From a virus, in IMG/VR virus record IMGVR_UViG_3300030389_001849, positions 1 through 35,635 of that record: DNA of 35,635 bases. One strand, given 5' to 3'. The notes under the pieces were generated by a model. The model did no database searches and was not told the DNA's origin. It saw nothing but the letters and a program-made list of their open reading frames with translations. Position numbers and translations under genes: made by a program. Positions 1-35,635 of the stretch are shown here, piece by piece (positions within the stretch are counted from its first letter, which is position 1; every line of letters begins with the position of its first letter).

Positions 1-1743
1 GACTTCAACAAGTACGAACAGGGTGAAATAAAAGACATGATGATGAATCTAAAAGGCACTGTTGCTGGTAGATTCTTATGGCAGCTTGGCACAAAAACTG
101 TAGACAGATTAGGTTTGCCTTCTTTACAGAACTGCGCATTCACTGTTGTCGATCATCCAATACGTCCATTCACATGGGCGTTTGAGATGCTCATGCTTGG
201 ATCAGGTGTTGGCTATAACATTCAGAGAGAGCATGTTTATCAACTGCCAAAAGTAAAGCGCAAGGTAAGGATAGAGAACGTGAATGACAACGGCGCTGAC
301 TTCATTGTACCTGATTCTCGTGAGGGATGGACGGAGCTACTCAAGCGTGTGCTCGAAGCAAGCTTCATTACTGGTGAAGGTTTTACGTATGCAACACATC
401 TCATCAGACCAGCTGGATCTCCGATCAAAGGTTTCGGTGGTACAGCATCGGGCAGTCAAGATCTAATATGGGGTATGCAAGAGATTAATAACATCTTAAA
501 CAATCGCTCTAATAGAAGGCTGCAACCTATTGATTGTCTGGACATTATGAACATCATAGGCAAGATAGTTGTAGCTGGAAACGTGAGACGTTCAGCTCAG
601 ATTGCTCTAGGAGATCACGACGATCTTGACTATCTACGCGCAAAGCGTTGGGACCTAGGCGGTATCCCTAACTGGAGAGCAATGTCTAACAACTCAGTGG
701 TGTGTGATGATATAGATCAACTGCCTGATGAGTTCTGGGGTGGTTATGAAGGTAACGGAGAACCTTATGGTCTAATCAACCTAGAAGCATCTAGGCGTAT
801 GGGTAGAACAGGAGAAATGCAATACCCTGATCCAGATGTCATGGGTTACAATCCATGTGCAGAACAATCTCTTGCTCCATTTGAGACATGCTGTCTAGCT
901 GAGATATATCTACCGAACATAGAGTCAGAAAAAGAACTTAAGAAGGTGGCTGTCTACCTGTACCGCATCAACAAACATAGCCTGTCTATCAAGTGTGCTG
1001 TCAAAGAGACAGAAGATATTGTCCACAGACACATGAGAATGGGTATAGGTGTGACAGGTTATTTACAGGCAACAGAGGAGCAACGCAGTTGGCTCGAAAG
1101 TTGCTACATTTACCTACGTGAATATGACAGAATTTACTCTAGGGACTCAGGATTCCCTACATCTATTAAACTTACAACAGTTAAACCATCTGGAACGCTT
1201 AGTTTACTTGCTGGCGTTACACCAGGAGCACACCCTGGATACTCAGAACATTACATTAGGAGAATACGAATGTCTGCTAATAGCGAGTTGGTCAGCGTGT
1301 GCAGAAAGAATGGCTTTCGCATAGAATATGTGAGAAACTTTGACGGCACAGAGGACCACTCAACAGTCGTTGTGGAGTTCCCATGCAAGTTTCCAAAAGG
1401 AACCATGTTTGCAGCTGATATGTCAGCAGTAGATCAACTAGAGGTTATAAAGCGATTACAGGCCGAATGGAGCGATAACTCGGTGTCAGTGACCGTTTAC
1501 TATAGGAAAGAAGAATTAGACGCAATTAAAGGGTGGTTACGCGATAATTACGTAAACGTAAAATCGGTTTCTTTCTTGCTTCATAACGACCATGGTTTTG
1601 ATCAAGCTCCACTAGAAGAGATTGACAAAAAAACATACAACAAATTAAAGAAGCAATGCACGCCAATCACCTCTCTTCATGAAATCAAAATGGAAGACGT
1701 AGAGATAGATGACTGCGCAAGCGGTGCATGCCCAGTAAGATAA
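1..1743 (+). CDS. nrdJ: Adenosylcobalamin-dependent (class II) ribonucleotide reductase, 5'-truncated by window edge
   Basis: Class II reductase that makes deoxyribonucleotides for phage DNA synthesis with a B12-derived radical. The frame is open to base 1, so the true start lies outside; the first Met codon is at 37. Counting from that Met, C33 (in LQNCAF) and C285 form the presumed active-site disulfide pair. C274 and E276 in NPCAEQ are the thiyl-radical Cys and catalytic Glu. The spacing C274/E276/C285 matches C408/E410/C419 of the Lactobacillus leichmannii monomeric enzyme. KPSGTLSLLAG is the usual PSGT loop. The C-terminus has the swinging pair C560/C565 (CASGAC), so the 3' end is complete. 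C33 to C274 is about 50 residues shorter than in L. leichmannii, a compact phage form. It is the only + strand gene and converges with the holin gene without a spacer. Confidence 0.93.
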   Translation, partial: DFNKYEQGEIKDMMMNLKGTVAGRFLWQLGTKTVDRLGLPSLQNCAFTVVDHPIRPFTWAFEMLMLGSGVGYNIQREHVYQLPKVKRKVRIENVNDNGADFIVPDSREGWTELLKRVLEASFITGEGFTYATHLIRPAGSPIKGFGGTASGSQDLIWGMQEINNILNNRSNRRLQPIDCLDIMNIIGKIVVAGNVRRSAQIALGDHDDLDYLRAKRWDLGGIPNWRAMSNNSVVCDDIDQLPDEFWGGYEGNGEPYGLINLEASRRMGRTGEMQYPDPDVMGYNPCAEQSLAPFETCCLAEIYLPNIESEKELKKVAVYLYRINKHSLSIKCAVKETEDIVHRHMRMGIGVTGYLQATEEQRSWLESCYIYLREYDRIYSRDSGFPTSIKLTTVKPSGTLSLLAGVTPGAHPGYSEHYIRRIRMSANSELVSVCRKNGFRIEYVRNFDGTEDHSTVVVEFPCKFPKGTMFAADMSAVDQLEVIKRLQAEWSDNSVSVTVYYRKEELDAIKGWLRDNYVNVKSVSFLLHNDHGFDQAPLEEIDKKTYNKLKKQCTPITSLHEIKMEDVEIDDCASGACPVR

Positions 1744-2181
1744 TTACTTACTTGACTTCTTCTCGATGGTACGTCCTGCAAAGTACGCACCAAAGGCTGT
1801 AAGCATAAGCAACTCAAGTAGAGAGACGTATGAGTCCTTTACGTTGAATGCAACATTGTCCATACTGTCTATCATCATTGTGATCATAAACATGGCCATC
1901 AGGCATATAAGTGTAACAGGGCGTATAAGTTTAGCCAGCTTAACATCGCTGCCCATGTCAGCCTTCCAGCGCTCTGTTACATTTTCCTGAAACCTAACCT
2001 CTGCATCGATCACACGTTGAGCTTCTCCAGAGTCAACCTCTGGATCTTTATCAATTAGGTTCTTTACAACTCCCAGTCCACCGCTATCTGGTAGAAGGTC
2101 TCCCACTACACCTAATACTTGTGGTGCTTTTTCTGCTAACCAAGATCCAAGCTTGGTTTCTTTAATTTTCTTTTTACTCAT
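1744..2181 (-). CDS. Holin, 3TM (gene-transfer-agent release) type
   Basis: A 145-residue membrane protein, probably the holin that permeabilises the inner membrane at lysis. An N-terminal soluble part (residues about 1-80) includes an amphipathic segment with the RWKADMGSD and KLIRPVTL stretch typical of the 3TM holin family (ExxxRWxxDxxS...RP). Two clear hydrophobic helices follow, at about 87-108 and 118-138, and the tail is Lys-rich. Its start overlaps the last bases of the giant internal protein gene by 8 nt, so it is the last gene of the late block and probably translationally coupled. Its stop directly abuts the nrdJ stop on the other strand. No endolysin or spanin is recognisable beside it. 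Family assignment is by motif and topology only. Confidence 0.75.
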   Translation of the reverse strand: MSKKKIKETKLGSWLAEKAPQVLGVVGDLLPDSGGLGVVKNLIDKDPEVDSGEAQRVIDAEVRFQENVTERWKADMGSDVKLAKLIRPVTLICLMAMFMITMMIDSMDNVAFNVKDSYVSLLELLMLTAFGAYFAGRTIEKKSSK

Positions 2182-5100
2182 CTGTTCCTATTATTTTTCT
2201 TATTGCGTCCAGCGGGATTATACCCTCTGGCTTTGGGTTAATATACTGACCTCTGTATTGATAGTATAATGCGTTGAAGTATACAATCTCTGCGCGTTCA
2301 GCTTCTTGAATTTCGTAAGTAGCATTTGATCTATCTAGGTAAGGTAGCTCCCTGGCTTTTAATTTTGCCTTCCTGTAGATATCTAGCATTTTTTCCGTTT
2401 CTTTTAATTCGTTTTTCAACCTCTGCACACCTGTAAAATCTAATCCCTGCACATCTCCCTCACCTTTTCTTATTTCTCTATCAAATTGACCTATGTCTTG
2501 TTTGTTTTTAACAAATAAATCGTAGTCATAGAATCTAGAAGGCCCACCGTAGATTGTTTTAAGTATAGGTACATCTGAGAATCTAACAGTAGGAAGGTCT
2601 GAGCTTTCTGTTGTAAGTAGGTTGTCAATAAACTCTTCTGGATTATCAGAAGCTAAAAGTCTTTGTGCTTTTCTTTCGGCTATACTAAACGCAGCTTGAC
2701 CTAATCCAATACCTTCTTCAACAAAGTCTCCAGCTCCTCCCCAATATGATTGTAGTATATAGTAATAAGGATCTGGATTCACATCATAACCTCTAGATAT
2801 GTTGTCTGTCCCGCCTGTCATCTCATTTAAAGCGTCAGCTGCATCTTGAATCCAATCTGGAGATCTAAACGATAAAGTATTCTCTGGAACTTCAGCCCCA
2901 AAAGGATATTGAGTTCTCCTTACAACACCACCAAAATATGTTTCGTTAAATGCAAATGCGTCAAGAGGTGCTTTTGCTATCGTTGGTGTTACAGATTTTA
3001 TCGCTGCTCCACCCAATGTTCCTGAATGGCCCATGGCTATAGGAGAGAAAGAGCTGTGAGCTGACAATCCAAAGAAGGTCATCGCATCCCAGAAATCTCT
3101 TTCACCAGCTGCAACTTCAGCGAGTATCATCCCTACATTATTAAATAAATTATACCCATATCCTAGAGGAACATTTATATAATTTTTACCATCAACACCA
3201 ATAATAAAACCTCTTTCTTTTTTGTAATCAGCTATCTTATTGTAGAATAGCTCGTCATCTTCATCTCTATCAGATAGAGCCATGTTTATCATTGTCTGCA
3301 TTGCAGATAGTAAAACCATACCTGCAGCTAACTTTCTAGGTGCCGTAACTCTCTTCTTCCACGCTGGCGCTTCATCAGGGTTGTTAGGTAATTCTTCTTT
3401 TATACCTGAGAATGTTCTTGAAAATCTAGATAGACCCTGTACGGATGCATTAAAGAATAAGAAGTTAGCGTTAAGAGACGGTCCCCATTCGCCAGACTTG
3501 TTGAAGTTAACTGTTATGTTTTTAGAAAGCTGAGCTGCTCTTGCAGCGCTAACTCCAGCCTTTCTAGCTTCTATGTAAGCAGATAGCCTGATAGCATTTT
3601 CAAATGCCTCATTTATACCTGCCACGTATTCAAAGAACTGACCAGGCTTTTTGAATACAAACTCTGCACCTTTACGTAAAGTTCCTTTTGTCTTAGCTTT
3701 CTTTCTTAAATTATCCACGACATTGTTAATTGCATCAGAGTAGGAGAAACCTGTTCTTCCTCCAGTCGCTTTCCATTCCTCAATATATGCAGCCATTTCT
3801 GGAGATACATCTTTACCAAAGGCAGCTTCGTTGAGCAAAGCTTTCAAAGATGAGAAAGACCCTTTAATCATCTTCTTTGTAAAATCCTTAGTATCTAAGT
3901 CGTAGCCAGTAAGGATACCGCCTTCGTTCTCCAACTCAGCCAATACATTAAATACAGCTCCGTGTAGATCCCTAAAGAAGTTACCCACAAAGAAGGCTGG
4001 GTTGTACTGCGTAAATGCGTTACGCATAAGATTCATTGGACCAGACATGATCTTAAATACAGAGTTAAGCTTTTCTTGAGTCATGCCATTGAGGGCATCT
4101 GCATAGTCTGTTTTCTTAAAGTATATAAAGTGCTGCTCACCGTTTATTCTTATAGGAACAAAGTGTCTATCTGCTTTCATCTGGAACATAGTCATTGGAA
4201 CTTTATTTCCTTTGTCATCTATCGTAAGCTTAGCATTGTTTGCTGAGTATACATTCCAAACCTTTTCGTTAGGATTATTTTTGACAAGATTATAAAGAGG
4301 TAACATAGCCTGATCTTTACGAGCTCTTTGCTGAACAGCAGCATTTTGCATTATGACGTTTGCAATTAGATTTACGCCAGTTTTACTGGCTCTACCCTTA
4401 GCTGCTTTTGTTGTTTTTCCATATACAGACATACCAGATCCCCCAGTTGGATAGTAGTTTTCACTGTCTTCCATCTCATCAAAAGCAAGACCGCTAAGAG
4501 GAACGTAGTTTTCGTATAAATTTTCCCAAGCCTCTATCCTCTCTCTTGTCTCCAAACCTCCCTCCAGCATTGTCTCCCTTGTGTTCTTTACAACTTCGTA
4601 GACTAAGTTTGCAACCCTTACCATATCTGGAGACTCAAGCTCTTCGATAATCTCATTTGCCTCCTGAGTTGTCATACCAGACCCACTTTCTAACTCAGGC
4701 CTTAGATTTAATATAAAGTTATTTCTTTCCTCTGCGTGTTTAGCGTACAGGTAATCTGATACTTGTTCTGCGGTAAGATCAGATTCAGCCATTGCATTCA
4801 TTATCAACTCAAGTCTAGCCTCTAGAGCTTCTATGTCAGTACGAACCATACCGTACATTCTATCCATTGCAAGCTCAAAGTCTTGCGACTCTGGGACTTT
4901 GCTTTTTCTAAACGCTTCTATATCCTGCTGCAGCAGCATAACACCAGAGTATTTATCTTGAAATTTTATAGCAAGCTTTTCAATCAAAGCCCCATAAGGG
5001 GTAGACTCAGACTTCTCCCACGAACTGTTACCTTCATTGTATATTCTTCCTGGAAGTCTACGTGCTTCAAGGCCGTCGATATCTGCTTGACTAAGAGTTA

Positions 5101-8100
5101 ATCCAAACTCACTTGTGCTTCTCTTTCCTTTTCTTTTTTCTTTATGCTCCTGAACTATTCTTTCTGCCTCTTCTACACTTAATTCCTGTAAAGTCGTAGG
5201 GTCTTTCATTATGTTTGTCAGACCGCTAGCAGATGTAAATCCTTTGAACCTAAAATACGTCACTGGGTTTGAAGTAAACACTGCTCTTTCATATCCTATG
5301 TTTTTTGCAGCATCTCCAAACGCAGGTAATTGAGAAGCGTTGTCAACTTCCCTCACTGCTTTAGATTCTCTAACTTGTGACGGCACAACGAAAGCAGACG
5401 CTGAGACCATATCATTAACCTCTGCATTTTTAAATGCTGGATCGTTGATTGCATTAAGAATATCTTTTCTGTTTATTCCTAAGTCTTTCTTGTCTAGAAT
5501 CCTTAATACGGTTTCTAAAAACTTTTGTCTAGGGTCATTTGTAAATCCTAACTGTGTTGCATTATCAAGATTTTTAAATACTGTTAAGAAGTTTTTCAAA
5601 CCTTTTGGAAACTCTAACTCTGAAGATCTTTTACTAACTATATCCTTATCAATAATTACTTGAAGATCACCAGTGTTCTCATCATAACCCAGACCTTCTT
5701 GATTATTAGAGTTCATTATTCTTTCAAACTCTGCGCTTACTCCTTTTCGTTTTAAGCCTTGATTTATAGCCTTAGCTAAAGCAAGACCTGCCCCTTTGTC
5801 GTACTCAGAATCAAGATCTGTTGAACTAGCCTTAGCCCATTTATCAAGCATGGTCAACACATTGGCAAATGTTCCTGGACTATTAAAGCTGTTTTCTGGC
5901 TTAGCTACAGTGAATATAGTTATGTAATGCTTACCTTCTGCATTAACAATACTGTTGTAGACGGATCTCATTACACTACCTCCAGCATGGTTGGATATAA
6001 TATTTAATTTTCCTTCTGTAAACTTAGATAGATTCTCTGCACCATGAGGACCGCTTGTGTTATTGTATTTGTGAGAGCTCTTTCTTTTGCCTTTACCTAA
6101 AGGTTTGAAAGGTAGAGATATCTCTTGGTCAGACCTCTCTCTAGCATACCTGTGTACATTGACAACTATATCAGATGCATCTAGGTTGTTGTCTATTTGA
6201 TATTGTCTTAAGAATTCACCAAAAGTAGCAAACTCATTTGTTCCCTCAGGGTAGCTACCAGCCGCATCTCTTTTTTCTAGCCCTCCTAAATCAAGGTCAG
6301 TCCCACTAAATACATCTCCTTCAAAAGACTCGCCAGCCTTCAGCCTGTCCATCCTTTCGTCAGCTGCAGCTAGCTCTTCTTTATTCACCATGTGTAAATC
6401 TGAAACTCTTCTTTGATAAGATTCAGAATCTTTAGGGAGCAACTGCCATGGTTCTCCATATATCTCCACCTCCTGCATGAGGCGGTCCGCTTTTAGCGTA
6501 AATGACTCAGGAGTTTTCTGTCCACTAAGATTAAATAGTTCTGGATAGTCTTCTTTAAATATAATAGCTTTCCCGCCTTTTAACGCGTCAAGATCTTCGC
6601 TTGTAAGGCCTAACTCCCTTAAAGCCATCATATTTGCTATAGCTATATTTTCAATATGTATGCTCTCTTCGAGCTCTTGTATACCTGTTTTATCGCTCCA
6701 GGTAGCTCCTGTTCTGCCTGGCTCAAAGTCAGAGTAATTAAAATAAAAACTATAACCAACTCTTTCTTCAACATCCTTTTCTCTGTATATATCGCCTCTT
6801 TGTTTACGTATATCCTGTAACTCTTCTGTAAGCAGTTGTTTGCGCTCCTCCTCCAGTCGAGGTCTAGCTACATATCTCTGAACTGGTCCGTCCTTCCAGA
6901 AATGCATTGCCTCGACATTTACAAGTCTTACTTCACCTGTTGCTGGATCTGTATATTTCCAAGGCATCCACTCTCCTCTTAGATTTGTAAACCTAGTGCT
7001 CTTTCCTCCAGAAGTGATGTATGGGTACGAGTTAAAAAAGTGCTGCCTGTTTCTAAATTCTTTACTGTTGAATCTTGCTTCTTGCTGCCTTATATTTGTT
7101 TCGTGATATCTACCCATGGATGTCCATTCAAGAGTAAACGGTTTATCTTTTGGTAGATTCCAAACACTCATAGGCTTTCTGTTCTCTAGCCCTTCTATCT
7201 CTGTAGACGTTTCTTCTTTTATCCCGTGTATTTCTTGAGACAGTTTCTCAGTACCTAAAGTAACTTTTTCTTTTCTTATAAACTTAGCAAACTTCGCTGC
7301 TATTTGAATCATAGAATCAGCCCTTCCAATTTGAAGGTTGTCACCAAAAGCTTTGTTGTCTTTGAATAACTTAAACATCAGTGACTCAATACCACCTGTT
7401 ATCTCACTAAGTTTAATATCTAGAGCTTCAACAGCTCCAGCTTCACCCCCTTCCTTCTGAACATAAAACTCTCCACCAGCAACAGCCTCTAAGAATTCGT
7501 TTATAATCTCTTTCTCTAAGTTTTCTTTTGAATAACTATCGTATTTTTCTCTAGTTCCGTCTAATATCCTTTTTATAGATCCGTTATTATTTGCTATTGA
7601 TATTATTTCAGCAACAAGCTCCTCCCTTTTTGCTGTATCATTTACTATATCTCTAAGTTCAAAGTGTCCAACCTCATGAATCATATCTGCTATAACCTCT
7701 GCTTTAACTGCTCCCTCACCTGTAAATACGTGAATCTCATCGGTCATTTCTTGATCTCTCTCTTCCTGAGTAGCCTCTTTGTATAAAGCGTTACCACGCT
7801 TACTTACAGATCTGATAGATTCTTTTGTTTTATGAATTATAACCTTTACCTCACCTTTACCTTTCTTAGCAAAACCAGCTGCTATAAGATCTAATTCACT
7901 TAAACCTTCTTCTCCTTGTATGAGTTCTCCTTCATCGTTAACCTCCAACTCATTATATCCGTCTATTGGCGTCCTAGACTTCCAATCACCAATACCTAAA
8001 GCTCCTTTATCTCCAGTGTAATTTGCTGCATCGAATGAATTAAATTCTATAATAGAGCTAACAGCTAACATTCTCTCCATGAGATTGTTATACTCCTCGT

Positions 8101-10936
8101 TGAATTCTTTTCTTGCCTCGTCAGTAAGCTGCGTAGTCTCCTCCATAAACTCCTCACCCAGTTCAAAGTTTCCATGTAAATTACCTTCAGAGTCCCTCCA
8201 TGTGTTATCTTCCTGTTTGTTGAACTCTGTCTTAACAGCTTCTAAATATCTTAACCTGTTGTCAGCGACAATCATTTCTGCTATAAGATCCCATCTGCCT
8301 TTTTTAGCAAGCGCTTGTATACCTGCTTGGTTTCTATTAAATGATATATCCGCTTTAGCCATTAAATCTTCAATAGATTTTACAGCATCTTGTTGCTTTT
8401 TGGTTAAATCTTTTAATGTTAGTTGTGCGGCTGGAGATTTTGAGGTTTCTTCGTATACAACAGACAAGTATTCAGATGCCTTCTTTTGATCACTTTTAGA
8501 AAGTCCACCCATAAAGTATCCGCTATTGGCTAGCTGCCTTTTAAAAGACAGGGCTGCCATTTCATTAAACTTGTCAGGCTTAAACATCCTCTGATACTGA
8601 GTCCTTGCGTTAAATATCACACTACTTCCTCCACCAAAGTATTGGCCTATATTACCGCCAATAAGGCCTGACTCATGCATGTCAGCCATAAACTCCTCAT
8701 TGCTGTACTCGATGCCGCTGGCCACAGAATAATTGTATTTTTGTAACCCCTCAGTTAAAGCTTCTGCTAAATACTCTTCAGCATAGCCAAGCCTAGAGGC
8801 TAGGTATGTACCACCAGCAAACTCTAAGGTTTTTCTTGCGGCGCTATATCTACCTACACTTGTTACCTCATAAGGCAAAAAACTACCTCCTTTATATACC
8901 TTACCGTCAATAGTGATACCGCCTTTCGGCGCTCTACCTTGTACCACTTTAGGCGTACCCTTAAATACGTTATATGGGTTCACTCTATTCGTAAGCCTGT
9001 TTAAACCAAACTTTCCTAAACCAAAGAAGGTCACACCGCCTATAAACTCACCAGCCATCTCAGCACCCCCGTGTCTAAAAGCATATCCTCTTCTCGCACC
9101 AGGAGTTAAGTCTTTCATATTTGGATCATTAAATGACCTGTAGTATGCTTCCGCACCAGTTGTGTAACCTAGAAACGACGCTTGCACAAGAGATGGAAGA
9201 ACAATACCACCGCCAGGAACAATTACACTTGAGACAATACCCAAGCCTATTCCTGTTAGTGATGTAGGTAAAGACTCTATACCTGGTAGTTTAATTTCTT
9301 GAAAGTCAACATCTTCGTATGCTTGGTTTAAAACCCTATCGTAATTTTCTGAAAGATGATACCCATTAAAAAGTGTGGTAGGATCAAGCAGGTCTAGCTG
9401 CTCTGCAGTTATAGCATATTTATTTTGTTGAAACTTAAGATCAGCAATTTTTCTATCTCTTTGTTCCTGTCTTTCAAGAAAAAGATTCCTGGCGTTTTCA
9501 GGATCAAAATCTTTACCGAAATTTTCAAACCCGAAAACATCCTCCATAAGTGGATCGACTATATTCTCAGCAACAAACGAACCTATAGAAATATTTGCTG
9601 CATCCAGTTGGTTCTTCATGTTTACAACACCTATCTCCCAACTAAGAATTCTGTCTTGGTTTCTGGTGTTTCTTTCACCAACTGTTGAGTCCTTATCTAG
9701 AAATAAAGCTATGTCTCCGTTCTTAAAACCTAGAGTTTTTGCAAATTCAGTTGCCGCTTTGTTAAAGTGAAGGTCTGCAAATATCTTAGACTCTAAGTTT
9801 TTTATGTAATCATCATAAGATCCGTAACCCAGCTCTTCTATAAGCTCTGCACTCATACCTCCTGAACCTGATCGCTGCATCAGCTTTCTTTGCTCTTCAG
9901 TAAGATAGGTTGCTCCAGGAAGATTTAAACTAAAGTTAAGCGCCCACTCTTCTTTAGATAAAGCTACATTTTCCAGAACATAGTTATCGAAGTATTTTCT
10001 AGCCTCAAGAGATCTTGCTGTATCGAAATATTCTTTGGAAAAGTTTCCGTCGTCATCTAATTTAGCTTTTTCTTCTTCAATCTGTTTTTCTAAATTGGCT
10101 ATGTCTGATTCAAATACAGTCCCATATCTTCTTGCTCTCTTTAGGTTATCTAATTTGCTAGTGAGATCATCAATTTTTTGCTGTATAACTTCTGTTTGTT
10201 CTTCTTGAGTCGATAAAATTCTTTCATCTATCATCTCAATAAAGCTGTTTATCCCATCTGGGGTAGGGTCTACGCCTAGATCAGCAAGTATAAAACTAGC
10301 ATTATTATATACAGTCCCGTCTGATTTGAAAGCGGTCCCTGCTTTCTGTAGCTCTAGGTTGCTTAAGTCTAGCTTACCACCAGAGGTGGCTAAATCTTCA
10401 AATAGCTGATCAATGCTACCTGGTGTAGCCATCCTAAGTATCTTCTGCCAAGCAAGATCGGCCTGTCCCCCTTCTTTATAGAATTCATTGTAGCTGTCTG
10501 CAGCTCTGTTGTATTCATCCACACTACCAAATCCAGACATATATTCATCATATGCCTCGCTTACTTTTGCGTTATACGAATCTACCTCTTCCTTTGATGG
10601 AACAAATCTTTTTGTCTTACCTGTAGGTTGAAGACCAGAGTCCGTTGTAAAACGATAATCTGGCATATAAGAAACAGATGGTTTAGGTCCAGCTTTCTCT
10701 AGTATAAATTCGTTAAGACCTGACTCTGTTGGCCTAGCTTGAGTTAAAGCGCTAAAGTCTGGTATTGAAAAGCCTAGTATTTCTTGAAATTGTTTGGGTA
10801 AGGTTCCCCAGTCTATTTCGTATGCGTTTTGGCTTTCATTCTGCTCTTGAGTATCCGATACCGTGTCTACTTCGTCCAATACTGATATAGACTCCAATGA
10901 AGGATCTTGAGCATCTAAATCCAAACCCGAATCCAC
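2174..10936 (-). CDS. Giant internal/ejection virion protein (polyvalent) with zincin motif; main frame, start probably upstream via frameshift
   Basis: A 2920-residue open frame, probably an internal protein ejected into the host with the DNA, like T7 gp16 or other large polyvalent phage proteins. An acidic N-terminus is followed by a coiled coil (about 240-295), a Gly-rich hydrophobic stretch (about 540-640), and the metallopeptidase motif HEVGH at 1087-1091 with a downstream NEFLEA glutamate region. LYAKHAEERN lies near 2063 and NPAFFVGNFFRDLHG near 2312; the last two are signatures of large polyvalent-protein-associated domains. The frame as it stands has only a GTG (10936) and no ATG for about 75 codons. 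A good ATG start (11057) lies in another frame just upstream, separated by a T10 run, so the real product probably begins at 11057. Virion location is inferred from gene order. No polymerase or lytic transglycosylase motif was seen. Confidence 0.8.
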   Translation of the reverse strand: MDSGLDLDAQDPSLESISVLDEVDTVSDTQEQNESQNAYEIDWGTLPKQFQEILGFSIPDFSALTQARPTESGLNEFILEKAGPKPSVSYMPDYRFTTDSGLQPTGKTKRFVPSKEEVDSYNAKVSEAYDEYMSGFGSVDEYNRAADSYNEFYKEGGQADLAWQKILRMATPGSIDQLFEDLATSGGKLDLSNLELQKAGTAFKSDGTVYNNASFILADLGVDPTPDGINSFIEMIDERILSTQEEQTEVIQQKIDDLTSKLDNLKRARRYGTVFESDIANLEKQIEEEKAKLDDDGNFSKEYFDTARSLEARKYFDNYVLENVALSKEEWALNFSLNLPGATYLTEEQRKLMQRSGSGGMSAELIEELGYGSYDDYIKNLESKIFADLHFNKAATEFAKTLGFKNGDIALFLDKDSTVGERNTRNQDRILSWEIGVVNMKNQLDAANISIGSFVAENIVDPLMEDVFGFENFGKDFDPENARNLFLERQEQRDRKIADLKFQQNKYAITAEQLDLLDPTTLFNGYHLSENYDRVLNQAYEDVDFQEIKLPGIESLPTSLTGIGLGIVSSVIVPGGGIVLPSLVQASFLGYTTGAEAYYRSFNDPNMKDLTPGARRGYAFRHGGAEMAGEFIGGVTFFGLGKFGLNRLTNRVNPYNVFKGTPKVVQGRAPKGGITIDGKVYKGGSFLPYEVTSVGRYSAARKTLEFAGGTYLASRLGYAEEYLAEALTEGLQKYNYSVASGIEYSNEEFMADMHESGLIGGNIGQYFGGGSSVIFNARTQYQRMFKPDKFNEMAALSFKRQLANSGYFMGGLSKSDQKKASEYLSVVYEETSKSPAAQLTLKDLTKKQQDAVKSIEDLMAKADISFNRNQAGIQALAKKGRWDLIAEMIVADNRLRYLEAVKTEFNKQEDNTWRDSEGNLHGNFELGEEFMEETTQLTDEARKEFNEEYNNLMERMLAVSSIIEFNSFDAANYTGDKGALGIGDWKSRTPIDGYNELEVNDEGELIQGEEGLSELDLIAAGFAKKGKGEVKVIIHKTKESIRSVSKRGNALYKEATQEERDQEMTDEIHVFTGEGAVKAEVIADMIHEVGHFELRDIVNDTAKREELVAEIISIANNNGSIKRILDGTREKYDSYSKENLEKEIINEFLEAVAGGEFYVQKEGGEAGAVEALDIKLSEITGGIESLMFKLFKDNKAFGDNLQIGRADSMIQIAAKFAKFIRKEKVTLGTEKLSQEIHGIKEETSTEIEGLENRKPMSVWNLPKDKPFTLEWTSMGRYHETNIRQQEARFNSKEFRNRQHFFNSYPYITSGGKSTRFTNLRGEWMPWKYTDPATGEVRLVNVEAMHFWKDGPVQRYVARPRLEEERKQLLTEELQDIRKQRGDIYREKDVEERVGYSFYFNYSDFEPGRTGATWSDKTGIQELEESIHIENIAIANMMALRELGLTSEDLDALKGGKAIIFKEDYPELFNLSGQKTPESFTLKADRLMQEVEIYGEPWQLLPKDSESYQRRVSDLHMVNKEELAAADERMDRLKAGESFEGDVFSGTDLDLGGLEKRDAAGSYPEGTNEFATFGEFLRQYQIDNNLDASDIVVNVHRYARERSDQEISLPFKPLGKGKRKSSHKYNNTSGPHGAENLSKFTEGKLNIISNHAGGSVMRSVYNSIVNAEGKHYITIFTVAKPENSFNSPGTFANVLTMLDKWAKASSTDLDSEYDKGAGLALAKAINQGLKRKGVSAEFERIMNSNNQEGLGYDENTGDLQVIIDKDIVSKRSSELEFPKGLKNFLTVFKNLDNATQLGFTNDPRQKFLETVLRILDKKDLGINRKDILNAINDPAFKNAEVNDMVSASAFVVPSQVRESKAVREVDNASQLPAFGDAAKNIGYERAVFTSNPVTYFRFKGFTSASGLTNIMKDPTTLQELSVEEAERIVQEHKEKRKGKRSTSEFGLTLSQADIDGLEARRLPGRIYNEGNSSWEKSESTPYGALIEKLAIKFQDKYSGVMLLQQDIEAFRKSKVPESQDFELAMDRMYGMVRTDIEALEARLELIMNAMAESDLTAEQVSDYLYAKHAEERNNFILNLRPELESGSGMTTQEANEIIEELESPDMVRVANLVYEVVKNTRETMLEGGLETRERIEAWENLYENYVPLSGLAFDEMEDSENYYPTGGSGMSVYGKTTKAAKGRASKTGVNLIANVIMQNAAVQQRARKDQAMLPLYNLVKNNPNEKVWNVYSANNAKLTIDDKGNKVPMTMFQMKADRHFVPIRINGEQHFIYFKKTDYADALNGMTQEKLNSVFKIMSGPMNLMRNAFTQYNPAFFVGNFFRDLHGAVFNVLAELENEGGILTGYDLDTKDFTKKMIKGSFSSLKALLNEAAFGKDVSPEMAAYIEEWKATGGRTGFSYSDAINNVVDNLRKKAKTKGTLRKGAEFVFKKPGQFFEYVAGINEAFENAIRLSAYIEARKAGVSAARAAQLSKNITVNFNKSGEWGPSLNANFLFFNASVQGLSRFSRTFSGIKEELPNNPDEAPAWKKRVTAPRKLAAGMVLLSAMQTMINMALSDRDEDDELFYNKIADYKKERGFIIGVDGKNYINVPLGYGYNLFNNVGMILAEVAAGERDFWDAMTFFGLSAHSSFSPIAMGHSGTLGGAAIKSVTPTIAKAPLDAFAFNETYFGGVVRRTQYPFGAEVPENTLSFRSPDWIQDAADALNEMTGGTDNISRGYDVNPDPYYYILQSYWGGAGDFVEEGIGLGQAAFSIAERKAQRLLASDNPEEFIDNLLTTESSDLPTVRFSDVPILKTIYGGPSRFYDYDLFVKNKQDIGQFDREIRKGEGDVQGLDFTGVQRLKNELKETEKMLDIYRKAKLKARELPYLDRSNATYEIQEAERAEIVYFNALYYQYRGQYINPKPEGIIPLDAIRKIIGTDE

Positions 10937-11057
10937 CTCTCCTCCTTCGAAAAACTTTTTTACCTCTGGATCCTTCTTTAAAAAAAAAAGATCCCTTATC
11001 TTCCATTAGGTCCTGGATAAACTGCTCGTCTTTTTGTGTAAGCTTGCTACTCGCCAT
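10836..11057 (-). CDS. 5' start segment of the giant internal protein, in the -1 frame relative to the main frame
   Basis: This 73-codon frame starts with a good ATG just downstream of a TATATTTG box. Its first 23 or so codons read as a plausible N-terminus (MASSKLTQKDEQFIQDLMED). After a run of ten T (10980-10989) it turns into Arg/Gly-rich out-of-frame sequence and stops. Moving to the +1 frame at the run gives KKDPEVKKFFEGGEV and runs straight into the 2920-codon frame. I therefore read it as the true beginning of that gene, displaced either by a homopolymer indel in the assembly or by genuine slippage, rather than as an independent 73-residue protein. A separate small ORF cannot be excluded. 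Confidence 0.55.
   Translation of the reverse strand: MASSKLTQKDEQFIQDLMEDKGSFFFKEGSRGKKVFRRRRGGFGFGFRCSRSFIGVYISIGRSRHGIGYSRAE
10977..10989 (-). other. T10-A3 homopolymer at the frame switch of the giant internal protein gene
   Basis: In the sense direction there are ten T followed by AAAG. Reading from the ATG at 11057 gives TTT TTT TTT AAA GAA; the frame of the downstream 2920 codons needs TTA AAG AAG, that is +1. One T fewer or two more would join the frames. T runs of this length are prone both to sequencing error and to RNA-polymerase slippage. Confidence 0.7.
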
Positions 11058-11073
11058 ATACGTTTATTTTATA

Positions 11074-11081
11074 CAAATATA
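11074..11081 (-). promoter_or_regulatory. Bacteroidetes-type -7 promoter box TATATTTG upstream of the giant internal protein gene
   Basis: The sense sequence TATATTTG fits the Bacteroidetes primary-sigma -7 consensus TAnnTTTG. It sits 16 nt before the ATG at 11057, immediately after the stop codon of the 523-residue gene, leaving room for a leader of about 10 nt. I see no convincing -33 TTTG. The match is exact but short, so function is inferred. Confidence 0.5.
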
Positions 11082-11086
11082 ATGAA

Positions 11087-12658
11087 TTATAGTGCACCAG
11101 CTGAGGCAGCAAGTTGAGCTTGAGCATCATTAAAGTCTATCAGCACTTGTAAGCCTTTCATTAATGCATCTTTTTGCTCACCTTTGGTAGCGCCAGCGCT
11201 GTATCCGATCTGGCCTAGTATACTCAGATATTCCTGATTTTGTCGACCGTCTCTTGTTGTTGGTGGTACAACGATATTTCTAATAACTTTTCTTCTTGCT
11301 GTCTTTGTTTCTAGATCTAAATCAACCCCCTGTAATGTAGAGAGTCTCTCTAGTCTTTCAGGTGAAAGTCCAGACACATCTTCAGATACATACATTTCAG
11401 CTCTTACCATAAGATTTCTAGACTCGTCGATGGCTACGCCTGCTACTCTATACTGATCGCTAACCTCATTTAATCTAGGGTCAGTCGGGTCTTGAGTTTC
11501 ATATGTAGATTCAACAAGAATAGAAGCCTTACCCACCCCAACTTTAGGGACCATAAGGGCTGTTATACCTTGACCAAACTCGCTGTCAAACTGAATATCA
11601 AGCTGAAATCTAGCGCTAGGCAAGAATTCCTGAGGGTTAAACTGAATCGCAGAAGGGAATATATTCTCCTTATCACTATCACTACTTGTATCTTCTAAGT
11701 TACCAGCTAAGAACTTCATAGTTTCATCTATGTATTCTTTTAGATCAAGAGGCACATAACCCTCTTCCTCTCCTTTTGATTGCTTGTCGTGCAGCAATAT
11801 AGATTCGTACTGGTTTTCCCCGTAGTTATCTTTAAATGTGTTTAAAGCGGTTGCTACAACCGACGGATTATTTTGTGCAGTTGTTGTTACCCAGTTTCTC
11901 AGAAGGCTTATCTTCTCATCCATTGACATGTCAGGATTATTTTTAAGCCTTGTAGTGGCAGCAGAAAAGTCTTTAGAGAATGCACCAGGAAGTAGATTGC
12001 CATATGGAGACTGCGTGGGGGAGAAGTAAGATTTAGATCCTATCGTAGGTGACTGACTAACAAGACCATACACATCATTGCCGTCCTCATCTTTAAGTCT
12101 CTCTCCGTTGATGTCTGTGTAAAATGCGTAAGAATCTCCTGTTGCTGGATCATATTCTATGCTGTCTAAGTCTACACCTGACATATTCCACATACTCGTC
12201 TTGTAATCTAATGTGCTCATGTCGTCCTTGAGTTCATTGTTACTGTCATTCCAGTCCTTTGTGCCAGTAACCCATCCCTCTAAAGCCTCTCTTTCTGATT
12301 TTACATTAACAGAATGTCTTTTTAAATCACCGTATAGCTCTTTAAGCCCCATGATATCTTCAAAAAATTGACCTTGGTTTGCGCCTGTGTAGTAAAAATT
12401 ATTAATCTTACCTCTTGTATGTAAAAGTTTGTTTGTAAAAACCTCCTTATGTACATCAGAGAAACCCTCAGTATCAAAACCTAATAGCTCTTTTTCTTGA
12501 GATGATATAGTCCTCTGTCTCTCTTTATTGGCTTTTAGTTGCTGAGAAGCAGCCCTCATCTGCTGTTGTTCAAGCAGCATAAGCTGCTGATTTACAGTAT
12601 CTGAAAAACTTACCTGCTGACCTTTTGGTTTTAAATAGTCGTAATACTTGTTTGCCAT
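11087..12658 (-). CDS. Putative internal virion protein (523 aa), unknown family
   Basis: A soluble 523-residue protein that I do not recognise. The N-terminal 60 or so residues are Gln-rich and helical (QQLMLLEQQQMRAASQQLK), a probable coiled coil. The middle is acidic with many Asp/Asn, and the C-terminus is beta-rich then Ala-rich (AQAQLAASAGAL). There is no signal peptide, membrane segment or catalytic motif. It lies between two other long proteins of the late block, 5 nt from its upstream neighbour, in the position where podophages carry their internal/ejection proteins, so a structural role is likely. The ATG at 12658 is preceded by A/T-rich sequence without a Shine-Dalgarno motif. Confidence 0.7.
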   Translation of the reverse strand: MANKYYDYLKPKGQQVSFSDTVNQQLMLLEQQQMRAASQQLKANKERQRTISSQEKELLGFDTEGFSDVHKEVFTNKLLHTRGKINNFYYTGANQGQFFEDIMGLKELYGDLKRHSVNVKSEREALEGWVTGTKDWNDSNNELKDDMSTLDYKTSMWNMSGVDLDSIEYDPATGDSYAFYTDINGERLKDEDGNDVYGLVSQSPTIGSKSYFSPTQSPYGNLLPGAFSKDFSAATTRLKNNPDMSMDEKISLLRNWVTTTAQNNPSVVATALNTFKDNYGENQYESILLHDKQSKGEEEGYVPLDLKEYIDETMKFLAGNLEDTSSDSDKENIFPSAIQFNPQEFLPSARFQLDIQFDSEFGQGITALMVPKVGVGKASILVESTYETQDPTDPRLNEVSDQYRVAGVAIDESRNLMVRAEMYVSEDVSGLSPERLERLSTLQGVDLDLETKTARRKVIRNIVVPPTTRDGRQNQEYLSILGQIGYSAGATKGEQKDALMKGLQVLIDFNDAQAQLAASAGAL

Positions 12659-12663
12659 TTTAC

Positions 12664-13800
12664 TTAATCAAATTGTGGCTCATCGATAAACCTCACAGCA
12701 TTGAATAGATCCATAAGGTTTGCTCTGCTTTTATTTTTCTTTGCTTTATTGTATGCCTTCTCCATGCCAGATGCTTGTTCTGGATTTATAACATACTCAC
12801 CGCCAGTCATTTCACCTATTTTTTTGCCTTCACGTATGATGTCTATAGGATTGGTATCGTGACTAAACTCACCAGGAGTTTTTATTACCATACCTTGATC
12901 ACCCTCTACGGTCATGTCTCCAAACTCTGTTAAGGCATTCAGAAATCCTTCTACATCATCTTCACGCAGAGCCAAATCAAGATTTTGTTGATATTGCGGT
13001 ATAATATCTCCCATCTCCCCAAAGTCCAGAATTTGATCTTCAGAAGTTCCTCTTCTACCGCCAAGAATAAATGTCTTACCATCTTTCTCGCCAGTTAGTA
13101 ATGTCTTTCCTTCATCATCTACTACTTCTTCCCCGTCTTTTTTCTTCTGTCTAGACATAGCAAACCTTAACGCTGCATTTAATGCATTTCTAAAACCTGC
13201 ACCAGACTGCTGCTGACCCATAAGGCTCTGCTGCTGCCCCATAGCAATCATCTCCTGTGCGGTCTGGTAGTCAAGACCTAAGTCGCTCATAATCTTATTT
13301 ATAGCTGCCTGTTCGTCCAGCCTTGCAAGCCTTAACCCTTCCATAAGCGCAGCTGTCTGTCTGTTAATCTCTCTCTCTTCGTCAGCAGCCTCTGACTCGC
13401 TTAGAACTCTTTGCACTTTTGAAGGGTCAGCGCCAAACTCAAGAGCCTCTCTTGCAGCAGCTAAATTATCAGAATCCTCTGCTGGTAAATTAGAGAGAAG
13501 TATAGCTGCGTTTCTTCTAGCTTCAGGAGTTAAAGCTGCTGTATCTCTAGCTCTTACGTCTTTTATAGCGTCAATTACATCATCCCTTAAAGCTGCACCC
13601 TCCTCAATATCCTCTTCTGCTCGCCTTCTGTTTATAATTCCTTGACCAATATCAAAAGCTGCAGCGCCACCTAATATAGCTGCCTGCCTTCTCCTCTGCT
13701 CTGGAGTCAAAAATGCGCTAGATACATCACCTCCGCTCCCACCTCCCAGTGAGTTCAAAAGTAAGAATTGCATTAACTGATTCTGCTGAGTTTCGTCCAT
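12664..13800 (-). CDS. Putative internal virion protein with C-terminal TPGEFSH/GGEYV motif
   Basis: A 378-residue, largely helical, Ala/Glu/Gln/Arg-rich protein. It has an N-terminal Gly-rich patch (about 18-26), a short hydrophobic AILGGAAAFDIGQGI segment near 41-55, and a long charged helical region to about 190 containing a Gln-Gln-rich stretch. The conserved C-terminal block TPGEFSHDTNPIDII is followed by GEMTGGEYVINPEQA and a basic tail. This C-terminal pattern occurs in internal-virion or tape-measure-like proteins of marine phages (from memory, not searched). A role in the ejected inner core is inferred from motif and position. A TAAATTTG box lies 5 nt upstream of the ATG. Confidence 0.7.
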   Translation of the reverse strand: MDETQQNQLMQFLLLNSLGGGSGGDVSSAFLTPEQRRRQAAILGGAAAFDIGQGIINRRRAEEDIEEGAALRDDVIDAIKDVRARDTAALTPEARRNAAILLSNLPAEDSDNLAAAREALEFGADPSKVQRVLSESEAADEEREINRQTAALMEGLRLARLDEQAAINKIMSDLGLDYQTAQEMIAMGQQQSLMGQQQSGAGFRNALNAALRFAMSRQKKKDGEEVVDDEGKTLLTGEKDGKTFILGGRRGTSEDQILDFGEMGDIIPQYQQNLDLALREDDVEGFLNALTEFGDMTVEGDQGMVIKTPGEFSHDTNPIDIIREGKKIGEMTGGEYVINPEQASGMEKAYNKAKKNKSRANLMDLFNAVRFIDEPQFD

Positions 13801-13805
13801 ATCTA

Positions 13806-13813
13806 CAAATTTA
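13806..13813 (-). promoter_or_regulatory. TAnnTTTG box immediately upstream of the 378-residue gene
   Basis: The sense sequence TAAATTTG matches the Bacteroidetes -7 consensus and is preceded by a second, offset AAATTTG. It is only 5 nt from the ATG at 13800, so a transcript from it would be leaderless or nearly so. In such AT-rich sequence a chance match is quite possible. Confidence 0.35.
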
Positions 13814-13819
13814 CAAATT

Positions 13820-15124
13820 TTATCCTAAACTACCGTCAAGCTTAGTGTTTTCAAATTCTACATTGATCGCAAATATCTCTCCGCTACCAGAAATACGTGC
13901 CCCCATGTACGGTCCTCTCATCATTTCACCAGTTTTGCCTACTCTTTGAGAGATGAATATAGGTATGAAATCATCCTGTATGGGCTCTAATCCAGGTATG
14001 CCAGTGTTTAAAAAGTAATCTACAAAATACTGTAAACCTAAACCAAACTCAAAGCCTCCCTCTAGGGCTATAGAATCATCGATGCCAGAAATAATAGATA
14101 TGCTGTTATCTGCCGCATTATAGCTATAAGGGTTAAATACGTTGCTTTGATGTGATGAGTATGTAGTTGGTTCTGCGTGAGGCGGTGCAATTGGGGATAT
14201 CTCTATTACAGACACAAACTGCATATCGCCCATATCACTGAACCTTCTACCAAACCAAAGTCCAGTATCTCCAGTGGTAGGTAAAGATATCTTTGGTGTA
14301 CCAATAAGAGGTAGAGTCCATATCTGATCAGAACCATTATTGATGCTCTCTACATTTGTTTCGTCCGCAAAGAAGTCTTCCGCTCTAACGAATCCAACAA
14401 ACTTTAACTCTCTGCTCTGATCGCTAGTATCTTCTGTAATAGAAGCAGGTATATTCCCATATAAAGTTCCCTCTCTCTCCTCAAATGCAATGGCACCGCT
14501 TTCCTGTTGAGGAGCGGCCCCTCTATCTACATTTGTGTACGTTGTAGCCCCCCAAACACCATCACCCTCTATAGACATAGATTTAAATATCTTAACAGAA
14601 GAGGGGTTGTAGTTAGAAACAACCTCAATGCTGGATCCTTGCGTGCCCCCGTAGAACTCAAGAAGATTAGCGTTCATGCCATAATCGTGATGCCAGCTAA
14701 ACGAGTCACTTGTGTAGTTGTGTGGGTCGGGCAACAGGCTAGGATTTGGCACGTTTGGTCTCATATGAGTGACCATTCTGTTATCTAATGTAGAGTAGCA
14801 TGTTGGAACAAAGCCATATCTGCTTCTCCATACGTTTGACTTTGTTGAGAACGCTAAAGTTACACCATTGTTAGTGTGAGATTGCGCATCTCCTATAAAC
14901 CCGCTTACACCAACGTCATTTGGATTTATAGCCCCACCGCCAGAAGATCCATCATCAGCCCTAAGAGTCATTACGGGAGTCAACCTTTCATGAGGTTCGT
15001 TTGTATGAACAGCACCAACCATAGCACCTTCAGTCGGATGATTATGATAATATCCAACATAGTCTGTGCCATCTGGTAGAGTAAACTCTCCACCTACAGT
15101 GTATAGTCCTTCTGATACTGCCAT
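13820..15124 (-). CDS. Tail/muzzle-associated structural protein with His-rich YHNHP motif
   Basis: A 434-residue soluble, beta-rich protein. The N-terminus carries a compact His motif, VGYYHNHPTEGAMVGAVHT followed by EPHERLTP (about residues 22-49), of the form YHxHPxxGxMVGxxHxxxPH, which could bind metal. The central part (SIEVVSNYNPSSVKIFKSM, then EGDGVWGAT and FEEREGTLYGNIP) resembles C-terminal domains of muzzle/stabilisation proteins in crAss-like and related phages, though I rely on memory for that. The gene starts 2 nt after the stop of the 2245-residue gene, so the two products probably act together at the tail. Start at 15124 is the first ATG and fits the spacing. Confidence 0.65.
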   Translation of the reverse strand: MAVSEGLYTVGGEFTLPDGTDYVGYYHNHPTEGAMVGAVHTNEPHERLTPVMTLRADDGSSGGGAINPNDVGVSGFIGDAQSHTNNGVTLAFSTKSNVWRSRYGFVPTCYSTLDNRMVTHMRPNVPNPSLLPDPHNYTSDSFSWHHDYGMNANLLEFYGGTQGSSIEVVSNYNPSSVKIFKSMSIEGDGVWGATTYTNVDRGAAPQQESGAIAFEEREGTLYGNIPASITEDTSDQSRELKFVGFVRAEDFFADETNVESINNGSDQIWTLPLIGTPKISLPTTGDTGLWFGRRFSDMGDMQFVSVIEISPIAPPHAEPTTYSSHQSNVFNPYSYNAADNSISIISGIDDSIALEGGFEFGLGLQYFVDYFLNTGIPGLEPIQDDFIPIFISQRVGKTGEMMRGPYMGARISGSGEIFAINVEFENTKLDGSLG

Positions 15125-15126
15125 AA

Positions 15127-18100
15127 TTAGTAACCGCTTGTTGTTGGTGATGAATAAGTTGGAGGATCCTCATCCCTTCTCCTTCTCTGTGTAGTCCTTG
15201 TTCTAGTTCTTCTCGTATCTGGCTCTTCTACCTCAACATCTATATCTACTATTGGGTCTGGCTCTTCCTCTGGGTCTGGCTCTTGAATACCGACCGTGCA
15301 AGAGAATGGGGTATTTACAGAACCAGTTAACATAACTAATTGATTTAAGGTTGCCGAGTGGTCCGCTGTGGTTATAGTTCCATCTCCAAAAACGTCTGGG
15401 ACTAGATAGGTTGCATCTGCATGAGTTATAGACCCTGCTTCCAGAAGTCCAAACGCTGAATTAAAGGCAGAAGCAATACTGCTTGAAGTTACGTTACCAT
15501 TTGAATCAACTAATGCGTCATAATCACAAAGATTACCAGTATAAGGCAGCGGGTCAACCACTGGAGGTGGTGGAGGCGGTTCTATAGCACATGATACAGG
15601 GAACGTATCTGCTGGTATCTGTAGCATTAATACAAGGTCGTTAGTATCTATATATCCATCATTATTAAAATCTGGGAAAATATACGTCGCCTGTGCGTGA
15701 GTTATGTCTCCTTGACTTATCTGAGATATTACCTGTTCATATGCAGAGGTAATGCTTTGCTGAGTTACAATCTCTAATGCGGTTACGACTAATGCAGGAT
15801 AATCACACAGATCTCCCGTGTACTTGAGAGGATCCGTATCTATCGGTACAGGATCTCCCGTAACTGGGTCTTTTACTGTATCGCCATTAAAGTCCTCAAA
15901 CCCGATGACTGGCTCATCTACTACTGGATCAACTACATCATCATCCTCATCTTCAATCGGTATTGTTGGGTCTAAACCTGTATCTGGTCTGGTAGGGAAA
16001 CCGCACTTCTTGTACACCTCGCTGACTGTCAGCTCCTCTCCTTCATCGTTAAGAAGGTATGTATTTATAAATTCATCTATGTTGAAATTAACAGCTTCAG
16101 ATATTTCAACACCATTAGGCACATTAGCTAAAGCATCCCACAAGTCACCTCCATTCCATACCCCATCATTTAATGCATTAGCAACATCTGCCATCGTTTC
16201 AGAGGTATAGATCCAGAAAAATAAATTTTGTTGACTATACGGAGGCTGCTCTGTGATAAGACCTTGAGTTATAGCTATAAACTTACATAGATCAAGATCA
16301 ATAATAACATCTGGATCTGGCGGTGAAACTGGATCGTCTGGCGGCGGTGGCGGTGGCGGTGGTAACACAGGAGTTGCTAAACCGTAAGTTATTGGGTTTA
16401 AGATACTTAGTAGATACTCATTCTGTATAGGGTCATATCCACCTACAACTCTTACATCATTTCCATTTTGTTGAGAAAGAGACAAAGCTCTGTTGAATGT
16501 ATCTCTAATGTAAGAACTCATCCCTATATCAGATATTACATTAACACCATTTACACCAGAAGCTCTATATACCTTACCTAAAGATTTATGAGCAAAGTAT
16601 GCTGTATTGTTTATGTTTACAACAGACTCTGGATTGTCGTCAGCACCAGCCTGACCTACATAATATCTTGGAGTCCCTATAAAATTGCTTGATGCAATAA
16701 GACTCTCTTCACCCATAACGTCAGATATAAGAGTCCTGTCGATAGGTATAGAGCCACACTTGTCTTTTTGTATAAAAAACAGAGAATCGTCATGGTTTAT
16801 AAGATAATTTACAGGTCCGCTCTTTAGGTCTAAGTCTTTATCCATAGCTAATGATGGATTGAAAGACGAATATGACACCTTTCCCGCATTAGTTATATCT
16901 CTTTCTGAGTGTATAATACTAGCCTCTTTGTAAAACTCCTGAGCGTCATGATCTATGGCGTTTGGCCTACCTATAGGCAAAGAGTTAGATTTAAACAAAT
17001 CTGAAGCCACAGGAGACTCTATATAATAGCTCTTAAAGTTAGATTCTGGAGCCTGTAACGGTGTGTTGCTATCTTCTAAGTCTGATAACACCACGTTTGG
17101 TATAATAGTTTCATAGCCCCCCACGTTCTCGTTTAAGCTACTGCTGTATTCTCTAAAGTTTACTGCAGCTCTTCTAAAGAAAACATCACCCTCAGTCATG
17201 ATGACTGTTGAAGGAGAGTGAATTCTAGTGTTACCAAAATCTATAACATCATAAACATCTCCTATCTCGTAATAAAGTCTATCGTCTGCATCTAATTCTT
17301 TTGCTGGGCTAAATATCTCAAAAACACAATTGTCTCCCCATCTGTGAGCCTGATCTCTTACGTCTTCGTATCTAAATCCTAAGCAGTTTGAGTTGTTTTT
17401 TAAGACTAAGAACAACCCTTGTTTTTCGTTAAATGAAGGATCTTGGTCGGTGTTATCATTAAGTTCTTCAGGTATAATTAAAGGATTGTTATCCTCCCCT
17501 AAAGCAACCATATCTGCCACCTCAAACTCAAAACTCAATGGGTAGACCCTTTCAGGCACACTTCCTGAAGATGACCCAACCTCGGGTGGTAGCATATAAG
17601 ATATAACTCTTAGCCTATCGCCCTTTCTAAATGTATACATCAAAGGCATGGTGCTGTCTGTAAGTTCTATGTTTTCATCACTAGCACCCCAAGCGTGAGT
17701 GTAAGATACAGGTCTGCCCTGCAAGTGATTCAAAGACACGTATATTCTTGAAGGGGCAGAAGAGCTATTGTTACCCTCTACAATAAACGCACCTCCAGCA
17801 GAATACTGTACGAAATCAACTACAGATGTGTTTTTAGAGTAAACTATCTTATATTTTGTTGCCCAGTCAGGAGGGGTGTGGTTTAGAGTTAGCTCTATTT
17901 GTACATTTCCTTGAAGATCAGCACCTCTCTCTTGAGTTGAATACCCCCCTACGTAAACGCTGTCTAAGTGATTAACAGCACCATGTCTGCCTCTCTCATC
18001 ATAATACACAACTCCAAACTCATGCATAGCAGAGCTTTTAAATGACGTAAAATCAACAGAAGCATCACCGCTTACAGAAGAAGCGCCAATACATTCAACA

Positions 18101-21100
18101 TGAGAATGCAGTTTTGACCAATCAACACACCCAAAATGCTCATGAGCTGGAGGTGATAGAAATCCCTCTCCCACAGCGTCAATAGGGTTTTGAAACGACC
18201 CTTCATCAGGGTCGTTAGGATTAATTAACGCTGTAGAATAAGGCTCGCGAAAAGGCAGTGGGTCTACTGAAAAACTTGCTATTGCTCCACTAGGAGTGTA
18301 CGTGTCGGCGCCTTGTAAATCTACTATTGTTTGAGGCCATGGATACGATGTCTGCAACCAGTTTGGAGGAAATTGTTGTTCATTGTAAAAATCAGAACTT
18401 ACACCATATGGGCCGTCGTCGCTGTAGTCATCTACTTTATGAAGCGGTATCCCCCTGCTGTTTACCCAAAGTAACGGTAAGGTTGTAGAATAGTCCTTTA
18501 TGTGTGGGTAGATGTGAGGGTTCGAGTAGGTCTCCGTGCTTGCGTCGCTTCGATCTAAAGGATTCATAGCTATACTCCCGCTAAAGAATGGACCGCTAAG
18601 TAGATAGCCTACACGTTGATACGACAAATCTCTTTCTTCTATGACGTTTGGGTCTGTCACTATGCTTGGACCAAATTGAGAAATTAGTGCAAGTCCTTGA
18701 TAACCTCCAATAAACGCTTGATGGACTCTAGTTTGAAGATTTTGTATTGTCATTAAACCTCCAAGGATTGAAGTAGAACCAACAATATCTTGACCAGCTA
18801 CATCATTAACCTCTTTAGAGGATAGTTGACAATGGCTATAATCATAATCTATATCTACTCTAGCTAGAACAGATCCATAGTCAGCATTACCATATTTAGA
18901 ATACGCCGTATCCCCCTGTTCTCTACCCCCTGGACCGCCTTCTCCATCCATTAAAGAAAATCTAAACCTGTTCTGCTTAAACACAGGTTCGTATGTCTGA
19001 CCCACAGTATGAGGCTTAAACAGTTGAGTTCCAGTAGTTTGTCCACCTTCTGTAAGCTGAAAGTAACCAAAACATCTTCTGTTACAAAAGTATCCTGTGC
19101 CATCAGGACCAGCAAAATTACCGATAAAATCTCTAATAAAGTCTTCTCCATTTTGCTGTGTAAATAAAGGGTCTTCTATCTTAAAGGCATTAAATGCATC
19201 GCTAGTTCCTTGAATAATTGAGTTCTGAAACCCAGGATCGGCTAGCACGCTACCACTTACAACCCACCAAGGAGATCTAGGGTCAATCTTTTTTATGCAT
19301 GTCATGATTCCAGCGGCAGACTGTTCTGGTTGTACCCTCGATATAGACAACCTCATTTTATTTCTTCTCGTGTCTCCTGGATACGTAACAAAATCTACTC
19401 CTATTTCGTCAGAATATTGAGGATATTGCATCCCGTCATCTTCTGGATCAACCAGCTCTAGATAAAAATCAACCTCTGCTTTATTTACTATGAAGTACCC
19501 CATAGGAATGCCTTGACTTCTACTGTGCTGTTTACTTACAGGGTAGTAAGAGCCTTTCGCTGTTATCTCATTATCTTCATGTCTGCTCTCCCCGACACCA
19601 ACAATAAGGTAGCTATTTTCGTCTCCTGGCACAATCTGAGGAAATTCATAGTTTTCTTGATTGGTTTCGTTATATAACCCTAGATCTATCGCAACAGTCT
19701 GCTTGTTATCTACCTCAAGAATATTTGTATAATTACTCCAACTGTAATCACCCTCTTGAGCTCCAGCTAGAGCCTCCGCTACAGTTTCTTGTATTAGCTT
19801 TCTTCCGTTATATAGCTCATCTTGAGTTATCTCAAACTTAACCCTGAATGTTAAAGTCTCACCCTTAAGAATAAGAGGGTTTCCTGCACTTGTTCCATAC
19901 CTAGCTCTAAGTTCATTACCGATATTTCCCTCTCCAAAATGACTACTCAAGTCAGAATGATAATCCTCAAAGCTAAGACTATGCTTCCAAATAGGTAGAT
20001 CTGCATCTGTGCCTATAGCGTTTGCGCCAGAGTAAAATGGAAAGCCCATTTCTGTAGAATAATCCCCTTTTGATCCCACACCATAGTTTCTACCAAAATA
20101 TCTCTCTCCATAAAATTGTAAGTAAGACTGACTAGGATCATCCCCATAAGTTTCTGATGGATCAAAATCCTCACCGCCAGTCTGTATTAAATCGAAAGGA
20201 GCATCATATCTTTGGTTTACACTTCCATCTCCAGTTTCTTGCTTTCTGGCTGGAGAGTTAGGCCAAGAAGCACCGCTAAATGGCGAAACATCTATAGCCT
20301 GACCTACATCCGTGTCGCCGCCTCCATAAGTGTTGTTTAGAATACTAAAGTTGTTGTTTGCACTAAACAGTGGCCATCTTTTAAACCCGTGAGGATTACC
20401 GCTCAAGCTACCAACCTGTCGAGATTGATGATATGAACCATCTGCCTGGTAAATGTGGAAGTTTCTATCTGGTTTGTAATTTACGGTTACGTTTATTGTT
20501 GTTCCCGCATAGACCTGCGACGCAAATTCACTTGTATCGATTTCAAAACCAGCACACTTGTTGTTGCCGTAGGGGGTTCTGTATATTGCTGGATGTACGG
20601 TAAGCACGTAATTAAGATAATCTGGCGGTCTTTTGTTATAAATTACCCTAGATGTACAATCGGTTTTAACATTGTCAAAACCCTCTAAATAGTTTCCATA
20701 GACAAGTCTGTTTTGTATGTTTGCCTGAGCTTGAGCTTTTCTAGGGACATTATCAAATGTCTTATCTACGTCGTTTGGCGCAACACCAAATCCAACTCTG
20801 TCATTTCTAAATGTATAAACCCTAGTGTCTGGATTCCAGTTGCTTATACCGTCACCCCCTACATTTGGAACTTCGTCTATCTCAAAAAAGTTAGAGGTGT
20901 TACCGTATCTTGCTAGAATTCTTATACTATCAATCTCAGGGCTTAATTCTGGCACAGTAAGTAAACATACATTTTGTGATAATAATATGTTAGCAGACAC
21001 AGCACCTCTGTTTACTATGTTTGGAGGAAACGCTATTGTTGAATATACAGATATAGAGCTTTCTATTTTGTCTTTATATATGGCCTGATATGCGTACTGA

Positions 21101-21864
21101 AAGCCAGCTGTTGTAGAAAAGTTATTTGTGAGAGATTCATCATCTGTATCCCAATCAAATGTTATTCTTTCCAAAGGCACTTTAGGGCATGCGCATATAA
21201 GGTCTTGCTTATCTGCAAAGCTGTAATTATTAAACTCAGATTCTGGGTCGTTTGTCTCTAGTAAAGCTCTATATACATTTAATCTTCTAGGCTCATTTAC
21301 ATTGTCTGTAAAATAAATAAGTATATCTTTTTCAAAGTCTTTCTTTAGAGATTGATTTTCGTTTTGATCTAAATAGTCTTTAATTAAATCATGCTTTTCA
21401 AATTCATTTGAGTTAGTGTATACTATATCTCCTTTGACAAACCCATGCTCTTCAAACCTAAACCCTCCATATGGGTTTCCTGGTGTAATAATCTTTCTTA
21501 TACTATTAGGTATACCCTGAGGCTCTGTCTTTGATGTTGGTAACTTACCAAATGGATCGTAAGCCCATACACCATGATCGTTTAAGAACTGACTCCATAT
21601 GAACATATAGACAATTTTGGTTTTAGTGTCTGTAACGCTTCCTATCACTTTTACGTGTGCGTTAGCGTTCTGAGGCCTATCTGCTTCAGTACCATATTCT
21701 AAAGCAATATTACCTCTAATACTTTTAAGAAGCCCAGCGTTACCCTCTTCATTTATATAGTCATCAGCTATATACAGATTAAGAGCATCAATCATACTTG
21801 TTTTAGATACAAGCTTATGATCTGAACTTTTATCCAGACCTCTAGGTGTAATTTTATCTATCAT
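15127..21864 (-). CDS. Giant tail-hub / muzzle-like (stabilisation) protein with Pro-rich linkers and dockerin-like repeats
   Basis: 2245 residues. The N-terminus (MIDKITPRGLDKSSDHKL, then DALNLYIADD and a GLLKSIRGN block) is the type that opens phage tail-stabilisation proteins. Next come FQYAYQAIYKDKIESS near 255 and the FGVVYYDERGRHGAVN region, followed by a fibronectin-like section ending PPDWATKYKIVYSKN. Near the end of the core, GGYDPIQNEYLLSI is a motif seen at the end of such proteins. From residue 1835 there is an octaproline linker, a Cys-containing segment, then two 92-residue repeats each with a Ca-loop-like motif (2065-2076 and 2157-2168). A Pro/Glu stretch and an Arg/Thr-rich tail finish the protein. 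It overlaps the adaptor gene by one base (TAATG) and is followed closely by the 434-residue gene. By order it corresponds to the muzzle/tail protein of podoviruses, and the appended C-terminus may be surface-exposed. Confidence 0.75.
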   Translation of the reverse strand: MIDKITPRGLDKSSDHKLVSKTSMIDALNLYIADDYINEEGNAGLLKSIRGNIALEYGTEADRPQNANAHVKVIGSVTDTKTKIVYMFIWSQFLNDHGVWAYDPFGKLPTSKTEPQGIPNSIRKIITPGNPYGGFRFEEHGFVKGDIVYTNSNEFEKHDLIKDYLDQNENQSLKKDFEKDILIYFTDNVNEPRRLNVYRALLETNDPESEFNNYSFADKQDLICACPKVPLERITFDWDTDDESLTNNFSTTAGFQYAYQAIYKDKIESSISVYSTIAFPPNIVNRGAVSANILLSQNVCLLTVPELSPEIDSIRILARYGNTSNFFEIDEVPNVGGDGISNWNPDTRVYTFRNDRVGFGVAPNDVDKTFDNVPRKAQAQANIQNRLVYGNYLEGFDNVKTDCTSRVIYNKRPPDYLNYVLTVHPAIYRTPYGNNKCAGFEIDTSEFASQVYAGTTINVTVNYKPDRNFHIYQADGSYHQSRQVGSLSGNPHGFKRWPLFSANNNFSILNNTYGGGDTDVGQAIDVSPFSGASWPNSPARKQETGDGSVNQRYDAPFDLIQTGGEDFDPSETYGDDPSQSYLQFYGERYFGRNYGVGSKGDYSTEMGFPFYSGANAIGTDADLPIWKHSLSFEDYHSDLSSHFGEGNIGNELRARYGTSAGNPLILKGETLTFRVKFEITQDELYNGRKLIQETVAEALAGAQEGDYSWSNYTNILEVDNKQTVAIDLGLYNETNQENYEFPQIVPGDENSYLIVGVGESRHEDNEITAKGSYYPVSKQHSRSQGIPMGYFIVNKAEVDFYLELVDPEDDGMQYPQYSDEIGVDFVTYPGDTRRNKMRLSISRVQPEQSAAGIMTCIKKIDPRSPWWVVSGSVLADPGFQNSIIQGTSDAFNAFKIEDPLFTQQNGEDFIRDFIGNFAGPDGTGYFCNRRCFGYFQLTEGGQTTGTQLFKPHTVGQTYEPVFKQNRFRFSLMDGEGGPGGREQGDTAYSKYGNADYGSVLARVDIDYDYSHCQLSSKEVNDVAGQDIVGSTSILGGLMTIQNLQTRVHQAFIGGYQGLALISQFGPSIVTDPNVIEERDLSYQRVGYLLSGPFFSGSIAMNPLDRSDASTETYSNPHIYPHIKDYSTTLPLLWVNSRGIPLHKVDDYSDDGPYGVSSDFYNEQQFPPNWLQTSYPWPQTIVDLQGADTYTPSGAIASFSVDPLPFREPYSTALINPNDPDEGSFQNPIDAVGEGFLSPPAHEHFGCVDWSKLHSHVECIGASSVSGDASVDFTSFKSSAMHEFGVVYYDERGRHGAVNHLDSVYVGGYSTQERGADLQGNVQIELTLNHTPPDWATKYKIVYSKNTSVVDFVQYSAGGAFIVEGNNSSSAPSRIYVSLNHLQGRPVSYTHAWGASDENIELTDSTMPLMYTFRKGDRLRVISYMLPPEVGSSSGSVPERVYPLSFEFEVADMVALGEDNNPLIIPEELNDNTDQDPSFNEKQGLFLVLKNNSNCLGFRYEDVRDQAHRWGDNCVFEIFSPAKELDADDRLYYEIGDVYDVIDFGNTRIHSPSTVIMTEGDVFFRRAAVNFREYSSSLNENVGGYETIIPNVVLSDLEDSNTPLQAPESNFKSYYIESPVASDLFKSNSLPIGRPNAIDHDAQEFYKEASIIHSERDITNAGKVSYSSFNPSLAMDKDLDLKSGPVNYLINHDDSLFFIQKDKCGSIPIDRTLISDVMGEESLIASSNFIGTPRYYVGQAGADDNPESVVNINNTAYFAHKSLGKVYRASGVNGVNVISDIGMSSYIRDTFNRALSLSQQNGNDVRVVGGYDPIQNEYLLSILNPITYGLATPVLPPPPPPPPDDPVSPPDPDVIIDLDLCKFIAITQGLITEQPPYSQQNLFFWIYTSETMADVANALNDGVWNGGDLWDALANVPNGVEISEAVNFNIDEFINTYLLNDEGEELTVSEVYKKCGFPTRPDTGLDPTIPIEDEDDDVVDPVVDEPVIGFEDFNGDTVKDPVTGDPVPIDTDPLKYTGDLCDYPALVVTALEIVTQQSITSAYEQVISQISQGDITHAQATYIFPDFNNDGYIDTNDLVLMLQIPADTFPVSCAIEPPPPPPVVDPLPYTGNLCDYDALVDSNGNVTSSSIASAFNSAFGLLEAGSITHADATYLVPDVFGDGTITTADHSATLNQLVMLTGSVNTPFSCTVGIQEPDPEEEPDPIVDIDVEVEEPDTRRTRTRTTQRRRRDEDPPTYSSPTTSGY
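15295..15552 (-). repeat. Dockerin-like repeat unit 2 within the muzzle-like protein
   Basis: Encodes about residues 2105-2190: a YTGNLCDYDALV opening, an SIASAFNS helix, a GSITHADATYLVPD turn, the loop DVFGDGTITTAD and a closing PFSC. It aligns with unit 1 at a constant offset of 92-93 residues. Its loop is degenerate: Phe replaces the third-position ligand and Thr the ninth, so Ca binding here is doubtful. Confidence 0.75.
15577..15831 (-). repeat. Dockerin-like repeat unit 1 within the muzzle-like protein
   Basis: Encodes about residues 2012-2096: YTGDLCDYPALV, SITSAYEQV, GDITHAQATYIFPD, the loop DFNNDGYIDTND and PVSC. The loop has Asp/Asn at positions 1, 3, 5, 9 and 12 and Gly at 6, a complete dockerin/EF-hand Ca-binding loop. 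The two Cys (start and end of each unit) could pair. A polyproline stretch separates it from unit 2. Confidence 0.8.
16340..16363 (-). repeat. Octaproline linker coded by a GGY-type trinucleotide tract
   Basis: On the + strand this is a run of GGC/GGT triplets; on the sense strand it encodes eight consecutive prolines (residues about 1835-1842). They separate the conserved tail core from the accessory C-terminal domains. A second, shorter polyproline stretch lies between the two dockerin-like units at about 15562-15582. Confidence 0.85.
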
Positions 21865-22703
21865 TAGTATTTAGGTGCCTGCATGAAGTTCTTGCGAATA
21901 GTTGTAAGAGCTTCATCTTTTGTAAAGTGACTCAACCTAGCATTTGCCTTTCTTCTCTCATTGTAGTATTCTGCGCGAGCTCTATTCTTTTCGTTTGCTG
22001 GGACAGTTGTTTTTCTTTCTACAAGCTTGTAGTATATGTAACACCTGAGAGCTTCCTCTGCATACACATGAACTTCTGGATCAGTAGATCTAGCTTCATC
22101 TGCAACATACTCAACGACTATCTGATTAAAGTCTGTGTTTGATGATATCTCTATTCTGTTTTGGTCTAAATTTATTCTGTACTCACCTGGCGCAGAACCA
22201 CCGCCTACACCATATAATCTACCAGTACCTCCTTGAAATATGTAGTTTTCAAATATAAATGCGTTAAAATCGTCTACATCAGAGCTCTCTGTTGATGTTT
22301 TATCATCCTGTCTGTCAAGAATTAAGTTAGACTCAATATTAAGCGGTCCGTCGTCGCTGTTGTTTTTTTCATTTGTTGCATTGCTATTAGAATCAACCTC
22401 ATACTTTCTAGAATAATTAAGGTTTTTATTCTGAGCTAAGGCTCTGATAATGCCGTCTTCACCAACTATACCAAGCTTACTAACGTCAACAAAATCATCA
22501 GGCAATGTAACTGTGTCATTATCCTCTTTTGTTAGCTTTACTGACTTTATCTTTTTACCTAAGTCAAAACCAATCTCTCTGATTCCACGAAGAGCAAAGT
22601 TTCTAATAACTACGTCAGATGCGTTACTAACAAAATCATCAGTATCTAACGTGATAATAAAATCACGAATAATCTGGCTTAGTTTTACTTTATTCATACT
22701 CAT
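21864..22703 (-). CDS. Putative ring / tail-adaptor protein (279 aa)
   Basis: Soluble 279-residue protein. The N-terminal part (LSQIIRDFIITLDTDD, ASDVVIRNFALRGIREIGFD) is helical. It is followed by TLPDDFVDVSKLGIV, an acidic Ser/Asn/Asp loop (about 105-150) and the strand block RIEISSNTDFNQIVVEYVA. A helical part follows (VHVYAEEALRCYIYYKLVE, then RARAEYYNERRKANARL). This pattern, LPxDFVxVxKLG then an EEALxxYIYYK segment, is found in head-to-tail ring proteins upstream of the muzzle gene in crAss-like and related short-tailed phages. One-base overlaps (TAATG) join it to both neighbours. A second Met at residue 3 could also be the start. Confidence 0.65.
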   Translation of the reverse strand: MSMNKVKLSQIIRDFIITLDTDDFVSNASDVVIRNFALRGIREIGFDLGKKIKSVKLTKEDNDTVTLPDDFVDVSKLGIVGEDGIIRALAQNKNLNYSRKYEVDSNSNATNEKNNSDDGPLNIESNLILDRQDDKTSTESSDVDDFNAFIFENYIFQGGTGRLYGVGGGSAPGEYRINLDQNRIEISSNTDFNQIVVEYVADEARSTDPEVHVYAEEALRCYIYYKLVERKTTVPANEKNRARAEYYNERRKANARLSHFTKDEALTTIRKNFMQAPKY

Positions 22704-23440
22704 TATTCAGCAGCTTCTTGTTGTGATGCGTAACCCAATACGTCTCTATCTCTTAATCTTATTCCTAGCAGTTTTGCCATTTCAAAAACAAGTTCTGGTA
22801 TGCAGTGATCTGGCAACATAAAGTCTCTACTAGCAACAGGATTAAAAATTTGACCCTCTGCAAAAATATCATAACGCGGAGGCAAAGGACTTGACTCTCC
22901 TGTCGTAATCACATACGAACCTGGGATTCTATAATATGTTATGCATATTGTGTTAATTGTGCTTGGAAACACTTCAATATCACCAGATACTAGAGCCACA
23001 GGAAAGTTTTCTGTAGGTGTAGATAAATTGCTACCAAGTATTGCATTTATTTTTTCTGCATCATATAGAACCTCGCATAAAGTTCTTGATGATTCTGATG
23101 AGGCAAACTGATTTGCAAAATTATCCTTTACTCGTATAGATATTATTCTAGATAGATCGTCTGGCCTTCTAAACACGTTTGTGCTTGAAGAAACATCCTC
23201 TTCTTTTACCATGTAGGCTAGGTCTTCCAGATGTAACTTTCGCGTTGACTTGTCTCTGCCTGGCTCGATGCCAGATCGTCCAAGTCTTTTAGAGTCAATA
23301 AGCTCTGTAAAAAACTCATTGTACACATTAACTTGAGCCGTGTAAGCCAAGGTATTAAACACCTCTACGGTGATAAAACCTTTCTGCTCTTTGTTCACTA
23401 CATTTTTTAATATGTCGTATACCTGTTGTACGCTAGCCAT
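22703..23440 (-). CDS. Putative head-tail connector / ring protein (245 aa)
   Basis: Opens with VQQVYDILKNVVNKEQKGFI then TVEVFNTLAYTAQVNVYNEFF. This is the characteristic N-terminus of ring/adaptor proteins in crAss-like and related Bacteroidetes phages (xxVYxxLxxVxNKEQxGFITxxxFN). It closes with DFMLPDHCIPELVFEMAKLLGIRLRDRDV, another block typical of the same group. The middle is beta-rich (RRPDDLSRIISIRV; CITYYRIPGSY). The role is therefore probably part of the portal-proximal ring stack. It begins a transcription unit: an intrinsic terminator and a TATATTTG box lie just upstream. The box is only 4 nt from the ATG. The gene overlaps the next by one base (TAATG). Confidence 0.72.
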   Translation of the reverse strand: MASVQQVYDILKNVVNKEQKGFITVEVFNTLAYTAQVNVYNEFFTELIDSKRLGRSGIEPGRDKSTRKLHLEDLAYMVKEEDVSSSTNVFRRPDDLSRIISIRVKDNFANQFASSESSRTLCEVLYDAEKINAILGSNLSTPTENFPVALVSGDIEVFPSTINTICITYYRIPGSYVITTGESSPLPPRYDIFAEGQIFNPVASRDFMLPDHCIPELVFEMAKLLGIRLRDRDVLGYASQQEAAE

Positions 23441-23444
23441 AACA

Positions 23445-23452
23445 CAAATATA
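23445..23452 (-). promoter_or_regulatory. TATATTTG box between terminator and the 245-residue connector gene
   Basis: An exact TAnnTTTG match inside the 14-mer TCGTATATTTGTGT (23442-23455), which occurs identically at 26009-26022. It follows directly on the U-tract of the terminator at 23454-23483 and stands 4 nt before the ATG, implying a leaderless or very short-leader transcript. The repeat and the terminator context raise confidence above a bare motif match. Confidence 0.55.
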
Positions 23453-23453
23453 C

Positions 23454-23483
23454 GAAAAAGAAAAGCCGCCATAATAGGCGGCT
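23454..23483 (-). terminator. Intrinsic terminator after the 273-residue gene
   Basis: Sense strand AGCCGCC-TATTAT-GGCGGCT followed by TTTCTTTTT: a seven-pair GC-rich stem, six-base loop and U-rich tail, 22 nt downstream of the stop codon at 23505. It should end transcripts from the upstream capsid-side genes. Confidence 0.88.
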
Positions 23484-23504
23484 CATCTTCTATTTAACCA
23501 TGAG

Positions 23505-24326
23505 CTATCCCAGCCTATCTAGTCTTTCTTCAATACTAGATAAAACTGGAGATCCCTTTTCTGTCATACAGAATCTAACCATAACATCCATAGACTCTTG
23601 GCCTACAGGAACTGAAACAATTAGTTTGTTTGTGTCAAACCAATAACATCCGTCTTTTTTCATGTTAATAATTTGATAATCACTAGCTTGCTGAATAGCA
23701 GATCTAACCTGAACCTGTGGAGAATCAAAGGACTCCATAAATTCTTTTGTTTTCTTCTTTGCAATATTTAAAAGATTATATCTAATCTCAGTTACAGGTG
23801 TATTTATATTTACACCAAAGTATAAAGCTATTGGCAGTAGATCGTTAATATCTTTATCTCTAACCATTGATATAGCTTCATTAAGAATAAACTCTCTTTT
23901 AAGTTCATTCTCTGCGTCCTTTTGCTTATCCACCTGTCTAAACAGCTTACCACCGTTAGCCATATTCATAGGATGCATATCCATAAACTTGCGAAGATTT
24001 GGCTTGTCTTTCGGAACAAATAGCCTTCCCTCTCTAAAAGCCACAGTTTCTTTACGAGCTTTTTCGCCTTGCTCATCAGCCCATATTGAAGGCTCGTTAG
24101 GGCAATACCTTAGCTCTCTCACTGTATCTTCTTCTGAGTCATAAACAGTTACACCTTTCTGAGGTAACATAAATACAATTCCTGCACCTTTAGGTATCTC
24201 ATACTCTGTGTTTTGTAAAACTGCTTCTCTACGCTTAATTGTGCGTTTTTTAACAGGCGGTTTTGTAGTAACCGCTTGTGGTGCCTGAGCTTTAGGGCGC
24301 TCAGCTGCCACTTTTGCTTTTGTCAT
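23505..24326 (-). CDS. Conserved structural-module protein (273 aa), function unknown
   Basis: The N-terminal 40 residues are basic and Lys/Pro/Ala-rich (disordered). Then come a beta-rich part with EYEIPKGAGIVFMLPQKGV and SIWADEQGEKARKETVAF, REGRLFVPKDKPNLRKFMDM and GGKLFRQVDKQKDAENE, and a helical part (DINDLLPIALYFGVN ... TEIRYNLLNIAKKK). The C-terminal winged-helix-like end contains NMKKDGCYWF and VPVGQESMDVMVRF. Proteins with this order sit in structural regions of several Bacteroidetes phages, but I know no assigned function. It is the last gene before an intrinsic terminator and starts 11 nt after the lectin-like gene. Confidence 0.6.
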   Translation of the reverse strand: MTKAKVAAERPKAQAPQAVTTKPPVKKRTIKRREAVLQNTEYEIPKGAGIVFMLPQKGVTVYDSEEDTVRELRYCPNEPSIWADEQGEKARKETVAFREGRLFVPKDKPNLRKFMDMHPMNMANGGKLFRQVDKQKDAENELKREFILNEAISMVRDKDINDLLPIALYFGVNINTPVTEIRYNLLNIAKKKTKEFMESFDSPQVQVRSAIQQASDYQIINMKKDGCYWFDTNKLIVSVPVGQESMDVMVRFCMTEKGSPVLSSIEERLDRLG

Positions 24327-24337
24327 AATAAATTAGA

Positions 24338-25678
24338 TTATAAATTAAAATTATATAAATTAAATAAATCTCTTGCAAGCGCAACAGATTCATCATTACC
24401 AATGTCTTTGTCAATGACTCCAAACCTACCAATATGCCCTTTAAAAACAAGAGCAGCTACACTAGACCCAACACCAAGGTCTTCATTAAAACAGCCTAAT
24501 GTTTCTAACAAAAGATCACCGTCGGTAAGTCCATTTGTTGCTGTAGGTGTTTTTACTCTAAGCGCCTCTTTATCTCTTATTGTTTTTCCTGGTATAAAAC
24601 CTATAATATCACCCACCCTATTGTGCAAGAACATATTAAACTTTTTATCTCTTCTAACAATAAACACATCTGGCCCACCCATATCATCTATGACATCTCC
24701 AGCTTCTTTGTAGCTTGGCCATTTAAACGGTACGTTAAACTTTCCTTTAACATTTGTCTGTGTTGTCGCTGGTAGTCCAGTTCTACCGCTATGCCTAACT
24801 GTAAATGAATAAGGCTTTCTAGCTTCAGCAGAAGCAGCTGTGTCATAATCAGCTGAACCAGGTAGGTTGCCCCCAAAACCAACAGTCTCTCCTGCGTCAT
24901 CTCCATACAGAATCATAGGATTTGTTGTAGAAGTTGTAACAACTTGGCCAATAACAAAATATATAGTGTAGTCTTCTTTTACGGTAACTCCAGGCCCCAT
25001 GTCAAAAAAATGAGCATTGTTTAAAAGAACAGATTTTTTACCTATACCGCTAGTGCTAGAAGACACCTCACACAATGGAGCGCTGTTTCCTACTGCTGTA
25101 AATCTAGGACCTAAAGATCCAGCATTGTACCATTTTGTTACAGTAGCTGCATCTGCAAAAGCCTCTAATCCTTCATGATTGTAATCTATAATAGGTATGT
25201 TGTCACCAAAAAATATTTCTCCTATAGTCTTTTTAAATTCATTCTTCTTGCTTCCTCTACTTATTTTCTTTGTTGCTGTCTCTACAGGCTTAATAGGTAC
25301 TTTAGAAACCATGCTATTTACATCTGAGAGTTTAGCCCTTTTAAATGTAGACTTATCCTCTCTAACATCAAACTTCATAACTTTTTTTACAGTATCTGTT
25401 GTTATAAAGTTTACTATATTTTCTATTAACTGTATCTCTGTTCCTGGCGTGCAAGCTACCTCAACGGTTGTTTTTGGTAATGACTCACCCTCAACCAAAG
25501 ACGTTTCTTCAAAAACACTACAATCGTTAAAGGTTATATTTACAAACCCTTGTGAAGCAGATAAAAAAGCAATCTTGTCTGAAGGAATCACAAGAACAGA
25601 AAGTCCAGCTCCTGTGTCAGAAGTGTTAGAACTAGCTTCAGATACTTCACCTTGTATAAATTCAAAAAACTTTATCAT
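24338..25678 (-). CDS. Virion protein: 'MKFLYF'-type N-terminal module fused to a concanavalin-A-like lectin domain
   Basis: I start this at the ATG at 25678 (446 residues): it overlaps the upstream stop as ATGA, and MIKFFEFIQ then aligns with the N-termini of the three sister proteins. An ATG at 25699 would add seven residues and overlap the neighbour by 25 nt. Residues about 1-125 are the shared module, diverged here. The C-terminal half reads like a LamG/ConA-type jelly roll (HFFDMGPGVTVKEDYTIYFV, FMFLHNRVGDIIGF), closing with GHIGRFGVIDKDIGNDESVA and ARDLFNLYN, the usual 'GxIxxFxVxDxxLxxxExxxLxxxLxxxY' end. Probably a capsid- or tail-bound carbohydrate-binding protein. The lectin call is by pattern, not by search. 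Confidence 0.65.
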   Translation of the reverse strand: MIKFFEFIQGEVSEASSNTSDTGAGLSVLVIPSDKIAFLSASQGFVNITFNDCSVFEETSLVEGESLPKTTVEVACTPGTEIQLIENIVNFITTDTVKKVMKFDVREDKSTFKRAKLSDVNSMVSKVPIKPVETATKKISRGSKKNEFKKTIGEIFFGDNIPIIDYNHEGLEAFADAATVTKWYNAGSLGPRFTAVGNSAPLCEVSSSTSGIGKKSVLLNNAHFFDMGPGVTVKEDYTIYFVIGQVVTTSTTNPMILYGDDAGETVGFGGNLPGSADYDTAASAEARKPYSFTVRHSGRTGLPATTQTNVKGKFNVPFKWPSYKEAGDVIDDMGGPDVFIVRRDKKFNMFLHNRVGDIIGFIPGKTIRDKEALRVKTPTATNGLTDGDLLLETLGCFNEDLGVGSSVAALVFKGHIGRFGVIDKDIGNDESVALARDLFNLYNFNL

Positions 25679-25995
25679 GAGTCTATAGCTATTGTGCAAG
25701 AAAGTATATCTGGATGTAGGAAGTTGCTGTCAACATCATCACATACAACTATTGTAGCTTCGTCGCCAAGAGATATCTCGTCTCCTATAGCTTTCATTAC
25801 AGCTTTTTCCCTGTCTGCAGTTATTGCTAATGTAACTATGTCTGCAGCCGCACCGTCTGTGCCAAAGCTACCTATACTGCTTTCAAACTTTACTAAAAGA
25901 GTTTGATCTGCAGCTACAGTCATCCCCAATAAGCGGTGCGCTGGATACGTTGCTGCATCATCAGCAGCGTCTATAAACTGTAAGAATTTTTTCAT
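25675..25995 (-). CDS. Small virion-associated protein of the 'MKFLYF' paralog family (106 aa)
   Basis: 106 residues containing only the module shared with the 114-, 332- and 446-residue proteins. An MKKFLQFIDAADDAATYPA start leads into beta strands (LLVKFESS; DIVTLAITADREKAVMKAIG) and DEATIVVCDDVDSNFLHPDI. The pattern is 'xVxLxIxxxxxKxVMxxIxxEIxxGxxxxIVVxDDxxSNxLxxDI'. No catalytic residues were seen. It is the first gene after a terminator and a TATATTTG box, so it opens a small unit with the lectin-like and 273-residue genes. Presumably a virion decoration or structural component; function unknown. Confidence 0.65.
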   Translation of the reverse strand: MKKFLQFIDAADDAATYPAHRLLGMTVAADQTLLVKFESSIGSFGTDGAAADIVTLAITADREKAVMKAIGDEISLGDEATIVVCDDVDSNFLHPDILSCTIAIDS

Positions 25996-26011
25996 TTTAC
26001 TAAATTACACA

Positions 26012-26019
26012 CAAATATA
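26012..26019 (-). promoter_or_regulatory. TATATTTG box upstream of the 106-residue gene
   Basis: Exact TAnnTTTG match within the 14-mer TCGTATATTTGTGT, which is duplicated at 23442-23455. It lies right after the U-tract of the terminator at 26023-26051 and 16 nt before the ATG at 25995, a good distance for a short leader. Confidence 0.6.
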
Positions 26020-26022
26020 CGA

Positions 26023-26051
26023 CAAAAGAAAAAGGCCCCAGAAGGGCCTTT
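26023..26051 (-). terminator. Intrinsic terminator after the 185-residue gene
   Basis: Sense strand AAAGGCCC-TTCTG-GGGCCTTT followed by TTCTTTTG: an eight-pair stem with a five-base loop and a U-rich tail, 22 nt downstream of the stop at 26073. On the + strand the A-rich arm makes it weaker, so it is read as a - strand terminator. Confidence 0.88.
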
Positions 26052-26072
26052 CTCATAGTGTTACATTAAGAT

Positions 26073-26630
26073 TTAGAACGTCTCCGCTAAACCTGTAATC
26101 TTCACTCTAATCTTACCTGCAGTGTAGGCAGCTTCAGTAGCTGTTCCACAAGTAAGGTAGAGGTACTTCTTAGCAATCGCACCAGCAAGAACAGTATCGC
26201 CGATACCAGCTTCGTTAAAGAAACCAGCAGCAAGATCTCCGTTGTTTAAGATATCAGTACCACTTGTTAAAGCAGCATTCTCAGCAGTAGTGCCAGTAGC
26301 ACTAGAGCTTAGGTTGATATCAGGGTCTCCACCAGTAGGTGTTTCGATACAAGTCATTTCAGCTTTCACTGGAAGACCGTTTACGTCAGCGCTAAGCTCC
26401 ATAATGTAAGCGTTAGCAGCACCACCATCGGTACCAAGAGCATCTCCAGCACCGCCTCCACAAGCGATACCTTCATCTAAATCAATATCCATAACAGTGA
26501 TAATTTCGTTTCCTACTTTATACACTTTATGTAGCTTAATAGCAGCAGAAGCAAATCCAGAACCACTAGCAAGAGGTGTTCTTTCGTTGAATTCAGCAAC
26601 GTCAAGCTTTTTAAGGACTAATTCATTCAT
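26073..26630 (-). CDS. Putative virion structural protein (185 aa)
   Basis: 185 residues rich in Gly, Ala, Thr and Asp. It starts with MNELVLKKLDVAEFNERTPL, has a hydrophobic strand (KLHKVYKVGNEIITVMDIDL), a Gly/Ala-rich loop (GGGAGDALGTDGGAAN) and a C-terminal beta block (KKYLYLTCGTATEAAYTAG then KIRVKITGLAETF). This is the profile of a small beta-sandwich head or tail protein. It is flanked on both sides by intrinsic terminators, so it may be transcribed as a single-gene unit, as strongly expressed virion proteins sometimes are. A near-consensus box TAACTTTT lies about 7 nt upstream of the ATG. Confidence 0.65.
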   Translation of the reverse strand: MNELVLKKLDVAEFNERTPLASGSGFASAAIKLHKVYKVGNEIITVMDIDLDEGIACGGGAGDALGTDGGAANAYIMELSADVNGLPVKAEMTCIETPTGGDPDINLSSSATGTTAENAALTSGTDILNNGDLAAGFFNEAGIGDTVLAGAIAKKYLYLTCGTATEAAYTAGKIRVKITGLAETF

Positions 26631-26670
26631 TATTTCTAAAAGTTATTTTCGTTATTAAAAAGTTAAATGC

Positions 26671-26689
26671 AAAAGGGCCGAAGCCCTTT
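26671..26689 (-). terminator. Intrinsic terminator after the 332-residue gene
   Basis: Sense strand AAAGGGC-TTCG-GCCCTTT with a further T: a seven-pair stem closed by a stable UUCG loop, 12 nt after the stop codon at 26702. The U-tract is interrupted (TTTTGCATTTAACTTTTT), so termination may be partial. Confidence 0.8.
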
Positions 26690-26701
26690 CGCTAATCAGT
26701 A

Positions 26702-27700
26702 TTAAGCTACAGTAGCTCCAGTTCCGTTAGTTGAAATAACAGTAGCTAACCACTTCTCAGAAGAACCAGCCTCAACATTAATCAACTCAATACGAGTGTA
26801 TACTGCAGCGTTAGTAATTGTGAGTTCATCATGGTCAGCTGCTCCTCCGTCAAAATTAATACAGTCGTTTGTCTGCGTGTCATTATTCAAGATGTTATAT
26901 ACAGCTATATTATCGTTACCGTCAACAGCGTTGGTCTGTATAACAATGTTCTTGTTTACCTGTTGAGCAACAACAACAGTAAAAAACATACCTGGAGCGA
27001 ATGTCGCAGCTGGAAGTTTAATAGTTATGTTGTTTGTTGGAGTTACAAAAAGTATAGCTCCACTGTCTTTTGCGTCTAAGGCTAAAACATTATCGTTGTT
27101 ACCAGAACCAAACGTCATGATTTGCTTACGGTATCCAAAACCTTCGTCTCTGCTACCTGTTGTTGAGGTACCAGTTAAAGGCATGGCTACAGATGCTTGA
27201 GTTCCAAATGCTACAGTTCTGTCATTTGCTTGTTCTTGAAAAGCAAATCTTGCATTTCCTGAAGAATTACCAAATTGTAAAAAACCTTCAGTTAACGCCG
27301 ACCCAATGTTCTGACGAATAACTCCAGCGCCAATCGTAAATACAGTGTCTGATATAGTTGAACTTTCAGTTACTACTGGAGCAGTTCCAAGATCAATGTG
27401 ATTGCTTATCTTTTCATCATTGCTCTTATCAGCCACAACAATAATAGATTGTTTGCTAAAGTTAATCTCTTCACATACAGTTTCGATTACCTCTCTACCT
27501 TTGCCTGAAGCAACAGTAACGTCAACAATATCAACATCAGTCTCACCATCAATTCTGAAAGAAAATCTAACGCTTGTAGCGTCATGAATACCTATCCCCT
27601 CTAAAGCAGATATAGGGTACGTTTTTGCGTTATCTACCTGACCAGCCGTAGCGTCAGGATTAAAATATAAAAATTTCTTAGTTAAATCCATAGTTTCCAT
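26702..27700 (-). CDS. Virion protein: 'MKFLYF'-type module fused to a beta-rich head-decoration-like domain
   Basis: 332 residues. The first 105 or so contain the shared module (KKFLYFNPDATAG; DIVDVTVASGKGREVIETV; SIIVVADKSNDEKISNHIDL). The rest is Asn/Thr/Ala-rich and beta-rich, with NVLALDAKDSGAILFVTP, NNITIKLPAATFAPGMFFTV and KNIVIQTNA. This is a 'LxxxDSGxxFxxxxxxxxxIxLPxxxxxGxxFxxxV' pattern seen in small head or decoration proteins of many marine phages. A second Met at residue 4 (27691) aligns slightly better with the sisters and may be the true start. It lies 3 nt after the 114-residue sister gene and ends before a terminator. Confidence 0.68.
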   Translation of the reverse strand: METMDLTKKFLYFNPDATAGQVDNAKTYPISALEGIGIHDATSVRFSFRIDGETDVDIVDVTVASGKGREVIETVCEEINFSKQSIIVVADKSNDEKISNHIDLGTAPVVTESSTISDTVFTIGAGVIRQNIGSALTEGFLQFGNSSGNARFAFQEQANDRTVAFGTQASVAMPLTGTSTTGSRDEGFGYRKQIMTFGSGNNDNVLALDAKDSGAILFVTPTNNITIKLPAATFAPGMFFTVVVAQQVNKNIVIQTNAVDGNDNIAVYNILNNDTQTNDCINFDGGAADHDELTITNAAVYTRIELINVEAGSSEKWLATVISTNGTGATVA

Positions 27701-27703
27701 ATA

Positions 27704-28048
27704 TTAATTCATTTCACAAAAATCAAGCCCATCTGGCTCACTAATAGCTGTAATATCGCTAGTAAGGTAATTAGAATCAGAGTCATCAGCAACAATAATC
27801 ATTGGCTTTTTACCAGATCTTATTTCTGAGACAATAGACTTCATAACCTCTTTACCTTTGTTATCACTGATAGCTAACCTAAACTCTTTCTTCTGCTTAG
27901 CTCCTTGCGCAACAGAAGAGACTTGTTGACACTCTACCGCTACATCAACTCTATTTCCAGCTCCATCAACGTCTAAATTTATCAATCTGTTAGCTGGTAC
28001 ACACAATGCATCTGAAGTTGAGTCTCCAAAGTATAAAAATTTCATCAT
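27704..28048 (-). CDS. Small virion-associated protein of the 'MKFLYF' paralog family (114 aa)
   Basis: 114 residues and the clearest form of the shared module. It reads MMKFLYFGDSTSDALCVPAN, then a variable strand region with an inserted Gln/Lys-rich loop, then FRLAISDNKGKEVMKSIVSE, then PMIIVADDSDSNYLTSDI. It has no signal peptide or membrane segment. It is the first gene after the major capsid protein gene, a usual place for head-completion or decoration proteins. Function is not known to me. Confidence 0.65.
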   Translation of the reverse strand: MMKFLYFGDSTSDALCVPANRLINLDVDGAGNRVDVAVECQQVSSVAQGAKQKKEFRLAISDNKGKEVMKSIVSEIRSGKKPMIIVADDSDSNYLTSDITAISEPDGLDFCEMN

Positions 28049-28088
28049 AATATTATCTATTTTTTATAGGTGCATTACCTAGTTAATA

Positions 28089-29513
28089 TTAACCTTTGAT
28101 TACAACGTGCTGGTTAGCACCGCGTACACAAAGAGCAACTTCAGAACGGTAGTGGAATACTGCGTTGTCCTGGCCTAGATCACCATTGTTGTAGTGTCCT
28201 AGAATACTACCAGTTACCCAGTGTTCCATCTCACGGTTGTATCCGTTTGCTTCTTTATAGTACATAGCTAAAGCTGGTGCCTTCATTCCGCTACGAGCAT
28301 CTGTAACCTGAGTCAATGGAACCATAGCTCCTTGAATAAAGTTAGACGCACCTAGAAGAGTTGGGTCGTTAAGAAGCTTCCAATCGTGCTTGTGGAAAGT
28401 GTATCCACCACGAGTAAACGACTTAAATCCAAGCTTTACAGCCATGTCCGCGTCGTTATTGAATGCTCCAAACTGTCCTGGAAGACCAGCAGATACTCCT
28501 GAAGAGATACCAGCAGCTAACATATCATCGATAGCTAGGTCTTGCTTTCTGTTTACGTACATAGCGTACTCAGAAGGTGCACCCTGCTTATCAAGCTCAA
28601 GAATGATATCATCAAACTCAGAGAAGCTGTCCATAGGAGATCCAGCAGCACCTGTTACTTGAATACCACGATCTTCGATAGCTGAGAAGTAACCCTCAGA
28701 ACCAGCTAAATCGTTAGCTAAAGAAGTGCCAGCTGTTCCGCTGTGCTTCTCTCCAAATAACATCATAAGCTCACGACGGTCCTCGAAACGAGCGCGAGCT
28801 TCTTGCTCACCCTTCATGAACCAACGGTACTCATTGCCTCCAATGTTTACCCATCCGATGTTAGTCGCCTGTGATCCATTTACCTCGTAACGATCTTTTA
28901 CGATCATGAACGGGTTAGAACGACGAATAACACCTGGATCTTCAAATCCAACAGGCTGATTTGTTCCTTGAGCGTACATGTTACCAAGCTTGATCCACTC
29001 TCCGCCTACAGCGTCATAGTGAGTGCCTGAAGTAATAGATGCGTTACCGCTTAAGAGAACTAAAGTTACAGGCTGTGCAGTACCAGTAGCGAATCCACCA
29101 GCCTGAACGATGTAACGAGTTCCTGTTGAGCTATCCATAACAACGTCATTTACCTCAACGCTTGAAGTAAAGCTGTCAGCACCTGCTGCTACAACGAGAT
29201 TAGTTCCGTTGTTTGTGATGTTAGCAACAACGTATGTAAACGTCTTGTGACGTCTTCCCATCTCCCACCAGTCGATCTGGTCAGATGTTCCTCCGCTGTT
29301 GATAGCACCTGTTAGTTTAAGGAATCCTGTAATACCTTGATCTCCGTATGTTTCAACGAGATTAGGCATAACAAAGTCCTTAGTAGTTTTAATTAAAGAG
29401 TCTACAGTCGTATATGTTTCTGGTGAAATACGAAACGAAGCTGGGTTGTTACCCGAAGCAGACGCATCTAAATTAGGTAGATCTGTTCCTCTTGTAGTTC
29501 CAATACTAGCCAT
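28089..29513 (-). CDS. Major capsid protein
   Basis: 474 residues, assumed to be the HK97-fold shell subunit. Support is contextual and compositional. It directly follows a scaffold-like gene (13 nt) and has an Ala/Gly/Thr-rich start. It contains EYRWFMKGEQEARARFEDRR followed by ELMMLFGEK, which resembles capsid proteins of crAss-like and Cellulophaga phages. There is a long mid-region helix (FSEFDDIILELDKQGAPSEY) and a C-terminal domain ending EVALCVRGANQHVVIKG. Length is in the normal range. The coding sequence is less AT-biased at third positions than its neighbours, as expected for a highly expressed gene. The start is preceded by an A-rich tract (AAGAAAAA), not a Shine-Dalgarno motif. 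Confidence 0.85.
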   Translation of the reverse strand: MASIGTTRGTDLPNLDASASGNNPASFRISPETYTTVDSLIKTTKDFVMPNLVETYGDQGITGFLKLTGAINSGGTSDQIDWWEMGRRHKTFTYVVANITNNGTNLVVAAGADSFTSSVEVNDVVMDSSTGTRYIVQAGGFATGTAQPVTLVLLSGNASITSGTHYDAVGGEWIKLGNMYAQGTNQPVGFEDPGVIRRSNPFMIVKDRYEVNGSQATNIGWVNIGGNEYRWFMKGEQEARARFEDRRELMMLFGEKHSGTAGTSLANDLAGSEGYFSAIEDRGIQVTGAAGSPMDSFSEFDDIILELDKQGAPSEYAMYVNRKQDLAIDDMLAAGISSGVSAGLPGQFGAFNNDADMAVKLGFKSFTRGGYTFHKHDWKLLNDPTLLGASNFIQGAMVPLTQVTDARSGMKAPALAMYYKEANGYNREMEHWVTGSILGHYNNGDLGQDNAVFHYRSEVALCVRGANQHVVIKG

Positions 29514-29526
29514 TTTTTCTTAGTTT

Positions 29527-30633
29527 TTAAATATTAAAAGTCATCTTAGTAGAGTTGTTTCTCATAATTTGTTTAACCTGTTCTGCCAAAGGATTTTCGT
29601 TCTGTGTAGAATTAGTTCCTTGTTGTGGGGAAGCGGTTGTTACGTTTGCTGCCTTCTCAACCAAACCTTTTTGACCATCACCTACACCTTGTCTGTAAGC
29701 AGCGCTTACAATCTGGTCGATGTTGTCTACTACAGCTCTGTGTGATGATAAAGCATCAAAGTCCCAGCTTCCATCCTGGTTAATAAATTGATCAAAATAC
29801 TCTTCTAATCTTGTATTTTTCTCTATTAATTGAGATTTGTATTGATCATCAAGCCCAAACGTAAACACCTTGTCGTTTCCTAGATCAAACTCTAGTCCAG
29901 TCATGTCGCTTACTTCATCAGACATTATTGATATCCACTCATCATCAATCATAGATTCTTGCTGTTCCTGCACTTGAGGGGCCGCATATTCATCACGGAT
30001 CTCAGTTATTTTTTTACGTGCATTCTCAGCATCTATTTTAAGTTGCAGTTGTGAAACTTGTACTTGTTCTTCACCATGTTTTTCGGCGTCAAACTTGTAC
30101 TGATTCTTAATGAGTACGTTGATTTCGTTTGCAGACAGATTTGGGTACTTAGATGCCATATCTACTTTAATGGCTGTTATATCGTCCATTTCAGACGGAT
30201 TTAACGATTGATACCTAAACCAATCCTGAGGATCGCGGCCTGTCTTTTCGACAAACTCTGCGATCGCTGCAACTCTCTCATCAAGAACATTTTCTTGCTG
30301 CGGCATTGCAAGATCTTCAAAGTCAACGATATCCCTACCGAGCCTTTCGCTCATGTACTCTAGGATTACATCTTCTATCTCTTCTTGCGAATATTGTGGT
30401 TCTTCAACAGTTTCCTGCTGAATAATTTCTTCTTGTTGTTCTACCTGCGGTTCTGCCTGAACCTCTGGTTGCGATTCTACAAAAGGCTGTTCTTGAGCGG
30501 GTGGCTCAGAAACAGGCTGAGACTCCTGTTGAGGAGCCTCTTCTGTTGTTGCATTTTGCATGTCTGCCTGCATAGATGCAGCCAGTTCTTCGGGAGTATC
30601 AAAGATCTCCGCTTTTTCAAATTGTTCTTCCAT
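29527..30633 (-). CDS. Putative capsid scaffolding protein
   Basis: 368 residues, strongly acidic and Gln/Glu-rich, directly upstream of the capsid gene. Residues about 1-105 are low-complexity (EEAPQQESQPVSEPPAQEQP and similar), the middle is helical (AQLQL-type heptads: VSQLQLKIDAENARKKITEI). The C-terminal third is helical with AAYRQGVGDGQKGLVEKAAN, then a Gln/Asn/Thr-rich linker and a small basic end (VKQIMRNNSTKMTFNI) that could bind the capsid subunit. Size, charge, predicted coiled coil and location all fit a scaffold; no protease motif is visible. Confidence 0.75.
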   Translation of the reverse strand: MEEQFEKAEIFDTPEELAASMQADMQNATTEEAPQQESQPVSEPPAQEQPFVESQPEVQAEPQVEQQEEIIQQETVEEPQYSQEEIEDVILEYMSERLGRDIVDFEDLAMPQQENVLDERVAAIAEFVEKTGRDPQDWFRYQSLNPSEMDDITAIKVDMASKYPNLSANEINVLIKNQYKFDAEKHGEEQVQVSQLQLKIDAENARKKITEIRDEYAAPQVQEQQESMIDDEWISIMSDEVSDMTGLEFDLGNDKVFTFGLDDQYKSQLIEKNTRLEEYFDQFINQDGSWDFDALSSHRAVVDNIDQIVSAAYRQGVGDGQKGLVEKAANVTTASPQQGTNSTQNENPLAEQVKQIMRNNSTKMTFNI

Positions 30634-30655
30634 TATATTTAATTGTTAATTTCTA

Positions 30656-31018
30656 TTATGTAGTGCTTATACCTTCTTTAGCTGGGCCTAAATATAAAAT
30701 TGCACCGCCGTCTGAATCTGCTGCATTAAACCTAACCGATGTCCACCTCCCATAAATAGTAATACCTTTTGGGAATATGTTATTGTTATCAATTAGATTG
30801 TTATTACTTCCTTGACCTGAACTAGCAGATAGTCCAAAGCAATCTGATGTTGCTTCTGGCGTCAAAACATTAAGTGTAGCGTCCGCTAAAAATTGAATTG
30901 CCACAACCACCTTTCCTGTTGGAACTGTATATGCTCCAGAAGCTCCATCAATAAATGCGCTACCATGTTGTCCAAAAGCCATTTGGTTGGCCATCCCTGT
31001 GTTTGCTAATGTTGCCAT
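30656..31018 (-). CDS. Small virion protein (120 aa), probable head decoration/fibre
   Basis: 120 residues, Gly/Ala/Asn-rich. The sequence GAYTVPTGKVVVAIQFLADA is followed by TLNVLTPEAT and, at the end, IFPKGITIYGRWTSVRFN then GGAILYLGP. The 'FPKGxTIYGRWTSV' segment is shared by small structural proteins of other marine phages (from memory). Unlike its four upstream neighbours it lacks the KIYIKN and GRLYPGDW motifs, so it is a different family in the same decoration-type cluster. It lies 10 nt after the last paralog and 22 nt before the scaffold gene. Confidence 0.65.
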   Translation of the reverse strand: MATLANTGMANQMAFGQHGSAFIDGASGAYTVPTGKVVVAIQFLADATLNVLTPEATSDCFGLSASSGQGSNNNLIDNNNIFPKGITIYGRWTSVRFNAADSDGGAILYLGPAKEGISTT

Positions 31019-31028
31019 GCTTACTTTA

Positions 31029-31448
31029 TTATGCTACTGATGTGTTTGTTACGGCTGAGTTGTCATATCCAAATACACCATATTCAATCACTTGATTTGT
31101 TTTAGTCCCGTATACTTCATACTTTCCGTCTACAGCTACAGGCAAAAACATAAACTCACCGCCTCCAATCTTAGCGAAGTCATTGTTGTCAACAGCTTCG
31201 TTGTGTACGTAGATATAATTTTCTAACTCTGCGTCTAAATTCTTTATAAATAAATACGCTCTTTCTAATTTATCGTTAGCTTCGTATACTCTAAGTGTAG
31301 CTGTGCCACCATCTGCAGCTGTAGATATAACCTTTGCTCTTGTTAATAAACCTGAATCTGCAGGCAACAAAGCTTCAGTTACAATACTCATCGGAGACGG
31401 AAGAACATCTGGGCTCGATAAAGAAAGTGTTGCTGTAATTCTTGCCAT
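31029..31448 (-). CDS. Tandem small beta-protein paralog 4 (139 aa), most diverged
   Basis: 139 residues. It keeps the family plan (N-terminal ITATLSLSSPDVLPSP, middle AYLFIKNLDAELENYIYVHN, then EFMFLPVAVDGKYEV and VIEYGVFGYD) but has lost the GRLYPGDW wording. Start and stop codons overlap with paralog 3 as TAATG. Presumably a capsid-decoration or tail-tip beta-sandwich protein. Divergence suggests it has taken a separate role. Confidence 0.6.
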   Translation of the reverse strand: MARITATLSLSSPDVLPSPMSIVTEALLPADSGLLTRAKVISTAADGGTATLRVYEANDKLERAYLFIKNLDAELENYIYVHNEAVDNNDFAKIGGGEFMFLPVAVDGKYEVYGTKTNQVIEYGVFGYDNSAVTNTSVA

Positions 31449-31852
31449 TATTCGTATATTAACATGTACTCAATAGTTAGCGATGTGCTAACACTAGGAG
31501 TGTATTTAAAATCATTTGTATCTGCATCTGCACCGTAAGGTAAAAAAGCCCAGTCTCCTGCATAAAGTCTTCCAATAGCTTCCGAATTCATAATAATAGT
31601 TATAAACTCTGATGCGGTCTCACTAAGATTCTTGATATATATCTTACCCGCCATATTATCAGTATAGTCGGCTCCATCAAATAAAGTTATTGTTGATGTT
31701 GCAGTTGTGGTTTTTCTGGCTAAACCACTTGTATCTGTAAGACCTAACCTTGGAGACCCAGCTTTCGTTAACGTAGCTGTGCTCTCTAGATTAAGAGCGT
31801 CGCTTGTTAAGTCTGGGCTATTTAGTATTATAGTTGCTCTAGTTGTCGGCAT
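31448..31852 (-). CDS. Tandem small beta-protein paralog 3 (134 aa)
   Basis: 134 residues of the four-member family. It has PTTRATIILNSPDLTSDALN, then TATLTKAGSP, AGKIYIKNLSETASEFITI, IGRLYAGDWAFLPYG and LTIEYMLIYE. The conserved parts are the KIYIKN strand and the GRLYxGDWxFxPY turn. It lies two bases from paralog 2 and overlaps paralog 4 by one base. Role as for its sisters: probable virion surface protein, unproven. Confidence 0.65.
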   Translation of the reverse strand: MPTTRATIILNSPDLTSDALNLESTATLTKAGSPRLGLTDTSGLARKTTTATSTITLFDGADYTDNMAGKIYIKNLSETASEFITIIMNSEAIGRLYAGDWAFLPYGADADTNDFKYTPSVSTSLTIEYMLIYE

Positions 31853-31854
31853 GA

Positions 31855-32253
31855 TTATCCTTCGTGAAATATTGCAAATTCATAATACATGTTGTCAGCA
31901 GAGGTAGACACCTTGATATCTTCTGTACCGTCATACGGAAAGAAAGTCCAGTCATTAGGGTATAGTCTACCAACAATAACATCACTTCCAACCTCAACCA
32001 GAAGGTAAGATGAAAGATTTGTATCTGTAGTATTCTTTATATAGATTTTCCCTGCTTGAGCGTCAGCATAATCTCCTGCTGCTGCGATAGATATATCGTT
32101 TGTAGCTGTATTCTTATACACCCTAGATATGCCAGTAAACTGATCGATACCAGTCGCTGATCCAGCTTTACGCAGCGTAGTGCTAGCTGTCACAGCTCCA
32201 GCACCTGTAAACTCCGTTGGGTTAAATGTTAGTCTTGCAGTAGTTGTTGGCAT
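31855..32253 (-). CDS. Tandem small beta-protein paralog 2 (132 aa)
   Basis: 132 residues. The pattern is TTARLTFNPTEFTG, TTLRKAGSATGIDQFTGISR, DYADAQAGKIYIKNTTDT, VGRLYPNDWTFFPYDGTEDI and YYEFAIFHEG. It is closest to paralog 1: both have AGSAT-DQ-GI/V and PYDGT-DI. No signal peptide or Cys. The gene is 11 nt from paralog 1. Confidence 0.65.
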   Translation of the reverse strand: MPTTTARLTFNPTEFTGAGAVTASTTLRKAGSATGIDQFTGISRVYKNTATNDISIAAAGDYADAQAGKIYIKNTTDTNLSSYLLVEVGSDVIVGRLYPNDWTFFPYDGTEDIKVSTSADNMYYEFAIFHEG

Positions 32254-32264
32254 AGTCTATTGTA

Positions 32265-32672
32265 TTATGATGCGGTTGATTGAGAAATAACAGCGTATTC
32301 AATAGTCATATTTGCAGCGCTAGTATCTATGTCTATATCTAGTGTACCATCATAAGGAATAAAAAGCCAATCTCCTGGATATAGCCTTCCTAAAGGTTCA
32401 TTAGCGCTTGAGTCAATATCAACAGTCACAAAATCAGTATTTCCTGACGATACGTTTCTAATGTAAACTTTATGCGCTACAGTGGTGTCAGCGTAATCAG
32501 CAGCAGCGATAATATTAGTATCCGTCTGAGCTGCTGCATAAACAACAGTCTCAACGCCAGAGTACTGATCTAATGCTGTTGCACTACCAGCTTTTGTTAA
32601 TGTAGATGTAGAAGAGAAATTAATCGGATCTCCTACTATGTCTGAAACTAATGTTATGGTTGCTGTTGCCAT
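32265..32672 (-). CDS. Tandem small beta-protein paralog 1 (135 aa), first gene of the array
   Basis: 135 residues. The pattern is ATITLVSDIVGDP, TSTLTKAGSATALDQYSGVE, HKVYIRNVSSGNTDFVTVDI, GRLYPGDWLFIPYDGTLDIDI and MTIEYAVISQ. It is the first gene after a TATATTTG box (20 nt upstream) and therefore probably begins a new transcript running towards scaffold and capsid. Beta-rich, Thr/Ala/Asp-rich composition and capsid neighbourhood suggest a decoration protein. Confidence 0.65.
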   Translation of the reverse strand: MATATITLVSDIVGDPINFSSTSTLTKAGSATALDQYSGVETVVYAAAQTDTNIIAAADYADTTVAHKVYIRNVSSGNTDFVTVDIDSSANEPLGRLYPGDWLFIPYDGTLDIDIDTSAANMTIEYAVISQSTAS

Positions 32673-32691
32673 TTTGTTATTTCTTTATATG

Positions 32692-32699
32692 CAAATATA
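32692..32699 (-). promoter_or_regulatory. TATATTTG box upstream of the decoration-protein array
   Basis: Exact TAnnTTTG match in the 31-nt gap between the upstream operon and paralog 1, 19 nt before the ATG at 32672, leaving a leader of roughly 13 nt. No clear -33 element and no hairpin were seen. It is the most likely promoter for the capsid genes visible here. Confidence 0.55.
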
Positions 32700-32703
32700 G
32701 TTA

Positions 32704-33075
32704 TTAATTCTTTTTCTTCTTTTTACCCTTGCCAGCTCTAATTCTTGCTGCCTCACGCTTACCAAAGTCACTCTTTACACGCGCCATTGCCCACGCATGC
32801 TGAGACACTTTTGGTCTGTTACCAGAGCTCATGTATGCAGCTAAACCTCTTCTGTATACTTGCTTTTGTGCAGCACTAAGCCCAGACATTCCGCCGCCTT
32901 TTTTATACTCCTTAATCTTCCCTCCTTCTTCAAGAGAATCTCTTTCTTTCATAAGAGCGTCAAGATTCTTTGGATATGGCTTTCCTTTTTTATAGATGTT
33001 AGCTATTCTCTTTATTAACTGAGCTCTACGCTTTGGATTTTTACTGCCAGCTAGATATTTTTTGTTTATCTTCAT
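32704..33075 (-). CDS. Small basic protein with RGLAAYMSSGxRP / QHAWAMARV motif (123 aa)
   Basis: 123 residues, highly Lys/Arg-rich. The N-terminus (KINKKYLAGSKNPKRRAQLI) is basic and helical. A Gly-rich KKGGGMSG linker leads to YRRGLAAYMSSGNRP and SQHAWAMARVKSDFGKRE, then a poly-Lys tail. The second block matches a short domain of unknown function that recurs in phages and in large DNA viruses (GxxAxxxSGxRPxxxQxAWAxxRVxSF; my memory suggests the DUF5824/DUF5872 group, unverified). Its start overlaps the upstream stop as ATGA. Nucleic-acid binding is plausible from charge alone. Confidence 0.6.
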   Translation of the reverse strand: MKINKKYLAGSKNPKRRAQLIKRIANIYKKGKPYPKNLDALMKERDSLEEGGKIKEYKKGGGMSGLSAAQKQVYRRGLAAYMSSGNRPKVSQHAWAMARVKSDFGKREAARIRAGKGKKKKKN

Positions 33076-33263
33076 GACTTAGGGTGATTTGCTATTTTAA
33101 ATTTTGCTTTTGGAACTGCTCCTGCGTGCGGTTTATAATCTCCTTTCATAAGGTAGTACCTGCCAGACTCCTCCATCCAGTGATAACCTTTTGGTGGATC
33201 TACAGATATAGTCTTACTGCTTATAGAAAGCTTACCGCCTTTTTTATATTTATTTACTTTCAT
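33072..33263 (-). CDS. Small basic protein (63 aa), unknown
   Basis: 63 residues. It begins KVNKYKKGGKLSISS, like the KEYKKGGG stretch of the next gene product, and continues PPKGYHWMEESGRYYLMKGD then a basic end. The 'GYHWMEESGRYYLMKG' segment is conserved-looking but not assigned by me. One base separates it from the upstream gene and it overlaps the downstream one by four (ATGA). I accept it as a gene because of this spacing and the sensible composition. Confidence 0.55.
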   Translation of the reverse strand: MKVNKYKKGGKLSISSKTISVDPPKGYHWMEESGRYYLMKGDYKPHAGAVPKAKFKIANHPKS

Positions 33264-33264
33264 G

Positions 33265-33591
33265 TTAACAATTCCATTTTCTTAGCGCTTTATTTATTCT
33301 AGAGTTTGGATCTCTAGCTGTCTTAGCGCTTGTTAATCTTTTCTTCATTCCACTCATCCTTGCACAGAAAGACTTCCTGCGTTTAGCAGCTTTACTGCCT
33401 TTCTTTAGCTTGGAAGGTTTTGTTGTTACAGCAGTTTTTAATTTACTACCTGGATTAGCTGCACGATAACGTCTAACACCTTTTGCTGTAAGGCCTCCAG
33501 ACTTTGATTTGTCTCCGCTTTTTACAGAAAATTTCTTAGGCATCCTACCACCCCTACGCATACTCTTACAACCGTGCTTACAAACCTTCAT
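33265..33591 (-). CDS. Very basic Lys/Ser-rich protein of a marine-phage family (DUF6321-like)
   Basis: 108 residues with a strong net positive charge. The N-terminal CKHGCKSMRRGGRMPKK carries a CxxxC. The C-terminal block (LTAKGVRRYRAANPGSKLK, TAVTTKPSKLKKGSKAAKRR, KSFCARMSGMKKRLTSAKTA, RDPNSRINKALRKWNC) is an unusually well conserved family in marine phages, which I believe is DUF6321. The charge suggests binding to DNA or to an acidic surface; no function is established to my knowledge. Joined to the exported thioredoxin-like gene by a TAATG overlap. Confidence 0.72.
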   Translation of the reverse strand: MKVCKHGCKSMRRGGRMPKKFSVKSGDKSKSGGLTAKGVRRYRAANPGSKLKTAVTTKPSKLKKGSKAAKRRKSFCARMSGMKKRLTSAKTARDPNSRINKALRKWNC

Positions 33592-33929
33592 TAGAAATCA
33601 CTCATTATGATTTCATCAACCGCTTCCTGCACTTCATCTTGAGTTGCCTCAAGTTGCATCATAATATTGCCTTGAAATCGTTTTACCTCTTCTCCATCAT
33701 TAAATACAATAACCGTTGGAACTACAACTATCTTGTGTTCTTTTTGTAGTGCTGGGTCAGCAGCTATATCTACTCTTTTTCCTTTACAGTCGCTAAGCTT
33801 ATCAATCCAATCTACACTGTTAGCAGAGTTAAAACTTGCATTAAACTCAACAACACATACTCCTGAATCTGGTATACGCATACCAAGAGATGTGACTGCA
33901 AATAAACATATGTAGATTAAATTCTTCAT
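33591..33929 (-). CDS. Exported thioredoxin-fold protein lacking the CxxC active site
   Basis: 112 residues. The N-terminal MKNLIYICLFAVTSLG is a probable signal sequence. Then comes a thioredoxin-like domain: VCVVEFNASFNSANSVDWI is the beta1-alpha1 region, with FNSAN in place of WCGPC. KGKRVDIAADPALQKEHKI follows, then VVVPTVIVFNDGEEVKRFQG with the cis-Pro (PT) and the usual 'FxxGexxxxxxG'. With no CxxC it cannot act as a disulfide reductase, so a binding or structural role in the periplasm is more likely. The two other Cys (C24, C48) are not in a redox motif. It overlaps both neighbours (ATGA and TAATG), inside the envelope-related gene block. Confidence 0.72.
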   Translation of the reverse strand: MKNLIYICLFAVTSLGMRIPDSGVCVVEFNASFNSANSVDWIDKLSDCKGKRVDIAADPALQKEHKIVVVPTVIVFNDGEEVKRFQGNIMMQLEATQDEVQEAVDEIIMSDF

Positions 33930-34210
33930 TGTAGTTTATCTATTTTTTCTTCGATACGGTCAAGATCTTCTTTTAGCTCTGATACATCTTCCTGCGTCGT
34001 CATAATTGTTTGACGCACCAATTGATCCTTCATATCAAACTCCATACGTGTAATCTCTGCAGGTAGAGGCTCAGGCAGTTCTTTAGCTAAAGCTATGTCC
34101 GCTTGAAGAGCAAACCACATCCCAATAAGGGCCGCTAGCCCTGCTGCACCCATACCTATTGTTTTTAGGTCTAGTGTTACTTTAGTATCCTCTCCAATTT
34201 GTTTTGCCAT
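33926..34210 (-). CDS. Membrane-anchored coiled-coil protein (94 aa)
   Basis: 94 residues. The N-terminus (GEDTKVTLDLKTIG) is soluble, a hydrophobic helix spans about 18-36 (GMGAAGLAALIGMWFALQAD), then a Pro-rich hinge (ELPEPLPAEI) and a charged helix 55-94 with heptads ending EDLDRIEEKIDKLQ. The 'DTKVxLDLKTIG' start is shared by small membrane proteins in other marine phages. Topology (one TM plus periplasmic or cytoplasmic coiled coil) recalls inner-membrane spanin subunits, but there is no partner lipoprotein and I do not claim that function. It sits in a TAATG/ATGA chain with the beta-barrel-like and thioredoxin-fold genes. Confidence 0.65.
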   Translation of the reverse strand: MAKQIGEDTKVTLDLKTIGMGAAGLAALIGMWFALQADIALAKELPEPLPAEITRMEFDMKDQLVRQTIMTTQEDVSELKEDLDRIEEKIDKLQ

Positions 34211-35283
34211 TACAGTATTACATAGTTTAGTCCAACAGAAAAGTCATGCCATTCTCGATTCCAATACTTATTGTATTTGCCCTCTAAGAATAAGCCAAGA
34301 CTCTTGTTTAATCTCCATCCAAAGATAAGGCCTGCACCGTAATCTATCCACTGCCCCCCTTCGGTGGTTTCAAAGTACGAAAACTCATCGTCAGTCTTAA
34401 GGTGATAAGGCATTACACTTGCCCAGCTGTGCACCCAAAACTCTTTTGAATATTTGTAATAATCATAACCTAAAACTAAAGAATAGTTCCAAACATTAGG
34501 AAGTTCACTTCTCTTTCTAGCTACATAATCGTCAATAACTTGAGGTATAATAACCTGCTCCCACACATCAATACTGTTTGCTACAAGCGTTCCATCAGGC
34601 GCAAAGTATTCACCGCTTTGTACATCTACGGTATACCCTTCTTGTAAAGCAAGGCTAGTGTAGTGAATATTGTTGTTTGAAAGAATCCAGTCTTCTAAAG
34701 CGTCATAACCGTATGGTTCAGATATACGCTGAGCAACCCCAATGTTAAAACTGAGGCGGTCGTTGGCGTTGATTCTCAACCTCTGAGATCCCTCAAAGTA
34801 TTCTACATCTGCAAAACCATCTTGTAGATACTCAACCTTGGTTATCCAGTTCTTCGCTACATAACGCAAAAAGTAATCTTGATCAAGAAAATTTCTACCC
34901 TGTTGTCTACGCCAGTCTGCCTCAAATAAAAACTCAAACCCTTTTACTTTACCAATGTTTGCTGCATCGCTGTAAGATTTTTCCGTGCCATCATAAAAAA
35001 CATTAGCCCTGTTCTCATATCCAAACCTAGCGATCTTACGAACACCAGCTGTAATTGAATAGTCAAATGGAGTTTCAACAATATTAGTCTGCAACCCATT
35101 TGTTACAGAATATATATTATCGTCAGCTACAGAATTACCACCGCTAAACGCAGTGTAAAACGTAGCATACTTAAACGTCTTTTTTAGTGTTTGTCCTTTT
35201 GCTTCAAGTGATGTACCTAGTATAAATACCAGCACCATAATGGCAATATAGACGAGCGATGCAAAATCTCTTTTCTGAGTCAT
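34210..35283 (-). CDS. Outer-membrane beta-barrel-like protein with signal peptide
   Basis: 357 residues. Residues 1-31 form a signal peptide: MTQKRD, a hydrophobic core (LVYIAIMVLVFILGTSL), then EAKGQ with cleavage likely after it. The mature part is rich in Tyr, Trp, Phe and alternating strands (FDYSITAGVRKIARFGYENR; KGFEFLFEADWRRQQGRNFL; RLSFNIGVAQRISEPYG; WNYSLVLGYDYYKYS; YGAGLIFGWRLNKSLGLFLE). It ends DFSVGLNYVIL, as a last barrel strand would. This is the profile of an outer-membrane barrel, uncommon in a phage late region. Possible roles, all inferred: altering the host surface against superinfection, outer-membrane disruption at lysis, or a host-derived protein. One-base TAATG overlaps link it to both neighbours. 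Confidence 0.7.
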   Translation of the reverse strand: MTQKRDFASLVYIAIMVLVFILGTSLEAKGQTLKKTFKYATFYTAFSGGNSVADDNIYSVTNGLQTNIVETPFDYSITAGVRKIARFGYENRANVFYDGTEKSYSDAANIGKVKGFEFLFEADWRRQQGRNFLDQDYFLRYVAKNWITKVEYLQDGFADVEYFEGSQRLRINANDRLSFNIGVAQRISEPYGYDALEDWILSNNNIHYTSLALQEGYTVDVQSGEYFAPDGTLVANSIDVWEQVIIPQVIDDYVARKRSELPNVWNYSLVLGYDYYKYSKEFWVHSWASVMPYHLKTDDEFSYFETTEGGQWIDYGAGLIFGWRLNKSLGLFLEGKYNKYWNREWHDFSVGLNYVIL

Positions 35284-35471
35284 TAGAATTCAAATCCAAA
35301 GTTGAGTATCATAAATCTAAACCTTGGGCAAGGCTTCTTTTTCTTTTTGTCACATGCAGGACAAGGACATACGTGAACCTGAAGTACGTCTACCGTACCT
35401 AACCTAAAGTTTAGTTCATACTTTTCTTTTTTGTTGTAAGAGTTCCAACTGTTAATCCAATTTACTTTCAT
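35283..35471 (-). CDS. Small Cys-rich protein (62 aa), unknown
   Basis: 62 residues. The first half is polar and aromatic (VNWINSWNSYNKKEKYEL). The second half carries a Cys/Pro cluster, VHVCPCPACDKKKKKPCPRF, i.e. CxCxxC plus a further CP after a Lys run, which could bind a metal ion; the end is hydrophobic and aromatic. It has no signal peptide. It overlaps the T9SS-domain gene by ATGA and the beta-barrel gene by TAATG, which supports its being real. I do not recognise the family. Confidence 0.5.
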   Translation of the reverse strand: MKVNWINSWNSYNKKEKYELNFRLGTVDVLQVHVCPCPACDKKKKKPCPRFRFMILNFGFEF

Positions 35472-35635
35472 GATTTTATAATTTTCTTGTTAATAATTAT
35501 TCCATTATATTCTATTACAACCTCATATACTCCATTAGAGAGCTGTGAGAGGTCTATTGCCTTGTCTGTAGTCCCAACCACTACAAGCTGTCCAAATGCG
35601 TTATATAGGCTTGTAATAGCCTCTACGGGGGCCTG
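35468..35635 (-). CDS. C-terminal end of a secreted protein with a T9SS type A sorting domain (5' part outside window)
   Basis: The frame is open to the right edge and codes for the last 55 residues. They read AITSLYNAFGQLVVVGTTD, then IDLSQLSNGVYEVVIEYNG, then IIINKKIIKS and stop. This fits the Por/T9SS type A C-terminal sorting domain: xIYNxxGQxV, IDxSxLxxGVYxVxI, KKIIK. In Bacteroidetes this domain directs proteins across the outer membrane to the surface by the type IX machinery. The N-terminal cargo and the NPxxG-type opening of the domain lie beyond the window. Its stop overlaps the next start as ATGA, so it belongs to the same operon as the phage genes downstream. Confidence 0.8.
   Translation of the reverse strand, partial: QAPVEAITSLYNAFGQLVVVGTTDKAIDLSQLSNGVYEVVIEYNGIIINKKIIKS

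Follow-up and report, generated by a model that had tools for sequence, protein, structure and literature searches.

The 35,635-nucleotide stretch of viral DNA analysed here (the window) ends inside a gene for a protein with a type A sorting domain of the type IX secretion system (T9SS), and this gene heads a conserved cassette rather than being a lone acquisition. The cassette consists, in this order, of the T9SS cargo gene, in some cases a gene for a 62-aa protein, and the genes for an outer-membrane beta-barrel, a 94-aa inner-membrane coiled-coil protein (p94) and a secreted thioredoxin-like protein. The sorting domain, the signal peptide of the cargo, the conserved linkage, the swapping of the cargo and the phage-specific barrel were all computed here. 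With this gene set, the virus probably redecorates the surface of the infected cell. On balance, we favour late surface remodelling by a phage envelope cassette, directed chiefly against competing phages; superinfection exclusion is probably the likeliest function, with lysis or egress close behind. Phage-encoded T9SS cargo was already known; a description of the conserved cassette was not found in open-access papers. So far, the use of host type IX secretion by phages has been noted only in isolated annotations. The present analysis links it to a conserved cassette that occurs in about a hundred different marine phage loci among the matches listed, which provides a concrete and testable gene set for the rebuilding of the Bacteroidetes surface by phages.

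The window covers positions 1-35,635 of an IMG/VR virus record (G000) with a length of 42,505 bases. A PHROGs search recognised a terminase, a portal, a head protein and a holin, which bears out the phage operon context that a previous sequence-only reading of the window had proposed. The portal is about 30% identical to those of Cellulophaga phi38:1, the Flavobacterium elemo phages and Maribacter phage Panino, and the phage appears to be a relative of Flavobacteriia phages. The genes of interest in the window are the following:

1744 to 2181, minus strand: holin of 145 aa (phrog_3427); in many relatives the cassette adjoins this holin instead of the portal
33265 to 33591, minus strand: p108, a basic protein of 108 aa; downstream boundary of the cassette, with a 1-nt overlap
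33591 to 33929, minus strand: secreted thioredoxin-like protein of 112 aa, without CXXC
33926 to 34210, minus strand: p94, 94 aa, a single N-terminal transmembrane segment followed by a conserved coiled-coil-like tail
34210 to 35283, minus strand: outer-membrane beta-barrel of 357 aa with signal peptide, from an apparently phage-specific family (model and searches)
35283 to 35471, minus strand: p62, a small protein of 62 aa, optional between cargo and barrel; 4-nt overlap with the cargo gene
35468 to 35635, minus strand: 3'-terminal part of the cargo gene, with the T9SS type A sorting domain; the gene runs on to record position 37615 across a gap of 10 Ns

Overlaps of 1-4 nt run through p51 (a small ORF preceding the cargo gene), the cargo, p62, barrel, p94 and thioredoxin-like genes to p108, and the cassette genes are predicted to be translationally coupled. 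At the other end of the window, positions 1-1743 hold a fragment of a B12-dependent (class II) ribonucleotide reductase on the strand opposite to the structural genes. An ORF of 2,920 aa (2174-10936) adjoins the holin at the end of the structural module.

The minus strand of positions 35468-35635 encodes QAPVEAITSLYNAFGQLVVV...IDLSQLSNGVYEVVIEYNGIIINKKIIKS and a stop codon, which overlaps the 62-aa ORF (35283-35471) by 4 nt (ATGA), as had been seen before. Immediately past the last base of the window, inside the cargo gene, the record contains 10 Ns (G000 35636-35645), apparently a scaffold gap. The true length under this run exceeds 10 bases: the closest gapless relative (L029), whose cargo protein is 89% identical to the window copy, carries PQGVLETTRDITIYPNPASMILNV at this place, that is, 24 residues including the YPNP motif that opens the type A sorting domain. 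The low sorting-domain score of the window copy can be explained by the gap, which removes ~24 residues, YPNP included, from the start of the domain region. Counted with the gap, the full ORF (G000 35468-37615) has 715 aa; gapless relatives indicate a length of about 735 aa. TIGR04183 scored 23.7 bits with the gapped window protein (cut-off 23) and 40-47 bits in gapless close relatives, so the proposed type A sorting domain is real. PF18962 supported the assignment in gapless L029 (36.6 bits) but remained below its cut-off of 27 in the gapped protein (21.5-25.5 bits; E 6e-7, profile positions 24-74). The same domain occurs in other phages, as TIGR04183 was found in 82 of 82 cargo C-termini of the family, and a chance domain match was rejected on these grounds. 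Moreover, the sequence profile of the cargo family matches solved T9SS C-terminal domains (CTDs), including those of F. johnsoniae cargo proteins. The 10-N gap truly lies inside the cargo gene, and host DNA might have been fused to the phage contig at this point. However, gapless genes on independent contigs recur in about a hundred loci, which makes such an artefact extremely improbable, and given the gapless relatives a chimaeric join or host contamination at the gap was rejected.

Extending the analysis past the window revealed that the cargo ORF begins with MIRYLLTILFFSPVLLLSQG, which resembles a signal peptide, and rule-based prediction assigned an N-terminal Sec signal peptide (MIRYLLTILFFSPVLLLSQ) to the full ORF; the lack of such a peptide had been named as an observation that would speak against the sorting-domain proposal. 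By the same rules, a hydrophobic core is present in 66 of 71 cargo family members and a lipobox-like motif in only three. The protein contains 37 cysteines. According to alignments, it is made up of recurring beta-sandwich-like segments that bear DGDG-type motifs, of GCTDP...NYNP.AN...GSC repeats, of a segment rich in cysteine (DPYCCEV.WD..C) and of the sorting domain. An AlphaFold2 model of the L029 cargo is confident in parts (mean pLDDT 74.8); its pTM of 0.27 renders the domain arrangement unreliable. The last ~70 residues of the model (~665-734) match 8glk_D, the NucA CTD from a solved T9SS complex (TM 0.75, 2.2 Å), as well as 8glj_D and 7pq4; 8glk_D and 8glj_D are F. johnsoniae cargo CTDs in T9SS complexes. 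The C-terminus is thus predicted to adopt the Ig-like fold of solved cargo CTDs and not an unrelated fold. Outside the CTD, Foldseek gave only low-probability or low-TM beta-sandwich matches, and a Pfam search recognised nothing besides the sorting tail, neither an enzymatic nor a receptor-binding domain; an enzymatic role of the cargo was rejected for this reason.

The cargo could also be a component of the virion that attaches to particles after their release, at the cell surface or in the medium, and serves them as adhesin or decoration. Its gene lies among head genes and the GCTDP-type repeats match a protein of Synechococcus phage S-CAM3 that is annotated as virion structural. However, the signal peptide and the sorting domain direct the cargo out of the cytoplasm, where heads are assembled, and the cassette is shared with membrane proteins, so that this role seems improbable.

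The AlphaFold2 model of the barrel (pLDDT 73.9) contains about 14 long antiparallel strands, of which those before residue ~115 are less certain. Foldseek matched it to the NanC porin (E 1.8e-5) and to many outer-membrane proteins with low TM-scores. Together with the signal peptide, the modelled fold suggests a generic outer-membrane barrel with NanC/KdgM-like matches. PorV and PorP/SprF gave no sequence match to the barrel, and a chain of the T9SS complex appeared first at rank 46 among generic barrels in the Foldseek search; homology to PorV/SprF is therefore not supported. A search of BFVD returned one strong barrel match, A0A516LKJ4. For the barrel and p94, there was no match in GenBank phage records and none above threshold in curated families. 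Relatives in isolated phages were found for neither of the two, and the sorting domain matches weakly, in huge uncultured phages. The thioredoxin-like protein of the window has FNASFNSANSV at the CXXC site and its thioredoxin HMM matches are weak. A CXXC motif was found in no aligned member of the family, although one cysteine is retained as (S/N)DC. Because CXXC is missing, a redox enzyme was rejected.

Searching IMG/VR with the barrel as bait yielded 329 relatives, and 80 viral loci were kept. A T9SS cargo gene belongs to the same cluster in all 80, usually directly upstream of the barrel gene; in some loci, a second small ORF lies between the two. With p94 as bait, at least 501 stretches encoding relatives were found. 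After both sets had been merged and loci sharing 300 identical bases had been collapsed, 102 distinct loci remained among the matches listed; 81 of these encode all four proteins (cargo, barrel, p94 and thioredoxin-like) and 92 encode the cargo, the remainder being mostly cut by contig ends. Among 49 records containing relatives of the portal, the T9SS domain is present in eight, all of which also encode the barrel (8/8). Three further records have the barrel: two are cut at the contig end, and one (G008) is truly without cargo. The latter shows the order holin, barrel, p94 and thioredoxin-like gene, and no sorting domain was detected anywhere in its 65.7 kb. Judging from this record, the three membrane and periplasmic proteins can apparently do without the cargo. 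Five portal-relative records (36-78 kb) without the barrel also lack p94, which suggests that the cassette is dispensable in relatives. Thus, the sequence-only reading was right in placing the sorting domain in a phage operon and yet incomplete, as it missed the four-gene envelope cassette around the gene.

The barrel was also sought by peptide patterns in about 85,000 species, each represented by one genome, a scan that may miss distant copies. It was present on only four contigs, all derived from metagenome-assembled genomes (MAGs); of these, L180 clearly belongs to a phage, and L179 had been assigned to an archaeal bin. Among 296 Flavobacteriales genomes, a single one was positive, through the phage-like contig already found in the species scan. 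The barrel family thus seems to be phage-specific. A Flavobacteriales MAG containing one phage contig with the cassette has 42 sorting-domain matches, and therefore its cell probably has a T9SS. The sorting-domain protein indeed occurs in phages whose portal relatives infect Flavobacteriia, in line with the Bacteroidetes host that had been proposed. The cargo repeats share about 50-60% identity with T9SS-type proteins encoded on the chromosomes of many marine Flavobacteriales. This likeness and the dispensability of the cassette would suit a gene set that benefits the infected cell by adhesion or nutrient binding and has no anti-phage role (a so-called moron). However, these loci show no sign of lysogeny and the benefit would be short-lived under lytic infection, leaving little likelihood for this explanation.

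The cassette is found after the portal genes (window type), after the holin in some relatives and before the holin in others. It also occurs in a different type of phage with queuosine-type genes, where it adjoins genes for a peptidoglycan-binding amidase and holin-like proteins. Between L029 and the window phage, DNA identity rises from 79% ahead of the cassette to 84-86% inside. These several genome positions and unrelated phages suggest that the cassette moves. Moreover, the cargo gene varies between close relatives. For instance, L003 matches the window phage at 96.5% DNA identity across the portal and the first 46 nt of the cargo gene, beyond which there is no DNA match. Phages whose barrels are 95-98.6% identical encode cargo proteins of about 735 or 825 aa, which form two classes by their N-terminal part and are similar in the C-terminal part. 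Where barrels are 75-85% identical, the median identities are 85% for p94, 77% for the barrel, 63% for the thioredoxin-like protein and 44% for the cargo. The N-terminal halves of the cargo thus appear to have been swapped between near-identical phages, the barrel staying constant. Constant membrane parts combined with a variable surface part are the pattern that would be expected for a surface interaction under pressure to change.

From these data, we infer the export of the cargo, the localisation of the products, the assembly of a complex and its function as follows. The cargo would cross the inner membrane via Sec by means of its signal peptide, fold into a disulfide-rich multidomain protein and be passed to the cell surface by the host type IX translocon, where the type A domain is normally cleaved and the cargo would be attached or released. 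The barrel would be inserted into the outer membrane and p94 into the inner membrane. The coil of p94 would most likely project into the periplasm, where the thioredoxin-like protein would also reside. The four products would thus occupy successive layers of the envelope. The net effect would most likely be a redecoration of the surface late in infection that results in receptor masking or superinfection exclusion; the exposed half of the cargo would diversify through the exchange of alleles, whereas the membrane parts would remain constant. Gliding and T9SS surface proteins of Bacteroidetes are suspected phage receptors (PMC13288928). Surface remodelling that blocks competitors is favoured because the cargo is swapped and the cassette is dispensable. 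The cargo-free G008 speaks against it, as do the lysis-gene neighbours in about a third of the loci listed, which would also suit lysis; the lack of a recognised enzymatic or receptor-binding domain in the cargo is a further point against it. More tentatively, the cassette could be a widespread mobile trans-envelope machine, in which four products act as one unit with a swappable surface head for phage-phage competition or cell exit.

The main rival of surface remodelling is a role in lysis or egress, in which p94, the thioredoxin-like protein and the barrel would together act as a spanin-like bridge and disrupt the outer membrane, while the cargo loosens or displaces the surface layer. It is the main rival because of the gene neighbours, a holin or amidase lying at most three ORFs away in 36 of the 102 loci among the matches listed and both adjoining the cassette in unrelated phages, and because a secreted M43 metalloprotease is encoded near the same holin in cassette-less relatives. 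The layout of the cassette, which reaches from the inner to the outer membrane, would also be suitable, and p94 resembles spanins (Rz/Rz1) in having one N-terminal transmembrane segment and a coil and, in some loci, in its proximity to holin or amidase genes. However, the p94 tail has only ~58 aa, no lipoprotein that could serve as o-spanin partner was seen in the cassette, and the barrel is not a known spanin. Moreover, the cassette is flanked by portal and capsid genes in many loci, among them that of the window. The holin is retained in relatives that lack the cassette, and lysis is therefore presumably intact there. Finally, a lysis part would not be expected to show allele swapping in the exposed cargo. 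We thus regard a lysis function as possible but rather unlikely. The M43 (pappalysin-type) metalloprotease has a dockerin-like tail and no sorting domain (L268:4143-5285; L267 minus strand, 2664-3797 of the reverse complement), and its gene occupies the place that the T9SS cassette has in other relatives.

Lom and Bor of phage lambda and Llp of T5 are phage proteins for superinfection exclusion or lysogenic conversion that are sent to the outer membrane of the host. They are comparable to the cassette as late or accessory phage genes with products in the host outer membrane, and to our knowledge none of them uses type IX secretion. That a phage product routed through this system would be notable, as had been stated, needs tempering because phage-encoded T9SS cargo has been reported twice (PMC7468147; PMC6949934). 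For Cryophage, a hijacking of the host T9SS with possible superinfection exclusion was proposed (Bellas et al. 2020, PMC7468147). As in the present phages, type A sorting-domain proteins vary among near-identical variants of Cryophage. However, these are three recognisable enzymes or PA14 proteins, whereas a single cysteine-rich cargo with no recognised enzyme domain is encoded here, tightly linked to the barrel, p94 and thioredoxin-like genes; the available part of the Cryophage paper mentions no such partners. T9SS sorting domains also occur in proteins of the crAss-like BACON phages (2019, PMC6949934), which likewise are Bacteroidetes phages that encode the sorting-domain proteins upstream of head genes. 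In contrast, these are gut phages with BACON-domain cargo, and the accessible portion of that study describes no cassette of barrel, p94 and thioredoxin-like protein. A search of open-access journal papers found no description of the cassette either.

The surroundings of the cargo gene differ between phages. The 51-aa p51 preceding it (L002:13113-13268; relatives in L047, L052, L073 and L081) resembles the N-terminus of long fibre-like proteins at the same place in relatives, as if a fibre had been cut down to its attachment end. In some phages (L047, L073 and L078), two tandem T9SS cargo ORFs lie upstream of the barrel gene; the second encodes ~411-521 aa with a different N-terminal domain that gives a weak CARDB match. 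In others, a staphylococcal-nuclease-like gene joins the cassette (L137:1445-1822 and L179:2277-2630).
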